Positions 1-64,000 of a stretch of 64,000 nt of DNA are shown here, piece by piece; the first letter of the stretch is position 1; each line of letters begins with the position of its first letter. The translations under genes and the position numbers were made by a program. This DNA comes from Erysipelotrichaceae bacterium (GTDB lineage Bacteria > Bacillota_I > Bacilli_A > Erysipelotrichales > Erysipelotrichaceae). The notes below the pieces were generated by a model, which worked only from the letters and a program-made list of their open reading frames with translations, did no database searches and was not told the DNA's origin. The stretch lies in NCBI GenBank assembly GCA_022772735.1, contig JALEZD010000009.1, positions 1-64,000 on the forward strand, read 5' to 3'.

Positions 1-48
1 TATACAATAAGAAAACATGTCGTTTTCTTACAATTTAAATTATTTGAT
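1..48. repeat. Copy A of lipoprotein-upstream repeat
   Basis: This 48-base segment is nearly identical to 949-996; the only differences are at bases 10 and 40 of the unit. It contains the inverted repeat GAAAAC-ATGTC-GTTTTC. A diverged third copy lies at about 13131-13190. The two in-window copies B and C each lie 12-25 bases upstream of a minus-strand lipoprotein gene, which suggests a shared promoter or operator rather than a mobile repeat. Confidence 0.7.
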
Positions 49-272
49 GTGATTGAAATTGATTCTAAATGGAACTTTCTTATTAATGAAAAAACCTTAT
101 TAAAACTATAAGTATTCTTGTAGGATAAGAAATAATTCTTCCTAAAAATACTAATATTTATGTATCTAAGTAATTATCATAAAATAGAGTCTGGAGGATG
201 GATGATTAAATAAGTAAAAAATTGGAATTTAAAATATTTTACTGATAAATATTCTGTCTTTTCTATTAATTT
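1..272. other. Left-edge intergenic region with repeated leader element
   Basis: No complete gene is visible here. Positions 1-48 match positions 949-996 at 46 of 48 bases. Because the second copy lies directly upstream of a lipoprotein gene on the minus strand, this copy probably precedes a similar minus-strand gene just left of the window. A plus-strand frame is also open from base 1 to a TAA at 109-111 and could be the tail of a gene entering from the left, but it would read through the repeat, so I do not call it. The rest is plain AT-rich sequence. Confidence 0.5.
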
Positions 273-923
273 TCAGTACAACTTACAACCATATTTTTCA
301 TTGAATTTGTACGATTGCATTTCCTCCATAGATAGTCCATCAGGATATATGTATATATATCCATCTTCATATTTAAAATATCTTATAAATGATTCATCAT
401 AAATTTTTTCATCAGTATCTGTGTAACCGTAATAACTATAAAAATCTTTATCAATTCTATTAAAAACTCCAACAAAGAATATTATTTCAGTTTCTGCTAA
501 TATAAATCTTATAGAATTTTGATTTTCAAAATTCCCTAAACGTAAAGTCATTGAAATATATGGCTTTTCCAAATTTTCAAAATAACCATAATAATCTCCT
601 TTAGGACAAATAAAATCCATACCTTCAGCAGCAGCTTCACTATCAAACTTAGAAAAATCCACATCATCCAATGTTTCAGGAATTTCTGGCGGGATATATT
701 CTGGTTCTAAATAAATATTGTATATGTCTCTATCAATAAAATCACTAGGTATTCTAGTAGTTATTGGAGTCATAGTCGGAGTATAAGTTGGGGTTATAGT
801 AGGAGTTGGAATAGGGAATTGAAATATAGGTGTTTGAGTAGGGGTTATTGTTGTTGCACTTTCATTTTTAATAGAACAACCTACAAGTAAAATTAAAAGT
901 AATAAACATATTATTTTTTTCAT
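273..923 (-). CDS. Putative lipoprotein with Thr/Pro-rich linker
   Basis: The product is about 216 residues. It begins with Lys-Lys, a hydrophobic stretch and the lipobox LVGC near residue 17, so it is predicted to be lipid-anchored outside the membrane. A Thr/Pro-rich linker follows (about residues 25-60), then an acidic, Tyr/Phe-rich domain with no family I recognise. A longer reading from GTG at 929 is open, but AGAGGTG is spaced correctly for the ATG at 921-923, so I use that start. The gene diverges from a small membrane-protein gene at 1047. Its upstream region is copy B of a repeat seen before two other genes or gene positions. Function unknown. Confidence 0.8.
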   Translation of the reverse strand: MKKIICLLLLILLVGCSIKNESATTITPTQTPIFQFPIPTPTITPTYTPTMTPITTRIPSDFIDRDIYNIYLEPEYIPPEIPETLDDVDFSKFDSEAAAEGMDFICPKGDYYGYFENLEKPYISMTLRLGNFENQNSIRFILAETEIIFFVGVFNRIDKDFYSYYGYTDTDEKIYDESFIRYFKYEDGYIYIYPDGLSMEEMQSYKFNEKYGCKLY

Positions 924-948
924 AAGCACACCTCTTATTTAATAAAAT

Positions 949-996
949 TATACAATAGGAAAACATGTCGTTTTCTTACAATTTAAACTATTTGAT
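949..996. repeat. Copy B of lipoprotein-upstream repeat, palindrome-bearing
   Basis: This segment matches 1-48 at 46 of 48 positions. Read on the minus strand it puts the inverted repeat GAAAAC-GACAT-GTTTTC just upstream of a TATAAT hexamer, about 20-40 bases before the lipoprotein start. No good -35 hexamer is visible, so an activator or repressor could bind the inverted repeat. Function is inferred from position only. Confidence 0.7.
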
Positions 997-1004
997 AATA
1001 GTAT

Positions 1005-1016
1005 TGTATCGATACA
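1005..1016. promoter_or_regulatory. Perfect 12-bp palindrome, candidate operator
   Basis: TGTATCGATACA is a perfect palindrome in the divergent intergenic region between the lipoprotein gene and the small membrane-protein gene at 1047. It lies about 30 bases before that gene's start and beside the sequence TATAAA, a position suited to an operator. The binding protein is unknown. Confidence 0.4.
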
Positions 1017-1046
1017 GTATAAATGTAAAAAAGGAGGTAATACGTA

Positions 1047-1229
1047 ATGATAAAAACATTTTTTAAAGAATTTTTACAAGTAAGAACGATAGTTACATTA
1101 GTTATGGTATTCGCATTAATATATGGGTGGTTTGTAGGTAAGATATCATCCCAAGAATTTGTACCAATGGTAACCATGATATTAACATTTTATTTTACAG
1201 ATCGTTCTACAAAAAAAGAAATAACTTGA
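1047..1229 (+). CDS. Small holin-like membrane protein
   Basis: This 60-residue protein has a positively charged N-terminus (Lys-rich first 13 residues), two hydrophobic segments (about residues 14-30 and 38-52) separated by a short polar turn, and a charged tail. The shape resembles small phage holins or holin-like proteins of Bacillota. The start is well supported by AAGGAGGT spaced nine bases before the ATG. No lysin or other phage gene lies nearby, so a prophage origin is possible but unproven. It could equally be a stand-alone small membrane protein. Confidence 0.7.
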   Translation: MIKTFFKEFLQVRTIVTLVMVFALIYGWFVGKISSQEFVPMVTMILTFYFTDRSTKKEIT

Positions 1230-1595
1230 GAGTTAATAATTCAATACAACTTTAACAAATATAACAAACTTAAATGTTTTTGTAATATATACCTATTAAA
1301 ATAAATATATTTTGTTTTAATTAACAAAATTTAACAGTGAAAGTAGAAAATATAATTAAAATAAAAAATAATATACATTTTATAGTAAGATTATAAAATT
1401 ATAAAAATTAAAATTCTACACATGATTAAAAATTAGTTATTTTTTGCCGAATTATACTAATTAATTCTTAAAAACAGACAAAACACGATAATTTTATTGT
1501 TTATAAAGTGATATTTCACTAAAAAATATAGTTAAAGTATATTAAATAGTTTAAAATGATTAATATAAATAAACGTTTTAAAAAGGAGATTAAAA
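1230..1595. other. AT-rich intergenic gap without a gene
   Basis: I find no credible coding frame or RNA gene in this 366-base stretch. It contains a short inverted repeat, AGTGA-TATT-TCACT, at 1507-1520, about 75 bases before the next gene, which could be an operator. The final 30 bases carry the AAAAGGAG ribosome binding site of that gene. Confidence 0.5.
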
Positions 1596-2414
1596 ATGTC
1601 GATTGTCGAGATCATAGAAAAAAAATTAGATCCAAGAAGAGAGGGTACAGATTGCGATTTTAATGGGTATCTAGAGGATTTTATCCAAGATATTGATGAA
1701 TTAGAAATAAATGATGTAATAAAATCAGCTCTTAAATCAATTGTAGAAGAAGATAATCAAGCTAAAATATGTGTTAATTTAAGAATGCCTGTAAACAAAG
1801 AAGCAATTTCTAATCAAATAATAAGATATAAAGATATATTTAAGCTAAATGGAAATCCAATAATCTTACCATTCATAATTTATGGAAAAAAAGAATCAAA
1901 AGAAAGAGCCATGCTTATAATTCCATTTGAAGAATATAGTCATATCTTTGCAAAAGGATATTATTATTGTATGACTGAACCTGGAAGTGATTTTACTGAC
2001 TGTAAAAATGAAATTGTAGCAATGAGCTGTAAAACAAAAGATGAAGTAGTTGACGCATACAAAAAACTTTATAATGTTACTGCAGGTGCACTACAAAGAA
2101 GTATTGATTCAGGTGATTTTATTAGCTATGACATACTTAAAGTAGATGCTATAACATGTGCAAATAAATTAAGAGATAATGCAATCTCAGTACTATCTAA
2201 ATTAGAAGACAAAACTGAATCAATATATAATATGATTGTTAAATGGTTTCTACTTAAAAAAGTGTTATATGTTCAATATATGATTAACAAAGATATTTTA
2301 AAGAACACTTTTGCAGGAAATGTTAGAAAGCAGAGAAATCAAGCAAAACTAAATAGTGAAGAAATAAAGTTTATATCATTTAGTGAACTTTGGAGAACTT
2401 CTGGTAGTAAATAA
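1596..2414 (+). CDS. Unrecognised 272-residue protein
   Basis: The product appears cytoplasmic, with no signal peptide or clear membrane segment. The N-terminal part is acidic. The middle has the hydrophobic beta-rich stretch around residues 85-115. Residues 165-235 look helical, and the C-terminus is basic. I cannot assign a family or function. The start is supported by AAAAGGAG seven bases before the ATG. The gene stands alone between a long AT-rich region and a strong intrinsic terminator, so it is probably a single-gene transcript. Codon use matches its neighbours and I see no sign of truncation. Confidence 0.8.
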   Translation: MSIVEIIEKKLDPRREGTDCDFNGYLEDFIQDIDELEINDVIKSALKSIVEEDNQAKICVNLRMPVNKEAISNQIIRYKDIFKLNGNPIILPFIIYGKKESKERAMLIIPFEEYSHIFAKGYYYCMTEPGSDFTDCKNEIVAMSCKTKDEVVDAYKKLYNVTAGALQRSIDSGDFISYDILKVDAITCANKLRDNAISVLSKLEDKTESIYNMIVKWFLLKKVLYVQYMINKDILKNTFAGNVRKQRNQAKLNSEEIKFISFSELWRTSGSK

Positions 2415-2418
2415 AATA

Positions 2419-2449
2419 AAAACCTAGACATATTGTTTAGGTTTTTTTA
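2419..2449 (+). terminator. Intrinsic terminator
   Basis: AACCTAGAC pairs with GTTTAGGTT (one G-U pair) around the loop ATATT, followed by a run of T. It starts five bases after the stop codon of the gene at 1596. Confidence 0.9.
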
Positions 2450-2536
2450 GTTGATATAAATCTTGCCACAATGAAAGTATGATATTAGTATAGTTAGAAA
2501 TTAATTCAAATTGTATTATAAAGAGGGAGATAGTAT

Positions 2537-4414
2537 ATGTTAGTTCTAACTAAAAGACAAAATAATATATTGATTTTTTTAACAACTTTAAATAATAGTA
2601 TAAAAATAGAACAATTAGCTGAAAAGTTTAAGGTAAGTTCTAGAACAATTAGAAATGAACTGCATGTTATTGATGGTTTTTTAAATGAATATAAAATAAA
2701 AATTATTAGAAAACCTAGTGTTGGCATTTACCTTGAAAAAGATAAAGATAATTTTATTAAACTCAGAAATGATTTAAATTTAATTGACTATAGAATTTTA
2801 GACTTTGAAGAAAGAAATATAGTAATATCATTATTAATTTTATGTAATAAAAAAATAACTTTTGATAAATTAGCAAATATTTGTTTGATAAGTAAACAAA
2901 CTGTAATAAATTCATTCAAAAGTATAGAAAAATACTTTTTAGATTATGGAGTCAATATTATTAAATCTCAAGGAAAAGGTATAACAGTATACTCAAATCA
3001 AGAAAGTATATTAAATTTGTTTGAAAATATACTTGAAACAACATATAAAAATGAATTAATAATGAATCTTTTATTTAAAAATTCTGAAATTTATAAATTT
3101 GATGCTGATGCATCTTTAATACTAAATAATTTATCAAAAGAAAAGAATGTATATTTTTCAAACGAAGATAAAATAAAAATACTTTTAAAATTTATAATTT
3201 TTAGATTTGTGGATGATTTTACTATAAATAAAACAAACAATAAAATTTATCCAAGCTATTTTAGTGAAGAAAATATAAACAAAATAGAAAAATTAATGGA
3301 AAAATATGTAGTAATTAATAATTCAAAGAGTTTAGAGTATAAAGTTGCAGTATATTTGATAGAAAAATTAGATAAGATAAATAAGATTGATAAAATTAAT
3401 AAAGAATATTTTATAAATGGGCTAACTAATCATTTACGACTAGCAATTTATAGAGAAAAAAATAATATTAAAATTGAAAATGAATTACTTTCACAAATTA
3501 AAATCAGAATACCATTAATTTTTGAATTTACAAAAAGAGAGCTTTTAATGTGTGAAGCATTAGACGGAATTATTTTTAGTGAAAATGAAATTGCATATAT
3601 ATCAATGTATCTTGCAAGTGCATATGAAAAAAGTATTAATTTATATTCCAAACTAAATATACTTTTAGTATGTTCATTTGGTCTTGCAACATCAACTATT
3701 TTAAAAACAAGAATTTTAAAAATTATCCAAGATTGCAATATTATAGGACCACTTTCTGAATCAGAAGCAAAAACATACATTAATAAAAATAAAGTTGATT
3801 TGATAATTTGTACTGGTAATTGTTTTATAGAGGATATTGAGCTGATAAGTGTTAATCCATTAATAGACACATCAGATATTGAGATAATAAAAAACAAATT
3901 ATTTCAGATATCATATACAAAATCATGTGAGAATTTTATATCTGGATATGTTAAAAATAACGAATTAAACAAAAAAACATATATCAAAGATTTACTTGTG
4001 TATGATTGTATACAAATAATTGATGAAATAGATGATTGGGAAATTGCGATACAAACTTCTGCAAAACCACTAATAAAAAAAGGATTAATAGAAAATAGAT
4101 ATGTAACAAAAATGATTGATGCAGTTAAACAGTTTGGAACATATATGGTACTTGTTGAAGAAACTGCATTTGTTCATGCGGGAGTTGATGATGGAATAAA
4201 AGACGATTGTACATCAATCCTTATTTTGAGAAAGCCTGTAACTTTTGGATATAAAAATCCTAAGAGTGTTAGAAATATTGTTATTTTAGGTATTAAAAAT
4301 AAAATAAATAACCCTCTTATCGACTTAATTTATATCTTTGAAAAAGAAGATAATTTAAAAAGATTAAAGGAAAAAAGTATAGATATAGATGAAATATATT
4401 TAATGCACAATTAG
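2537..4414 (+). CDS. BglG/MtlR-type PTS-regulated transcriptional activator
   Basis: The 625-residue protein has the architecture of PTS-controlled activators: an N-terminal helix-turn-helix (about 1-60), a second HTH-like region (about 85-145), two PRD-like regions (about 170-370), an EIIB-like domain starting with VCSFGLATS near residue 376, and an EIIA-like domain (about 480-620) with the candidate phosphoryl-accepting His547 in FVHAG. Such proteins activate a downstream PTS operon, with activity set by PTS phosphorylation of the PRD and EII domains. The next four genes form that operon. The ATG follows a GGGAG site. The substrate is not deducible from this protein alone. Confidence 0.9.
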   Translation: MLVLTKRQNNILIFLTTLNNSIKIEQLAEKFKVSSRTIRNELHVIDGFLNEYKIKIIRKPSVGIYLEKDKDNFIKLRNDLNLIDYRILDFEERNIVISLLILCNKKITFDKLANICLISKQTVINSFKSIEKYFLDYGVNIIKSQGKGITVYSNQESILNLFENILETTYKNELIMNLLFKNSEIYKFDADASLILNNLSKEKNVYFSNEDKIKILLKFIIFRFVDDFTINKTNNKIYPSYFSEENINKIEKLMEKYVVINNSKSLEYKVAVYLIEKLDKINKIDKINKEYFINGLTNHLRLAIYREKNNIKIENELLSQIKIRIPLIFEFTKRELLMCEALDGIIFSENEIAYISMYLASAYEKSINLYSKLNILLVCSFGLATSTILKTRILKIIQDCNIIGPLSESEAKTYINKNKVDLIICTGNCFIEDIELISVNPLIDTSDIEIIKNKLFQISYTKSCENFISGYVKNNELNKKTYIKDLLVYDCIQIIDEIDDWEIAIQTSAKPLIKKGLIENRYVTKMIDAVKQFGTYMVLVEETAFVHAGVDDGIKDDCTSILILRKPVTFGYKNPKSVRNIVILGIKNKINNPLIDLIYIFEKEDNLKRLKEKSIDIDEIYLMHN

Positions 4415-4426
4415 GGGGAGGCAATT

Positions 4427-4858
4427 ATGGAATGCATAAAATTAGATCATATAAAAACAAATGTAGAAGTTGATTCTTGGGAAGATGCAATATATTTTGC
4501 TGGTGAATTATTAGAAAAGGATGAATTAATTGATCATATATATACTGACAATATAATTCAAGCTGTAAAAGAATTTGGAACATATATGGTATTACTTCCT
4601 GAATTTGTACTTGCTCATTCAGCACCATGTAGTGCAGTTAAAGAGAGTTCAATGTCGCTTATTACACTAAAGAAAAAGCTGCCATTTTATAAAGATGATG
4701 TTTTTGTAAGTGTTATTTTATTTATGGCATGTAAAGATAAAACTTCTCATATGGAAAATTTAAAAAAAATTGCAGAGAAATTAATGATTGATGGAACAAT
4801 TGAAAAAATAAAAACATCTCAAGATAGTCTTGATATTTATAAATTGCTAAATGAATAG
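4427..4858 (+). CDS. PTS EIIA component (fructose/mannitol/ascorbate type)
   Basis: This 143-residue cytoplasmic phosphotransfer protein has the EIIA fold signature GTYMVLLPE followed by LAHSAP, where His64 is the likely phosphorylation site. It should take phosphate from HPr and pass it to the EIIB encoded 15 bases downstream. Its sequence closely parallels the EIIA domain fused to the preceding activator, so the operon carries two related EIIA modules. A GGGGGAGG ribosome binding site precedes the ATG. The pairing with an ascorbate-type EIIC suggests the UlaC/SgaA subgroup, but the transported sugar is unknown. Confidence 0.88.
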   Translation: MECIKLDHIKTNVEVDSWEDAIYFAGELLEKDELIDHIYTDNIIQAVKEFGTYMVLLPEFVLAHSAPCSAVKESSMSLITLKKKLPFYKDDVFVSVILFMACKDKTSHMENLKKIAEKLMIDGTIEKIKTSQDSLDIYKLLNE

Positions 4859-4873
4859 GGAAGGAGGGATAGT

Positions 4874-5149
4874 ATGAAAATTCAAACAGTATGTGGATTT
4901 GGTTGTGGTTCTTCTTTAATGTTAAAGATGAATATGGAAAAGATAATCAAGGATAATAATTTTGAGGCTGAGCTTTTTTGTGGAGATGTTGGAACTTGTT
5001 TATCTAATCCTTGTGATGCAATTTTTATTTCTAGAGAATTAGCTGAAAGAATTGAAGGAAGAGCTCAAGTTCCAGTCGTGGTTATTGACAATTTTATGAA
5101 TAAACAAGAAGTTGAAGAAAAAGTTTTAAATTTTTTTAAAAACATATAA
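4874..5149 (+). CDS. PTS EIIB component (ascorbate-type, SgaB-like)
   Basis: This 91-residue protein starts with a short beta strand leading into CGFGCGSS, where Cys7 is the expected phosphocysteine that transfers phosphate to the incoming sugar. The size and P-loop fit the SgaB/UlaB class. It lies between the EIIA gene (15 bases upstream) and the EIIC gene (13 bases downstream), so the three form one transporter. A GGAGGG site precedes the start. Confidence 0.88.
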   Translation: MKIQTVCGFGCGSSLMLKMNMEKIIKDNNFEAELFCGDVGTCLSNPCDAIFISRELAERIEGRAQVPVVVIDNFMNKQEVEEKVLNFFKNI

Positions 5150-5162
5150 GGAGGGAAAATAA

Positions 5163-6437
5163 ATGAATATATTGAATTTTATTATTAATGAAATATTTAA
5201 TCAGGGAGCAATATTTTTATCATTAATTGCAATGATAGGTTTAATACTTCAGAAAAAATCATTTACTGATATAGTTCGTGGAACGTTAATGACAGCTATT
5301 GGATTCTTTGTTTTATCAACAGGGACAGGACTTATTGCTGGAAACTCAATTGATGGAATAGCAAAAGCATTTAGCACAATAATGCCTCAAGCACAACAAA
5401 GCGCATCTGTTGATATTGGTGGTCAATATGGTACACAAATAGGAATTGTCATGGTTTTAGCATTTGCAATAAATTTATTATTTGCAAGATATACTAAATG
5501 GAAATCTGTTTTTTTAACAGGTCATATGTTGTATTGGTTCCCATTTGTATTTATTGCTGCTGGGGTTGATGCAGGTCTTGAAGGAACAAAATTAATAGTT
5601 TTAGCAACAATCTTTACTGCAACATATATGATTGTTTCACCAAACTTAATGAGACCACTTGTAAAAGAAGTTACAAAAGATGATTCTTTTACAATTGGAC
5701 ATCCAACAACAGTTTTATCTCTTATTGCAGGATATTTAGGAAAAGTGTTTGGAGATAAATCTAAATCTACAGAAATGATGAAATTTCCAAAATCATTTGG
5801 ATTTTTAAGAGAAGTTTCTATAACAGGTTCGGTTGTAATTTGTTTAACTTATATTGTTATGGCATTTGTGTTGGTTGCTAATGGTCAAAATCCTGCAGAA
5901 GTTTGGGGTTATGCAGGAGGTAAGACAGGAATATTCACATATATTTTTACGCATTCAATATATTTTGGCGTTGGTGTAACAGTTATGTTGCAAGGTGTAA
6001 GAATGTTGATAGCTGAAATTGTCCCTGCATTTAAAGGTATTGCTGAAAAGGTTGTTCCAGGAGCAATTCCTGCACTTGATTGTCCAGTAATATTTGGATA
6101 TGCACCAAACGCATTAATATTAGGATTTTTAGTTTCAATGGTTACTTCAATAATTACAATAATAATTACAGCTGGTATGTTTCCAACAGTCATAATTCCA
6201 CTCACATTCACATGCTTCTTTGAAATTGGATGTGCTTCTATTATAGGTAATGCAACAGGTGGTGTAAAAGGGTGTGTTATTGGAGCGGCAGTTACAGGAA
6301 TAATAATGGTATTCTTAGTTGGATTTGGAGCTTATTTCTTCAATAATACAATTCAATCATGGATGCTTGTATATGGTGGACAAGATTTCTCATTATGGGG
6401 AATTATTGAAGGTTTAATTGCAAGGTTAATTGCTTAA
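5163..6437 (+). CDS. PTS EIIC permease, ascorbate (UlaA/SgaT) superfamily
   Basis: The 424-residue protein has about ten hydrophobic segments and lacks fused EIIA or EIIB domains. It resembles the UlaA/SgaT permeases, including the N-terminal INEIFNQGAIFLSLIAMIGL region, the glycine-rich GQYGTQIG segment, and the later PGAIPALDCP and NATGGVKG segments. It forms the membrane channel of this PTS. A second permease of the same superfamily occurs at 31137 in the ula operon, but the sequences differ and the linked enzymes differ, so the substrates are probably not the same. A GGAGGG ribosome binding site precedes the ATG. Confidence 0.88.
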   Translation: MNILNFIINEIFNQGAIFLSLIAMIGLILQKKSFTDIVRGTLMTAIGFFVLSTGTGLIAGNSIDGIAKAFSTIMPQAQQSASVDIGGQYGTQIGIVMVLAFAINLLFARYTKWKSVFLTGHMLYWFPFVFIAAGVDAGLEGTKLIVLATIFTATYMIVSPNLMRPLVKEVTKDDSFTIGHPTTVLSLIAGYLGKVFGDKSKSTEMMKFPKSFGFLREVSITGSVVICLTYIVMAFVLVANGQNPAEVWGYAGGKTGIFTYIFTHSIYFGVGVTVMLQGVRMLIAEIVPAFKGIAEKVVPGAIPALDCPVIFGYAPNALILGFLVSMVTSIITIIITAGMFPTVIIPLTFTCFFEIGCASIIGNATGGVKGCVIGAAVTGIIMVFLVGFGAYFFNNTIQSWMLVYGGQDFSLWGIIEGLIARLIA

Positions 6438-6438
6438 T

Positions 6439-7179
6439 ATGGGCTATACATACATAGAGAATATTAAAAAACTTATTGAAATCGTTGAAACAAATGAAGA
6501 TGAAAACATTAAAAAATGTATTGATATGTTTGTTGAAACAATAAAAAATAAAAAATCCATATATATCTTTGGCGCAAGCCATGCAGGAATACTTAGTGAA
6601 GAACTTTATTATAGAGCAGGTGGTTTAGTTTTAGTTAATCCTATTTTTGCAAGAGAGTTAATGTTAGACAATTCTCCAATAACATTTACAAGTGAAATGG
6701 AAAGATGTTTAGGATATGGTGATAGATTAGCAAGAAAAGTTGGATTTAATAAAGATGATTTACTGATTCTTCATTCTGTTTCAGGTAGAAATCCAGTTAC
6801 AATAGAGATGGCTATGTATGCACAAAGTGTAGGATGTAAAATTATAGGTATTACCAATTTATCTTATTCTAAAAATGTATCTTCAAGGCATCCAATAAAC
6901 AAAAATATGTATGAATTTTGTGATGTAGTTTTAGATAATCATGGAGATATTGGAGATGCTTGTGTTGAAATAGAAGGGATGAAACAGAAGGTATCACCGA
7001 CTTCAACAATTATAGGTGCTTTAATGTTAAATACCATAGTTTCCGAAGTTGCGAAAAAGCTTGTTGAAGAAGGAGTAGACAATCCACCAATATTTTACAG
7101 CGCAAATATTGATGGAGGAGATAAACTCAATAGAGAATTATTTGAAAAGTATAAAGAAGAAATACATTATAAATATTAA
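6439..7179 (+). CDS. SIS-domain sugar-phosphate-binding protein (UPF0309-like)
   Basis: The 246-residue protein has an SIS domain: IYIFGASHAGILSEE (about 37-51) and LLILHSVSGRNPVT (about 110-124) resemble the nucleotide-fold strands and Ser/Thr loops that bind sugar phosphates. This group resembles UPF0309 proteins of unknown exact reaction; a role as an isomerase or deaminase of the sugar phosphate delivered by the upstream PTS is inferred. The reading frame is open from a TTG at 6430 inside the EIIC gene, but the ATG at 6439, one base after the EIIC stop, is the more normal start. It is the last gene of the operon, before a terminator. Confidence 0.82.
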   Translation: MGYTYIENIKKLIEIVETNEDENIKKCIDMFVETIKNKKSIYIFGASHAGILSEELYYRAGGLVLVNPIFARELMLDNSPITFTSEMERCLGYGDRLARKVGFNKDDLLILHSVSGRNPVTIEMAMYAQSVGCKIIGITNLSYSKNVSSRHPINKNMYEFCDVVLDNHGDIGDACVEIEGMKQKVSPTSTIIGALMLNTIVSEVAKKLVEEGVDNPPIFYSANIDGGDKLNRELFEKYKEEIHYKY

Positions 7180-7206
7180 AATCTCAGGTAAAACTGAGAT
7201 TTTTTA
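7178..7206 (+). terminator. Intrinsic terminator of the PTS-SIS operon
   Basis: ATCTCAG pairs with CTGAGAT around GTAAAA. The stem is extended by flanking A/T pairs and followed by T residues. It begins at the stop codon of the SIS gene and may also slow transcription from the convergent lipoprotein gene. Confidence 0.85.
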
Positions 7207-7261
7207 TCGCGAAATGTAATTTAATTGTTGCATCTCTATTTTTAATTGTTTATTTTTGTGG

Positions 7262-7717
7262 TTAGTAAAATACTACAGCTTTTTTAATTTTTTTAGGTTG
7301 TAAAACTGTTTTATCTGTTACTTCATCTTCATATAATCCAATTACATCATTTTTCTTATACTCACCAAATACAGGAACAAAATATACTTCAGCTCCTAAA
7401 TTAGGATCAAGCTCTACAATCTCTCCATTATATGTGATATAGTAACAATCTGTGATGGGTGTTTCATCATCAAATAAAGCAGTAAATTTATTTAGACTAT
7501 TATCATTAAGTATTTCTTGAACCTGAGGTTCAAGAGCCTCTTTTGTAATATCTGAATCATTAGAAACAGTTTCATTAGGTGAAGCAGTTGGCTCAACAGT
7601 CGCAACTGTTTCAGGAGTTAAAGTTGGTACGGTAGTAGTTTCAACTTTTTTTTGATTACTACAACCTATAACCAGTGTAGTTAGTATTAGTAATAAATAT
7701 TTTTTCAAATTAATCAT
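7262..7717 (-). CDS. Putative lipoprotein, Thr/Glu-rich linker
   Basis: The product is up to 151 residues, with a hydrophobic signal segment and the lipobox VIGC near residue 19, so it is predicted to be lipid-anchored. A low-complexity Thr/Glu/Pro linker (about 25-60) precedes a small C-terminal domain of unknown function. The start is uncertain. The ATG at 7715-7717 directly abuts AAAGGA, which is too close. A TTG at 7706-7708 has better spacing and gives a typical start, Met-Lys-Lys followed by a hydrophobic run. The gene converges with the PTS operon. It resembles the lipoprotein at 273 in plan but not in sequence. Confidence 0.75.
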   Translation of the reverse strand: MINLKKYLLLILTTLVIGCSNQKKVETTTVPTLTPETVATVEPTASPNETVSNDSDITKEALEPQVQEILNDNSLNKFTALFDDETPITDCYYITYNGEIVELDPNLGAEVYFVPVFGEYKKNDVIGLYEDEVTDKTVLQPKKIKKAVVFY

Positions 7718-8073
7718 TCCTTTCTATCTACAATTAAATTATGTATATTTTTCAATATTTCAATAACTCGCAATTATTAACTTCTGTCATTAAAAATTAT
7801 CAAAAACTACACTACTATCTTTGATTAAATTATAAATACTAAAAAAGTAAAAATAAACACTATATGATTATTCTTAATATTATATTAAGTTTTAAAAATT
7901 TTTATATTGATTTGATGATTAAATAAGAGAAATAATATATAAAAATTTAACTTATAATTATAAAAAACATTAACAACACTATTTGTAATTTTATAAATAC
8001 TTTTTTAATTAAACCACTTTAATATTTTATATAAGATAGTATAATTTGATTTGATAATTGAGGGGTATATTAG
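7718..8073. other. Intergenic region with promoters and a repeated element
   Basis: This 356-base divergent region has no visible gene. It serves the lipoprotein on the left and trkA on the right. A TATAAT-like hexamer lies about 30 bases before trkA. Around 7825-7895 it carries an element also found at about 27840-27910, listed separately. Confidence 0.5.
7825..7895. repeat. Shared intergenic element, copy 1
   Basis: The core at 7850-7870 is AAAATAAACACTA, one variable base, then ATGATTA. It matches 27865-27885 at 20 of 21 positions. Weaker similarity extends about 25 bases on each side. Both copies lie about 180-200 bases before a plus-strand membrane-transport-type gene (trkA here, a YczE-like gene at 28054). 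Function unknown. Confidence 0.55.
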
Positions 8074-9426
8074 ATGAAAATTGTCATTATGGGTGCTGGT
8101 AAAGTTGGTGAATTACTTTGTAGAGATTTATCACTTGAAAATCACGATATTATTCTTATAGAAAAAGATGAAACAAGGCTTACAAAAATATTAAATCATT
8201 CTGATGTCAATGCAATTTTAGGTAATGGAGCATCATATGAAATACAAAAAGAGGCACAAATTGATAAAGCAGATATTTTTATTGCGGTTACTGAAAATGA
8301 TGAATTAAATATGATTGCTTGTGTTTTAGCAAAGAAATTAGGTTCAAAACAAACTATCGCAAGAGTTAGAAATCCTGAATATGCAGAACCTTCTGAATTA
8401 ATGAAAAACACTATGGGAATATCATTGTTGATTAATCCTGAAAAACAAGCAGCACAAAGATGTGTTCAATTATTAGAATTTCCCCAAGCTGATTCTTTTG
8501 AATGTTTTACAAGTAATAAAGCACCAATTGTTGAACTTAGAGTAAATCAAAATTTTAAATTAGTGGGTAAGTCATTGGTTGAGTTTAGAGCAACATATAA
8601 AAATCTAATTGTATGTGCAGTGTCAAAAAACAATAATATTGAAATTCCAAATGGGAATCATATTATCGAAGTAAATAGCCATTTATTTGTTACTGGTCCA
8701 CTTAGTGAGCTAGAAAAACTTTACAAAGATAATGGTCAAAAGAACAGCAAAATTAGATCTATTTTTATTATCGGTGGAAGTTTAGTTTCACAATATTTAA
8801 TAAAAGCCTTTGAAAAATCAAATGTTGATATAAAATTAGTTGAAATTGATTTTAAAAAAGCAAAATATTTAAGCCAAAAATATCCACATATTGAAGTTAT
8901 TCAAGCTGATGGAACAAGTATGGATGACTTGGTTGAACAAGGTGTACAAGGATATGATGCATTACTTGCATTAACAGGTATAGATGAAGAAAATATTATA
9001 ATTTCAATGGTTGGTAAGTCTTTAGGAATTAAAAAAACACTTACAAAAATTAATAGAAGAGAGCTTATTGATATTGTTGACTCAGTTGGTTTACAATCAA
9101 TAATCACTCCTAAAAGAATAATTGCCGATAAAATATTACAATATGTACGAGCATTAGATAATTCTCAAGGTTCAAGTGTTGAAGCATTATATAGAATTGC
9201 AGATGACAAAATTGAAGCTTTACAATTTAAAGTTGGTGAAAAATCTAGAATGACTTTTCAGCCTATTAAAGATTTAAAATTGGCAAAAAATGTACTTATT
9301 GCATATATTGTTAGAAAAGGTAAAGTAATATTTCCAACAGGTAATGATAGAGTATATCCTGATGATAGAGTTGTTTTATTTTCAAATAATGTTCATTTAA
9401 GAGATTTGGATGAGATTGTACTATGA
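8074..9426 (+). CDS. trkA: Trk potassium uptake regulatory subunit TrkA
   Basis: The 450-residue protein has two tandem RCK units. The first begins with the NAD(H)-binding loop MGAGKVGELL (7-16) and is followed by an RCK_C domain (about 140-225). The second begins at about 228 with a degenerate nucleotide loop (IIGGSLVSQY), followed by another RCK_C domain. The two-unit length is that of TrkA rather than the shorter KtrA. It forms the cytoplasmic nucleotide-gated ring of a potassium transporter. Its stop codon overlaps the start of trkH by four bases, so the two are translated together. A GAGGGG site precedes the ATG. Confidence 0.95.
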   Translation: MKIVIMGAGKVGELLCRDLSLENHDIILIEKDETRLTKILNHSDVNAILGNGASYEIQKEAQIDKADIFIAVTENDELNMIACVLAKKLGSKQTIARVRNPEYAEPSELMKNTMGISLLINPEKQAAQRCVQLLEFPQADSFECFTSNKAPIVELRVNQNFKLVGKSLVEFRATYKNLIVCAVSKNNNIEIPNGNHIIEVNSHLFVTGPLSELEKLYKDNGQKNSKIRSIFIIGGSLVSQYLIKAFEKSNVDIKLVEIDFKKAKYLSQKYPHIEVIQADGTSMDDLVEQGVQGYDALLALTGIDEENIIISMVGKSLGIKKTLTKINRRELIDIVDSVGLQSIITPKRIIADKILQYVRALDNSQGSSVEALYRIADDKIEALQFKVGEKSRMTFQPIKDLKLAKNVLIAYIVRKGKVIFPTGNDRVYPDDRVVLFSNNVHLRDLDEIVL

Positions 9427-10871
9427 ATAAAAAAATGATTATTAAGACGATAGGAAGAATTTTACTTGTCGAGGCATTTTTGTTGTGTTTTCCACTTATT
9501 ATTAGTTTGATTTATAGAGAAAGTTTAAAAAATGTATTTGCGTTTTTAATTACAATCATAATTTTATTGGTTATTGGAGGTTTGTTTAGTTCTATTAAAG
9601 TAAAGAAAAGAAACTTCTATGCAAAAGAAGGGTTAGTAATTGTTGCGCTCATATGGATATTACTTAGCTTTTTTGGTGGATTACCACTTTATTTTTCAAG
9701 AGAATATAAAAGTTTAGTAGATACTTTTTTTGAGATAAGTTCAGGTTTTACTACTACAGGGGCAAGTGTTGCGACAAATGTTGAAGGTTTATCACATTCT
9801 ATCTTGTTTTGGAGATCATTCACTCATTTAATTGGTGGAATGGGAGTATTAGTTTTTGCGCTTGCAATAATGCCTCAAATCAATGAAGATAGCATTTATT
9901 TAATGAAAGCTGAAGTTCCCGGTCCAGTTTTTGGTAAGTTGGTTTCAAAAATGGGAGATACGGCAAGAATATTGTATGCGATATATTTAGTTATGACAGT
10001 AGTATTAATATTTTTGTTGTGGATTGCAGGAATGCCTTTTTTTGATAGTATGTTACATGCATTTGGTACTGCAGGGACAGGAGGTTTTGGTATAAAGAAT
10101 ACATCTGTTGCATTCTATAATAACCCACTTGTCGAGCATATTATTGCATGGGGAATGCTAATATTTGGAGTTAATTTTAACTTATACTATTTTATATTAA
10201 TTGGTAAAATTAAAGATTTCTTTAAAAATGAAGAACTTAAATGGTATATAGGTATAATGTTTTTTGCAGTATTTTTAATTATGGCAAACGTTTATTTTAT
10301 GTATCCAAATATTTCCGAAAATTTTAGAAATGTATTTTTTACAGTTTCTTCTGTGATGACAACAACGGGCTATTCTACTGCGGATTTTAATAACTGGCCA
10401 TTATTTTCCCACATTATACTTTTAATTTTAATGTTTATTGGGGGATGTGCTGGTTCAACTGCTGGTGGAATTAAAGTTGCAAGAGTTGCGACTTCATTAA
10501 AATCATCATTGTCAGAAATAAAGAGAGTTAGAAATCCAAAGCAGGTTGTTACTGCAAGATTCGATGGTAAGGTTTTGGATAATCAAATATTAAAATCTTT
10601 ATCAAACTATTATTTTATCTACATATTTTTATTTATATTTTTGATGCTTATTGTTTCTTTTGATACTCCTGATTTTATATCTGCATTCTCATCTGTCGCA
10701 GCTACATTTAATAATATAGGACCAGGGTTGGGTATGGTTGGACCTTCTTCATCATATGCAGAATTATCTAATATAAGTAAGGTTGCATTATCATTTGGTA
10801 TGATTGCTGGAAGACTTGAAATATTGCCAATAATGATTTTATTTTCAATTGGTACATGGAAAAAAGCATAG
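9423..10871 (+). CDS. trkH: Trk potassium transporter membrane subunit TrkH
   Basis: The 482-residue integral membrane protein has the fourfold membrane-pore-membrane plan of the TrkH/KtrB superfamily. The selectivity segments are visible as TTTGAS, GTGGFG, TTTGYS and NNIGPG. It conducts K+ into the cell under control of TrkA, encoded immediately upstream with an ATGA overlap. A possible hairpin (TGTAAA with TTTACA, about 10873-10894) follows its stop. Confidence 0.95.
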   Translation: MNKKMIIKTIGRILLVEAFLLCFPLIISLIYRESLKNVFAFLITIIILLVIGGLFSSIKVKKRNFYAKEGLVIVALIWILLSFFGGLPLYFSREYKSLVDTFFEISSGFTTTGASVATNVEGLSHSILFWRSFTHLIGGMGVLVFALAIMPQINEDSIYLMKAEVPGPVFGKLVSKMGDTARILYAIYLVMTVVLIFLLWIAGMPFFDSMLHAFGTAGTGGFGIKNTSVAFYNNPLVEHIIAWGMLIFGVNFNLYYFILIGKIKDFFKNEELKWYIGIMFFAVFLIMANVYFMYPNISENFRNVFFTVSSVMTTTGYSTADFNNWPLFSHIILLILMFIGGCAGSTAGGIKVARVATSLKSSLSEIKRVRNPKQVVTARFDGKVLDNQILKSLSNYYFIYIFLFIFLMLIVSFDTPDFISAFSSVAATFNNIGPGLGMVGPSSSYAELSNISKVALSFGMIAGRLEILPIMILFSIGTWKKA

Positions 10872-10902
10872 ATGTAAATATTCATGTTTTTACATTCAAA
10901 AA

Positions 10903-10930
10903 ATTGATACAAAGTATAGAGCATTATAAT
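10903..10930 (+). promoter_or_regulatory. Candidate promoter of the NADH oxidase gene
   Basis: TTGATA at 10904-10909 and TATAAT at 10925-10930 are 15 bases apart, slightly short, about 50 bases before the nox start. This suggests the oxidase gene is transcribed apart from trkAH. Confidence 0.45.
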
Positions 10931-10981
10931 TGCCTTTTGTGAATAGAATAACTATGATTGAGTTATAATGGAGGGACAATT

Positions 10982-12322
10982 ATGGCAAAAATTATTCAAA
11001 TAGGTGCAAATCATGCTGGAACAGCTTGCGCAAACACAATTCTTAGTTATCCAAATAATGAATTAACAATTTATGACAAAAACAGCAATATTTCTTTTTT
11101 AGGTTGTGGAATGGCTTTGTGGATTGGAAAACAAATTAATAGTGGTGATGGTTTATTTTATCAAAAGCCAGAAGATTTTGAGAAGAAAGGTGCAAAAGTT
11201 CATCTTGAAAGTGAAGTAATCGATGTTGATTATGATAATAAAAAAGTAAAAGTTAGACTTAAAGATGGAAATATTATTGAAGATAGTTATGATAAGCTTG
11301 TGTTAGCTACAGGTAGTATTCCAAATAAACCTAGAATAAAAGGTATTGATTTAGAAAATGTTCAAATGGTTAAGTTGTATCAAAACGCAAAAGAAGTAAT
11401 TGATAAGCTAAAAGATAACGATTATAAAAGAGTTGTTGTTTTAGGTGGCGGTTATATTGGTATAGAGCTTGCAGAAGCATTTGAAAGATTAAATAAAGAA
11501 GTAACATTAATTGACATGGAAAAACATATATTAAATGGGTACTTTGATACTGAATTTTCTGATGAAATGTTAAATGTTATGAAAAACCATGGCATAAAAT
11601 TTGTATTAGGAGAAGCTGTTGAAGAAATATTAGGTGAAACAAAAGTTACTGGAGTTAAAACAAGTAATGGTGTTTATGAAGCTGACATGGTAATTTGTGC
11701 GATTGGCTTTCATCCAAATAGTTCATTAGGTAAAGAACATTTAGAAAAATATAGAAATGGAGCTTATTTAGTAAACAAAAAACAACAAACTTCTGATAAA
11801 GATGTTTATGCGATTGGAGATTGTGCAACTATATATGACAATGCTAGAGATAGAGTAAATTATATTGCGCTTGCGACAAATGCGGTTAGAAGTGGGTTAA
11901 TTGCTGGTCATAATATTTGTGGAACTGAAGTTGAGACAGTTGGAGTTCAAGGTTCTAGTGCATTAATGATTTATGATTACAAATTAGTTTGTACAGGTAT
12001 GAGTGTTGCATCTGCATTAAAAGAAGGTGTAGAAGTTGATTATCAAGATTTTGAAGATACTCAAAAACCTGCATTTATGGAAGTTGACAATCCAAAAGTT
12101 AAAATAAGAATAGTTTATAGAAAGAGTGACAAAGTAATTATTGGTTGTCAATTGGCTTCTAATTATGATATGTCATCAGCAATCCACTTATTTTCACTTG
12201 CGATTCAAAAGAAAGTTACAATTGGTGAATTAGCACTTTGTGATATATTCTTTATGCCACATTTTAATCAACCATATAACTACATTACAATGGCTGCATA
12301 TAGTGCACTATTAAAAGGATAA
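10982..12322 (+). CDS. nox: Water-forming NADH oxidase (Nox-2 type)
   Basis: The 446-residue FAD/NAD disulfide-reductase-fold protein carries the single redox cysteine in SFLGCGMALWIG (about residue 43), characteristic of Streptococcus-type H2O-forming NADH oxidases. It also has an NAD loop at VVLGGGYIGIELAEAF (about 151-166) and the FAD-binding VYAIGDCATI (about 275-284). It would reduce O2 to water with NADH, regenerating NAD+ and removing oxygen in a fermentative cell. The frame is open from 10958, but GGAGGG before the ATG at 10982 fixes the start. A CoA-disulfide reductase is the main alternative. Confidence 0.92.
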   Translation: MAKIIQIGANHAGTACANTILSYPNNELTIYDKNSNISFLGCGMALWIGKQINSGDGLFYQKPEDFEKKGAKVHLESEVIDVDYDNKKVKVRLKDGNIIEDSYDKLVLATGSIPNKPRIKGIDLENVQMVKLYQNAKEVIDKLKDNDYKRVVVLGGGYIGIELAEAFERLNKEVTLIDMEKHILNGYFDTEFSDEMLNVMKNHGIKFVLGEAVEEILGETKVTGVKTSNGVYEADMVICAIGFHPNSSLGKEHLEKYRNGAYLVNKKQQTSDKDVYAIGDCATIYDNARDRVNYIALATNAVRSGLIAGHNICGTEVETVGVQGSSALMIYDYKLVCTGMSVASALKEGVEVDYQDFEDTQKPAFMEVDNPKVKIRIVYRKSDKVIIGCQLASNYDMSSAIHLFSLAIQKKVTIGELALCDIFFMPHFNQPYNYITMAAYSALLKG

Positions 12323-12429
12323 AAATTCTTAAATATTATAATTTATTTATAATAAACAGTATGATATATCAGTTATATAAAGAGTGTTTCATTAAAATCA
12401 AACTGTAATGCATCCTGCTAATGATTAAA

Positions 12430-12457
12430 CTAAAAGACAGATTAATTCTGTCTTTTT
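12430..12457. terminator. Bidirectional terminator between nox and a lipoprotein gene
   Basis: AAAAGACAG pairs with CTGTCTTTT around ATTAATT and continues into T residues. The stop codon of the minus-strand lipoprotein gene lies in the loop, so this hairpin can end both convergent transcripts. Confidence 0.85.
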
Positions 12458-13119
12458 AGTGTATAAAAAATTCTATTAGAATACCAATAATTTCCTATAA
12501 TTGGATATAAAATCAAATTATTTTGATTGTCAATTTCATAATAATACAGTGGAAATTCTGAAATTAATGAATTTTCTAGAAGGATAATATTTTTATCCAA
12601 TTGAGTAATATGTATACCTTCTTCTCTTTGTGGCTTTATTGTCAAATCTGTATCTATTTTATTATTTTCTACATCTATATTAAATATATGATTATTATAT
12701 GAATATGTACCATTCAAACTTGAATTCAGTTCCATATTGGTTTCTTTAATTAATTCTATTGATCCAATTTTTTTATTATTTTCTAATACATTATTAATTA
12801 TCAAATTTCCATTTTTAGATATTTCAATTTTAGAGTTATTTATAGTATAGTTTTCTGAATCATAATAATATGGTGTCCCAAAAATTTTATCCATATGTGA
12901 ATGTGGATAAAATTCATATGTAATTAAAACATATGTATTAATCATTTCATCTAAAAAGTATATTTTGCAAAATCTATTTTCATCTTTAATTATTTTACAT
13001 ACATACCCCTTATTATACATAGAACTTACACCTATAGGAAAGTTTGACTCAATTTTTACAGGTAGAGTACAACTACAACATATAATTAATCCCAAAAAAA
13101 ATAAAAAACTTTTTTTCAT
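12442..13119 (-). CDS. Putative lipoprotein, function unknown
   Basis: The 225-residue protein starts with Lys-Lys and a hydrophobic run ending in CCSC (about residues 14-17), a poor but possible lipobox; otherwise it would be a secreted protein. The rest is rich in Asn, Ile and Tyr and looks beta-rich, with no family I recognise. AGGAGGTATC before the ATG supports the start. Its upstream region resembles the repeat preceding the lipoprotein gene at 273, suggesting common control. It converges with nox and shares a terminator with it. Confidence 0.75.
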   Translation of the reverse strand: MKKSFLFFLGLIICCSCTLPVKIESNFPIGVSSMYNKGYVCKIIKDENRFCKIYFLDEMINTYVLITYEFYPHSHMDKIFGTPYYYDSENYTINNSKIEISKNGNLIINNVLENNKKIGSIELIKETNMELNSSLNGTYSYNNHIFNIDVENNKIDTDLTIKPQREEGIHITQLDKNIILLENSLISEFPLYYYEIDNQNNLILYPIIGNYWYSNRIFYTLKRQN

Positions 13120-13130
13120 AGATACCTCCT

Positions 13131-13190
13131 AAATAAAACATATCGTCTTCTAATTGTTCAAAGTATTTAATAATAGCATTATATCAATAT
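13131..13190. repeat. Copy C (diverged) of lipoprotein-upstream repeat
   Basis: This segment aligns with 949-1020. It shares AACAT-TCGT-TTCT blocks and then a conserved TATTT-ATAATAG-ATT-TATC string, with several substitutions and small gaps. It lies 12 bases upstream of the lipoprotein start on the minus strand, the same placement as copy B. Confidence 0.5.
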
Positions 13191-13230
13191 AAAATAAGTA
13201 TAGGAAATATTTGAATGTCTAATAATAAAA

Positions 13231-13262
13231 ACCTCTAGATTTGTCTAACAATTCTAGAGGTA
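13231..13262 (-). terminator. Strong terminator of the orphan EIIC operon
   Basis: ACCTCTAGA pairs perfectly with TCTAGAGGT, with an inner TTGT/ACAA stem. On the minus strand it is followed by TTTTTATT. It lies 12 bases past the stop of the gene at 13274. Confidence 0.9.
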
Positions 13263-13273
13263 AACTATTTTAT

Positions 13274-14176
13274 TTATCTATTAATTGATCTTGCAAGCAT
13301 TGAAACCGTATGTCTTAATCCTCTAAGAGTAACGCTCATTGCAAATATGTTTTCAAATGGTGCTAATCCACCATATCCAGCATCACCAATGTGTTGAATA
13401 TCAACACCACATATCTTATTTCTAAGTGCGATATTTCTTATTGTTTCAACATCAGAACCTTCTTGGCTTGTTCCAATTGCGCTCATAACTAATGCTCCAT
13501 GTTTATGTGCATAGTCAACAGCTTTTTTAAGTTCTTTATCTGTAAATCCTGGAACAGTTCCAACTGCAGGAACAAGAATTACATCTGCACCTTCTTCGAT
13601 AAATCCTTTAATTGCATCTTCACTAACTACGGGTTCATCTACTCCAGCACCGTGCATTTTACCTGCAATAATTAAACCAGAGAAATGCTCTTTCGCAAGT
13701 TTAATAGTATTTTTAATTGATTCGTTAGTAACTCCAGCCCCTGGATTACCAGTAAAGCATACAAAGTCCATTCCAAGTCTTTCAATTTCTTTTATTGTTT
13801 CAACACTAGCTTGTCTACCTTCAGAAATTAAAATTCTTTCTTCAGCCATTTTTGCTGTTAAATCAACAGGTTCAAGATTTACACCAATTGGTCTACCAAC
13901 TAAATGATGTAATTCTTTAACAAAGTTATTGTATTCTCTTTTTTCCAATCCTTTAATATCAGGTTTTAATACATCTACACCATTTAGAAGAATTAAGTCT
14001 GCGCCAGCACTTCTAGCAATTTCAGAGTTAGTGATGTCTCCAATAAATGATTGTCTAATTGCAACATTTTCTGAACATATTACACGACCTTCACTAGCTT
14101 TAATGCTTTGTTTTAATTCGGCAGCGCTCATTTCTAGAATTTCAGAAGCATTTGCACTTATAAATCTTTTTACCAT
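13274..14176 (-). CDS. TIM-barrel-like protein linked to a PTS permease
   Basis: The 300-residue cytoplasmic protein has the alternating strand-loop pattern of a TIM barrel, with conserved-looking segments AGADLILLNGVD (about 58-69), DFVCFTGNPGAGV (about 136-148), IIAGKMHGAG (about 169-178) and DVILVPAVGTVPG (about 198-210). From memory it resembles a family of unknown function (DUF7916-like, distantly similar to PEP-mutase/BtpA barrels) found beside PTS genes. I cannot name a reaction. It lies three bases downstream of the EIIC gene and must be cotranscribed, so it likely handles the imported sugar phosphate or a derivative. It is last before a terminator. Confidence 0.75.
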   Translation of the reverse strand: MVKRFISANASEILEMSAAELKQSIKASEGRVICSENVAIRQSFIGDITNSEIARSAGADLILLNGVDVLKPDIKGLEKREYNNFVKELHHLVGRPIGVNLEPVDLTAKMAEERILISEGRQASVETIKEIERLGMDFVCFTGNPGAGVTNESIKNTIKLAKEHFSGLIIAGKMHGAGVDEPVVSEDAIKGFIEEGADVILVPAVGTVPGFTDKELKKAVDYAHKHGALVMSAIGTSQEGSDVETIRNIALRNKICGVDIQHIGDAGYGGLAPFENIFAMSVTLRGLRHTVSMLARSINR

Positions 14177-14179
14177 TGA

Positions 14180-15466
14180 CTATCTTTCTCCACTTTCATC
14201 TTTTAAGTTTTGTTTTTCTACCATCATATAGAATACATAGTAGATAACTATATCAACAACTAAACATACAGCTTGAAGTATTGAACCTTTTATTGAACCA
14301 GTTGCTAAAAAACCACTAAGAATTGGAGGCATTGTCCATGGAATTGAAGCACCTATTGTTAATGGAACAATACCAGTTGACATTGCAAAATAACAAATTA
14401 CAGCATTAACCATAGGAACAATAATAAATGGAATTAATAATGCAACGTTCATAACGATTGGAATACCAAACATTGCAGGTTCATTAATATTAAAGATACC
14501 TGGAGTTAAAGTTAGTGGAGCCATAGTTTTTGTGATTTTACTTGATTTTTTACTTCTAGCAATTAATGCAAGAACAATAACTAATCCAAGAGTAGCTCCT
14601 CCACCACCCATCCAAACAAAGTTATCCATAAATGGAGAAGTAATAATGTTAGGTAGAGCTTGACCAGCTTCATTTGCAAGTCTATTAGCATCAGTATTCA
14701 TTAACCAAATTGGTCCCATAACACTTCCAACAACACTACCACCATGAATTCCACAGAACCAGAATAAACTGTTTAAAGCAACAGCGATTAAAGTACCAAA
14801 TAATGAACCACCTAAGAATCCTAAAGGTTTACCTAATACAGCCATAATAATTTGATGTATATGTTCAAATGCTGATAAATCAATTAACGCATATACTATT
14901 AACCATAAAGAAATAATAACAATACCAGGAATCAATGCACTAAAACTTTTAGCAACTGCTGGTGGAACAGAATCAGGCAAAGTTATTTTTATATTATTTT
15001 TAATAAACCATGTAAAAATTGAAGCATTAATTAAAGCTAAAATAATAGCAACAAACAATCCTTTACTACCTAGATAAGTAACAGGGAATCCGCTTCCACC
15101 TACTTCAGCTTTGATAAATGGAGTAACTGTAATATATGCAGATAAGTTTATTACCCCTGCAGACACACCATCAACACCATTGTTTTTCGCAAGACTTCTT
15201 GCAATCGCAAAACTTGCAACTAAACCTGTTAAACCAAACGAACTGCTTACACCTTTCCATAGATATGTTGATATACCAGCATTATCTAAGAAAGCACCCC
15301 ATGCATCAATAGGGAAGCTGGCAATAATCATAAATATTGATCCAGCAATAATTAATGGGATATTGATTGCTAATCCATCCTTAATCGCAATCAAGTACTT
15401 GTTACCCGCAAGGGCACTAGCTATTGGAAGAATTTTTTCTTCAATAAAACTACTTTTGTTCGACAT
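14180..15466 (-). CDS. PTS EIIC permease, lactose/cellobiose family
   Basis: The 428-residue membrane protein has about ten hydrophobic helices and the family signatures CGIHGGSVVG (about 242-251) and NINEPAMFGIP (about 332-342), which form the sugar site in CelB/ChbC-type permeases. It should transport and phosphorylate a beta-glucoside, chitobiose or related sugar. No EIIA or EIIB gene adjoins it, so it must borrow these from elsewhere in the genome. It begins with AGGAGG six to nine bases before the ATG and is preceded by a cre-like site. Cotranscribed with the barrel protein at 13274. Confidence 0.88.
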   Translation of the reverse strand: MSNKSSFIEEKILPIASALAGNKYLIAIKDGLAINIPLIIAGSIFMIIASFPIDAWGAFLDNAGISTYLWKGVSSSFGLTGLVASFAIARSLAKNNGVDGVSAGVINLSAYITVTPFIKAEVGGSGFPVTYLGSKGLFVAIILALINASIFTWFIKNNIKITLPDSVPPAVAKSFSALIPGIVIISLWLIVYALIDLSAFEHIHQIIMAVLGKPLGFLGGSLFGTLIAVALNSLFWFCGIHGGSVVGSVMGPIWLMNTDANRLANEAGQALPNIITSPFMDNFVWMGGGGATLGLVIVLALIARSKKSSKITKTMAPLTLTPGIFNINEPAMFGIPIVMNVALLIPFIIVPMVNAVICYFAMSTGIVPLTIGASIPWTMPPILSGFLATGSIKGSILQAVCLVVDIVIYYVFYMMVEKQNLKDESGER

Positions 15467-15540
15467 TTTATCCTCCTTATTAATTTAATTTGTCTAAAGC
15501 ACTTTTTATTTAATAAAGATTATATTATGAAAACAACTCT

Positions 15541-15556
15541 TTGTAAACGATTACAA
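15541..15556. promoter_or_regulatory. Catabolite-responsive element (cre)-like site
   Basis: TTGTAAACGATTACA fits the CcpA consensus WTGNAANCGNWNNCW at every position and lies about 75 bases upstream of the EIIC start on the minus strand, between it and yigZ. CcpA control of the sugar operon is inferred from the match. Confidence 0.65.
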
Positions 15557-15564
15557 TAGATTAG

Positions 15565-16185
15565 TTAGTAAAAATTTTCACTTATTTCTATCATTTTGTT
15601 TTCTAAAAATAGGATGTCAACTTTACCGTTTGTATATTCAATTAGCTTATTTTTTATATTTTCATCAAACGATTGAAACTTAAAAATAACATCTAAATCG
15701 TAAATTCTATCCATTATAATTGCATTTTGATTTAAAAAATATTCTATTTTACTAACCATATTATAAGGAACATTTATTTGATAAATATTTACAGGTATTA
15801 ACTTTAGTTTTTCTACTTTATTAATGGCCTCACTTACAGAATTTGAATAAGCTCTTATTAGTCCTCCAGCTCCAAGTTTTATGCCTCCAAAATATCTAAC
15901 TACACAAACACATATTTTTTCTATATTCATCTTTTTTATTGTTTCAAGCATTGGTATTCCTGCAGTTCCTTTTGGTTCACCATCATCATTAGACTTTTGA
16001 TAATTGTCATCAATATAATATGCAGTACATACATGTGTAGCATCGTAATGTTTTTTTCTTATTTCATTAATAAAAGTTTTTGCACTTTCTTCATCATCAC
16101 ATCTTCTTAAATAACAAATAAAAGTAGATTTTTCTATTTGTATTGTATTTGAAAATTCATTTTTAATTCTTAATTTAGTATTCAT
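15565..16185 (-). CDS. yigZ: YigZ/IMPACT family protein (UPF0029)
   Basis: The 206-residue protein begins with the UPF0029 domain. Visible signatures are KSTFICYLRRCDDEESA (about 18-34), DDGEPKGTAG (about 66-75) and VVRYFGGIKLGAGGLIRAYS (about 93-112). A C-terminal DUF1949-like domain follows. The family is widespread and is thought to act in translation regulation or stress, but the bacterial function is not settled. It diverges from mutS, with only 57 bases between the starts. Confidence 0.93.
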   Translation of the reverse strand: MNTKLRIKNEFSNTIQIEKSTFICYLRRCDDEESAKTFINEIRKKHYDATHVCTAYYIDDNYQKSNDDGEPKGTAGIPMLETIKKMNIEKICVCVVRYFGGIKLGAGGLIRAYSNSVSEAINKVEKLKLIPVNIYQINVPYNMVSKIEYFLNQNAIIMDRIYDLDVIFKFQSFDENIKNKLIEYTNGKVDILFLENKMIEISENFY

Positions 16186-16212
16186 AGTTTTTATTATAGC
16201 TTAAAAATGATG

Positions 16213-16218
16213 TATAAT
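16213..16218 (+). promoter_or_regulatory. -10 hexamer of the mutS operon
   Basis: TATAAT lies 24 bases before the mutS ATG in the short divergent space with yigZ. The -35 is not distinct. The mutS ribosome binding site AAGGGGAG follows. Confidence 0.5.
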
Positions 16219-16242
16219 AAAACCACTTGAAGGGGAGAAAAT

Positions 16243-18771
16243 ATGGAAAAATATACTCCGATGATGGAACAATACCTTTCTGTAAAAAAAGGCTATCTAG
16301 ATGCGATAGTTTTTTATAGATTGGGAGATTTTTATGAAATGTTTTTTGATGATGCAAAAATTGCATCAGTTGAATTAGATCTTGTTTTAACTGGTAAAAA
16401 TGCAGGAGTTAGTGAAAAGGTACCAATGTGTGGAGTCCCTTTTCACTCTGCTAGCTCTTATATACAAAAACTTGTTTCAAGGGGGTACAAGGTTGCGATA
16501 GTTGAGCAACTTGAGGATGCAAGTGCTGCCAAAGGAATTGTTAAACGTGATGTTATTAAAGTTGTAACACCGGGGACAATAATTGATGAAGTTAATGATG
16601 AAAAAAACAGTGTTTATATTTCAAGTGTAGTTGATTATAAATATGGCTATTCTTTTATAATTGTTGAAATGTCAACAGGCGAAACAATATGTAAACAAAT
16701 AGAGCATAATCCTGTTATTTTTATGCAGACGATTTTAAAAAACAACATAAAAGAAGTTGTTTTAAGCGATAATTTCGATGAAAAAATAGTTAAACTTCTA
16801 AGAGAAAATGGAAATATTGTAATTTCTTATTGTGAAAATAAAGAAATTAAAGAAGAGTATAAATTACTTTGTGAAAATTTAAAAGATGAAAGAAATTTAG
16901 AAGCATATGGAATTATGTTGAATTATCTTGAATCAACACAAAAAAGAATGTTGGATCATTTAAGTGTTGTTTTATATGAAAAAGAAGATGAAGTTCTTTA
17001 TATGGATTATGCAACACAACAAAATTTAGAGTTAATTAATCCAATTAGAACTTTTAGTAAAAATGATACACTTTGGACTTTTATGGATAAGTGTGAAAGT
17101 GCAATGGGTTCAAGACTTTTGAAAAAGTGGATTGAAAAACCACTTGTTAATAAAGAGAAAATTGAAAAACGATATGATATTGTTTCTTATTTAATCAGTA
17201 ATTTTTTAGTTTTAGATGATTTAAAAAATCATTTGAGAAATATCTATGATTTACAAAGACTTATAACAAAAATAGCAATGAAAAGTGCTAATGCTTTAGA
17301 TTGTTTAAGACTTTCAAGAACTCTTAAAGAGGTACCATATATTTTTCAAAGTTTGAATGATGATTTATTTAATGAGTATACACAAATCGATACATGTAAT
17401 AATTTATATGAATCACTAAAAGATGCATTTGTTGAAAATCCTCCAGCATTACTCAGAGATGGTGGTATTTTTCAAAGTGGTTATAATGAAGAATTAGATA
17501 AAATTAGAAATATACAAAATGATGGAAAATCATGGATATTACAAGTTGAAGCAAAAGAAAAAGAAAAAACAGGTATAAAGACTTTAAAAATTGGCTACAA
17601 TAGGGTATTTGGATATTATATTGAAGTAAGCAAAGGTGCAACAAATCAAATAAAAGATGAATTTGGATATATTAGAAAACAAACATTGTCAAATGCTGAA
17701 AGATATATAACCCAAGAGTTAAAAGAAAGAGAAGATGAGATTTTACATGCGCAAGAAAGGGCTATAAAACTAGAACAAGAATTATTTGATAATTTATTAG
17801 AAAAAATAAAGTCATTTTTACCAAAACTACAAAAAATTGCAAGTGTACTTGCAGAAATAGATTGTTTTTATGCACTTGCGACAATTAGTAAGGAAAATGG
17901 GTATGTTAGACCTACCTTTAATGATAATTTATTTGAGATAAAACAAGGTAAACACCCAATACTTGATAAAATGATGAAGAAACAAAGATATGTTTCAAAT
18001 GATTTAAAACTAGATAGTAATACAGAAGTAGAAATTATTACTGGTCCAAATATGGGTGGTAAGAGTACTTATATGAGACAAACTGCATTAATAGTTATTA
18101 TGGCTCAAATAGGGTGCTTTGTTCCATGTAAAAGTTGTATAATGCCTCTTTTTGATAAGATATTTACTAGAATTGGCGCAAGTGATGATATCTTAAGTGG
18201 GCAATCTACATTTATGGTAGAAATGATGGAAGCCAATAATGCATTATCTTTTGCGACAAAAAACTCATTAATATTATTTGATGAAATAGGCAGGGGGACT
18301 TCTACTTATGATGGTATGGCTCTTGCGCAAGCTATGATTGAATATATCTCAAGTGTTATACATGCAAAAACATTGTTTTCAACCCATTATCATGAATTAA
18401 CTACTTTATCTGAAAATTTAGATAATGTGAAAAATGTACACGTAGAAGTTTTTGAAGATGATGATAAGATAACTTTTATGTATAAAGTAAAAGATGGAGT
18501 TGCGAAAAGGTCTTATGGTATAAATGTTGCTAAACTTGCAAATCTACCTAGCAGTGTAATTGATAGAGCAAAAACTCTTTTAAAAGATTTAGAAAGTAAA
18601 AAAAGAGTTGTTCAACAATCATATCAAATAGTAGAAATGGTTAAATCTAATGATGAAGAAAGTAAAGTTATTGATATGTTGAATAGTGTTGATATAGATG
18701 ATATGAGCGCTAAGGAAGCATTAAATATGCTTTATGATTTAAAGGAAGTAATAAAAAATGGCAAAGATTAA
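16243..18771 (+). CDS. mutS: DNA mismatch repair protein MutS
   Basis: The 842-residue protein has the mismatch-binding Phe-Tyr-Glu in GDFYEMFF (about 28-35), connector and core lever domains, the Walker A GPNMGGKST (601-609) and Walker B DEIGRGTSTYDG (about 680-691), and a C-terminal dimer region. It recognises mispaired bases and recruits MutL. Length is near that of Bacillus MutS. It overlaps mutL by 14 bases, forming a mutS-mutL-miaA-tcdA operon. AAGGGGAG precedes the ATG. Confidence 0.98.
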   Translation: MEKYTPMMEQYLSVKKGYLDAIVFYRLGDFYEMFFDDAKIASVELDLVLTGKNAGVSEKVPMCGVPFHSASSYIQKLVSRGYKVAIVEQLEDASAAKGIVKRDVIKVVTPGTIIDEVNDEKNSVYISSVVDYKYGYSFIIVEMSTGETICKQIEHNPVIFMQTILKNNIKEVVLSDNFDEKIVKLLRENGNIVISYCENKEIKEEYKLLCENLKDERNLEAYGIMLNYLESTQKRMLDHLSVVLYEKEDEVLYMDYATQQNLELINPIRTFSKNDTLWTFMDKCESAMGSRLLKKWIEKPLVNKEKIEKRYDIVSYLISNFLVLDDLKNHLRNIYDLQRLITKIAMKSANALDCLRLSRTLKEVPYIFQSLNDDLFNEYTQIDTCNNLYESLKDAFVENPPALLRDGGIFQSGYNEELDKIRNIQNDGKSWILQVEAKEKEKTGIKTLKIGYNRVFGYYIEVSKGATNQIKDEFGYIRKQTLSNAERYITQELKEREDEILHAQERAIKLEQELFDNLLEKIKSFLPKLQKIASVLAEIDCFYALATISKENGYVRPTFNDNLFEIKQGKHPILDKMMKKQRYVSNDLKLDSNTEVEIITGPNMGGKSTYMRQTALIVIMAQIGCFVPCKSCIMPLFDKIFTRIGASDDILSGQSTFMVEMMEANNALSFATKNSLILFDEIGRGTSTYDGMALAQAMIEYISSVIHAKTLFSTHYHELTTLSENLDNVKNVHVEVFEDDDKITFMYKVKDGVAKRSYGINVAKLANLPSSVIDRAKTLLKDLESKKRVVQQSYQIVEMVKSNDEESKVIDMLNSVDIDDMSAKEALNMLYDLKEVIKNGKD

Positions 18772-20506
18772 GTTGTTGAATGAGCAATTAACAAATATGA
18801 TTGCGGCAGGGGAAGTTGTAGAAAGACCAAGTGGTATTGTAAAAGAATTAATTGAAAATTCATTGGATGCAGGTTCAAAAAATATTTTGGTTAAAGTTGT
18901 TGATGGTGGAATTAAATATATTCAAGTTGTTGATGATGGAGAAGGTATGGATAAAGAAGATGCTGTTATGGCATTTGAAAGACATGCTACAAGCAAAATA
19001 TTTAAACCAAATGATTTGTGGGAAATTGATTCATTTGGATTTAGAGGAGAAGCACTACCGTCTATTGCAAGTGTTTCTCATGTGGTAATGCTGACTAACA
19101 ATAAAAATGAAGGTAGTAAAGTTGAAATAAACTATGGAGAAAAGGTTTATGTTGGTCCTTATGGTTGTAATGAAGGATGCGATATTACAATTACTGAACT
19201 GTTTTATAAAACTCCTGCAAGACTTAAACATTTAAAAAGTCCTGCATATGAAAATTCTTTAATAAATGATATTGTAGTTAAATTTGCTTTATCAAATCCT
19301 AATGTTAGTTTTACATTTATTTCTGATGAAAAAGAAGCATTTAAAAGTAGTGGAAATGGAGATTTATTAGAAATTATTTTTAAACTTTATGGTAGAGATA
19401 TTGTAAAAAGTGCAATAAAAATTGATGAAGAAGATTTTGATTATAAATTAAGTGGATATATGATTCAACCACAACATACAAGAGCAAACAGAAATGCAAT
19501 ATCTATATTTATGAATAGTAGAATGGTTAGACCATACAAAATTCAAAAAGCAATAATTGATAGCTATAGTGACTATATACCAAATGATCGTTTCCCAATA
19601 GTTGTATTAAACATTGAAATGGATAGAAAACTGATAGATGTAAATGTTCATCCAAGTAAATGGGAAGTTAGACTTTCTAAACAAGCACAACTAGAAATGT
19701 TAATTAGGGAAAGATTTGCAAGGCTATTATCTAAAGATATTAAACCTTTCACTATTGATATTGTTAATAAACCAAAAGAAAAAGTAGAGACTATTTCTTT
19801 TATAAATGAATTAGTAAATAATCAAAGTGATAATAATGAAATTGTTAAGGAAACTCTTATAAAAGAAGAAATAAAAGAATTTAAAAAAGATGATTTTTAC
19901 AATGAAGAGTATACATCTGTTGTAGAAGAAAAAAATTTCCCTCAAATGAGAGTTATTGGTCAATTTCATGGGAAGTTTATCCTTGCTGAAGGATATGAAG
20001 GATTGTATGTTATTGATCAACATGCTGCACAAGAAAGAGTTCATTTTGAAGAAATATCAGATAAATTATCAAAAAATGTTGGGTATTTTGAACTTTTGCT
20101 TCCAATAATGATAAATACAACTAGTGATGTTGTTTCAAGGATAAATGAGCTTAATGATTTTTCTAGCAATTTTAATATAGAATTTGAAATTTTTGGTAAT
20201 GATAGTCTTATTGTTCACAAACTACCATTATGGCTTCAAAATATTGAACATAAATCGTTTCTAAATGATTTGATTGATTATTTTAAAGAAGATAAAAAAA
20301 TAAATAAATTAGATGTTTTAAGACATAAAATAGCTACAATGGCGTGTCATCATAGCATTAGATTTAATAGAATATTATCTAAAGAAGAGATGCAGCAGGT
20401 TGTTGATGAATTAAAGATTTGTAGGCAACCATTTCAATGTCCACATGGTAGACCAACATTTGTACTTATTGAAGATTATTATCTTGAAAGAGAGTTTTTA
20501 AGATGA
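18758..20506 (+). CDS. mutL: DNA mismatch repair protein MutL with endonuclease site
   Basis: The 582-residue protein has the N-terminal GHKL ATPase motifs ENSLDAG, DDGEGM and GFRGEAL. Its C-terminal dimerisation domain carries the endonuclease motif DQHAAQERVHFEE (from residue 420), ACHHS and CPHGRP. It is therefore a nicking MutL of the non-methyl-directed type usual in Bacillota. A low-complexity acidic/lysine linker (about 350-390) joins the two halves. Its start lies inside the end of mutS, with AAGGAAG upstream; its stop overlaps miaA. Confidence 0.98.
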   Translation: MAKIKLLNEQLTNMIAAGEVVERPSGIVKELIENSLDAGSKNILVKVVDGGIKYIQVVDDGEGMDKEDAVMAFERHATSKIFKPNDLWEIDSFGFRGEALPSIASVSHVVMLTNNKNEGSKVEINYGEKVYVGPYGCNEGCDITITELFYKTPARLKHLKSPAYENSLINDIVVKFALSNPNVSFTFISDEKEAFKSSGNGDLLEIIFKLYGRDIVKSAIKIDEEDFDYKLSGYMIQPQHTRANRNAISIFMNSRMVRPYKIQKAIIDSYSDYIPNDRFPIVVLNIEMDRKLIDVNVHPSKWEVRLSKQAQLEMLIRERFARLLSKDIKPFTIDIVNKPKEKVETISFINELVNNQSDNNEIVKETLIKEEIKEFKKDDFYNEEYTSVVEEKNFPQMRVIGQFHGKFILAEGYEGLYVIDQHAAQERVHFEEISDKLSKNVGYFELLLPIMINTTSDVVSRINELNDFSSNFNIEFEIFGNDSLIVHKLPLWLQNIEHKSFLNDLIDYFKEDKKINKLDVLRHKIATMACHHSIRFNRILSKEEMQQVVDELKICRQPFQCPHGRPTFVLIEDYYLEREFLR

Positions 20507-21423
20507 AAAAGGTACTGGTTATTGTTGGACCAACAGGTGTTGGTAAGACTAAATTATCAATATTTTTAGCAAAAAAATTTAATGGAGAAATTATTAGTGG
20601 TGATTCAATTCAAGTTTATAAAGGATTAGATATTGGAAGTGCAAAAATATCAGATGTTGAAAAAGACGGAATAAAACATTATGGAATAGATATTCTTTCT
20701 TGTGATGATAACTATAGTGTTTGTGATTTTCAAGTTATGGCTAGAAATCATATTGATGAAATAAGTGGTGTCAATAAGTTACCTATGATAGTTGGTGGTA
20801 CAGGTTTATATATAAAAGCATGTATTTATGATTATGAGTTTGGAGTGCATGATGCCACAGATAGTTTACTTTATGAAGAGTATAATAAAAAAACAAATGA
20901 TGAGCTGTATGAAGAATTATTAACTATTGATGAAAATTCTGCAAAAAAAATTCATAAAAACAACAGAAAAAGAATTATAAGGGCTCTTTTAATTCATAAA
21001 GTTTCAAATGAAAGTAAAAGTGATATTGAAAACCGTCAAAAACATGAAAAGTTATATGATGCATTTATAGTTGGGTGTACAACTGATAGAGAAAAACTTT
21101 ATGAGATTATTAATAAAAGAGTAGATATTATGATGGATTCTGGACTTGAAGATGAAGTAAAAAACTTACTAGAAAAAGGTGTTACATTTGATAATCAATG
21201 TATGCAAGGCATTGGATATAAAGAGTGGAAAGAATATTTTAATGGTAATATAAATTTAGATGAAGTAAAAAACTTAATTAAAAAGAATACTAGAAACTTT
21301 GCGAAAAGACAGTATACATGGTTTAAAAATCAAATGGATGTTAACTGGATTGATGTTAATGATAAAAAATCATTAGATAATTTGGTAAATAAGATAGAGG
21401 TTTGGTATGGACAGAAGACTTGA
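20503..21423 (+). CDS. miaA: tRNA dimethylallyltransferase MiaA
   Basis: The 306-residue protein has the P-loop GPTGVGKTKLS (8-18), the conserved SGDSIQVYKGLDIGSAK (about 34-50), and GGTGLY (about 98-103). It transfers a dimethylallyl group to A37 of tRNAs that read codons starting with U. The ATG overlaps the mutL stop as ATGA, and its end overlaps tcdA by 17 bases, so translation is coupled. This gene often lies next to mutL in bacteria. Confidence 0.97.
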   Translation: MKKVLVIVGPTGVGKTKLSIFLAKKFNGEIISGDSIQVYKGLDIGSAKISDVEKDGIKHYGIDILSCDDNYSVCDFQVMARNHIDEISGVNKLPMIVGGTGLYIKACIYDYEFGVHDATDSLLYEEYNKKTNDELYEELLTIDENSAKKIHKNNRKRIIRALLIHKVSNESKSDIENRQKHEKLYDAFIVGCTTDREKLYEIINKRVDIMMDSGLEDEVKNLLEKGVTFDNQCMQGIGYKEWKEYFNGNINLDEVKNLIKKNTRNFAKRQYTWFKNQMDVNWIDVNDKKSLDNLVNKIEVWYGQKT

Positions 21424-22120
21424 AAGAGTATCACTTAGTATAGGAAATAAAAATCTAGATATACTAAAAAAATCAACGGTTTTAATTATTGGTGTTGGAG
21501 GAGTTGGTTCATATGCTGCAGAAGCATTGGCACGCAGTGGAATTGGTAAATTGATTTTAGTTGATAAAGATAAAGTTGATATTACAAATTTAAACAGACA
21601 AGTGCAAGCTACAAATTATACTGTTGGAAAATCAAAAGTCAAAATGATGAAAGAGAGAATTGAGTCATATTCAGATTGTATTGTTGAAGTTATCGAGGAG
21701 TTTTATAGTAAGGAAATAAACCACATTTTTGATGGTGTTGACTTTGTGATAGATGCGATTGATACAATTACTTCTAAAGTAGACATAATGGAATATTGCA
21801 CAAGAAATAAGGTTAAATTTGTTTCAAGTATGGGTATGGCAAATAGATTTGATCCATCTAAGATAGAATATGTCAACTTAGAAAAAACATATAATGATCC
21901 AGTCGCAAAAATGTGCAGAGAACTCGTTAAAAAAAGAAGAATTAGAGGTAAAATTAAAGTAGTATTTAGCAGTGAACTTCCGCTTAAGCAAACAAAAATT
22001 GTAAATGAAAATGGTAAAACAAGGAAAGAAAAATTACCACCATCAAGTATGGCTTTTGTACCTGGAACAAGCGGTCTGATGTGTGCAAGTGTTGCATTAA
22101 AAACACTAATTGGAGGATAG
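21407..22120 (+). CDS. tcdA: tRNA threonylcarbamoyladenosine dehydratase TcdA
   Basis: The 237-residue E1-like (ThiF/MoeB fold) ATPase has the nucleotide loop IGVGGVGSYAAEALARSG (about 27-44) and the downstream NLNRQ motif. It makes the cyclic form of t6A37 in ANN-decoding tRNAs. Lacking the catalytic-Cys domain of large E1 enzymes, it matches the TcdA/CsdL subgroup in length. It starts inside the miaA end with GAGGTTTGGT upstream, and sits in a run of tRNA/DNA maintenance genes. Confidence 0.93.
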   Translation: MDRRLERVSLSIGNKNLDILKKSTVLIIGVGGVGSYAAEALARSGIGKLILVDKDKVDITNLNRQVQATNYTVGKSKVKMMKERIESYSDCIVEVIEEFYSKEINHIFDGVDFVIDAIDTITSKVDIMEYCTRNKVKFVSSMGMANRFDPSKIEYVNLEKTYNDPVAKMCRELVKKRRIRGKIKVVFSSELPLKQTKIVNENGKTRKEKLPPSSMAFVPGTSGLMCASVALKTLIGG

Positions 22121-22124
22121 ACAC

Positions 22125-23567
22125 ATGAATTTAAAAAAGTATTTAAGAGATAAGAGTATTATTGGGTTTGTATGGTTAATGGCTGGCATTTTGATGATTT
22201 TTCTTTCTAATTTTATACTAAAAAGATTTGAGTTTGTATTTGTTTCTGCATTTTTGTCAATGATACCTATGTTTATAGGAATTGTAAATATTTCTATTGC
22301 AAGTAACTCAAGAATAATTATTGATAAAGCTAAACTGAATGATAAGTTAGATGTCTATGAAGAGGTTGAAAAAGGCAGAAATCTTGGGAATATTATTTTG
22401 ACTGAAAACTATTTAGTAAAAATTAATAAATTTAGCATTATTAATTTATTTAATAAAAAGTTTGTTGAGAAGGTTACTGATACTGAAAAAAACATTATTT
22501 TAAGTGTTCGTTATAAGCCAATCACAAGTTTTAAAACATATGGAACTTTTGAGGAAGTTTATTCAAAAGTGGCTGATTATAAAATAAAAAAAGTTAATAG
22601 TGATTTTAATTATTTTTATGAAATAGATGGTTGGTTAAAAACTAGAAGAACTGATGAAGTTGTTTTTGAAAATAATGTATTTGATAATAACATAATGGAT
22701 AATACAGTAAAAACAATAAATACTATTAAAGAAACTTATTCAGTTAATGATAATAAATCTTCTAAAAATATTATTATAATTATAGCTTTGGTTTTTGTGT
22801 TACTTGGGACAGGTGGTTTTGCATTAATAAAAGCATTTAATAAAAAAACAAATACTATAATTAACACAAGTGAAGATGGATATACCTATGCAAATTTAAT
22901 TGATGATTTAAAAAATGCTACAAACAATAATGAGTATATATCTTATTTTAAAGAAGTTTTTATGCCATCAAAAGGATATGTTAATGTTGAGTATGCTAAA
23001 AATGATAATGGCAAATATGTAGCATTAGTTGATAATTATTCAAATGCAGGGTTTAGTGGTATCATTACATTTTTTGATGCACAGGGTAATGTTGTACATA
23101 CTATTAATGCATTTTATATCAAACCATTTGATTACCAATATATTAAAGAATTTGAAGTTAGCGCTGAAATTGATAGTTATGAAATTAGTAATGAAATTTA
23201 CTTCGAATCTACATTTGAACAACCAGATTTTGATTATGATGCATATTGGACTAACATAAACTCAAAATATACAGTTGGTGTTAAAATTTCTGAAGATGAT
23301 TTAAGTTTAGAAAATGTAATAAAATATGCAAAAAACATGTACTCTTATAACAGCGTTTCACAAATGGGAAGTGAATTAATTTACTTTTATGATGAGACTG
23401 TTCGTGTAAATGATATAAATGGAAGTGAGGAGGAAATTGCTGCATTAATAGAAAATAATACAAAGTATTATGCAGAAGTTAATGCTGTGGAGTTGTATAT
23501 TAAGGTTTTTGAAAAAATTAATGGTAACTTTGAATTGGTAGAAACAATAGATTTTACAAAAAAATAG
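22125..23567 (+). CDS. Unrecognised membrane protein with extracellular C-terminal domain
   Basis: The product is about 480 residues. Two hydrophobic segments near the N-terminus (about 13-31 and 36-55) are followed by a soluble region (about 60-215), a third membrane segment (about 219-241) and a long acidic, Tyr/Asn-rich domain (about 245-480). That last domain should face the opposite side from the soluble region. I recognise no family. The frame is open from a TTG at 22110, but GGAGG eight bases before the ATG at 22125 decides the start. It follows tcdA directly and probably shares the mutSL transcript. Confidence 0.8.
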   Translation: MNLKKYLRDKSIIGFVWLMAGILMIFLSNFILKRFEFVFVSAFLSMIPMFIGIVNISIASNSRIIIDKAKLNDKLDVYEEVEKGRNLGNIILTENYLVKINKFSIINLFNKKFVEKVTDTEKNIILSVRYKPITSFKTYGTFEEVYSKVADYKIKKVNSDFNYFYEIDGWLKTRRTDEVVFENNVFDNNIMDNTVKTINTIKETYSVNDNKSSKNIIIIIALVFVLLGTGGFALIKAFNKKTNTIINTSEDGYTYANLIDDLKNATNNNEYISYFKEVFMPSKGYVNVEYAKNDNGKYVALVDNYSNAGFSGIITFFDAQGNVVHTINAFYIKPFDYQYIKEFEVSAEIDSYEISNEIYFESTFEQPDFDYDAYWTNINSKYTVGVKISEDDLSLENVIKYAKNMYSYNSVSQMGSELIYFYDETVRVNDINGSEEEIAALIENNTKYYAEVNAVELYIKVFEKINGNFELVETIDFTKK

Positions 23568-23581
23568 TGTTAATATATGAT

Positions 23582-23598
23582 TAATTCCTTTGGAATTA
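23582..23598 (+). other. Short intercistronic hairpin
   Basis: TAATTCC pairs perfectly with GGAATTA around TTT, between the membrane protein gene and the Bax-inhibitor gene. No T-run follows, so it is more likely a processing or stability structure than a terminator. Confidence 0.45.
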
Positions 23599-23614
23599 GA
23601 TTGGAGAAAATATT

Positions 23615-24337
23615 ATGAGTGAACAAAATATTTTTCAAGACTTAGACAACATATCTGAAAATTTATTTAAGAAATTTGTTACAAAAACATTTGGTTTAAT
23701 GGGTGTTGGTTTATTGGTTAGTGCCCTTGTTGCATATTTAACTTTTAATGACATTCTAAATGATGGGTTTATTGCAAACTTAGTGTTTGGAAACCAATTT
23801 GGATTTTATGTATTATTTTTTGGACAACTTGGTTTAGCTTTGTTTTTTGGCTTTATGCTTTATAAAATGAACCCTATGATAGCTTATATACTATTCTTTG
23901 TATATTGTACTTTTACGGGTATTACATTTAGTGTTTTACCTCTAGCATATGGAATATATAATGTTTTCTATGCGTTTATATTTACTGCAGTACTATTTAT
24001 ATGTTGTGCAATTATTGGTCATACAACTAGTATTGATATTTCTAAATTTTCAGGATTACTTATTGGTGGATTGTTTACATTAGTTATTATTAGTGTGGTT
24101 TCAATGTTTATAAACTTAGATGGAATTTCACTTATTGTGTGCTATGGAGGAGTAATTATATTCTTAGGAATTACTGCTTGGGATACACAAAAACTTAAGG
24201 CTTATTACGAAATGTATTCTGGTGATGAAGAAATGTTAAGCAGATTAAGTGTTTATGGGGCATTCCAATTGTACTTAGATTTTATCAATTTGTTTATTTA
24301 TATATTAAGAATAATTGGTAGAAGAGGTAAAAAGTAG
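23615..24337 (+). CDS. Bax inhibitor-1/YccA family membrane protein
   Basis: The 240-residue protein has seven hydrophobic segments and the family pattern: an N-terminal cytosolic arm, a helix starting KTFGLMGVGLL, the central ITFSVLPLAYGI region, and the final Asp-containing WDTQKLKAYYE (about 187-197) and LYLDFINLFIYILRIIG (about 217-233). Members act as membrane stress or calcium-leak proteins; the role in this organism is unknown. TTGGAGAA precedes the ATG and a terminator follows. Confidence 0.93.
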   Translation: MSEQNIFQDLDNISENLFKKFVTKTFGLMGVGLLVSALVAYLTFNDILNDGFIANLVFGNQFGFYVLFFGQLGLALFFGFMLYKMNPMIAYILFFVYCTFTGITFSVLPLAYGIYNVFYAFIFTAVLFICCAIIGHTTSIDISKFSGLLIGGLFTLVIISVVSMFINLDGISLIVCYGGVIIFLGITAWDTQKLKAYYEMYSGDEEMLSRLSVYGAFQLYLDFINLFIYILRIIGRRGKK

Positions 24338-24358
24338 CGAGATAATCTCGCTTTTTTT
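24337..24358 (+). terminator. Intrinsic terminator
   Basis: GCGAGA pairs with TCTCGC around a three-base loop, followed by TTTTTTT. It overlaps the end of the Bax-inhibitor gene and closes that transcript. Confidence 0.9.
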
Positions 24359-24480
24359 GTGGGTAAAAATAGATTTTATAATTTAAATTATCATCTAAAG
24401 TTATAATAATTTAGTATTGCTACTTTTTAGTGATTAATTCGCAACATATATCTATAGTTGGTATAATGGAAAATATAATT

Positions 24481-24522
24481 ATTGTGTAAATAAATTACAA
24501 ATTGTAAATTTTTATACACAAT
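24481..24522. promoter_or_regulatory. Nested inverted repeats before the HAD gene
   Basis: An outer pair, ATTGTGTA (24481-24488) and TACACAAT (24515-24522), encloses an inner near-palindrome TTACAA-A-TTGTAA. A TATAAT-like hexamer lies about 20 bases upstream, and the ribosome binding site AAAGGAG lies 12 bases downstream. This could be an operator or a 5' leader structure. Confidence 0.45.
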
Positions 24523-24546
24523 GGTTTAAATAAAGGAGAAACTTGT

Positions 24547-25347
24547 ATGATAAAACTAATTTCAATTGATATGGATGGGACTTTATTAAACGATGATAAA
24601 GAAATATCTTATGAAAATTTAAAATCATTAAAAATGGCTATAGAGAATGGAGTTCATATTGTTATCGCAAGTGGTAGAACATTAAAAGGTATACCTAAAG
24701 AATTAATTGATCTTGGTGTTAGATTTGTAATATCTTCAAATGGTGGAATTGTTTATGATTTAAATAAGAGTGAAATAGTTTCTAGAGAAGGTATTGATAG
24801 TGCAGTTGCATGTAAAATAATTAATGATTTAGATACCTATTCATCAAGAGTTTATTGTAATTATATGGGAGAACACTACTTTACAAAAAATAGTAAAAAA
24901 ACATTTAAAGAAAAGTTTTTTATTGTTGATGATAATAGCTTTTTTGAAAATTTAGGTGAATATTTAATAGATAATAACATTCTTCCAGAAAAAATTGGTA
25001 TTGTTTGTGATAGTAGTGATATTAAAGATGAAATAGTATTACTTCAAAATAAGTATCCTGAACTTACAATTGTTGAAACAAGTCCGTATTCTGTGGAAAT
25101 GACAAATTTAAACATCACAAAAGGAAGTGCATTAAGTAAGATTGCTAGTTATTTAAATATTTCTAGTGAAGAAGTTATGGCTATAGGTGATAGTAATAAT
25201 GATATTGAAATGCTGCAGTATGCAAATATATCTGTTGCGATGGAAAATGCAACACAAAATGTTAAAAATGTTTGTAAGTATTTTACAAGTAATAACAATG
25301 AAGATGGTGTTTCAAAAGCAATAAATAGATTTTTGAAGGTGGTATAA
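24547..25347 (+). CDS. HAD-superfamily phosphatase, Cof type
   Basis: The 266-residue protein begins with the nucleophile motif DMDGTLL (about 8-14) and has motif II SGRT (about 41-44), a long C2 cap (about 80-190) and motif IV GDSNNDIEML (about 215-224). Cof-type enzymes dephosphorylate sugar phosphates or flavin/pyridoxal phosphates; the substrate cannot be told from the sequence. It appears to be transcribed alone behind nested inverted repeats. Confidence 0.92.
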   Translation: MIKLISIDMDGTLLNDDKEISYENLKSLKMAIENGVHIVIASGRTLKGIPKELIDLGVRFVISSNGGIVYDLNKSEIVSREGIDSAVACKIINDLDTYSSRVYCNYMGEHYFTKNSKKTFKEKFFIVDDNSFFENLGEYLIDNNILPEKIGIVCDSSDIKDEIVLLQNKYPELTIVETSPYSVEMTNLNITKGSALSKIASYLNISSEEVMAIGDSNNDIEMLQYANISVAMENATQNVKNVCKYFTSNNNEDGVSKAINRFLKVV

Positions 25348-25407
25348 TTTTATCACCTTGTTTTACTATATACTTTTTAGTTGTTATAATTTTAATAGGT
25401 GATGAAT

Positions 25408-26073
25408 ATGTTTTATACAGATTTTAGATATAGAGATTATTTTCATAAGATATTAGCATTTGAAGTTGATAATTTAACAGATGATCTAAAAGATATTATC
25501 GATATTACAGATGAAGATTGTTATATTTTGTGTACAAATTTCATTGATGCTAATGGAGAGCTTACTTTTGCTGTTTTATCAGTTGGAAATAGTTTTGATA
25601 ATATTACAAAAGGTTTAGAAATTGATAATGAATTAATGACATATAAAGGAATTGATTTGGCATTTTTTGAATGTAAAATTATTAATCCTTCAATAAGAGC
25701 TATCGCAAAAGGATACAACATTATTAAGAAACTTGAAAATACAAATGATGTACTTGAAGAGATAAGAAATGAACACGCTTTAGATTTTGTTAGAAATCCA
25801 TTTTTTCCAGATAAATTACAAGTTAAATATAGTGAAGATACAGACTTGAATATTAATATTACTAAAATTGGTGATTGGTTAATTGAAGGGAAACTTGATG
25901 ATGGGGGATTGGTTAAGGCAATACCATATTCTAGTGGAAATGAAAGAAAGTTAATCACTATTGTTACAAGCAATGATATTAGTGATGTTGAAGAGAAAGC
26001 TTTGGAAGACTTTTTGATTGAAGTATCAAAAGGGATATTTAATATAACAAAAACAAATGAAAGAAAGTCATAG
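25408..26073 (+). CDS. Unrecognised protein paired with CpXC gene
   Basis: The product is about 221 residues, acidic and apparently cytoplasmic. Residues 1-130 alternate strands and helices, and residues 145-215 look like a second small domain. I recognise no family. The frame is open from GTG at 25399, but AGGTGAT is best spaced for the ATG at 25408. It lies 12 bases before the CpXC-domain gene, so the two are almost certainly cotranscribed and may work together. Confidence 0.75.
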   Translation: MFYTDFRYRDYFHKILAFEVDNLTDDLKDIIDITDEDCYILCTNFIDANGELTFAVLSVGNSFDNITKGLEIDNELMTYKGIDLAFFECKIINPSIRAIAKGYNIIKKLENTNDVLEEIRNEHALDFVRNPFFPDKLQVKYSEDTDLNINITKIGDWLIEGKLDDGGLVKAIPYSSGNERKLITIVTSNDISDVEEKALEDFLIEVSKGIFNITKTNERKS

Positions 26074-26085
26074 AATAGAGGTAAC

Positions 26086-26730
26086 ATGAGTAAAAAAACT
26101 GTTAGAAAATTTAAATGTATGAAATGTAATGAAGTTTATGATATTGAAACTTTTGATAGTATTAGTGTTTGTGAGGATCCCGACTTAAAAGACAGATGTT
26201 TATCAGGAGATATATTTCAATATGAATGCCCTCATTGTCATGAAACATACATGCTTTCTTATCCTTGTTTATATAGTGATAGTGAAAAAAAGTTTATGGT
26301 ATGGCTAGCTGATGAAAATTTCATAGAAGGTGCAATAAATGATAGTGTAATTAAACAGCTTGATGGTCGTGGCTTTATTTTAAGACGATCAGAAGATATT
26401 ACAAGTTTTATAGAAAAAATACAAATACTAGATGATGGAGTTGATGATAGAGCTGTCGAACTTGCAAAATATGATAGTTATATTGACTATGTAAATAATA
26501 GAGGTGGTAAAGAGGTTAGTGGACTTTATTATCATGGTAAAGAAAATGATATATTAAAAATAAATATAAAAAATAATTATAGAGGCTTAACAATAATGAT
26601 TCCATATGAAGGGTTATTAGAAGAAATGAACACACATCCTAATATGTTTGAAATTGATAATAAAAGATTTCCATTAATTGATTCTAAATGGATAATTCAA
26701 ATTTTTGATGCTGCAAATGCTGTTTCATAG
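26086..26730 (+). CDS. CpXC-domain zinc-ribbon protein
   Basis: The 214-residue protein has an N-terminal zinc-ribbon-like domain with Cys pairs CMKC (about 11-14) and CPHC (about 47-50), a spacing and context that match the CpXC domain. The remaining part (about 65-210) is acidic and unassigned. CpXC proteins have no established function; metal or nucleic-acid binding is inferred from the Cys pairs. It follows an unknown gene by 12 bases with GAGGTAAC upstream of the ATG. Confidence 0.82.
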   Translation: MSKKTVRKFKCMKCNEVYDIETFDSISVCEDPDLKDRCLSGDIFQYECPHCHETYMLSYPCLYSDSEKKFMVWLADENFIEGAINDSVIKQLDGRGFILRRSEDITSFIEKIQILDDGVDDRAVELAKYDSYIDYVNNRGGKEVSGLYYHGKENDILKINIKNNYRGLTIMIPYEGLLEEMNTHPNMFEIDNKRFPLIDSKWIIQIFDAANAVS

Positions 26731-26746
26731 TTTTTAAGCAAATTAA

Positions 26747-26775
26747 TTGTATACTTTATGATAAGAATATATAAT
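26747..26775 (+). promoter_or_regulatory. Promoter of the nitroreductase gene
   Basis: TTGTAT (26747-26752) and TATAAT (26770-26775) are separated by 17 bases, about 40 bases before the start of the gene at 26817. This is one of the better-formed promoters in the window. Confidence 0.7.
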
Positions 26776-26816
26776 CTTGTTGTCTTGATATGAAGATAAT
26801 AAGAGGTATTTAATTT

Positions 26817-27419
26817 ATGAATATTAATGATTTTAAAAATTTAACTGAAAAAAGACGTTCAATATATAACCTTTCTAAGGATATAAAGGTTAGTGATGAA
26901 GAAATAATTGAAGTGATAAAACATGCGCTTACTCATACTCCATCAGCATTCAATACACAACTTTTTAGAGTTGTATTATTGTTTAATGATAAACACTATG
27001 ATTTTTGGGATAAAACTGAAGATGTTCTAAGGAAAAGAAGTACAAAAGATTTTACAAAAACAGAATTAAAAATGAAATCTTTTAAAGATGCTTATGGCAC
27101 AATATTATTTTTTGAAGATAGTGATGTAATAAAATCATTACAAGAGAAAATGCCTTCATATGCAGAGCATTTTTCTACATGGGCAAAACAGGACATATCA
27201 ATGTTGCAATATAACATATGGCTGGCACTAACTTCTCTTGGTTTAGGGGTAAATCTACAACATTATAATCCATTAGTTGATGAGTTTATTAAAACGGATT
27301 ATTTAGATAATAATTCGTGGAAACATGTTGGTGAGATGGTATTTGGACATCCAGCTTCAAACCCTAGTGAAAAACAATTTGTACCAATTGAAAATAAAAT
27401 AAAAATATTTGGACTTTAA
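26817..27419 (+). CDS. Nitroreductase-family FMN oxidoreductase
   Basis: The 200-residue protein starts with the typical RRSIYNLSKDIKVSDEEI region (FMN phosphate-binding Arg-Arg-Ser), contains HTPSAFNTQLFRVVLL (about 38-53) and the late LTSLGLGVNLQHYNP segment (about 140-154). It belongs to the small nitroreductase group related to HBN1/YdgI, which reduces nitro or quinone compounds with NAD(P)H. The physiological substrate is unknown. It has its own promoter and terminator. Confidence 0.9.
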   Translation: MNINDFKNLTEKRRSIYNLSKDIKVSDEEIIEVIKHALTHTPSAFNTQLFRVVLLFNDKHYDFWDKTEDVLRKRSTKDFTKTELKMKSFKDAYGTILFFEDSDVIKSLQEKMPSYAEHFSTWAKQDISMLQYNIWLALTSLGLGVNLQHYNPLVDEFIKTDYLDNNSWKHVGEMVFGHPASNPSEKQFVPIENKIKIFGL

Positions 27420-27420
27420 A

Positions 27421-27457
27421 AAAGGTTATAGTCATACAGGCTATAATCTTTTTTTAA
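27421..27457 (+). terminator. Intrinsic terminator
   Basis: AAAGGTTATAG pairs with CTATAATCTTT (one G-U pair) around TCATACAGG, followed by T residues, immediately after the nitroreductase gene. Confidence 0.9.
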
Positions 27458-27522
27458 TATATTAAAAGCTGTAAGAAGAAATATAAAAACTTATAGTTAG
27501 TAGAATAAATTTTAAATAGCTA

Positions 27523-27711
27523 CTATATTATTCCTTTCTTTTTCCAGTAATAAGTTAGAAATATATTATAAATTATTGTGATGATAATAATTAATATAGT
27601 TTCTTTTTCGCTGGAAGAGAACAAGATGTGAGCTAATGGAAACAATCTAACAAAAAATAATATTATTTTAAAAATCAAATTATCAAATTTGCTCATTATT
27701 AAACACATCAC
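27523..27711 (-). CDS. Small two-helix membrane protein
   Basis: This protein of up to 62 residues has two hydrophobic segments (about 12-30 and 38-54) and a Lys-rich C-terminus. I recognise no family. AAAGGTGA lies upstream. The ATG at codon 2 (27708) overlaps this site, while the ATG at codon 6 (27696) has better spacing and gives a 57-residue product beginning Met-Ser-Lys. Codon composition and length make it plausible but not certain. It stands alone on the minus strand. Confidence 0.55.
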   Translation of the reverse strand: MMCLIMSKFDNLIFKIILFFVRLFPLAHILFSSSEKETILIIIITIIYNIFLTYYWKKKGII

Positions 27712-28053
27712 CTTTCTAAATAGTATTATCCTTAGGATGTAAAAATATATTTAATCTATAAAGTTTTATATTTTCTATAAAATTTAAATGATTCATAATC
27801 GTTTTGTTCAAAATTAGTGCAAAATATTATTAGCTTTAAATAAATTATAATTAGAAAAATAACGAAAATAAACACTAAATGATTACTTTTGAGAATATAT
27901 TAAACTTTTATATATCGATTATTTTAAATATGTAAAGTTCATATAAATTTTAATTTCATAACTTATGATTTCCTTTATAAAATTTAAGGTATATATATGT
28001 GGAATAAAAAATAAATTATGATATAATTGACCAGCTAGAAAGTTAGGTATAAT
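27712..28053. other. Intergenic region with shared element and YczE promoter
   Basis: This 342-base stretch contains no visible gene. It has the second copy of an element seen upstream of trkA (about 27840-27910). TATAAT at about 28021-28026 lies some 28 bases before the GTG start of the gene at 28054. Confidence 0.5.
27840..27910. repeat. Shared intergenic element, copy 2
   Basis: The core 27865-27885 matches 7850-7870 at 20 of 21 bases. Flanking A/T-rich blocks including AAATTATAA upstream and ATATTAA downstream are also shared. As at 7.8 kb, it lies between a small minus-strand gene and a plus-strand membrane-protein gene. Confidence 0.55.
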
Positions 28054-28638
28054 GTGGTTAGTTTAGTAAAAAAATATTTATTATTTGTAGTTGGGGTATT
28101 AATGCTTGGAATTGGAATAAGCTTAAGTTTGAAAGTAGGCTTAGGTGGGGATCCTTTAGGGGTTTTATATGATGGATTCTCTAAATTTTTTAGTGTTAGT
28201 CCATCGGTATCGAGTATTATTATTTCAACTGTTTTTGTTTTAGTAACATTTTTTATTGATAAAAAAGAAATTGGAATAGGTACACTTATTAGTGTTTTAT
28301 TTTTGTCAGTGGGTATCAGTTTAGGAAATGTTATTATCCCTGAAATTATGAATGGCTATATAAGATATTTTTTAATAGTTTTAATACTATTAATTTATTC
28401 ATTTTCAATTGCGTTTATGATTAAAGCTAATATTGGTAAAAGTGCATATGATTCATTTATTTTTACATTTAGAATGAAATTTAAAAAAACATATGCACAA
28501 ATGAAATTTATCATTGATGCAGTATGTTTGTTTTTAGGTATATTATTTGGTGGTACATTTAATATTTGTACACTAGTTTTACTTGTTTTTTGTGGGAAGG
28601 GTACAGAATTAGTTTTAGAATTTTTGAATAAGAACTAG
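28054..28638 (+). CDS. YczE/YitT-like integral membrane protein
   Basis: The 194-residue protein has five hydrophobic segments and the glycine-rich first loop GIGISLSLKVGLGGDPLGV (about 20-38), typical of YczE/YyaS-type proteins. Their function is not established. The start is a GTG; the upstream AGTTAGG is only a weak ribosome binding site and the ATG two bases earlier is out of frame. Its stop codon overlaps the stop of the convergent DeoR-type regulator gene. Confidence 0.85.
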   Translation: MVSLVKKYLLFVVGVLMLGIGISLSLKVGLGGDPLGVLYDGFSKFFSVSPSVSSIIISTVFVLVTFFIDKKEIGIGTLISVLFLSVGISLGNVIIPEIMNGYIRYFLIVLILLIYSFSIAFMIKANIGKSAYDSFIFTFRMKFKKTYAQMKFIIDAVCLFLGILFGGTFNICTLVLLVFCGKGTELVLEFLNKN

Positions 28639-29417
28639 AATTTTAATAATGGCTTAAGCTTTATTACTTCAACATTTAATTGTTTTATTTTTTCGATTTC
28701 TTCCTCATCAGCGTTTATATCCGTAATTAAACAATCAATCTGACTTGTACTTGAAGAAATGAATGAGTGTTTTGTTTTAACTTTTGTATAGTCACATAAA
28801 ATTACTTTTAAACCTGATGTTCTTTCAATCATTGTTTCATTTATAGAAGTTTCTGACATTATGGCTGTGGTTATTCCATCTTTTGCGTTTATTCCACTAC
28901 AACCTAAAAAACATTTTGTTGCAGAAACTTTTTTTAAGTTGTTTAGTGCAAAATCACCTACCATTGCTTCTTTAGGGGTTCTTAATTCTCCACCTGTTAA
29001 AACTATAGTGACTTGTGGATCGTGTTTAATATTTACTGCTTTTGCATTGTTTGTAATGACAGTAACTCTTTTATTTACTATGTATTGGATTGTTAGTAGT
29101 GCTGTTGAACTTGTATTGATGAAAATTGTATCACCATCATTTACAAGTTGTGCAGCATATTTTGCGATAGCATGTTTATATTTGTCATTTGTTAAATAAT
29201 CATTTTCTAAGTTAACCATGCTTTGTATTAGTTTGGCTCCACCATGATTTCTGATTATTGCACCCCTATCTTCCCAATATTGTAAATCTCTTCTAATTGT
29301 TAAATTTGAAACGTTAAATTCATTTGAAAGCATATGAACACTTACTTCTCCTAATTTCTGAATTAGAGCCATAATGTTTTTTCTTCTTTCATTAACTATA
29401 TCATAATTTACTTTCAT
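28635..29417 (-). CDS. DeoR-family regulator of the ascorbate operon (UlaR-like)
   Basis: The product is about 260 residues. The N-terminal winged helix (about 5-60) contains the DeoR signature with NVSNLTIRRDLQYWEDRG. The C-terminal sugar-phosphate-sensing DeoRC domain has NDGDTIFINTSSTAL (about 90-104) and VLTGGELR (about 133-140). It diverges from the ula operon, as ulaR does in other bacteria, and probably represses it until an ascorbate-derived phosphate binds. The frame is open from a GTG at 29426, but AAAGGTGG is well spaced for the ATG at 29415-29417. Candidate operators lie at 29433-29562. Confidence 0.85.
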   Translation of the reverse strand: MKVNYDIVNERRKNIMALIQKLGEVSVHMLSNEFNVSNLTIRRDLQYWEDRGAIIRNHGGAKLIQSMVNLENDYLTNDKYKHAIAKYAAQLVNDGDTIFINTSSTALLTIQYIVNKRVTVITNNAKAVNIKHDPQVTIVLTGGELRTPKEAMVGDFALNNLKKVSATKCFLGCSGINAKDGITTAIMSETSINETMIERTSGLKVILCDYTKVKTKHSFISSSTSQIDCLITDINADEEEIEKIKQLNVEVIKLKPLLKF

Positions 29418-29512
29418 ACATACCACCTTTTATGAATATTATATGAACAAATGTATAAAAAGTCTATGTTTTTGTGTATTTAATGATTAAAAATAAATAT
29501 AAAACTATAAAA

Positions 29513-29562
29513 TGAACATAAAAATACTAAAGTGAACATAAAATCATGTTGTGAATATACAA
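29513..29562. promoter_or_regulatory. Direct-repeat operator for the DeoR-type regulator
   Basis: TGAACATAAAA occurs at 29513-29523 and again at 29533-29543, exactly 20 bases apart. A degenerate copy (TGAATATACAA) starts at 29552. Related TGAACAAAT and TGAATATT sequences lie at 29433-29453 near the regulator gene. Repeats about two helical turns apart in the divergent region are typical of DeoR-family operators. Confidence 0.65.
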
Positions 29563-29596
29563 ACATTTACTTATCATAAATTTAGGGAGGTAGCTT

Positions 29597-30661
29597 ATGT
29601 CTAAAATAAATGAAATAACTAGAGAATCTTGGATTCTCGGAGCATTTCCAGAATGGGGAACTTGGCTAAATGAAGAAATAGATGCAGAAGTAGTTCAACC
29701 TGGAAATGTTGCAATGTGGTGGTTAGGTTGTGTTGGGGTTTGGCTTAAAACAGAAAATGACACAAATATTGCAGTAGATTTATGGTTTGGCAATGGTAAA
29801 AGGACACAAAAGGTTTCAGAAATGCTTCCATACCATCAAATGAGGAATATGATGGGAGTGAAGGCACTTCAACCAAATTTAAGGGGAGCACCAATTGTTT
29901 ATGATCCATTTGCTGTAACAAAGTGTGATGCAGTATTATCAACACATTATCACAATGACCATATCGATCCATTCTTTGCGGCTGCAGTAATTAAAAACTG
30001 TAAGGAAGATGTACCGTTTATTGGACCATTAGAGTGTGTAAAAAAATGGATTTCTTGGGGAGTTCCTGAAGAAAGATGTAAAGTTGTAAAACCTGGTGAT
30101 GTAATAAAGGTAAAAGATACAACAATTCATGTATTGGATTCATATGATAGAACATGTCTTGTAACAACTAAACTTAATGAAGATATAGATGGTATTTGTC
30201 CAACAAATATGGATGAAAAAGCCGTTAATTATCTATTTGAAACAACAGCAGGGAATATATATCATACTGGAGATTCACACTATAGTATTTGTTATGCAGA
30301 AATAGGAAAAAAATACAATGTAGATGTTGTTTTTGGTTCTTATGGTGAAAATCCAATTGGGTGCCAAGATAAGATGACATCTGTAGATATTTGTAGAATG
30401 GCTGAAGCGTGTAATGCAAAGGTAGTTATTCCATTACATTATGATGTTTGGACAAATATGAAGGCAGATCCTGAAGAAATAATGTTAATTTATAACTTTA
30501 AAAAAGATGTATTAAAATATCAATTCCATCCATTTATTTGGGATGTAGGTGGTAAATATGTTTGGCCACAGGATAAAGATTTAGTAAAATTTCATTATAG
30601 GAGAGGGTTTGAAGATTGCTTTAGCGAAAAAAGGAATGTTCCATTCAAGAGTATTTTATAA
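29597..30661 (+). CDS. ulaG: L-ascorbate-6-phosphate lactonase UlaG
   Basis: The 354-residue cytoplasmic metallo-beta-lactamase-fold enzyme has the metal motif HYHNDH (His117, His119, Asp121, His122) and the UlaG-typical N-terminus with [15 protein letters not shown]. It opens the lactone ring of L-ascorbate-6-phosphate, produced by the PTS, to 3-keto-L-gulonate-6-phosphate. Length matches E. coli UlaG. It is the first gene of the operon, facing the DeoR-type regulator. AGGGAGGT precedes the ATG. Its stop overlaps the next start. Confidence 0.95.
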
Positions 30662-31125
30662 TGAATAAATTATTGAAAAAAATAATAGATAACAAACTAA
30701 CTGTTTATAATGAAAAATTTGAAAATTGGAAAGATGCAATAATTGCATGTGGGGTACCACTTATAGAGGAAGGTTTCATTACTAGCGATTATATAGATGC
30801 AATAATAGAATGCATTGAAAAGTATGGACCTTATATTGTGATTGCTCCAGATATAGCGATGCCTCATTCAACAGAAAATGCGTTAGGGACATTAAAAACT
30901 GGAATTGGTTTTATGAAAGTTGCAGAACCAGTAGTATTCGATAATAATGACAGAGAAAAAGATGCGAGATTGTTTTTTACATTAGTATCAACAAATCATG
31001 AAGAACATCTAGCAAACATGGTTGAGCTTTCAGAGACATTAATGAATGAGGATCTTGTTAAAGATTTACTAGAAGTAAAATGCGATGAAGATTTTATTAA
31101 AGTCGCAAAAAAATATAATAATTAA
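30661..31125 (+). CDS. ulaC: Ascorbate PTS EIIA component UlaC
   Basis: The 154-residue EIIA protein contains GPYIVIAPDIAMPHSTE, in which His69 is the expected phosphorylation site. It passes phosphate from HPr to the EIIB encoded at 32600. The ATG overlaps the ulaG stop (TAATG). Length and position in the ula operon fit UlaC. Confidence 0.9.
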   Translation: MNKLLKKIIDNKLTVYNEKFENWKDAIIACGVPLIEEGFITSDYIDAIIECIEKYGPYIVIAPDIAMPHSTENALGTLKTGIGFMKVAEPVVFDNNDREKDARLFFTLVSTNHEEHLANMVELSETLMNEDLVKDLLEVKCDEDFIKVAKKYNN

Positions 31126-31136
31126 GGGAGAATAAT

Positions 31137-32591
31137 ATGGAATTTATAATGAGTATTTGGAAATATTTTGCTGAAAATATATTAACTCAACCAGCTTATT
31201 TCATAGGTTTAATAGTTTTTATAGGTTATTTATTGCTTAAAAAACCTATATACGATGCTTTTGCAGGATTTATAAAGGCTACTGTAGGATATTTAATTTT
31301 ATCTGTAGGTTCTGGAGGACTTGTAAGTAACTTTAGACCAATACTAGTTGGTTTAAAAGATAGATTTAATTTAGATGCAATGGTTATTGATCCATATTTT
31401 GGGCAAAATGCAGTTACCGCAGGTATTGAAGAGGTTTTTGGAAGAACTTTTTCACAGGTAATGTTACTTTTGCTTATAGCTTTTGTATTTAATTTAGTCC
31501 TTGTACGATTTAAAAAAGTTACAAAACTTAGATCTGTATTTACAACAGGACATGTTCAAATGCAACAAGCTTCAACAGCGTTTTGGTTAATGTTATTTTG
31601 TTTCCCAAATTTAGCTGATACTCATATTCTTATCCTAATGGGATTGATTCTTGGACTTTATTGGGCAGTTGGAACAAATCTAACAGTTGAAATAACACAG
31701 GATTTAACTGATGGTGGAGGATTTGCAGTTGCACATCAACAAATGTTTGGTTTATTTACATTTTCAAAACTTGCAGAAAAGTTAAGAGGTAAAAATAGTA
31801 AAAGATTAGAGGATATGAAATTTCCAGGATTCTTGTCTATTTTTAACGAAAACATGGTTGCAACATCAGTGTTAATGACAGTATTCTTTGGGGCTATTCT
31901 ACTAGTTTTAGGAAAAGATTATCTAATCGCAAAAGAATTTATGAAACCAAATAAAGATTTCTTCTTCTATATATTAAATACAAGTTTAAACTTTGCGGTT
32001 TATTTAGCAATATTACAATTAGGTGTTAGAACATTCGTTACTGAGTTAACTGTTAGTTTCCAAGGTATATCAAACAGTTTACTTCCAGGAGCTGTTCCAG
32101 GGATTGACTGTGCTGCAACATATGGATTTGGTTCACCAAACGCAGTTACTGTAGGATTCTTATTTGGAGCTTTAGGACAATTTATTGCAATTATGACTTT
32201 AATATTATTAAAATCACCAACATTAGTTATTGCAGGATTTGTACCAGTATTCTTTGACAATGCTACTATTGCAGTTTTTGCGAATAATAAAGGTGGAATT
32301 AAAGCTGCAATGCTATTCCCATTTATTTCTGGATTATGTCAGGTTTTTGGTTCTGCACTTATTGCCTCTTGGGTTGGTATGGCAGCTTATGGTGGTTATT
32401 TAGGGATGTGGGACTGGGCAGTTGTTTGGCCAATATTCACAGTTGTAATGAAATATTTAAGTTATATTGGAGTTGCTGTAATTGTTATAGTATTAATAGT
32501 TATTCCTCAATTACAATATAGAGCTAATAAAGAAAATTATTTCTTAGTTACTGAGGATTATGAAGCATATAAAGAAAAGATGAATAAATAG
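31137..32591 (+). CDS. ulaA: Ascorbate PTS EIIC permease UlaA
   Basis: The 484-residue membrane protein has about eleven hydrophobic helices and belongs to the UlaA/SgaT superfamily. Marker segments are TVGYLILSVGSGGLVSNF (about 38-55), TGHVQMQQAS, and PGAVPGIDCAATYGFGSPNAV (split by the fold, about 320-340). It transports and, with EIIB, phosphorylates L-ascorbate. GGGAG precedes the ATG. The order here is EIIA-EIIC-EIIB rather than the ulaA-ulaB-ulaC order of E. coli. Confidence 0.92.
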   Translation: MEFIMSIWKYFAENILTQPAYFIGLIVFIGYLLLKKPIYDAFAGFIKATVGYLILSVGSGGLVSNFRPILVGLKDRFNLDAMVIDPYFGQNAVTAGIEEVFGRTFSQVMLLLLIAFVFNLVLVRFKKVTKLRSVFTTGHVQMQQASTAFWLMLFCFPNLADTHILILMGLILGLYWAVGTNLTVEITQDLTDGGGFAVAHQQMFGLFTFSKLAEKLRGKNSKRLEDMKFPGFLSIFNENMVATSVLMTVFFGAILLVLGKDYLIAKEFMKPNKDFFFYILNTSLNFAVYLAILQLGVRTFVTELTVSFQGISNSLLPGAVPGIDCAATYGFGSPNAVTVGFLFGALGQFIAIMTLILLKSPTLVIAGFVPVFFDNATIAVFANNKGGIKAAMLFPFISGLCQVFGSALIASWVGMAAYGGYLGMWDWAVVWPIFTVVMKYLSYIGVAVIVIVLIVIPQLQYRANKENYFLVTEDYEAYKEKMNK

Positions 32592-32599
32592 GAGGTTTT

Positions 32600-32887
32600 A
32601 TGAGAATTTTAGTAGCTTGTGCTAATGGTGCAGGGACATCGCTAATGATGAAGATGAGAGTTGAAAAAGCTGTTAAAGAACTTAATATTGCAGTAAGAGA
32701 AATTCATCATTGTTCTTTGTCTGAAGGTAAAAGTGCTGCTTCACAATATGATGTTGTATTTTGCCCATTGAATTTTGTCAGCATGTTTGATGATGCATCT
32801 AAAAAAGGTGTGCATATTTGTGGTATGAAAAATGTATTGTCTGATAAAGAGGCAAAAGAATTATTGATTAATGCAGGGTTAGTTTAA
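32600..32887 (+). CDS. ulaB: Ascorbate PTS EIIB component UlaB
   Basis: The 95-residue protein begins with a short strand leading to the P-loop CANGAGTS, with Cys7 the phosphorylated residue. It transfers phosphate from EIIA to ascorbate in the EIIC channel. AGGAGG precedes the ATG, eight bases after ulaA. A hairpin follows before the next gene. Confidence 0.9.
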   Translation: MRILVACANGAGTSLMMKMRVEKAVKELNIAVREIHHCSLSEGKSAASQYDVVFCPLNFVSMFDDASKKGVHICGMKNVLSDKEAKELLINAGLV

Positions 32888-32888
32888 T

Positions 32889-32913
32889 AAGTTGCCAAAA
32901 GGCAACTTATTTT
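32889..32913 (+). terminator. Intra-operon hairpin, possible attenuating terminator
   Basis: AAGTTGCC pairs perfectly with GGCAACTT around AAAA and is followed by ATTTTT. It lies between ulaB and the propeller-like gene, whose ribosome binding site GAAGGAG begins a few bases later. It may reduce expression of the downstream genes relative to the transporter. Confidence 0.7.
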
Positions 32914-32925
32914 TGAAGGAGTAGT

Positions 32926-33939
32926 ATGAATATTAAAAAAATAAAGTTAGATGATATTGTAAGATGTTATTGTGCTAGTCATATTTATGTTGATAATAAA
33001 CTAAATTTACTTTTAGCAAGTGAGGATCCAAATAGTTTATGTGTTTCTTATTCGGGAGATAACTTTGAAAATAAAGAGGTTGTTTGGAATGATAGAGGTG
33101 GATGTATGAGTATTATTCCAATTCCTAATACAAATGGGGAATTTTTAGCAATCAATGAGTTTTATTTAAAGGTAAATCCTAGTTTAAGTAAATTGGTTTA
33201 TGGAAAACATACAGAAAACGGATGGGAAATTAAAGATTTAATTAGTTTACCATATCTGCATAGATTTGATATTTTACAAAAAGATGGTATTAATTATTTG
33301 ATTTGTGCAGTTATTGCGAAGGATAAAAAAGATAAAGAAGATTGGAGTTTACCTGGGCAAATATACACTGCAGTTTTAGATGATTTAGATAATATTAAAT
33401 TAGAGTTGATTGTTGATGGATGTTTTAGAAATCATGGATATTATAGAAGCAATGATAATAGTTGTGGATATTTTTCAAGTGATCAGGGAGTTTTAAAAAT
33501 CACTCCTTTTGGTAACAACAAATGGGAAGTTATCAAAATTATGGATGGGCAAGTAGGAGAAATAGCATTTATTGATATTGATAATGATGGTGTCGAAGAA
33601 ATGATGACTATTGAGCCATTTCATGGAAATACAATGAAGATTTATAAGAAGAAAGATGATGAATATGTTTGTGATTTTGTGTATCCATATGAAATTGATT
33701 TTGCGCATACCTTAGTTGGAAGAAACATTGCAGGAGTACCTAGTTTCATTGGTGGAGTAAGAAGAATTAATAGCGAATTGTTTATTATTCAACATATTAA
33801 CGGAGAATATGTGGTTGATATTGTTGAAAGTGGTGTTGGACCAGCAAATATAGATGTTTTAAATAGAGAAAATGATGATTTAATAATTTCTGCGAATCAT
33901 AGTAAAAATGAGGCAGCAGTATACGTAATAACAAAGTAG
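32926..33939 (+). CDS. Cytoplasmic beta-propeller-like protein in ula operon
   Basis: The 337-residue protein has no signal peptide or membrane segment. It shows repeated strand-turn units and a calcium-loop-like DIDNDGVEE (about 222-230), as in FG-GAP/VCBS-type propeller repeats. I do not recognise a named family. It lies inside the operon between ulaB and ulaF, the place where a decarboxylase gene (ulaD) might be expected, but its sequence does not look like the barrel fold of UlaD. A role in handling an ascorbate-derived compound is inferred from position only. GAAGGAG precedes the ATG. Confidence 0.75.
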
Positions 33940-33947
33940 GTGAAATT

Positions 33948-34640
33948 ATGTTAGAAAAATTAAAACAAGAAGTTTTTGAGGCAAACTTATTATTACCTAA
34001 ATATGGTTTAGTTACATTTACTTGGGGAAATGTATCAGGAATTGATAGAGAAAGTGGTTTGGTTGTAATAAAACCAAGTGGTGTAGAATACGACTTTATG
34101 AAAGTGAATGATATGGTTGTATGTGATTTAGATGGAAATGTTGTAGAAGGGTATTTAAAACCTTCTAGCGATTTGATGACTCATTTGGAATTGTATAAAA
34201 ATTTTAAGGATATAAAAGGTGTTGTGCATACTCACTCTAACTGTGCAACATCATGGGCACAAGCTAAAAAGGGTATTAAAGCATACGGGACAACTCATGG
34301 AGATTATTTTTATGGTGAAATTCCTTGTACAAGAGAAATGTATAAGGAAGAAATTGAAAGTGATTATGAATTAAACACAGGGAAAGTAATCGTTGAGACA
34401 TTTAAAGATAAAAAAATAGATGCAAATGTTATGCCGGGAGTTTTAGTTGCTAGTCATGGACCTTTTACTTGGGGTAAAAGTCCAAAAGATGCAGTTTTTA
34501 ATGCAAAAGTGTTAGAAGAACTTGCAGAGATGGCGTTTAAGAGTAAATTAATTAATGAAAATCTAGATAAAATGGATGATAATTTATTGGACAAACATTT
34601 TTTGAGAAAACATGGACCAGGGGCATATTATGGGCAATAA
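33948..34640 (+). CDS. ulaF: L-ribulose-5-phosphate 4-epimerase UlaF
   Basis: The 230-residue class-II aldolase-fold enzyme has the zinc ligands in [10 protein letters not shown] (about 94-103) and SHGPFTWG (about 169-176), and the C-terminal catalytic-region HGPGAYYGQ. It converts L-ribulose-5-phosphate to D-xylulose-5-phosphate, which the transketolase encoded downstream can use. AraD has the same reaction; the operon context makes UlaF/SgaE the better name. AGGTGA precedes the ATG, and the end overlaps the ulaE start. Confidence 0.93.
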
Positions 34641-35472
34641 ATATCGTTTGGGTATGTATGAAAAAAGTATGCCTAACTTTTTAAGTATTGATGAAAAACT
34701 TGAAAATTGTAAAAAGTGTGGATTTGATTTTTTAGAAATAAGTATAGATGAAACAGATGAAAAACTAGCTAGGCTTGATTATAATGATGAAAAGATTAAT
34801 GAAATAAGAAGAAGTATTGAAAAAACAGGTGTAAGTATTGATACAATGTGCTTGAGTGGTCATAGAAAATATCCACTTGGATCTATGGAACATGAAAAAA
34901 GAAGTCTTGAAATTATGTCAAAAGCAATTGTTTTTGCCAAAAAACTTGGTGTTAGAATAATTCAGTTAGCTGGATATGATGTATATTATGAAAAATCTGA
35001 TGATGAAACAAGAAATAGGTTTATTAAAAATTTAGAGACTGCAGTTTTAATGGCTAGTAAAGAGGGAATTGTTTTAGGTTTTGAAACCATGGAAACACCT
35101 TTTATGGATACTGTTGAAAAGGCGATGGAATATGTTAATTATATAGATAGTCCATATTTAAATGTATATCCAGATGTTGGGAACTTAACAAATGCTTCAA
35201 AAGTTTATGGCAATGATTTATGTTTAGATATAAAAAAAGGAAAAGGGAAAATTGTTGCGGCGCATTTGAAGGAAACTATCCCAAATCATTATAGAGAAAT
35301 AGAATTTGGAAAAGGGCATGTTGATTTTGTTAAATGTATTGATACTTTAAAAATGTTAAAAGTTAATATGTTTGTTGGGGAATTCTGGTATGTTGGACAG
35401 GATAATTGGCAAGAAGTTTGTATGGAGACTAATTTGTTTTTAAGGGATAAACTTGATAAAGTTTTTAAGTAA
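34630..35472 (+). CDS. ulaE: L-xylulose-5-phosphate 3-epimerase UlaE
   Basis: The product is about 280 residues with a TIM-barrel xylose-isomerase-like fold. It has [16 protein letters not shown] (about 74-89), [16 protein letters not shown] (about 157-172), and the C-terminal GEFWYV metal-site region. It interconverts L-xylulose-5-phosphate and L-ribulose-5-phosphate. The frame is open from an ATG at 34612, but the ATG at 34630, after GGGG and at the ulaF stop, matches the usual start of the family. Last gene of the ula operon. Confidence 0.92.
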
Positions 35473-35564
35473 ATACTTGTAAAGTGATAAACCTTTCAAT
35501 ATGTTAAGGTAAATCACATAATTTTACATAAACTATACATAATTTATAGATATAGGATTGGTAT

Positions 35565-35570
35565 TATAAT
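35565..35570 (+). promoter_or_regulatory. -10 hexamer of a candidate small RNA
   Basis: A consensus TATAAT lies in the 278-base space after ulaE with no coding frame following it. A weak TTTATA-like -35 sits about 16 bases upstream. A start near 35574-35577 is expected. Confidence 0.55.
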
Positions 35571-35573
35571 TGT

Positions 35574-35690
35574 GCAAGGTAAATAATAAATCTTGCATCT
35601 GATTATTGTCCCCCTTAACAATGATTAGGTATATTCTATCCCCTTATAAAAAATAAATGATAAAAGGTCTCCATTTAGGAGGCTTTTTAT
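35574..35690 (+). ncRNA. Candidate C-rich trans-acting small RNA
   Basis: A consensus -10 box is followed by about 115 bases with three predicted hairpins and no open frame. Hairpin 1 pairs GCAAG (35574-35578) with CTTGC (35592-35596). Hairpin 2 pairs TGATTATTGT (35600-35609) with ACAATGATTA (35618-35627), presenting CCCCCTTA in the loop. A second CCCCTTA lies unpaired at 35640-35646. A terminator-like hairpin ends it. C-runs are conspicuous in this AT-rich window and are complementary to Shine-Dalgarno sequences, as in RsaE/RoxS-type RNAs of other Bacillota. Function is inferred. Confidence 0.5.
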
Positions 35691-35692
35691 CA
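35662..35692 (+). terminator. Terminator-like hairpin after the small RNA
   Basis: AAAAGGTCTCC pairs with GGAGGCTTTTT, with two G-U pairs, around ATTTA. The T-run forms part of the lower stem. It lies about 60 bases before the transketolase genes. Confidence 0.65.
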
Positions 35693-35750
35693 TTTTGTTT
35701 ATCTATTAATTAAAAATATGGGTATAATATAAATTAGAAAGAAGGAAGTT

Positions 35751-36557
35751 ATGAAAGATTTAAATTTACACATTAAAAACATAAGAAAAAATATTGTGAA
35801 AATGGTTGCGAATGCAAAATCTGGACATCCAGGGGGATCTCTTGGAGCTGCAGATATTATGGGTGTATTATTTTTTGAGGTTATGGACATCAATAAGGAT
35901 AATGCAAAGGGAGTAGACAGAGATAGATTTGTTTTATCTAAAGGACATGCATCTCCTGTTTTATATGCAACATTACATGAAAAAGGAATCATTGATGAAG
36001 ATTTAATGACATTTAGAAAAATTAATTCTAAACTTCAGGGGCATCCAAATATGAGTTATTTAGATGGTGTTGATATGAGTACAGGTTCTCTTGGGCAAGG
36101 TTTTAGTGCTGCAGTGGGAATGGCTATGGCAAACAAACTATCTAAAAATGAACATAGAGTATATGCTTTATTAGGTGATGGTGAAAGTGAAGAAGGACAA
36201 ATTTGGGAAGCTGCAATGGCTTCTGCACATTACAAATTAGATAATCTTTGTGCAGTTTTAGATTTTAATGGATTACAAATCGATGGAGATATTACTAAAG
36301 TAATGAATCCTACTCCATTAGACAAAAAATTTGAAGCTTTTGGATGGCATGTGATTTGTATTGATGGTCATAATAAAGATGAGATATTAGATGCTTTTAA
36401 TAAAGCGAAAGAAATTAAAGGTAAACCAACTTTGATTCTTGCGAAAACTATTAAAGGAAAAGGTGTTTCATTTATGGAAAATAGTGCTGCATGGCATGGA
36501 AGTGCACCAAATGCAGAACAATTAGAAGCAGCTTTAAATGAATTGGAGGTAGCATAA
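35751..36557 (+). CDS. Transketolase, N-terminal (TPP-binding) subunit
   Basis: The 268-residue subunit carries the thiamine-diphosphate and metal-binding half of transketolase: [19 protein letters not shown] (about 24-42), [14 protein letters not shown] (about 104-117) and the [13 protein letters not shown] motif (about 144-156). With the product of the next gene it forms a two-subunit transketolase, as in many Bacillota and archaea. It transfers two-carbon units between pentose and triose phosphates and could consume D-xylulose-5-phosphate from the ula pathway. GAAGGAAG precedes the ATG. Confidence 0.93.
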
Positions 36558-37480
36558 TGGGTTTAGCAACAAGAGAAGCTTATGGAAAAGCACTTGCGAA
36601 AATAATTTTAGAAAATGAAAAAATAGTTGTATTAGATGCAGATTTAACAAAGTCAACTAAAACTAGTGATGCACAAAAAGTTTGTCCTGAAAGACATTTT
36701 AACATGGGTATTGCAGAGGCAAATATGATGGGTGTTGCGGCTGGCTTTGCAAGTAGTGGATATACAGTTTTTGCATCTACGTTCTCTATGTTTGCAACAG
36801 GAAGAGCTTGGGAACAAATCAGAAACTCAATTGCTTATCCACACTTAAATGTTAAAATTTGTGGTACACATGCTGGTATCGCTGTTGGAGAAGATGGTGT
36901 TAGTCATCAAGCTATAGAAGATATTTCATTAATGCGCACAATTCCTGGAATGGAAGTTTATTCTCCTTGCGATGCAACAGAAACAATGGCAGTTATTGAA
37001 TATGTTTCTAAAACTGATAAACCTTGTTATGTAAGGCTTGGTAGAAGTGGTGTTGATGATGTTTATAGTGAAGATACTAAATTTGATTTTAGTAAAATTA
37101 GAGTTTTAAAAGAAGGAAAAGATATTGCGATTTTTGCGACAGGATTAATGGTTCAAGAAGCTTTAAAAGCTGCAGAAACTTTAAAAGCTGAAGGTATTAA
37201 TATTACAGTTGTTGATGTTGCATGTATAAAACCACTAGATGAAGAAGGTGTATTAAATATTTTAAAAACACATGACCATATTATTACTGCAGAAGAACAT
37301 AATATTATTGGTGGTTTAGGAAGTGCAATTTCAGATGTTAGTGTTAAATATCTTCCTAAAAAAATTACAAAAATTGGTATCATGGATAGATTTGCTGAAA
37401 GTGGACCATTTAATGAATTATTAGAAAAATACAACTTAACTTCTAGTTATATTGTAAAAGTTGTAAAAGATTTAAAATAG
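36557..37480 (+). CDS. Transketolase, C-terminal subunit
   Basis: The 307-residue subunit has the pyrimidine-binding domain with MGIAEANMMGVAAGFA (about 51-66) and the C-terminal transketolase domain with the EEHNIIGGLGSAI segment (about 247-259). It completes the enzyme with the upstream subunit; the stop of one gene and the start of the other share a base. Some similar pairs act on other sugar phosphates or as 1-deoxy-xylulose-5-phosphate synthase-like enzymes, but the split sizes fit transketolase. GGAGGT precedes the ATG. Confidence 0.92.
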   Translation: MGLATREAYGKALAKIILENEKIVVLDADLTKSTKTSDAQKVCPERHFNMGIAEANMMGVAAGFASSGYTVFASTFSMFATGRAWEQIRNSIAYPHLNVKICGTHAGIAVGEDGVSHQAIEDISLMRTIPGMEVYSPCDATETMAVIEYVSKTDKPCYVRLGRSGVDDVYSEDTKFDFSKIRVLKEGKDIAIFATGLMVQEALKAAETLKAEGINITVVDVACIKPLDEEGVLNILKTHDHIITAEEHNIIGGLGSAISDVSVKYLPKKITKIGIMDRFAESGPFNELLEKYNLTSSYIVKVVKDLK

Positions 37481-37486
37481 TAAATT

Positions 37487-37520
37487 AAAAACTGAGACTT
37501 TTAAAAAGTTCAGTTTTTTA
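37487..37520. terminator. Bidirectional terminator
   Basis: AAAAACTGA pairs with TCAGTTTTT, enclosing an ACTT/AAGT inner stem. It lies between the convergent transketolase and flavoprotein genes and has T-runs in both directions. Confidence 0.8.
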
Positions 37521-37523
37521 ATT

Positions 37524-38747
37524 TTATAATAGCTTTCCTGCAAGATTGCCACTTACAAATGCAGCGGTTATATTATATCCTCCTGTATATCCGTTTATAT
37601 CTAAGACTTCACCTGCAAAATATAAATTGTCAATTAATTTTGATTTCATTGTTTTTGGGTCAACTTCTTTTAGTGAAATTCCTCCACCTGTCACAAAGCT
37701 TTTTTCAATTGGTAAACTGCCATGCACATTAAATTTAAATAGTTTTATTTTATCCACAATTTCTAAAATTTGATTATTTGTTAGTGAAGATATCTGATTA
37801 TTAGAAATATCATTACAAATAAATTCTACATACCTTTCAGGCAAAAGGTTTTTTAGAATGTTTTTTATAGATTTTTTTGAATTAATATTTTTTTCATTTT
37901 TTAAAAATTCCATCAATTCATTTTTTGACATATTTGGTATGCTGTCTAAAATCATTGTAACTTCTTTTTCGTTTTGTTTTATTACAAAACTAGAACATCT
38001 TAAAACTGCAGGACCAGATATTCCAAAGTGAGTGAATATCATATCTAAATTGTGAGTTACTATAATTTTTCCTTTTTTATTTAAAACACTTAAACTAATA
38101 TTTTTTAATGATAATCCCATTAATGTTTTATCTTTAATAAATTGTTCATCACTTATTAAAGGTACTTCTGTTGGATAAAGTTTAGTAATTGTGTGTTTTG
38201 CTTTTAAGGCAAATTTGTAGCCATCACCTGTAGAGCCTGTTTGTGGAAGAGATATACCTCCAGTACATATAATTAAGTTTTTTGTTTTATAAAAATTTCC
38301 ATCATTTAAAAATACTTTTGAAATTTTGTTGTTTTCTATTTCAATATCAATAACAGTTGAATTTGTTTTAATATCTACATTATTTTTATTTAATTCATTT
38401 ATTAATGTTTCTAGTATAGTTTTAGACGAATTTGTTGTGGGAAACATTCTTCCGTTATCTTCTTCTTTTAATTTTACATTTCTAGATTCAAAAAAATTTA
38501 TAATGTCTTTATTATCAAAGTGAGAAAATGCGCTATACAAAAATTTACCATTTCCAATTATATTATTAATAACTAATTCAGTTGGACTATTATTTGTTAC
38601 ATTGCATCTACCCCCACCTGTAAGTAATAGTTTTTTTCCAAGTGTTTGATTTTTTTCGATAAGAAGAACTCTATTATTTTTTGATGCACTTATTGCAGAC
38701 ATCATACCACTTGGTCCCCCACCAATAACAATTACATCATAAATCAT
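37524..38747 (-). CDS. BaiN/YhiN-like FAD-dependent oxidoreductase
   Basis: The 407-residue HI0933-type flavoprotein has the N-terminal FAD loop VIGGGPSGMMSAI (about 6-18), the family motif GGGRCNVTN (about 44-52), and the C-terminal FAVTGGG/GEVLDINGYTGGYN region (about 360-390), where FAD is bound again. Members of this family are widespread, and one is linked to bile-acid reduction (BaiN), but the reaction here is unknown. AAAGGAG precedes the ATG. It stands alone, convergent with the transketolase genes. Confidence 0.9.
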   Translation of the reverse strand: MIYDVIVIGGGPSGMMSAISASKNNRVLLIEKNQTLGKKLLLTGGGRCNVTNNSPTELVINNIIGNGKFLYSAFSHFDNKDIINFFESRNVKLKEEDNGRMFPTTNSSKTILETLINELNKNNVDIKTNSTVIDIEIENNKISKVFLNDGNFYKTKNLIICTGGISLPQTGSTGDGYKFALKAKHTITKLYPTEVPLISDEQFIKDKTLMGLSLKNISLSVLNKKGKIIVTHNLDMIFTHFGISGPAVLRCSSFVIKQNEKEVTMILDSIPNMSKNELMEFLKNEKNINSKKSIKNILKNLLPERYVEFICNDISNNQISSLTNNQILEIVDKIKLFKFNVHGSLPIEKSFVTGGGISLKEVDPKTMKSKLIDNLYFAGEVLDINGYTGGYNITAAFVSGNLAGKLL

Positions 38748-38828
38748 AAGTTTTCTCCTTTTAAATCAAGTATAAAAAATATTATAATATGTTTATTAAA
38801 ATAATAATACTTTAAATAAGGAGCTACA

Positions 38829-39761
38829 ATGGAAGTAATTTCAAAGAATAACAATATTTATATATTGAATGAAAAAGAATTTGAACCTAAAAATATTTTT
38901 GAAAATGGGCAGGCTTTTAGATGGGATAAAGTTAATGATGGATATTTTATTGTTGCGGGTAAATATGCTTCATTAATAAAAAAGCTGGATAAAAAAGAAA
39001 TAAATAGTTTGGATTTTATACCTAGTAATACAAATGATGTAGTAGTGATTGAAAATGGTGGTACATTATTAGATTATGAAGGTTTTTGGAAAAACTATTT
39101 TGATATGAATAGGAATTATACAATTCTTAGAAATGAGTTTATGGAAGTTGATGAACATTTAAAACAAGCGTGTGAATTTGGAGTTGGTCTTAGAGTTTTG
39201 AAACAAGATTTACTTGAAATGATAATATCATTTATTATTTCGGCTAATAATCAAATTCCTAGAATAAAAAAATCAATTGAAAAAATATGTGAGTTAAAAG
39301 GTGAAAAAATAAGGACTTATGAAGGGAAAGATTATTATCTATTTCCTACTTTAGATAAACTTAGTGAAATAACAGAAGAAGAATTTAATGATATTGTTAA
39401 GGTTGGATATAGATCAGAGTATCTAGTTAAAACTATAGAGATGATAAAAAACGGTGAAGTTTCTTTAGATGAAATAATCAAATTATCTTATGAAGATGCC
39501 CACAAAGAATTATGTAAACTTATGGGGGTAGGACCAAAGGTTGCGGATTGTATATTATTATTTGGGGCTGGAAAAGATATTGCATTTCCAGTAGATACAT
39601 GGGTAATAAAGTTAATGAATGAATATTATGTAGATAATTTAAAAAGTATGAAGAAAATTAAAGAAGCTGGTGTTAAAATATTTAAGGATAAGGCAGGACT
39701 TGCACAACAATATTTATTCTTTTATGCAAGAGAACATAAAATAGGTAATAGAAAGGGATAA
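38829..39761 (+). CDS. 8-oxoguanine DNA glycosylase (OGG1 type)
   Basis: The 310-residue protein has an OGG_N-like N-terminal domain with NGQAFRWD (about 26-33) and a helix-hairpin-helix glycosylase domain. The HhH LMGVGPKVADCILLFG (about 232-247) contains the catalytic Lys, and PVDTW (about 255-259) the catalytic Asp, as in OGG1. It removes oxidised guanine from DNA and cleaves the strand by beta-elimination. AAGGAGCT precedes the ATG, and rpiB starts five bases after its stop. Confidence 0.93.
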   Translation: MEVISKNNNIYILNEKEFEPKNIFENGQAFRWDKVNDGYFIVAGKYASLIKKLDKKEINSLDFIPSNTNDVVVIENGGTLLDYEGFWKNYFDMNRNYTILRNEFMEVDEHLKQACEFGVGLRVLKQDLLEMIISFIISANNQIPRIKKSIEKICELKGEKIRTYEGKDYYLFPTLDKLSEITEEEFNDIVKVGYRSEYLVKTIEMIKNGEVSLDEIIKLSYEDAHKELCKLMGVGPKVADCILLFGAGKDIAFPVDTWVIKLMNEYYVDNLKSMKKIKEAGVKIFKDKAGLAQQYLFFYAREHKIGNRKG

Positions 39762-39765
39762 GAAA

Positions 39766-40203
39766 ATGAGAATTGGAATTGGAAATGATCATGCAGCAAT
39801 AGAGTTAAAGTATGAAATATTAGATTATTTAATTGAAAAAGGTATTGAGGTAGTTGACTATGGAATTGGTGAAGATGAAAAAATAGACTATCCTTTAATT
39901 AGTGAAACAGTATCTAATGCAGTTGTAAGTAAAGAAGTTGATTATGGAATTGTTATATGTGGTACAGGAGTTGGGGTTTCAATTTCTGCCAATAAAATAA
40001 AAGGTATAAGAGCTTGTGTTTGTTCTGAACCATATAGTGCAAAGCTTTCTAAGGAGCATAATGATACAAATGTGTTATGTTTTGGAAGTCGTGTAGTTGG
40101 AAGTGAACTTGCAAAGATGATAGTTGATGCTTGGATAAATGCTGAATTTTTAGGTGAAAGGCATCTTAGAAGAGTTGAATTGATAAAAAAATTAGAAAAA
40201 TAA
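39766..40203 (+). CDS. rpiB: Ribose-5-phosphate isomerase B
   Basis: The 145-residue protein has the RpiB fold with GNDHAAIELK (about 5-14) and the active-site region ICGTGVGVSISANK (about 65-78), whose Cys is the expected base, and RACVCSEPYSAKLSKEHND. It interconverts ribose-5-phosphate and ribulose-5-phosphate. It lies between the DNA glycosylase and a nucleoside phosphorylase, whose product ribose-1-phosphate can feed this step after mutase action. LacA/LacB are the main related alternatives. Confidence 0.92.
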   Translation: MRIGIGNDHAAIELKYEILDYLIEKGIEVVDYGIGEDEKIDYPLISETVSNAVVSKEVDYGIVICGTGVGVSISANKIKGIRACVCSEPYSAKLSKEHNDTNVLCFGSRVVGSELAKMIVDAWINAEFLGERHLRRVELIKKLEK

Positions 40204-40217
40204 TAAGGAGGTTTAAA

Positions 40218-40985
40218 GTGGCAATTTATAAAAACGATATTCCTATATTAGAGTATGATAGTAATCAAACTTCAATAATTATGCCTAATTGTGAAAATTT
40301 GAATATCACATTACCAGAAAAGGCAGTGTACGCTTTTTTGGGTGATTTAGTTGATGAGTATGCTTTAAAAAATAGTGCAAGAGTTATTTATAAATTTATT
40401 TCCGCGACAAAATGTTATCCTATATATGTTTTAGAGTATGAAGGTGAAGATATTTGTCTTGTTCAAGCTCCAGTTGGTAGTGCAGCCTCTGTACAAATAT
40501 TGGATTGGCTAATATGTTATGGTGTAAAAAAAGTGATTAGTACAGGTTCTTGTGGGGTTCTTGTAGATATTGATGAGGATGAAATACTTGTGTGTAGAAA
40601 AGCTTTAAGAGATGAAGGGACATCTTATTATTACTTGCCTCCATCAAGATTTATTGAACTTGATAATGATGTAATTGAAGTTATTGAATACGTATTTGAA
40701 AAAATTAATTTACCATATAAAGAGTGTATTACATGGACTACGGATGGTTTCTTTAGAGAAACAAAAGATATGGTTTTATATAGAATAGAAGAAGGCTGTG
40801 AAACTGTTGAGATGGAGTGTTCTGCACTTGCGGCATGTGCTAGATTTAGAGGTATTAAGTTTGGACAAATTTTGTTTAGTGGAGATACATTGGCAAAAAT
40901 TTCTGAATATGATATAAGAAATTTTGGACTTAATTCTAGGGAAAAAGCATTAAAAATTTGTTTTGAAATTGCAAAAAATTTATAA
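40218..40985 (+). CDS. Nucleoside phosphorylase (uridine phosphorylase-like)
   Basis: The 255-residue protein has the PNP/UDP superfamily pattern: PVGSAASVQILD (about 90-101), ISTGSCGVL (about 109-117) and the ribose-binding ETVEMECSALAACARF (about 195-210). It cleaves a nucleoside with phosphate to a base and ribose-1-phosphate. The base specificity is uncertain. The start is GTG, decided by AAGGAGG seven bases upstream. Adjacent rpiB suggests a nucleoside-ribose salvage unit. Confidence 0.88.
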   Translation: MAIYKNDIPILEYDSNQTSIIMPNCENLNITLPEKAVYAFLGDLVDEYALKNSARVIYKFISATKCYPIYVLEYEGEDICLVQAPVGSAASVQILDWLICYGVKKVISTGSCGVLVDIDEDEILVCRKALRDEGTSYYYLPPSRFIELDNDVIEVIEYVFEKINLPYKECITWTTDGFFRETKDMVLYRIEEGCETVEMECSALAACARFRGIKFGQILFSGDTLAKISEYDIRNFGLNSREKALKICFEIAKNL

Positions 40986-41003
40986 GTTATTTAACAGAGT
41001 AAG

Positions 41004-41041
41004 TGTGTGACATAAAATCTAATAGTGTTGCACATTTTTTA
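41004..41041 (+). terminator. Intrinsic terminator after nucleoside phosphorylase
   Basis: TGTGTGACA pairs with TGTTGCACA (two G-U pairs), followed by TTTTTT. It separates the rpiB-phosphorylase transcript from the mgtE leader. Confidence 0.75.
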
Positions 41042-41139
41042 TTGTTTATTAATTAAAAAAATTTTTTAAAATATTAGAATTTATTAATTGAATAAATTTA
41101 AAAATAGTGTTAATTTATAAAGGCAGGAGGGTTATATTT

Positions 41140-41208
41140 ATGGACGATTTGCCGTGTAATTACAATATTAAATACAACACAGATATAGCTCTTAATATCT
41201 CTTTTTAA
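41140..41208 (+). CDS. Candidate leader peptide upstream of mgtE
   Basis: This 22-residue open frame begins Met-Asp-Asp-Leu-Pro and ends with Ile-Ser-Phe. It is preceded by a strong AGGAGGG site eight bases before the ATG, better than that of mgtE itself. The early acidic-acidic-X-Pro sequence resembles the ribosome-destabilising starts of leader peptides that sense low magnesium in enterobacteria (MgtL). Its 3' part overlaps two alternative RNA hairpins. It is too short for similarity arguments, so translation and function are inferred from ribosome binding site, position and target gene. Confidence 0.55.
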   Translation: MDDLPCNYNIKYNTDIALNISF

Positions 41209-41220
41209 GATGTTATATCT
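41181..41220 (+). promoter_or_regulatory. Alternative hairpins (attenuator-like) in the mgtE leader
   Basis: Structure 1 pairs AGATAT (41181-41186) with ATATCT (41195-41200), followed by CTTTTT, and looks like a terminator. Structure 2 pairs AGATATA (41181-41187) with TATATCT (41214-41220) plus inner TCTTAA (41190-41195) with TTAAGA (41205-41210). The two exclude each other because both use 41181-41186. Both overlap the end of the leader peptide, so ribosome position there could choose between them. Confidence 0.5.
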
Positions 41221-41237
41221 TAGAAAGGGAAGATAAA

Positions 41238-42569
41238 ATGAATGTTGAAAAAATAATTGAACTATTAAAAAATAATGAATTAAAAGAATTACATGAGTAC
41301 TTAATTACTCAAAACTCTGTAGATATTGCAGAAATGATGTCTGATTTAGATGACAATCATTTGGCAGTAGTGTATAGGTTATTAGAAAAAGAACAAGCAG
41401 CTTCAGTATTTTCTTATTTAGAGTCTGAAGAAAGAAATAGATTGATAAAAATATTTAATAACTCAGAAATTGTTAAAGTAATAAATGAATTATATGCGGA
41501 TGATGCCGTTGACTTTTTATCTGGAATGCCTGCAAATCTTGTTACACAGCTTTTAGATAAAGTTGATGCGGATGTAAGAAAAGATATTAATAATCTGCTT
41601 CAATACAAGGATGATACTGCAGGAAGTATAATGACTGTTGAGTTTATCGAATTTACCGAAAATATGAGCGTTAAACAAGCTCTTGATAAGATAAAAAGAG
41701 TTGGTATTGATAGTGAAACAGTTTATACATGTTATGTAGTTGATAATCGTAAATTGATTGGGATTGTTAGTGCAAAAAATTTGATGCTTAGCGATTATGA
41801 AACATTAATTAAAGATATAATGAAAACAGAGTATGTTTTTGCGCATACTAGTGATGATAAAGAAGATATTGCAAAAAAGTTGCAAAAATACGATTTGATT
41901 GCATTGCCAGTTTTAGATGAAGAAGGTTGTATTGTAGGTATTGTAACATTTGACGATGCGATTGATGTTTTAACAAAAGAAATGACAGAAGATATGCAAA
42001 AGATGGCTGCAATGACAGCGAATGATAAACCATACCTTGCAACATCAGTTTGGGAACATGCAAAAAATAGGGTTTTATGGCTTTTGATTTTGATGTTTTC
42101 TGCAACAATAACAGGTAGTATTATCTCTCAATATGAACATGCATTTGAAATAATGCCTATTTTAGTTTCATTTATTCCTATGCTTATGGATACAGGTGGA
42201 AATTGTGGTTCACAAAGTTCTACATTGATTATTCGTGGATTAGCAACTGATGAAATTAAGTTTAGTGATTATTTTAAAATTGTATTTAAAGAATTTAGAA
42301 TTTCAATGATTGTTAGTTTAGCGCTAGCATTTGCGAATGGATTAAGAATTTTGTTAATAAATAAAGATGTTAAACTGGCAATAGTTGTATCTTTATCAAT
42401 AGTTGCGACAGTTATGATTGCAAAACTTGTTGGTTGTACATTGCCTATGGCAGCAAAGAAAATAAAATTAGATCCAGCTATAATGGCTGCGCCAATGATA
42501 ACAACAATTGTAGATACATTTGCGATTATTATTTATTTTTCTATAGCATCACATATGTTTCATCTTTAG
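41238..42569 (+). CDS. mgtE: Magnesium transporter MgtE
   Basis: The 443-residue protein has the MgtE plan: an N-terminal superhelical domain (about 1-130), paired CBS domains (about 135-250) with GSIMTVEFIEF and IMKTEYVFAH, a plug helix, and five membrane helices (about 280-443). The pore region has PMLMDTGGNCGSQSSTL (about 313-329). CBS domains gate the channel according to cytoplasmic Mg2+. Many Bacillota mgtE genes have a riboswitch; here the leader instead has a short peptide and hairpins. AAAGGGAAG precedes the ATG. Confidence 0.96.
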   Translation: MNVEKIIELLKNNELKELHEYLITQNSVDIAEMMSDLDDNHLAVVYRLLEKEQAASVFSYLESEERNRLIKIFNNSEIVKVINELYADDAVDFLSGMPANLVTQLLDKVDADVRKDINNLLQYKDDTAGSIMTVEFIEFTENMSVKQALDKIKRVGIDSETVYTCYVVDNRKLIGIVSAKNLMLSDYETLIKDIMKTEYVFAHTSDDKEDIAKKLQKYDLIALPVLDEEGCIVGIVTFDDAIDVLTKEMTEDMQKMAAMTANDKPYLATSVWEHAKNRVLWLLILMFSATITGSIISQYEHAFEIMPILVSFIPMLMDTGGNCGSQSSTLIIRGLATDEIKFSDYFKIVFKEFRISMIVSLALAFANGLRILLINKDVKLAIVVSLSIVATVMIAKLVGCTLPMAAKKIKLDPAIMAAPMITTIVDTFAIIIYFSIASHMFHL

Positions 42570-42577
42570 AAATATTT

Positions 42578-42608
42578 CCACAAAATCTTATGGTTTTGTG
42601 GTTTTTAT
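42578..42608 (+). terminator. Intrinsic terminator after mgtE
   Basis: CCACAAAA pairs perfectly with TTTTGTGG around TCTTATGG, followed by TTTTTATTTTT. Confidence 0.9.
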
Positions 42609-42640
42609 TTTTAGTATAATTTTATTAAGGAGATTTTTAA

Positions 42641-43123
42641 ATGGAAGAAAATGTTTTATTTGAAACAGAAACAGTAGTTGATTATGAAAGTTATGTAACA
42701 TTTTGTAAGTATGTTGGGAAAAATATACATAAGGAAAATATAAAAGTTTCTTTAATAACGTTATTTTTTGTTTTACTTGCAATAACTGGAAGATTTTTAA
42801 GTAATGAATTTTCATTGATTTTTTTATTATCTGCCTTACTTTTTCCATTTGCTTATTTTTATAATAGAAAAAGAAGTATTAAGAAAAACTGGGAATCTAG
42901 TAAACTATTACATGGTAGTGTAAATGTTTTTAGATTTTATAACGATTATTTTGAAATTGAAAATGCAAATACAAAGTCTAACTTTAAGTATGTTGATTTA
43001 TTTAAAATTTGTGAAGATAAAAATAATTTTTATTTATTTTATTCAAAATTACAGGCTAGTATAATAGATAAAAAAGCATGTAGTGAAAAGTTAATAGAAT
43101 TTATATCAAAAAAGGTTAATTAA
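42641..43123 (+). CDS. YcxB-like two-helix membrane protein
   Basis: The 160-residue protein has a soluble N-terminal part, a pair of hydrophobic helices (about 38-54 and 60-76) and a C-terminal domain with VFRFYNDYFEIENANTKSN, resembling the YcxB C-terminal domain. Function is unknown. AAGGAG precedes the ATG. Its stop overlaps the stop of the convergent AlaX-type gene within a shared terminator. Confidence 0.75.
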   Translation: MEENVLFETETVVDYESYVTFCKYVGKNIHKENIKVSLITLFFVLLAITGRFLSNEFSLIFLLSALLFPFAYFYNRKRSIKKNWESSKLLHGSVNVFRFYNDYFEIENANTKSNFKYVDLFKICEDKNNFYLFYSKLQASIIDKKACSEKLIEFISKKVN

Positions 43124-43135
43124 ATAACCTTTTTT
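43108..43135. terminator. Bidirectional terminator containing two overlapping stop codons
   Basis: AAAAAAGGTTA pairs with TAACCTTTTTT around ATTAAA. The stops of the YcxB-like gene (+) and the AlaX-type gene (-) both lie in the loop region, so the structure serves both transcripts. Confidence 0.88.
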
Positions 43136-44232
43136 ATAATATTTATTAATTCTTCTTTTTGATTATTTGTTTTAAAACAAATAACTTTTGGATTGCCTCC
43201 TCCAGATACTTCAATTTCTTGTTTTATTTTTTCAAAAATATTTTTTGCATTATCATCTTTAGATATTATTGAAACATTTATGGTATTATCAAAATCTGAA
43301 ATTATAACCATTAAGTTTTCAATGTGAGGTAGTATATACATTGAAATATATCTTAGTGAGTTTAAATCACAGTTATCATATATTTTTATTTTTTGAATAT
43401 CGTTTAATATTTCTTTTGCTTTAAATGTTAATACTTCTTTTTTTAATGCTTCATTTTCTGATTTTAAGTCTTTATTATCTTTTAAAATTTTATCCAAATT
43501 AGGTATTATGTCATCTTTTGTACCGCTTAGTTTATGACTTATATCTTTGATTAAAGAATGATATTCTTTTAGTCTTTGATTAGTAACAATATTACAAGTT
43601 ATATGGATTCTTGTACCTCTAGATGTTTTTTCACTATCTAAAACAACAAAGCTTTGAATTTGAGAGGTTTTATTCACATGTAATGTACTACAAGGTTGAG
43701 AATCTAAATTTTTAAATTCAACAATTCTTACAAAATCATATTTTTTATAATCAGGATTATTGTAATTACATCCTTTTATATATGAAAGGTTTAAATTTAC
43801 ATCATCTCTTATTACATTATTCATAAAGTTAGATACATCATCTAGATGGTTTTTTGGAAGTTCTTTCGTGTTTATTTCATACCATTGATTTGAAGGGTTT
43901 ACTCCAATCGCAACAATTTTTATATCTAGTTTTTCATAAAATCCATCTAGTATATGTAGTGCACTTTGTATTGATGTATTAATAAATCTTCTGTCTAGAT
44001 TTACTTGCATATTTATTGGGTTTTTTAAAATACCATCAACTTTATGATATAGTTTATCACCAATCCATTTTAAGTCTTGTACTTCAAGATTGTTTATCTT
44101 TCCATTATCAGAAAGCATTCCTCCTTTTTCTCCATAAAAAACAGTGTCTTCAAATAAATAGTAGCCATCTATAAATTCTTTTATTTTTGTGGTTAATGAC
44201 ACATTTAAAAAATTATCATAGTTTTTGTTCAT
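43120..44232 (-). CDS. AlaX-type alanyl-tRNA editing protein
   Basis: The 370-residue protein has an AlaRS-like editing domain (about 1-235) with FEDTVFYGEKGGMLSD near the N-terminus, a coiled-coil-like stretch (about 245-275) and a C-terminal DHHA1-like domain ending in SGGGNPKVICF. It should hydrolyse mischarged Ser- or Gly-tRNA(Ala). The first zinc motif, normally HxxxH, reads QSALH, so one ligand is Gln; the second motif CSTLH retains Cys and His. Activity may therefore be altered. The length fits the long AlaX form. Confidence 0.85.
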   Translation of the reverse strand: MNKNYDNFLNVSLTTKIKEFIDGYYLFEDTVFYGEKGGMLSDNGKINNLEVQDLKWIGDKLYHKVDGILKNPINMQVNLDRRFINTSIQSALHILDGFYEKLDIKIVAIGVNPSNQWYEINTKELPKNHLDDVSNFMNNVIRDDVNLNLSYIKGCNYNNPDYKKYDFVRIVEFKNLDSQPCSTLHVNKTSQIQSFVVLDSEKTSRGTRIHITCNIVTNQRLKEYHSLIKDISHKLSGTKDDIIPNLDKILKDNKDLKSENEALKKEVLTFKAKEILNDIQKIKIYDNCDLNSLRYISMYILPHIENLMVIISDFDNTINVSIISKDDNAKNIFEKIKQEIEVSGGGNPKVICFKTNNQKEELINIIKKVI

Positions 44233-44328
44233 AACAACAAACCTTCTTTCTAAAGATATTATATACCATTATAAATATTAATAATGTACATAAAGTGTGT
44301 TATTATTTGATTGATTAAGGAGGTAATA

Positions 44329-44637
44329 ATGAAAAAAGAATATTTAATATATATTTTATTAATGTTAAATTATTATGTAATTCCGCCACTTTTTATAATA
44401 GATACTGGAAGTGGAATGTTTATAATGTTGATATTTGTTCCATTGATGGTTTTCTTTCTTTCATTATTATATTCGAAAATAAAAGGTTTTAAATGGTATT
44501 TTTCAATTGTAGTTTCACTACTTTGGATACCTTCGGTTTATATTTTTTATAATGATAGCGCATTAGTGTATTGCTTAATATATTGTGCTGTTAGCTTTAC
44601 TGGTCAATTAATTGGCAACTTTTTCAAGAAACAGTAA
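44329..44637 (+). CDS. Small membrane protein, function unknown
   Basis: The 102-residue protein has three hydrophobic segments (about 6-22, 28-47 and 55-95, the last possibly two helices) and a C-terminal Lys-Lys-Gln. I recognise no family. The frame is open from TTG at 44311, but AAGGAGGT before the ATG at 44329 fixes the start. It lies just upstream of the str operon on the same strand but is separated from rpsL by a promoter. Confidence 0.7.
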   Translation: MKKEYLIYILLMLNYYVIPPLFIIDTGSGMFIMLIFVPLMVFFLSLLYSKIKGFKWYFSIVVSLLWIPSVYIFYNDSALVYCLIYCAVSFTGQLIGNFFKKQ

Positions 44638-44656
44638 AAATTACATCTATAATATA

Positions 44657-44686
44657 TTGACTTTTAATGTGTATTTATAGTATTAT
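44657..44686 (+). promoter_or_regulatory. Promoter of the str operon
   Basis: TTGACT (44657-44662) and TATTAT (44681-44686) are separated by 18 bases, about 105 bases before rpsL. The -35 matches the consensus at five of six positions. Confidence 0.65.
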
Positions 44687-44707
44687 ACTATGGCTTAGCA
44701 ATTTATG

Positions 44708-44765
44708 AGTTTTCGTATGAAAACTATTATTTAGGCTAAAGTTTGGCACACCTAGAAATGTGTGC
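44708..44765 (+). promoter_or_regulatory. Structured leader of rpsL
   Basis: Two perfect hairpins lie in the leader: AGTTTTC-GTAT-GAAAACT (44708-44725) and GCACAC with GTGTGC around CTAGAAAT (44746-44765). No T-run follows either. They may serve translational or mRNA-stability control of the str operon; the mechanism is not evident. Confidence 0.5.
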
Positions 44766-44788
44766 ATATTCTGAAAGGAGAAATATTA

Positions 44789-45208
44789 ATGCCAACTATA
44801 AATCAATTGGTTCGTAAAGGTCGTACTGATAAAGTTTGGAAATCAAAATCACCAGCTTTAAATAGAGGTTATAACTCATTAAGAACAGCTACAACTGACC
44901 AAACAAGCCCACAAAAAAGAGGTGTATGTACTCGTGTAGGAACAATGACACCTAAAAAACCAAACTCAGCATTACGTAAATATGCCCGTGTACGTTTATC
45001 AAACGGAATGGAAGTAACTGCGTATATTCCAGGAATTGGACACAACTTACAAGAACACAGTGTTGTTATGATAAGAGGTGGACGTGTTAAAGACCTACCA
45101 GGGGTTAGATATCACATTATTCGTGGTGTATTAGACTGCGCAGGAGTTAATAACCGTAACCAATCACGTTCTTTATATGGAACTAAAAAGCCTAAGGCTT
45201 CAAAGTAG
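44789..45208 (+). CDS. rpsL: 30S ribosomal protein S12
   Basis: The 139-residue protein has the S12 signatures [18 protein letters not shown] and [17 protein letters not shown]. The two lysines at which streptomycin-resistance changes usually occur (TPKKPNS and RVKDLPG) are present, so no resistance allele is visible. It sits at the decoding centre of the small subunit. AAAGGAG precedes the ATG; an earlier in-frame start is not credible. First gene of the str operon. Confidence 0.98.
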
Positions 45209-45219
45209 GAGGTTAAGTA

Positions 45220-45690
45220 ATGTCAAGAAAGGGTAATATTACAAGAAGAGATGTAGTTGCTGATCCAATTTACAATTCAAAACTTGTAACAAAATTAATC
45301 AACAAAATTATGCTTGATGGAAAAAGAGGAGTTGCTCAAACAATTCTATATAATGCTTTTGACATCGTTGAAGCAAAAACAGGTGAACAACCAATGGCTA
45401 TCTTTGAAAAAGCACTTGGAAATGTTATGCCTTTATTAGAACTAAAAGTTAGACGTGTAGGTGGTTCAAACTACCAAGTACCTATTGAAGTTAGCGCAGA
45501 AAGAAAATTAACTTTAGGATTAAGATGGATAGTTAACTATTCTAGATTACGTCATGAAAAAACAATGGAACAAAGACTTGCAGGAGAAATCATGGATGCA
45601 GCAAACGGAACTGGTGCATCTGTTAAGAAAAGAGAAGATACTCACAAAATGGCAGAAGCTAATAAAGCTTACGCACATTATCGTTGGTAA
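45220..45690 (+). CDS. rpsG: 30S ribosomal protein S7
   Basis: The 156-residue protein is full length and has typical S7 sequences, including the start [12 protein letters not shown] and [12 protein letters not shown]. It binds the 3' domain of 16S rRNA. It follows rpsL by 11 bases with AGGAGGT upstream of the ATG, in standard str-operon order. Confidence 0.98.
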
Positions 45691-45708
45691 TCAGGAGAGG
45701 AGAGTTAA

Positions 45709-47784
45709 ATGGCTAGAAAGTTTGATTTAGCACATACAAGAAATATCGGAATCATGGCTCACATTGATGCTGGTAAGACTACAACTACTGAACGTATTCT
45801 TTACTACACTGGTAAAACTCATAAAATCGGTGAAACTCACGATGGTGCAAGCCAAATGGACTGGATGGCTCAAGAACAAGAGCGTGGTATTACAATCACT
45901 TCAGCAGCAACAACTGCAGAATGGAAAGAACACAGAATTAATATCATAGATACTCCAGGTCACGTAGACTTTACAGTTGAAGTTGAACGTTCATTACGTG
46001 TACTTGATGGTGCAGTTACAGTTTTAGACTCAAAAGCAGGTGTAGAACCTCAAACAGAAACTGTTTGGAGACAAGCTACAACTTATAAAGTTCCTCGTAT
46101 TGTATTCTGTAATAAAATGGATGCGACTGGTGCAGATTTCACAATGTCAGTTAACTCAATTGGAAATAGATTAGGAGCAAAAGCAGCTGCTATTCAAATG
46201 CCAATTGGTGCAGAAAATACATTCAGAGGTATTATTGACCTTGTTGAAAGAAAACAACACATGTATTTGGATGATACAGGAAAAAATATTCAAACAACTG
46301 AAATTGCAAGTGAATTTGTTGATGAGGCAGAATCTTTAAGAGCAAAACTTGTTGAAGCATGTGCAGATTATGATGAAGAAGTTATGATGAAAGTTCTTGA
46401 AGGTGAAGAACCAACAGTTGAAGAAATTAAACGTGCAATAAGAGCTGGGGTTATTTCTTCAGAATTCTTCCCTGTATTATGTGGTTCTGCATATAAAAAC
46501 AAAGGTGTTCAATTAATGCTTGACGCAGTTATTGAATATTTACCATCACCACTTGATATTCCGTCAATTAAAGGACATTTAGAAGATGGAAGTGAAGCAG
46601 AAAGAAAAGCTGGAGATAGCGAACCATTTGCAGCTTTAGCATTTAAAGTTATGACTGACCCATTTGTTGGTAGATTAACTTTCTTCCGTGTTTATTCAGG
46701 AACTGCAACTTCAGGAAGTTATGTATTAAATGCTACTAAAGATCAAAGAGAAAGATTTAGTAGAATTGTGCAAATGCACGCTAACCATAGAGAAGAAATT
46801 AGTGAAGTTTACTCAGGTGATATCGCAGCTGCAGTTGGATTAAAAACAACTACAACTGGAGATACATTATGTGATGAAAAACATCCGATTATTCTTGAAT
46901 CAATGGTTTTCCCTGAACCAGTTATCCAAATGTCTGTTGAGCCAAAAACAAAAAATGACTCAGATAAAATGGGTGTTGCTCTTGGAAAACTTGCTGAAGA
47001 AGATCCAACTTTCAAAACATATACTGATGAAGAAACAGGACAAACTATCATTGCTGGTATGGGTGAATTACACTTAGACATCATCGTTGATAGAATGCGC
47101 CGTGAATTCAAAGTTGAATGTAATGTTGGTGCTCCACAAGTTGCTTATAGAGAAACAATTCGTCAAGCTGCTGAGTGTGAAGGTAAATTCGTTAGACAAT
47201 CTGGTGGACGTGGACAATATGGACATGTTTGGATTAAGTTTGAACCTAATGAAGAAGGAAAAGGATTTGAATTTATTGATGCTATCGTTGGAGGAACAGT
47301 TCCTCGTGAGTATATTAAGCCAACTCAAGATGGACTTGAAGCTGCATTAAACAATGGTTTAATGGCTGGTTATCCAATCGTAGATATTAAAGCAACTTTA
47401 TTTGATGGTTCTTACCATGATGTAGACTCATCAGAAATGGCTTATAAAGTTGCAGCAAGCTTAGCTTTAAAAGAAGCAGCTAAAAAATGTAAGCCAGTAT
47501 TATTAGAACCAATCATGGGTGTTGATGTTACAGCCCCTGCTGAATATTTAGGTAGTGTTATGGGAGATATCACAAAACGTCGTGGACAAATCCGTGACCA
47601 AGAAGAAATCGGTAATGCTATTAAAGTTAAAGCATATGTACCATTATCAGAAATGTTTGGTTATGCTACAGACCTAAGATCTTTCACTCAAGGTCGTGGT
47701 AACTATGTAATGCAAATGGATCATTATTCTGAAGTTCCTAAGAGCATTGCAGAAGATATTGCTAAGAAAAACACTCGTGAATAA
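45709..47784 (+). CDS. fusA: Elongation factor G
   Basis: The 691-residue GTPase has G1 [11 protein letters not shown] (about 17-27), G3 DTPGHVDF (about 81-88) and G4 NKMD, followed by domains II-V. It drives ribosomal translocation. Codon use (CGT for Arg, AAC for Asn) is more biased than in surrounding genes, as expected for a highly expressed gene. GGAGAGG precedes the ATG. Confidence 0.98.
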
Positions 47785-47792
47785 TTGTTAAA

Positions 47793-47806
47793 GAATATTG
47801 CAATAT
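47793..47806. other. Palindrome between fusA and tuf
   Basis: AATATTGCAATATT is a perfect 14-base palindrome in the 85-base space before tuf. It could form a short hairpin in the polycistronic message or mark a secondary tuf promoter region. No clear role. Confidence 0.35.
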
Positions 47807-47869
47807 TTGATTGTTTATCTTACAATGAATTATGGTTAAATCTAAAAGAAATATAGGAGGATTTGCAAA

Positions 47870-49054
47870 ATGGCAAAGCAAAAATTTGACAGATCGTTAG
47901 AACACGTTAACATCGGTACAATTGGTCACGTTGACCACGGTAAAACTACATTAACTGCAGCTATCACTAACCACTTAGCAAAGTCTGGTTTAGCTGAAGC
48001 TAAAGCTTATGACCAAATCGACGGAGCGCCTGAAGAAAAGGCTAGAGGTATCACTATTAATACTGCTCACGTTGAATACAAAACAAACAGCAGACACTAT
48101 GCACACGTTGACTGTCCAGGTCACGCAGACTATATCAAAAACATGATTACTGGTGCTGCTCAAATGGACGGATCAATTCTAGTTGTTGCTGCAACTGATG
48201 GACCAATGCCACAAACTCGTGAACACATCTTATTATCACGCCAAGTGGGAGTTCCTCGTATGGTTGTTTTCTTAAACAAATGCGATATGGTTGATGACCC
48301 AGAATTAGTTGATTTAGTAGAAATGGAAGTTCGTGAACTTCTTTCTGAATATGGATTTGATGGAGACAATACTCCAGTTATCCGTGGTTCAGCATTAAAA
48401 GCTCTTGAAGGTGATGCTACATGGAGCGCAAAAATTGATGAATTAATGGAAGCTGTTGATACTTGGATCCCAACTCCAACTCATGAAACAGACAAACCAT
48501 TCTTAATGGCTGTTGAAGACGTATTCACAATCACAGGTCGTGGTACAGTTGCTACTGGACGTGTTGAACGTGGTAAATTAAACCTTAACGAAGAAGTTGA
48601 AATCGTTGGTATTCACCCAACTAAGAAAACTGTTGTTACAGGTATCGAAATGTTCCGTAAATTATTAGACTTCGCTGAAGCTGGAGATAATATCGGTGCA
48701 TTACTTCGTGGTGTAAACCGTGATGAAGTTGAACGTGGACAAGTATTAGCTAAACCTGGTTCAGTTACACCTCATACTGAATTCAAAGCTCAAGTTTACG
48801 TATTAACAAAAGAAGAAGGTGGACGTCATACACCATTCGTGTCTAACTACCGTCCTCAATTCTATTTCCGTACTACAGACGTTACAGGTATTATCAAACT
48901 TCCTGCTGGAGTTGAAATGGTTATGCCTGGAGACAACATCGAAATGACTGTTGAATTAATTTCACCAATCGCTGTTGAACAAGGAACTAAGTTCTCAATT
49001 CGTGAAGGTGGAAGAACTGTAGGTTCAGGAAACATTATCGAAATTACTAAGTAG
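47870..49054 (+). CDS. tuf: Elongation factor Tu
   Basis: The 394-residue GTPase has G1 [10 protein letters not shown] (about 19-28), DCPGHADYI (about 81-89) and NKCD (about 136-139). It delivers aminoacyl-tRNA to the ribosome. Length and sequence are standard, and codon use is the most biased in the window. AGGAGG precedes the ATG and a strong terminator follows. Confidence 0.98.
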
Positions 49055-49066
49055 TTTAAAAAAATA

Positions 49067-49096
49067 AAACACGACTCATATAGTCGTGTTTTTTTG
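49067..49096 (+). terminator. Terminator of the str operon
   Basis: AACACGACT pairs perfectly with AGTCGTGTT around CATAT, followed by TTTTT. It overlaps the last codons of the convergent histidine kinase gene. Confidence 0.92.
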
Positions 49097-50395
49097 TGCT
49101 TCTTTAAATATTAGTTTTGTTTTTAAGCCAGGATTATTATAGCTAAATTCAACCTTTGCATTATGTATATTTATAATTTGTTTTACAATTACAATTCCCA
49201 TTCCATGAGAGTCATAGTTTGTTGTTTTATTTTGTAAAAGTTTAATATTTTCTTCGCTAATATTTCCATTATCAGAAATTTCTATAATAATATTGTCGCT
49301 ATCTTTAATTATACCGAACTTAATTTTTATGTTTTTATTGTGGTTAATAGAGTTATTTAATATATTTCTTATTGTTCTCTCAATCAGTATTTTATTACCA
49401 TAAATAAAATAATCTTCTTTTGGTATATTAAAGTCTATATTTATATTTTCATAACTATTAAAGTATTCTACAATGATTTCTCTAGAAATTGAATTAATAC
49501 TTAGTGGTATAAATGTTTTTGAATAATCTTTATCATCTAATAAAAAACTAAAATTAAAGTTTTTTAATATTTCCTGCATTAGTTCAATTTGTTGTTTTAT
49601 ATCCTCAATTTCTTTATTTGTGCCTATCTTTTTTTCTAGTTTTTCAATTTTTGCAATAATTAATGTTAGTGGATTTCTTAAGTCATGACTTACTCCTCTA
49701 ATCCAATGGCTTTTCATTCTTTTGGTTTCTTCTAAAATATTAGAAGTATGATTTATAGCTTCCTTTATTTCTGATAGGTTACCATTTTCATCAATACTTG
49801 TGCTTTTGTTGTTGGATAAATTAATTAATGCATTTTTTATTGGTTTAATTTCTTTTAAAAAATTTGATTTTGTTTTTAAATAGATGATTAAAATAATTAA
49901 AACTATTGATAAAAATATACTTAAACCAATTGTTAATATTTCTTTCAATAAGTCAAAATTATAATAATTTGAAGGAAATTTATCATAATAATTGATAGGA
50001 TATCCAATAATAATCAATGAATCTTCAAATACATATGTAAATACAGGGTAATCTTCCAAATACCATCTAGAAAATTTTGCAACATCACTTAGAGAATATT
50101 TTTTTTGAAGTTTTTGTGGTAAGTTTAAACTATCTTTTATCTCTCCAGAATCATTTAAAACCATAATCCAAATATTATTATTTTTTAAATCTTTTTTTAA
50201 TTTAGGGTTAAATTGAATACTACCATTTTCTATGATTGATTTATATAGATATGGTGGAGTTAACCTATTTGATTTATGATCGTACATTGTATAAAAACTT
50301 AGCGAGAAAAATAAAATAGTTCCAACAACAATTAAACTAAAAATTAGTAAAAATATTTTTATTAGTAATTTTGAAAAAAATTTAACAGTATTCAC
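49076..50395 (-). CDS. Sensor histidine kinase
   Basis: The 439-residue protein has an N-terminal membrane helix (about 10-34), an extracellular sensor region (about 35-150), a second helix (about 153-175), the phosphoacceptor motif GVSHDLRNPLTL with His237, and a HATPase domain with NNSINHNK, ISDNGN and SHGMGIVI. It signals to the response regulator encoded just upstream. The start is GTG, set by AAAGGTGA six bases upstream. The divergent LanFEG-type transporter is the probable target, suggesting a cationic-peptide sensor. Confidence 0.92.
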   Translation of the reverse strand: MNTVKFFSKLLIKIFLLIFSLIVVGTILFFSLSFYTMYDHKSNRLTPPYLYKSIIENGSIQFNPKLKKDLKNNNIWIMVLNDSGEIKDSLNLPQKLQKKYSLSDVAKFSRWYLEDYPVFTYVFEDSLIIIGYPINYYDKFPSNYYNFDLLKEILTIGLSIFLSIVLIILIIYLKTKSNFLKEIKPIKNALINLSNNKSTSIDENGNLSEIKEAINHTSNILEETKRMKSHWIRGVSHDLRNPLTLIIAKIEKLEKKIGTNKEIEDIKQQIELMQEILKNFNFSFLLDDKDYSKTFIPLSINSISREIIVEYFNSYENINIDFNIPKEDYFIYGNKILIERTIRNILNNSINHNKNIKIKFGIIKDSDNIIIEISDNGNISEENIKLLQNKTTNYDSHGMGIVIVKQIINIHNAKVEFSYNNPGLKTKLIFKEAQKNTTI

Positions 50396-50396
50396 T

Positions 50397-51086
50397 TTAG
50401 TTCACCTTTAATTTGTATCCTAAACCTTTAATTGTGATTAAATTTTTTGGCTTGGAAGGATTGTCTTCTATTTTTTGTCTAATTTTTCTAATATGTGCCA
50501 TTAATGAATTATCATAGCCTATATTTTCTTGTCCCCAAACTTTGAAAAGAATTGATTCTATAGTGATTATTTTATTTCTGTTTTCATATAACACTTCAAG
50601 AATACTATATTCTTTTGCGGTTAGTTGTAATTCACAGTCATTTTTGATAATAACTGCTTTATTAAAATCAATTTTACAATTTTCAAGTTCTACTATTGAC
50701 TTGCTTTGGGGGTAGCATCTATTTAATATTGAATGTATTCTTAGTTGCAAGTCTCTTAATTGAAAAGGTTTAACAATGTAATCATCAGCACCCATTTCAA
50801 ATCCTTTATATTGACTTTCAATATCTGATATTGCGGATAAAAATAAAACAGGTATATTACTATATTTTCTAATATTCTTTAAAATATCAAATCCACTACC
50901 ATCTGGCAACATAATATCTAATATTGCAAAGTCATATGTATTCATCAACAACAAATCAAGAGCTTCATGAGCACTTTTTGCAGAATCAATATTTGTAAAT
51001 CCGCTTTCAAAAAGGAATGTGGTAACCATATTTAATATTTCCACATTATCATCAACAATTAATATTTTTCTATTTACATTTTCCAT
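50397..51086 (-). CDS. OmpR-family response regulator
   Basis: The 229-residue protein has a receiver domain with acidic Asp12/Asp13, the phosphorylated Asp57 in AILDIMLPDG and the KPF loop, and a winged-helix DNA-binding domain (about 130-229) with IRKIRQKIEDNP. It is paired with the kinase gene one base downstream. It probably activates the divergent ABC transporter operon at 51198. Confidence 0.94.
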   Translation of the reverse strand: MENVNRKILIVDDNVEILNMVTTFLFESGFTNIDSAKSAHEALDLLLMNTYDFAILDIMLPDGSGFDILKNIRKYSNIPVLFLSAISDIESQYKGFEMGADDYIVKPFQLRDLQLRIHSILNRCYPQSKSIVELENCKIDFNKAVIIKNDCELQLTAKEYSILEVLYENRNKIITIESILFKVWGQENIGYDNSLMAHIRKIRQKIEDNPSKPKNLITIKGLGYKLKVN

Positions 51087-51197
51087 ATAAAAAAGTATAT
51101 CATGATAATTTCTTTTATATAAAATTTAAGGATGAATTAAGGAAGACATCAATTTGTTTTAAGGATGAGTATTTATACTGTATTTGAGGTGATAAAT

Positions 51198-52103
51198 ATG
51201 GAAGCTATAAAACTAAAAAATGTAAGCAAAAAATATGGAAAGAACATTGTTGTGGATATTGAAGAACTCAATATAGAAAAAAGACAAGTTTATGGTTTGA
51301 TTGGTCCAAATGGTGCAGGTAAATCTACTATTATGAAGATGATTTGTGGTTTAACACAGTCAACTAGTGGAGAAATACTGATAGATGATGATTCATTTAA
51401 TAAAAAAAATAGAAATGAAACTTTAAAAAAGATAGGTTCATTAATTGAATCTCCTTCTTATTATGAAAACTTAAGTGGATATGAGAATTTAACGATAGTT
51501 AGAAAATTAAAAAATCTTAAAGATGAAGATGTTTTTAATGCATTGGAAATTGTTGGTTTAATAAAACATAAGGATAAATTAGTAAAACATTATTCACTTG
51601 GAATGAAACAAAGATTAGGAATTGCGATGGCAATAATAGGAATTCCTAAAATAATAGTTTTAGATGAACCTACAAATGGATTAGATCCAAAGGTTAGAGA
51701 AGAAATAAGAACATTAATACGAAATTTACCATTAAAATATGATACAACTGTTATGGTTTCATCTCATGCATTAGATGAAATTGAAAGAATGGTAAATAAA
51801 ATTGGGATAATAGATAAGGGAAAATTATTATTTCAAGGAGAAATAAATGAATTTAAAAGTAAGTATAGCTCTTTTATATATTTAAGAACTTCTAATAATA
51901 AAAAAGCAGTGAATTTATTAAATTTAAAAGATATGGTTATTGAAAATGATTATATTAAAATTCCTATATTGCCTGATGAAATGATAGCTAAAATTATTTA
52001 CAAACTTATATCTGAAAATATAAATGTTTATCGTATTTATGAAAAAGATAAATCATTAGAAGAGTTATTCATTGAATTTACCGAAAGAGGATTAATAGAA
52101 TGA
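51198..52103 (+). CDS. LanF/BcrA-type ABC transporter ATPase
   Basis: The product is about 301 residues. It has Walker A GPNGAGKST, the signature YSLGMKQRLG, Walker B IIVLDEPTNGLDP and a C-terminal extension. The usual Q-loop Gln is replaced by Glu in LIESPSYYENL, an E-loop reported as typical of lantibiotic self-protection ATPases (LanF) and related BcrA proteins. It powers the two permeases that follow. The frame is open from 51165, but GAGGTGAT places the start at the ATG at 51198. Confidence 0.92.
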   Translation: MEAIKLKNVSKKYGKNIVVDIEELNIEKRQVYGLIGPNGAGKSTIMKMICGLTQSTSGEILIDDDSFNKKNRNETLKKIGSLIESPSYYENLSGYENLTIVRKLKNLKDEDVFNALEIVGLIKHKDKLVKHYSLGMKQRLGIAMAIIGIPKIIVLDEPTNGLDPKVREEIRTLIRNLPLKYDTTVMVSSHALDEIERMVNKIGIIDKGKLLFQGEINEFKSKYSSFIYLRTSNNKKAVNLLNLKDMVIENDYIKIPILPDEMIAKIIYKLISENINVYRIYEKDKSLEELFIEFTERGLIE

Positions 52104-52852
52104 AAAACTTAATTATGCTTTATAACATAGAGAGAAAGAAATTTATTCAAAATAGATTTATATTTATTTTTGCAATATATTTACTAATAAATCTATTTAT
52201 ATGTGGACTACAAGTAAGAAATAATTTTGATAAGAGTACACAAATTGCATGGTATATGCTTTTTGAAGCAAGTATATTTATTAAAGTTATTATTTGCCCA
52301 ATAATGATAGCTTCTATAGTTAGTTATAGTGTTCAAGTTGAACATAATAACAATATGTGGAAAATTTTAAAAAGTAGTGGTGTACCCTTTGATAAACTGT
52401 TTATTGTTAAGTTCATTTATATTTTTAAAAAGTTTATTTTAGTATATATAATTGAATTTTTGATTATATATGTATTTGGTAAGGTTTGTGGAATAACTAG
52501 TTCATTTCCAATTATAGATAGCTTTAAAAAATTAATTGGTATTATTATAATTACTTTTTCAATTTCAATGTTGCATTATCTTATAAGTTTATATTTTTCT
52601 AATCAGGTAATAAGTTTGTCAGTTTCGATTGTTGGTTCATTAATGGGAATTATTTCGATTTTCATTTCAAAGGTACTGATGTATTTATTTGTTTATAGTT
52701 GGTTTGGATTTTTAATGCAGGTTGATTTTGTTAAAAGTTTAGATGTATTTAATATTAGCTTGCGTGAACTTAGTTTGTATCCTATTTTTGCAGGATTAAT
52801 ATTAGGAACAATTTTATTTGTTATAGGAAAGAATATTGAGGTTTGTGATTGA
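52100..52852 (+). CDS. LanE-like ABC transporter permease
   Basis: The 250-residue membrane protein has six hydrophobic segments and no other domain, as in LanE/LanG or BcrB permeases. Its start overlaps the ATPase stop by four bases (ATGA), so it belongs to the same transporter. The likely role is expulsion of a membrane-active peptide antibiotic. Confidence 0.85.
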   Translation: MKNLIMLYNIERKKFIQNRFIFIFAIYLLINLFICGLQVRNNFDKSTQIAWYMLFEASIFIKVIICPIMIASIVSYSVQVEHNNNMWKILKSSGVPFDKLFIVKFIYIFKKFILVYIIEFLIIYVFGKVCGITSSFPIIDSFKKLIGIIIITFSISMLHYLISLYFSNQVISLSVSIVGSLMGIISIFISKVLMYLFVYSWFGFLMQVDFVKSLDVFNISLRELSLYPIFAGLILGTILFVIGKNIEVCD

Positions 52853-52853
52853 T

Positions 52854-53588
52854 ATGGAAATTTTAAAGGTTGAATTTTTAAAGTTTAAAAGATCAAGTGT
52901 GATTTACCCGTTATTGTTTTTACCTCTAGTTTCAATATTATATGGATCACTAAATTACTATGGTAATAAAGAGGTACTTACAAATGAATGGATTAGTTTA
53001 TGGACACAAGTGTATTTATTTTATGGAAGTTTTTTCTTTCCTAGTTTAATTGGAATTTTATGTGCATATTCTTGGAATAATGAATATAAATCAAGAGGAA
53101 TAAATTTGATATTAACTTCAAAGTATTCTTTTTCAAAAATAATTTTTGCGAAAATAATTGTTGTAATGACTTTTATGCTTTTAACACAAATGTACTTTTT
53201 ATGTCTGTTTTATATTTCTGGAAGTAGTTTTAATTTCAATTCAAATTTTACATTTGATTTTATTAAATGGGCATTTATAATTATTTGTTTTTCAATTGTA
53301 TATGTTGTGATTGAAATGTATGTATTTCTAAAAACAAAAAATTTTGCGATAACTGTAATATTCTCGCTTCTATTTGGTGTAATGACTTTTTTTGCCGTAT
53401 CTCAACAGTACTTTATGGAAATTGGTTATTTGTTAGCATCTGCAAAAATATCATTATATATGAATAATCATTTTAGTGAGATATATTTTTCTCCATATGA
53501 AATGCTTAAAATGGTTTTTTATACTATCTCAGTTTGTGTGCTATTTGTATACCTTCAAATAAGACAGTTAGAAAAAAATATAAGATAA
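52854..53588 (+). CDS. LanG-like ABC transporter permease
   Basis: The product is about 244 residues with six hydrophobic segments, starting MEILKVEFLKFKRS, a typical start for MutG/LanG-type permeases. It is different from but similar in plan to the preceding permease, giving the three-gene LanFEG layout. The frame is open from a TTG at 52836; the ATG at 52854, one base after the upstream stop, is preferred. No lantibiotic precursor gene adjoins, so this is probably resistance without production. Confidence 0.85.
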   Translation: MEILKVEFLKFKRSSVIYPLLFLPLVSILYGSLNYYGNKEVLTNEWISLWTQVYLFYGSFFFPSLIGILCAYSWNNEYKSRGINLILTSKYSFSKIIFAKIIVVMTFMLLTQMYFLCLFYISGSSFNFNSNFTFDFIKWAFIIICFSIVYVVIEMYVFLKTKNFAITVIFSLLFGVMTFFAVSQQYFMEIGYLLASAKISLYMNNHFSEIYFSPYEMLKMVFYTISVCVLFVYLQIRQLEKNIR

Positions 53589-53590
53589 AA

Positions 53591-53634
53591 AAGGCAATTT
53601 TATTTGCCTTTTTGGCAATTTTATTTGCCTTTTA
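53591..53634. terminator. Tandemly duplicated terminator hairpin
   Basis: A 20-base unit (GGCAA, TTTTATT, TTGCC, TTTT) occurs at 53593-53612 and again, identical, at 53614-53633, with one T between. Each copy forms a GGCAA/TTGCC hairpin followed by T residues. It separates the convergent permease and fucosidase genes. Confidence 0.9.
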
Positions 53635-55899
53635 CTACTTAAATGATTCATAGTTTAATTCAACTAAGTTATCTTTAAAATTTACATTTATTTTTTTGTT
53701 GTTGTAAATCACATATAAATTATTTTTTGTCTTTGACTTTATCTTACATTTAGTAAGTTTGTTATTATTCCATTCAATATCAACAATAAAGTTTCCTTTT
53801 GATTTTAAACCCTTTATATACCCGCTTTTAAATTCATCACATAATGCAGGCAATAAGTATAATTCTTCTTCATTACTTTGCATAAGCATTTCAACTATTG
53901 CAGCACAAAATCCAAAATTACCATCAATTTGAAAAGGAGGATGTGCACATAATAAATTTGGATAAGTTCCACCATTTTTACTAATTGTTGTTTCTTTACA
54001 AAATTGTAGTTGTCTTTTTAAGAGTTTCAATGCTCTATTGCCATCTTTTAATCTGGCCCATACACATGCTTTCCAAGCAATACACCAACCAGTACCATCA
54101 TCTTCTCTTTTGTTTAACGAATTTTTAACATTTTCATAATATTTATTTTCTATTATATTTGAAGGATATACGCCATATAAATGTGAGATATGTCTATGAT
54201 TTACATCATCTTCATCATAATCTATGTAATATTCTTGTATTTGATTGTATTTTCCTATTTTTATTGGATTTATTTTATTTATTATTGAGTTGATACTATC
54301 CAAACAATCATTTGTTTTTAAAATTTTACATACATAAATATAGTTTTTTAAAACTTCCTTTATAATACATAAATCAATTGTTGAATTAAAAGTTATTGAG
54401 CTTCCATTTAAAAAAGTATTTTCAGGAGAAGTGGAAGGACAAACAATTATAGAATCATCTTGAACATCAATATATTCTAAGATAAAAGTAACAATTTCTT
54501 TAAGATTTTGATAAACATATTTTTTTAAAAAATTAATATCATTATTGTATAAATAATGTTCAATATAATGCCTAGATAACCATGCAAGTGACATATTCCA
54601 CATACCATATTGTGTGGGATTATAATCTTGTCCATATCTTCCAACTGGAGTAGAATGTCCCCAAATATCTAAGTTATGATGAGCAACACTTCCTTTTATT
54701 CCATATATTTTTTTTGCGGTTTCTTTTCCGGTTTTAACAGTTTTATCAATTAAGGAAAAAAGTGGATAATGAAACTCACTTAAATTGCAGTTTTCCACAT
54801 GCCAGTAATTCATTTGAGTATTAATGTTTACTGTATAGTTTGAACTCCAAGGAGCTCTTATTTGATTGTTCCAAATACCTTGTAAATTAGTTGCTTCACT
54901 TCCTTTTTTTGAAGATGAAATTGTTAAATACCTTCCATAGTTGAAAAGCAAAGAAAATAAATTAAAATCATTGTTTTCTTTAAATGATTTTAGTCTCACA
55001 TCAGTAGGTATATTACTATAATCTTTAAAATCTAATTTAAATTTAACTCTTTTATAATATTTTTTATATTCATTTATGTGTTGTTTTTTTATTTCTGAGT
55101 ATTCACAGTTAATAATATTTTCAATTTTACTTTGAGCAATTTCAATATAATTTTTATTATAAAAGTTTGTTTCAATACTTGTATACATAATAAATTCATT
55201 GCAATTTCTAATGGAAATTATATTATTTTTGACATTAATTGTTCCACTTTTAATTATAAAAGATGATAAAACTATATGTTTAATTCCACCTTTACCATAG
55301 GTTATTGGAGTATCTGTTTCATAATAATCTGGAGAAACATTTATTGGAGCATTTGCGGTTAAAATTATTGAATTATTTGATGTCTTTATTTTGTGTTTTA
55401 AGCTATGAGAAAGTTTAATATCAAAGTTTAAGTTATTTGTATCTGAATGATATTTTTGTATAAAAACATCATCTTTTAAATGTGTAAAAGATTCTATTGT
55501 AAACTTTGAATTAAAGTTTTTATAACTACAAGTATGTACTGCATTTTTAATATCTAAGGTTCTTTTATAATTTTTAACATTTAATTTGTTTAAATTTTTA
55601 ATTATTATTTTCCCTGCAGGTAAATATGCTTGACTCCAATCACCCAATACATTTTCTTTTATATATATTTCAGCTTCTCTATGTTTATTTGAAAGTATTA
55701 AATTTTTAACATAGTTTTTATCTATTTTTTTATTTCCTTTAAATTTATATTTTTTTCCTGACCAAAGTGTATCAGCATTTAATTCAATAATTTCTTCATC
55801 AATTTTTCCATAAATCATTGCGCCAATTTTACCGCTTCCAACAGGAAGTGCTTCAATAAAGTTTTCAGCAGGTTTATTATAAAAAAGTTTATTTTCCAT
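53635..55899 (-). CDS. GH95 alpha-L-fucosidase, cytoplasmic
   Basis: The 754-residue protein has the GH95 N-terminal domain (PVGSGKIGAMIYG, about 20-32) and an (alpha/alpha)6 catalytic barrel. Candidate catalytic residues are Asn358 and Asn360 in VNINTQMNYW, Glu493 in PSTSPEN and Asp659 in QIDGNFG, matching the Asn/Asn/Glu/Asp set of AfcA from Bifidobacterium. It should hydrolyse alpha-1,2-linked fucose. There is no signal peptide, so the substrate must be imported first. It lies 11 bases downstream of an AraC-type gene. AGGAGTAAATC precedes the ATG. Confidence 0.92.
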   Translation of the reverse strand: MENKLFYNKPAENFIEALPVGSGKIGAMIYGKIDEEIIELNADTLWSGKKYKFKGNKKIDKNYVKNLILSNKHREAEIYIKENVLGDWSQAYLPAGKIIIKNLNKLNVKNYKRTLDIKNAVHTCSYKNFNSKFTIESFTHLKDDVFIQKYHSDTNNLNFDIKLSHSLKHKIKTSNNSIILTANAPINVSPDYYETDTPITYGKGGIKHIVLSSFIIKSGTINVKNNIISIRNCNEFIMYTSIETNFYNKNYIEIAQSKIENIINCEYSEIKKQHINEYKKYYKRVKFKLDFKDYSNIPTDVRLKSFKENNDFNLFSLLFNYGRYLTISSSKKGSEATNLQGIWNNQIRAPWSSNYTVNINTQMNYWHVENCNLSEFHYPLFSLIDKTVKTGKETAKKIYGIKGSVAHHNLDIWGHSTPVGRYGQDYNPTQYGMWNMSLAWLSRHYIEHYLYNNDINFLKKYVYQNLKEIVTFILEYIDVQDDSIIVCPSTSPENTFLNGSSITFNSTIDLCIIKEVLKNYIYVCKILKTNDCLDSINSIINKINPIKIGKYNQIQEYYIDYDEDDVNHRHISHLYGVYPSNIIENKYYENVKNSLNKREDDGTGWCIAWKACVWARLKDGNRALKLLKRQLQFCKETTISKNGGTYPNLLCAHPPFQIDGNFGFCAAIVEMLMQSNEEELYLLPALCDEFKSGYIKGLKSKGNFIVDIEWNNNKLTKCKIKSKTKNNLYVIYNNKKINVNFKDNLVELNYESFK

Positions 55900-55910
55900 G
55901 ATTTACTCCT

Positions 55911-56741
55911 TTATGATGTTTTACTAAAACTTTTTCTATAATCTATAGGAGAAAGTTTGTAGTTTTTTTTGAAAGATTGTGCAAAATAAGACTGTGAAGA
56001 CATACCAATAATATTTGCGATTTGAGCAACTGAATAGTCTGTATTTTTTAATAAGGATGCAGCCTCGGTTAACCTTTTGTTGTTTAGGTAGTTTATTGGG
56101 GTAATTCCTGCATATTTTTTAAATGAATGTACTAAATAAAATTTATTCATATAACTTATTTCACTAAGGATATCTAATGTAATATTTTCTCTATAGTGAA
56201 CATCAATATAATTTTTTATGTATGCACATTCATGGTTATGTTTTTTACTGTCTTCAATTTCTAGTTTTGTTTTTGTGCGTCTTATAACATTTATTAATAG
56301 TATTTCTAATAGATTTTGAGATATAACATTATAATATTCTGACTTTGCCTCAGCCTCTTTTAAAATGGTTTTTATATAAAACAAAATTTCATGTTTAAAG
56401 TCTTCATAATTATGAATACTATGACTATAGTTTTCATTTGAAAACAAAGAAATACCCTCTATACCTAAAACAATATATTCTAATGGTTCTTCATCTTTAC
56501 TTGATTCAGTGTGCATTACATTAGCATTAACAATAACTAAATCATCTTCTTTAACATCATATATTTCTTTTTCAACATGGAATCGTCCTCTTCCTTTTAT
56601 CACATAAAAAAGTTCAGTAAATGGATGAGAATGAAGTATACTGCTCCAATCACTATCATAGTTTGCGCTAGTAACATATATCAATTTTGCATTGATATTT
56701 GATAATCCTATATCATTTATTTCATATAATTTGTTTGCCAT
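55911..56741 (-). CDS. AraC-family transcriptional regulator
   Basis: The product is about 276 residues. The N-terminal cupin-like sensor (about 25-100) has HSHPFTELFYVIKGRGRF. Two helix-turn-helix motifs form the C-terminal AraC domain (about 175-276) with MSSQSYFAQSFKKNYKLSP. It faces the sugar-transport genes and precedes the fucosidase, so it probably activates both sides in response to the glycan. AGGTGAATTT fixes the ATG at 56739-56741 rather than an earlier in-frame ATG at 56759. Confidence 0.92.
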   Translation of the reverse strand: MANKLYEINDIGLSNINAKLIYVTSANYDSDWSSILHSHPFTELFYVIKGRGRFHVEKEIYDVKEDDLVIVNANVMHTESSKDEEPLEYIVLGIEGISLFSNENYSHSIHNYEDFKHEILFYIKTILKEAEAKSEYYNVISQNLLEILLINVIRRTKTKLEIEDSKKHNHECAYIKNYIDVHYRENITLDILSEISYMNKFYLVHSFKKYAGITPINYLNNKRLTEAASLLKNTDYSVAQIANIIGMSSQSYFAQSFKKNYKLSPIDYRKSFSKTS

Positions 56742-56818
56742 AAATTCACCTATTATCATTTTATTGAAATAATATTAAAAAAGCAATATATATAAAATAA
56801 ATAACAATTACTGTATAG

Positions 56819-56832
56819 TACAAACGCTTACA
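56819..56832. promoter_or_regulatory. Near-consensus cre-like site before the glycan operon
   Basis: TACAAACGCTTACA matches the CcpA consensus except for A in place of the conserved G at position 2. It overlaps a possible promoter with TTACAT (56828-56833) and TATAAA (56850-56855), 16 bases apart. Catabolite control of the glycan locus is inferred. Confidence 0.4.
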
Positions 56833-56881
56833 TATATTTATACTAAAATTATAAAAGGCGAATTAGCCAGGAGGAAAGAAA

Positions 56882-58216
56882 ATGAAAAAACTTTTATCTC
56901 TATTACTTGCTAGTTTGATTGTTGCATCAGGATGTGCAAAAAAAACTGAAACAACTACAAGTACTGAAGAATCAAAAGAAACACAAGTTTTAAAAGTTTC
57001 TGGTTTAAATGGTGGATATGGAACTGCAGGATGGGAAGCAGTTGCAAAAGCGTTTGAAGAAGAAACAGGAATTAAAGTTGAACTTACTTTAGAAAAAAAT
57101 ATTGCTGAAACTTTAAGACCAATTATTACTTCAGGTAAAGATGTACCAGATTTAATTTATCTTGCAGTAGGTTCTGGTGGTAAGTTAACTGATACAATGA
57201 TTGCTGAAAAACAAATTCAAGACATTACAGATGTATTAAGTGCTACAATCCCAGGGGAAACTACTACAGTTCAAGATAAACTAATCCCAGGATTTACATC
57301 AGCATTATCATCTTCACCTTATCAAGATGGTAAATTGTATTTAGCACCAATTAACTATTCTCCATGTGGATTATTCTATAATGCAGGATTATTTGAAGAA
57401 AAAGGTTGGGAAGTGCCAACAACTTGGGATCAAATGTGGGAATTAGCTGAAAAAGCTAAGGCAGAAGGAATTGCATTATTTACATATCCTACAACTGGAT
57501 ACTTTGACGCTTTCTTTAGTGCATTAATTAATGAAACAGCAGGTCCAGAAGTATACGAAAAATTAATGAATTATGATACAGCTAGTTGGGAACTTCCAGA
57601 AGTAAAACAGGCTTTTGAAATAGTTGGAAAACTTGCAACATACACAGAAGAAAACACTGTAGCAAATGCAAATGCTGAAGGATTTACTAAAAACCAACAA
57701 TTAATATTAGACAATAAAACATTGTTTATTCCTAATGGTACATGGTTACCAGGAGAAATGTCAGATGCTCCAAGAGCAGAAAACTTCAAATGGGGCTTCA
57801 CAGCTCTTCCAGCAGTTGCTGAAGGAAAAGATAGATATTCTACAACATTTACAGAACAAATATACATTCCAAATGGAGCAACAAATGTAGATGCTGCTAA
57901 ACAATTTATTGCATTCTTATATTCAGATAAAGCAACTGAATTATTCTATAAAAATGGTAGTGCTGTAATGCCTACAGTTAATGCTTCAAGCTTCATTCAA
58001 GATGGAGATGAAAATAAACTATTCTATTCTATCTATGATACAGGTGCTAAACCAAACGCAGTTGGATTTGCTGCAACTGAACCAGTTGAAGGTGTTGATT
58101 TAACTTCTTCAGAAGGTATTTTATATGGTACTGTAAACTCAGTGGTTACAGGCGATAAATCAGTTGAAGAATGGTATAACGGAGTAGTTGAAGCTGTAAA
58201 AAAATACGATAAATAA
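56882..58216 (+). CDS. ABC transporter sugar-binding lipoprotein
   Basis: The 444-residue family-1 solute-binding protein has a signal peptide with a lipobox-like VASGC (Cys18), a short Thr/Glu-rich linker and the bilobed fold with WEAVAKAFEEETGIKVEL (about 49-66) and the DVPDLIYLA segment (about 85-93). It is anchored outside the membrane and should bind an oligosaccharide for the two downstream permeases. Linked enzymes suggest a fucosylated galactosyl-N-acetylhexosamine ligand. CAGGAGG precedes the ATG. Confidence 0.94.
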   Translation: MKKLLSLLLASLIVASGCAKKTETTTSTEESKETQVLKVSGLNGGYGTAGWEAVAKAFEEETGIKVELTLEKNIAETLRPIITSGKDVPDLIYLAVGSGGKLTDTMIAEKQIQDITDVLSATIPGETTTVQDKLIPGFTSALSSSPYQDGKLYLAPINYSPCGLFYNAGLFEEKGWEVPTTWDQMWELAEKAKAEGIALFTYPTTGYFDAFFSALINETAGPEVYEKLMNYDTASWELPEVKQAFEIVGKLATYTEENTVANANAEGFTKNQQLILDNKTLFIPNGTWLPGEMSDAPRAENFKWGFTALPAVAEGKDRYSTTFTEQIYIPNGATNVDAAKQFIAFLYSDKATELFYKNGSAVMPTVNASSFIQDGDENKLFYSIYDTGAKPNAVGFAATEPVEGVDLTSSEGILYGTVNSVVTGDKSVEEWYNGVVEAVKKYDK

Positions 58217-58222
58217 TAAAAA

Positions 58223-58247
58223 AATAGCGGTGGTTTTCACCGCTATT
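58223..58247 (+). other. Intercistronic hairpin after the binding protein gene
   Basis: AATAGCGGTG pairs perfectly with CACCGCTATT around GTTTT. There is no T-run, so it probably protects the 3' end of the binding-protein message, giving more binding protein than permease, rather than terminating. Confidence 0.7.
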
Positions 58248-58272
58248 ACTTTCAAGAAAATGGGGTGATAGG

Positions 58273-59157
58273 ATGAGAAACACTAAAGCAAGAAAAACTT
58301 TTATATGGTTGTGTATTGCACCTTCTCTAATTTTATTTACAACATTTATGTTGATGCCAACATTAAATATATTTTTAATGTCATTGCTTAAATGGGGTGG
58401 TTTATCAGCAAATAAAAAATTTGTTGGTTTAAACAATTTTAAAATTTTAATTGAAGATATGAATTTTATAAGATCATTACAAAATACATTATTTTTAATT
58501 GTAATTGTAACTGTTATAACTCTTGTATTTGCGATTGTTTTTGCATCAATTTTAGTTAGAGAAAAATTAAAAGGACAAAACTTTTTTAGAATTATATTTT
58601 ATATTCCTAATATATTGTCTGTTGTAATAATAAGTGCAGTATTTGCGGCTATATATGATCCAACTAATGGTTTATTAAATACAATTTTAAATTTGTTTAA
58701 ATTTGAATCAATAAAGTTTTTAGGTGATCAAAAAATTGTAATTTATTCTATTGCAGGTGCAATGATTTGGCAAGCAATAGGTTATTACATGGTTATGTAT
58801 ATGGCTAGTATGAGTTCAATATCTATTCATTTATATGAAGCTGCAGATCTTGAAGGTGCTAGTAAAACTCAACAATTTTTTAACATTACATTACCACTAA
58901 TTTGGACAAATATTCGTACTACACTTACTTTCTTTATTATAAGTACTATAAATCTTAGTTTCTTATTTACAAAAGTAATGACTTCTGGTGGACCAGATGG
59001 GGCAAGTGAAACAGTATTAAGTTATTTATATAAACAAGCATATAATAACGCAAGTTATGGATATGGTATGGCAATTGGAGCTGTGGTGTTTATTGTTTCA
59101 TTTGTTTTATCGGCATTAGTAAATAAGGCTACAAGTAGAGAGGTTATTGAGTATTAG
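58273..59157 (+). CDS. Sugar ABC transporter permease (UgpA/MalF type)
   Basis: The 294-residue protein has six membrane helices and the EAA loop EAADLEGASKTQQFFNITLP (about 197-216), which contacts the ATPase. It forms one half of the channel with the product of the next gene. GGGGTGAT precedes the ATG. No ATPase gene is in the cluster, so a shared MsmK/MalK-like ATPase encoded elsewhere is likely. Confidence 0.94.
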   Translation: MRNTKARKTFIWLCIAPSLILFTTFMLMPTLNIFLMSLLKWGGLSANKKFVGLNNFKILIEDMNFIRSLQNTLFLIVIVTVITLVFAIVFASILVREKLKGQNFFRIIFYIPNILSVVIISAVFAAIYDPTNGLLNTILNLFKFESIKFLGDQKIVIYSIAGAMIWQAIGYYMVMYMASMSSISIHLYEAADLEGASKTQQFFNITLPLIWTNIRTTLTFFIISTINLSFLFTKVMTSGGPDGASETVLSYLYKQAYNNASYGYGMAIGAVVFIVSFVLSALVNKATSREVIEY

Positions 59158-59165
59158 GTGATTAA

Positions 59166-60029
59166 ATGAAAAATATAAAATTATATAAAATATTTATTTA
59201 TGTATCATTAATTGCGCTTGCGATTTCAATAGTTATTCCTCTTTCTTGGGTATTTATGTCTTCAATAAAAGAGAATAGCGAATTTTATGCAAGTCCATGG
59301 AATTTACCAAAAGGAATTTATTTTAAAAACTTTATAGATGCATTTATTCAAGCAAAAATGGGAGAGTATTTTTTAAACTCAGTTATAGTTACTGCACTTT
59401 CACTTATTATTTTGCTTGTAGTGGCATTACCAGCATCTTATGTTTTAGCAAGATATGAATTTAAGTTTAAAAAAATAATTGATTTACTTTATATGGCAGG
59501 ATTGTTTATAAATGTAAATTACATAGTAGTTCCTATATTTTTAATGTTGTTAGATTGGGATAAATTTTTATGGCAATATTTTAAGTTAGAGTTTTTTATA
59601 AATAATATATTTGTTTTAGCAATAGTATATGCCGCAACATCAATACCATTTACGGTGTATTTATTGACAAGTTATTTCAAAACTTTACCTAAGGCATATG
59701 AAGAGGCTGCATATATAGATGGTTGTGGATATTTCTCTACAATGATTAAAATTATGTTTCCACTTGCGAAGCCTAGTATTATAACTGTTATTTTGTTTAA
59801 CTTTCTAGCGTTTTGGAATGAATATATTATTGGTTTAACACTATTACCATCATCAAGTAAAACATTACCTGTTGGCTTAGTTAATTTAACACAAGCTGCA
59901 AGAGGTAAGGCTGAATATGGAATGTTGTATGCAGGTTTAGTAATAGTTATGTTACCGACATTATTGCTTTATATTAGTGTTCAAAAGAAACTTACTGAAG
60001 GTATGACTTTAGGAGGTATTAAAGATTAA
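59166..60029 (+). CDS. Sugar ABC transporter permease (UgpE/MalG type)
   Basis: The 287-residue protein has six membrane helices and the EAA loop EEAAYIDGCGYFSTMIKIMFP (about 178-198). It is the partner of the preceding permease, eight bases away. The C-terminus ends in LTEGMTLGGIKD, a typical ending for this subfamily. Confidence 0.94.
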   Translation: MKNIKLYKIFIYVSLIALAISIVIPLSWVFMSSIKENSEFYASPWNLPKGIYFKNFIDAFIQAKMGEYFLNSVIVTALSLIILLVVALPASYVLARYEFKFKKIIDLLYMAGLFINVNYIVVPIFLMLLDWDKFLWQYFKLEFFINNIFVLAIVYAATSIPFTVYLLTSYFKTLPKAYEEAAYIDGCGYFSTMIKIMFPLAKPSIITVILFNFLAFWNEYIIGLTLLPSSSKTLPVGLVNLTQAARGKAEYGMLYAGLVIVMLPTLLLYISVQKKLTEGMTLGGIKD

Positions 60030-60030
60030 T

Positions 60031-60204
60031 ATGTCAAATTTTACAATGAAAGAAATAATTTTTATGACATTAATATTTGTTTCTTCAATTACTTTAGTTT
60101 TTGTAGGGCAAAGAAATATTGGATATTTTGGACTTTTACTTGAGGTAATAGGAATAGGATTATTACTTTTAGATTTGTATTTATATAACAGAAAGTATAA
60201 GTGA
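60031..60204 (+). CDS. 57-residue membrane protein between permease and phosphorylase
   Basis: This short gene lies one base after the permease stop and seven bases before the phosphorylase start. AGGAGGT lies 12 bases before the ATG, within the end of the permease gene. The product has two hydrophobic segments (about 8-25 and 31-49) and a basic tail (Asn-Arg-Lys-Tyr-Lys). From memory, similar tiny proteins (DUF6903-like) occur beside GH112 and sugar ABC genes, but I could not check this. A transporter accessory role is inferred from position. Confidence 0.75.
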   Translation: MSNFTMKEIIFMTLIFVSSITLVFVGQRNIGYFGLLLEVIGIGLLLLDLYLYNRKYK

Positions 60205-60211
60205 GGATTTT

Positions 60212-62356
60212 ATGGAAGAAAAATATGGAAGATTAACACTACCTACAGATTTAGATATTGTAGAAGAAACACTAAAGTTAAAAGAACAATTAAAGGCAGA
60301 TGCAATCAGAGATTGTGATGGAACATTAATGCCAGAAGAGCTTGTTAATTGTGGGGCTAAAATATATGCAACATACTATACAACAAGAAAAGATAATGAA
60401 TGGGCAATGGCAAATCCTGATGAAGTACAACAAGAATATTTAATTACTGATAGATATACAGCATTTGATAATGAATTAAAAATTGAATTAATGAAAGGGT
60501 TTCATACTCAACAACTTAAAGTTAATGAAATAGATGATCCAAAAGAATGGTGGGAAGTTATAGATAGAACTACAGGAGAAGTAGTTAATGACTGGGATTA
60601 TGCAGATGGATTTGTAACAATTCATAATACAAAAAAATTCCATGTGTATACAGTAAGCTTTTTGGCATTCTTGATTTGGGATCCTGTTCATATGTATAAC
60701 TTTATTACAAATGATTGGAAAGATGCACCACATCAAATGACATTTGATGTAAGACAACCAAAAACACAGGAATATGTTAAGAATAAATTAAGAAAATTTT
60801 GTGAAGAAAACAAACATGTTGATGTAATTAGATTTACAACATTTTTCCATCAATTCACATTAACATTTGATGATAAAAAACGTGAAAAGTTTGTAGAATG
60901 GTTTGGATATAGTGCAAGTGTATCACCATACATCTTAAGAAAATTTGAAAAATGGGCAGGATATAAATTTAGACCAGAATTTATTGTTGACCAAGGATAT
61001 CATAATTCAACATTTAGACCAATTAGTAAAGAGTTTAAAGATTATATCGAATTTCAACAAATTGAAGTTTGTAAATTAGCTAAAGAATTAGTGGATATAG
61101 TTCATAGTTATGGTAAAGAGGCAATGATGTTTTTAGGAGATCATTGGATTGGAACAGAACCATATGGTAAATATTTTGAAACAATTGGATTAGATGCGGT
61201 TGTTGGATCTGTTGGAAATGGTGTAACACTTAGAATGATTTCAGATATTAAGGGTATTAAATACACAGAAGGAAGATTTTTACCATACTTCTTCCCTGAT
61301 GTTTTCACAGAAGGTGGAGATCCAATAAAAGAAGCAAAAGAAAACTGGTTACAGGCAAGACGTGCGATATTAAGAAGTCCACTTGATAGAATTGGATATG
61401 GTGGTTATTTAAAACTTGCGGTAAATTGGCCAGGATTTATTGAAACTATTACTAAGGTTATAGATGAATTTAGAGAAATTCATGAATATTCTAAAGGAAG
61501 TAAATCATATACAGCACCATTTAAAGTTGCAATTTTAAATCAATGGGGTTCAATTAGAAGATGGATGAGTAATCAAGTACATCACGCAATATGGTATAGG
61601 GAAATTTACAGCTATGTTGGAGTTATTGAATGTCTAAGTGGAATGCCTATTGATGTTGAATTTATAAATTTTGATGATATTAAAAATGGAATTGATAAAG
61701 ATATCAAAGTTATAATTAATGCAGGTGCTGCAGGAACAAGTTGGAGTGGACATGAAGCTTGGTTAGATGAAGCTGTTGTAACTACAATAAGAGAATGGGT
61801 ATACAATGGCGGCGGATTTATTGGTGTTGGAGAACCAAGTGCTATACAACATCAAGGAAGATTTTTCCAATTATCTGATGTAATGGGTGTTGATAAAGAA
61901 GTTGGATACACAATGAGTACTGATAAATATAATGATTTAAATCCAAATCACTATTTATTAGATGATATAAACGAGTTAGATTTTGGTGAAGGTATGCCTG
62001 GTGTTTATGCGACAGGTGAGGATTATCAAGTTCTTGCGATGGATCAAAAATATACTCAGTTGGTAGTAAATAAATATGGAAAAGGAAGAAGTATTTATTT
62101 TGCAGGATTACCTTATACAGTTACAAACTGTAGATTGTTGCTTAAAGCACTTTATTATGTAAGTCAAAATGAAAATTTATTGAAGAAATATTTTGTAAGT
62201 AATGTGTATACTGAAATTGCGGTATTTGAAGAAACAAGAAAAATCGCAGTAATAAATAATACTTATGATGTACAAAAAACAGACTTATATATTGAAAATG
62301 AATTGGTTTCAACATTAGAATTAAAACCAATGGAAATGCGTTGGGTAGATTTTTAA
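60212..62356 (+). CDS. gnpA: GH112 galacto-N-biose/lacto-N-biose phosphorylase
   Basis: The 714-residue enzyme matches the family throughout, from GRLTLPTDLDIVEET to the C-terminal beta domain. FLGDHWIGTEPYG contains Asp310, the likely general acid (Asp313 in the Bifidobacterium enzyme). It cleaves Gal-beta-1,3-GlcNAc or Gal-beta-1,3-GalNAc with phosphate to galactose-1-phosphate and the N-acetylhexosamine. It is cytoplasmic, so it acts on imported sugar. Preference for the GlcNAc or GalNAc form cannot be read from the sequence. GTGAGGATTTT precedes the ATG and a terminator follows. Confidence 0.95.
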   Translation: MEEKYGRLTLPTDLDIVEETLKLKEQLKADAIRDCDGTLMPEELVNCGAKIYATYYTTRKDNEWAMANPDEVQQEYLITDRYTAFDNELKIELMKGFHTQQLKVNEIDDPKEWWEVIDRTTGEVVNDWDYADGFVTIHNTKKFHVYTVSFLAFLIWDPVHMYNFITNDWKDAPHQMTFDVRQPKTQEYVKNKLRKFCEENKHVDVIRFTTFFHQFTLTFDDKKREKFVEWFGYSASVSPYILRKFEKWAGYKFRPEFIVDQGYHNSTFRPISKEFKDYIEFQQIEVCKLAKELVDIVHSYGKEAMMFLGDHWIGTEPYGKYFETIGLDAVVGSVGNGVTLRMISDIKGIKYTEGRFLPYFFPDVFTEGGDPIKEAKENWLQARRAILRSPLDRIGYGGYLKLAVNWPGFIETITKVIDEFREIHEYSKGSKSYTAPFKVAILNQWGSIRRWMSNQVHHAIWYREIYSYVGVIECLSGMPIDVEFINFDDIKNGIDKDIKVIINAGAAGTSWSGHEAWLDEAVVTTIREWVYNGGGFIGVGEPSAIQHQGRFFQLSDVMGVDKEVGYTMSTDKYNDLNPNHYLLDDINELDFGEGMPGVYATGEDYQVLAMDQKYTQLVVNKYGKGRSIYFAGLPYTVTNCRLLLKALYYVSQNENLLKKYFVSNVYTEIAVFEETRKIAVINNTYDVQKTDLYIENELVSTLELKPMEMRWVDF

Positions 62357-62369
62357 AAGTAATATAATT

Positions 62370-62407
62370 GAGTGAATTTATACTAATACATAAAATTCAC
62401 TCTTTTT
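62370..62407 (+). terminator. Terminator of the glycan operon
   Basis: GAGTGAATTT pairs perfectly with AAATTCACTC around a 13-base loop, followed by TTTTTAA. Confidence 0.92.
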
Positions 62408-62510
62408 AATGTTTAATTGATTATTTTTTATTAAGAGCTTGATATGTTTAAAAAGTTTTTTGTATATTTATATTATGATATAATTACAAATAGTATTGGA
62501 GGTGACATTA

Positions 62511-63605
62511 ATGAACTTAGTTGAGGGTGCTTTTCCATTTTTTATAGTTCCATTATTAATGTCATTGGCATTTGTTCCAATTTGTAAAGTTATTGGTTTT
62601 AAACTTGGAATATATGCATTAGAAAATTCTAGAACTGTCCATTCAGGTAAGATGGTTAGAATGGGTGGTATGGCAATATATTTAGCTTTTATTATTAGTA
62701 TGGCAATTTTTATGAAAGCCGATAAAACTTTAAATGGTATATTATTAGGTGGTTTTGTAGTGTTTATTGGTGGATTAATAGATGATGTTTTTAATCTAAA
62801 GGCTTTATATAAATTTATGTTTGAAATTGTTGGAACACTTATTACTGTTTTTTATGGAAATGTATTACTTACAAATATATTTTTGCCATTTGGAATAGTT
62901 ATTACAAATCCAATAATTACATATACAATATCTATATTTTGGATAATAGGTATAACTAATGCAATAAACTTTATTGATGGTTTAGATGGTTTATCAAGTG
63001 GAGTATCACTTATTGTTACACTTACAATAGGATTGCTTGGTTTTTTTATGGGTAGACGAGATATTTGTATAATAGCACTTGTTTTATCTGGTAGTATACT
63101 TGGCTTTTTACCATATAACTTCCATCCTGCTTCAATATTTATGGGAGATTGTGGTGCCCTGTTTTTAGGGTTTACATTGGCTTCATTAAGCCTTTTAGGA
63201 TTTAAAACAACAACTATTATCACTTTAGGATTGCCAATATTAATATTATTTATTCCAATCTCTGATACAATTATTGCGATTATTAGAAGAAAATTGAGCA
63301 ATAAAAAAGTATATGAAGCTGATAGAGGACATTTACATCATGTATTAATGTTTAAATTAAATTTTGGTCATAGAAATACTGTTATAGCACTTTATGTTGT
63401 TGCAATATTGTTTGGTTGTGCAGCAATAATAAGTTATTTCAATACTTTTTATGGGACAATTGTTGTTGGTGCACTTTTGATATTATCTGAACTTTTTGTC
63501 GAAGCTACAGGAATGATTAATCCAAAATTCCATCCTTTGATTAGTACATTTAAAAAAATATTTCATATTAAAGAACAAAAAGCTGATAAGATTGAAAATT
63601 CTTAA
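62511..63605 (+). CDS. TagO/WecA-type GlcNAc-1-phosphate transferase
   Basis: The 364-residue membrane protein has about ten helices and the MraY-superfamily motifs GGLIDDVFNLKALYKF (about 84-99), NAINFIDGLDGLSSG (about 150-164), MGDCGALFLGF (about 209-219) and the cytoplasmic HLHHVLM (about 277-283). It transfers GlcNAc-1-phosphate from UDP-GlcNAc to undecaprenyl phosphate, the first step of teichoic acid or polysaccharide synthesis. The frame is open from TTG at 62496, but TTGGAGGTGAC fixes the ATG at 62511. Confidence 0.9.
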   Translation: MNLVEGAFPFFIVPLLMSLAFVPICKVIGFKLGIYALENSRTVHSGKMVRMGGMAIYLAFIISMAIFMKADKTLNGILLGGFVVFIGGLIDDVFNLKALYKFMFEIVGTLITVFYGNVLLTNIFLPFGIVITNPIITYTISIFWIIGITNAINFIDGLDGLSSGVSLIVTLTIGLLGFFMGRRDICIIALVLSGSILGFLPYNFHPASIFMGDCGALFLGFTLASLSLLGFKTTTIITLGLPILILFIPISDTIIAIIRRKLSNKKVYEADRGHLHHVLMFKLNFGHRNTVIALYVVAILFGCAAIISYFNTFYGTIVVGALLILSELFVEATGMINPKFHPLISTFKKIFHIKEQKADKIENS

Positions 63606-63618
63606 AAGCTTTTTTTAT

Positions 63619-63654
63619 TTGTATACTTACTTTTATTTGATGTATTATTAAAAT
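63619..63654 (+). promoter_or_regulatory. Promoter giving a leaderless tilS transcript
   Basis: TTGTAT (63619-63624) and TATTAT (63643-63648) are separated by 18 bases. The expected start point, six to seven bases downstream, falls at or next to the tilS ATG at 63655. Confidence 0.5.
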
Positions 63655-64000
63655 ATGAAGTTAGATAAAAGTAAAAAATATGTTTTTGCGGTTTCTGGTG
63701 GTCCAGATTCAATGGCATTATTAGATATGGGAGTCAAAGAAGGGTATACTTTTGTGGTGTGTCATGTTAACTATCATAAAAGGGATAACTCCTATTATGA
63801 AATGTTGGGAGTCCAAGAGTATTGTAAAAAAAATAATATTGATTGTTATGTCTTAAATGAAAGTTATAGTTATAAAGGGAATTTTCAATCTTTTGCGAGA
63901 AATTATAGATATGATTTTTTCATTAAAGTAGTTAATGAGAATAATTTAGATGGTATTGTTTGTGCACATCAAAAAGATGATTTAATTGAAACTTATTTAA
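63655..64000 (+). CDS. tilS: tRNA(Ile)-lysidine synthase TilS, N-terminal part
   Basis: The 115 residues visible before the window ends contain the PP-loop ATPase motif AVSGGPDSMALLD (about 12-24), followed by VVCHVNYHKRDNS (about 34-46) and the CAHQKDDLIETYL segment (about 103-115), all typical of TilS. It makes lysidine at position 34 of tRNA(Ile) that reads AUA. The gene continues past base 64000. No Shine-Dalgarno sequence precedes the ATG, unlike almost every other gene here, consistent with a leaderless transcript. Confidence 0.92.
   Translation, partial: MKLDKSKKYVFAVSGGPDSMALLDMGVKEGYTFVVCHVNYHKRDNSYYEMLGVQEYCKKNNIDCYVLNESYSYKGNFQSFARNYRYDFFIKVVNENNLDGIVCAHQKDDLIETYL

Follow-up and report, generated by a model that had tools for sequence, protein, structure and literature searches.

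The window, a 64,000-nucleotide stretch of contig JALEZD010000009.1 from an Erysipelotrichaceae bacterium, carries the magnesium transporter gene mgtE (443 aa; 41238–42569, + strand), which is the single mgtE of this genome. Upstream on the same strand lies a 22-codon upstream open reading frame (uORF; MDDLPCNYNIKYNTDIALNISF including the stop, 41140–41208, +), whose ATG at 41140 is preceded by the strong Shine-Dalgarno (SD) site AGGAGGG (41125–41131, +) and whose stop ends at 41208, the mgtE ATG at 41238 following 29 nt on. The codons for Asp-Asp-Leu-Pro (41143–41154, +) come directly after the start and match other mgtE uORFs in position and composition; by analogy with the EPDP of MgtL and with D2 and E5 of MgtQ, they may constitute a putative ribosome-destabilising segment. 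The first-pass annotation had described this frame, its AGGAGGG site, its MDDLP start and alternative hairpins upstream of mgtE, all of which are borne out by the sequence and by folding. Such an arrangement is rare in the genome: in 393 kb of it, 193 genes follow a gap of 60 nt or more, only 6 of these have a strong-SD uORF, and among those six the uORF of mgtE is the only one with an acidic start.

The leader RNA is more stably folded than its shuffles (z = −3.6) and can be divided into four regions, all on the + strand. Region 1 (GGGUUAUAU, 41129–41137), on the SD side of the uORF, has region 2 as its partner, while region 2 (AGAUAUAGCUCUU, 41181–41193), within the 3′ part of the uORF, could pair with region 1 or region 3, and region 3 (AAGAUGUUAUAUCU, 41207–41220), at and after the uORF stop, with region 2 or the region 4 side. 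Two of the predicted pairings are mutually exclusive: the first joins AGAUAUAGC (41181–41189) with GUUAUAUCU (41212–41220), and the second joins the 5′ arm of a sequestering hairpin, UCUCUUUUUAAGAUG (41198–41212, +), with its 3′ arm, UAUCUUAGAAAGGGA (41216–41230, +), the latter being region 4, whose stem is kept by relatives with other sequence. The mgtE SD, GAAAGGG (41223–41229, +), falls inside this hairpin, with a predicted unpaired probability of 0.00 in the absence of a ribosome. According to folding, the resting structure combines 1:2 with 3:4 and the alternative is 2:3, a topology that is the same as that of Salmonella mgtQ.

One of the hairpins had initially been noted as being followed by CTTTTT. 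The run is present, but its reading as a terminator tail does not hold, since in the stabler fold it forms the anti-SD part of the 5′ arm (CUUUUU) and pairs with GAAAGGG. A terminator-like site was sought in the window and none was found; transcription attenuation in the window was ruled out, because no stem with a U run precedes mgtE. The end point in the window is best read, from the predicted folds, as sequestration of the SD and thus control of translation, so that termination as an output had to be abandoned for this locus.

The comparison took in 233 regions upstream of mgtE, from Erysipelotrichales and further families in its class and from 80 named GTDB loci (chiefly of Lachnospiraceae and other Clostridia, with Holdemania, Holdemanella and Eggerthia added). 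In each region, one uORF was chosen by its SD alone, the best being taken whatever the peptide. Strong-SD uORFs occurred in 89 of the 173 mgtE regions without a coding sequence immediately before the gene, versus 8 of 320 other genes from the same loci and the window genome, one of these eight being itself an mgtE leader (nominal p = 3e-39, related loci not being independent). Relatives keep both the frame and its SD, and the lack of conservation that would have refuted the first-pass reading was not seen. Asp or Glu stood at position 2 in 28 of the 53 non-redundant mgtE uORFs and in 2 of 41 control peptides, and at least two D/E/P residues were found at residues 2–6 in 31/53 versus 1/41 (p = 1.5e-9), the controls being drawn from the AT-rich window genome irrespective of SD strength. 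Among the usual starts are MDDLP, MDDSP, MDELPS, MDEIPK, MDERPR, MDGSPH, MDDKPGGS, MDNPGGS and MEVPDH; farther families of the class have MDSYPS, MDSGPL, MDGSPS or MDGYGS in some cases and none in others. Some mgtE uORFs are non-acidic at residues 2–6, and part of them carry an acidic/Pro motif later, e.g., SDQVPLC. Codons 2–9 are under purifying selection (pN/pS 0.38, 0.24–0.57), and later codons are nearly free (0.89, 0.68–1.19). A −10-like box just 5′ of the uORF was present in 39 of 60 leaders, compared with 19% of background windows, suggesting that transcripts of many relatives probably have the uORF as their first ORF.

In a further class, the uORF overruns the start of mgtE and stops 14–52 nt or more inside the gene (L009–L012, L061, L062, L064, L065, L069, L072, L085, L093, L097–L100, L106–L117 and L121), and many of these uORFs have an EPLS, VPEP or QVPLC motif a few residues in. 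This class possibly represents a different nascent-chain signal or plain occlusion. The MgtE of the window (41238–42569), compared with those of L002, L031 and L003, stands nearer to that of Eggerthia catenaformis (75%), which belongs to another family, than to those of two genomes labelled as the same genus (65–66%), a pattern that suggests gene transfer or a labelling problem. Further close relatives were sought in the genome set searched, and none was found.

The helices are also conserved in form. Four relatives (L002, L031, L032 and L033) keep the four-region topology with different stems. In the 2:3 helix, aligned with registers set by hand, pairing holds at all aligned positions in the five species, and at five of these positions both sides have changed. 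The compensatory changes looked for in both hairpins were found for 2:3, which covaries, and the 3:4 stem is kept among relatives with a differing sequence. By inspection, the last hairpin of two leaders labelled as the same genus (L003 and L004) and of two others (L034 and L035) resembles an intrinsic terminator, its stem being followed by a U run; there the 3′ part of the uORF pairs with this hairpin over about 10 to 18 bases. Shuffling of duplexes between leader and hairpin proved too permissive, with results only partly significant, and a contiguous-helix test with control regions was used instead; the best pair of exclusive helices exceeded dinucleotide shuffles (p ≤ 0.05) in 26 of 34 leaders, whereas among intergenic controls the same held for 8 of 70 (Mann-Whitney p = 1.3e-9).

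The M-box (RF00380) represses Mg2+ transporter genes, often mgtE, and its RNA aptamer itself senses Mg2+. It resembles the window leader in its link to Mg2+ transporter genes and differs in that sensing by the aptamer. Rfam searching returned nothing over the window and nothing locally above the gathering score, so that a known riboswitch was rejected there, and the M-box aptamer covariance model was likewise unmatched, in agreement with the first-pass annotation, which had seen no M-box. The same model matched 5′ of the acidic mgtE uORF in seven relatives (L005, L006, L007, L024, L166, L170 and L183). Leaders that combine an M-box with an acidic uORF hold two possible Mg2+ sensors in series.

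Acidic uORFs are not confined to mgtE. A subset of corA genes from the same order is preceded by uORFs starting with MSPEPE, MSPEPD or MTPEPEP (L258, L262, L263, L265, L267–L275, L278 and L315), in leaders with a conserved TATAAT (−10) and a GAAAGAAGGTG site, where a CAGGAG...CUCCUG hairpin adjoins the corA SD; the alignment of these leaders yields one hairpin with little covariation because the stem is nearly invariant. The window genome's own corA has no such uORF. Several Mg2+ P-type ATPase (mgtA-type) genes likewise have acidic uORFs, such as MDLDSSS, MDSDSHE, MEDSPHC and MEGQSC...DDDPLG (L285, L288, L289, L294, L295, L300, L301, L326 and L327), which were absent from the lower-scoring, probably Ca-type paralogues examined (L302–L313). 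For CorA and MgtA, these observations come from small samples. The presence of acidic uORFs before three unrelated Mg2+ transporter families in many gut Firmicutes suggests that Mg2+ is sensed via translation.

Among described systems, the closest in anatomy is MgtQ, an 8-codon uORF between Salmonella mgtC and mgtB in which Asp2 and Glu5 are required (PMC8092293). It shares with the window leader a strong SD, early acidic residues (positions 2 and 5 in MgtQ), the choice between 1:2 + 3:4 and 2:3, a transporter SD hidden in 3:4 and translational control (PMC8092293), and differs in its P-type ATPase target within an operon, its enterobacterial host and its shorter peptide, as opposed to mgtE and 22 codons here. 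The window leader may thus be termed MgtQ-like by anatomy. In Salmonella and E. coli, the EPDP sequence of MgtL drops ribosomes at low Mg2+ and thereby turns on the importer mgtA; MgtL has a similar acidic/Pro start just past Met (PMC11282234), but acts through Rho-dependent termination, instead of SD sequestration as here or a terminator-like stem as in relatives. In Mycobacterium tuberculosis, uORF2 behind the pe20 Mbox is likewise small and conserved, lies in a Mg2+-linked leader and keeps a proline near its N-terminus; it differs in being under the control of an M-box translational platform, in its genus-specific peptide and in not being an mgtE-sequestering switch (PMC12810186). The Thioalkalivibrio mgtE motif is likewise a structured RNA upstream of mgtE, and the SD of the gene lies within it, but it belongs to one Gram-negative genus and is a riboswitch candidate for which the text consulted describes no uORF (PMC11109978); it is a different element from the window leader.

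Taken together, the leader is likely to sense Mg2+ through a nascent peptide that destabilises ribosomes and to pass the signal to an RNA switch, with translation as its output in the window. The first-pass proposal of a translation-coupled Mg2+ attenuator with an MgtL-like N-terminus in a Gram-positive bacterium is strongly supported, as a class, by conservation, selection on codons 2–9, covarying helices, co-occurrence with M-boxes and the corA and mgtA uORFs. We infer that ribosomes of these bacteria are destabilised by the peptide, with Mg2+ as the signal, and that regulation runs in the following direction. The uORF would be loaded strongly by ribosomes, and with ample Mg2+ these would pass Asp-Asp-Leu-Pro, reach the uORF stop and cover region 2, blocking 2:3; after the ribosome departs, 3:4 would mask the mgtE SD and keep the gene off. 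At low Mg2+, destabilised ribosomes would abort in the first codons and leave region 2 free while region 3 is transcribed, so that 2:3 could form, expose the mgtE SD and switch the gene on. In same-genus relatives, 3:4 is replaced by the terminator-like stem, and in the overrunning class full translation of the uORF would occlude the mgtE start.

With the nascent RNA folded as far as a 3′ end past region 3, P(2:3) was 0.81–0.98 in 8 of 9 leaders, either without a ribosome or with one at codons 2–5, the ninth leader (L033) giving 0 and 0.52. Exclusion of 2:3 with a ribosome at the stop is partly built into the model, since region 2 lies under the ribosome's footprint. In the equilibrium model of the full-length RNA, every ribosome state tested favoured 3:4 apart from the one with the ribosome at the stop of the uORF; that state exposed the mgtE SD in 22 of 33 leaders (from 0.00 to 0.89 in L001), against the expected sign. 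This result would fit coupling of the opposite sign and implies that the switch must be kinetic; the proposed sign would hence depend on co-transcriptional kinetics, importer physiology and the contexts with overlapping uORFs and M-boxes. The equilibrium exposure is also what ordinary translational coupling would predict, in which a ribosome finishing the uORF melts 3:4 and mgtE is translated, peptide and Mg2+ being secondary. Such coupling appears unlikely as the main explanation, since it leaves unexplained the acidic/Pro N-termini, the confinement of selection to codons 2–9, the covarying 2:3 helix and the association with Mg2+ transporters of three families, and in L031, L032 and L002 the SD stays hidden even with a ribosome at the stop.

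A uORF with alternative helices is also the classic attenuator layout, and Cys or Pro-Leu-Cys motifs occur in some peptides, so that the same uORF could instead sense charged tRNA (Pro, Asp or Cys) or a translation inhibitor. This seems quite improbable, however, given that single-amino-acid runs are absent, that D and E are interchangeable at position 2 with mixed codons (GAC 9, GAT 12, GAA 6, GAG 1), and that the genomic link is to Mg2+ transporters and M-boxes. The high degree of structure and the covarying helices could likewise be expected from an undescribed RNA-only riboswitch with an incidental uORF, but selection at the codon level together with conservation of the SD implies translation and argues against it, as do the lack of conserved aptamer-like sequence, the stems that differ among close relatives and the lack of an Rfam match; we regard it as very improbable. 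Although short frames and A-U hairpins are frequent in an AT-rich genome, a chance ORF with chance hairpins is hardly credible and, barring gross annotation errors at these loci, was ruled out by the control-gene counts (6/193 and 8/320), together with the control regions and conservation.

The open-licence PMC literature searched yielded no account of Gram-positive acidic leader peptides upstream of mgtE, corA or mgtA; ribosome-destabilising Mg2+ leader peptides have been described in enterobacteria (mgtL and mgtQ). With the window leader read as a nascent-peptide Mg2+ sensor, our results incline us slightly towards a general nascent-peptide Mg2+ code in Firmicutes, in which acidic/Pro uORFs before MgtE, CorA and MgtA would read Mg2+ via ribosome stability and act through at least three outputs, namely SD sequestration, an intrinsic terminator and occlusion by a uORF that overlaps the gene, at times with an M-box in front of the uORF. 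If this is true, the occurrence of the same anatomy before three unrelated families with varied RNA outputs would make translation a widespread Mg2+ sensor, and these bacteria would provide many natural leaders with which to test which nascent chains destabilise ribosomes.
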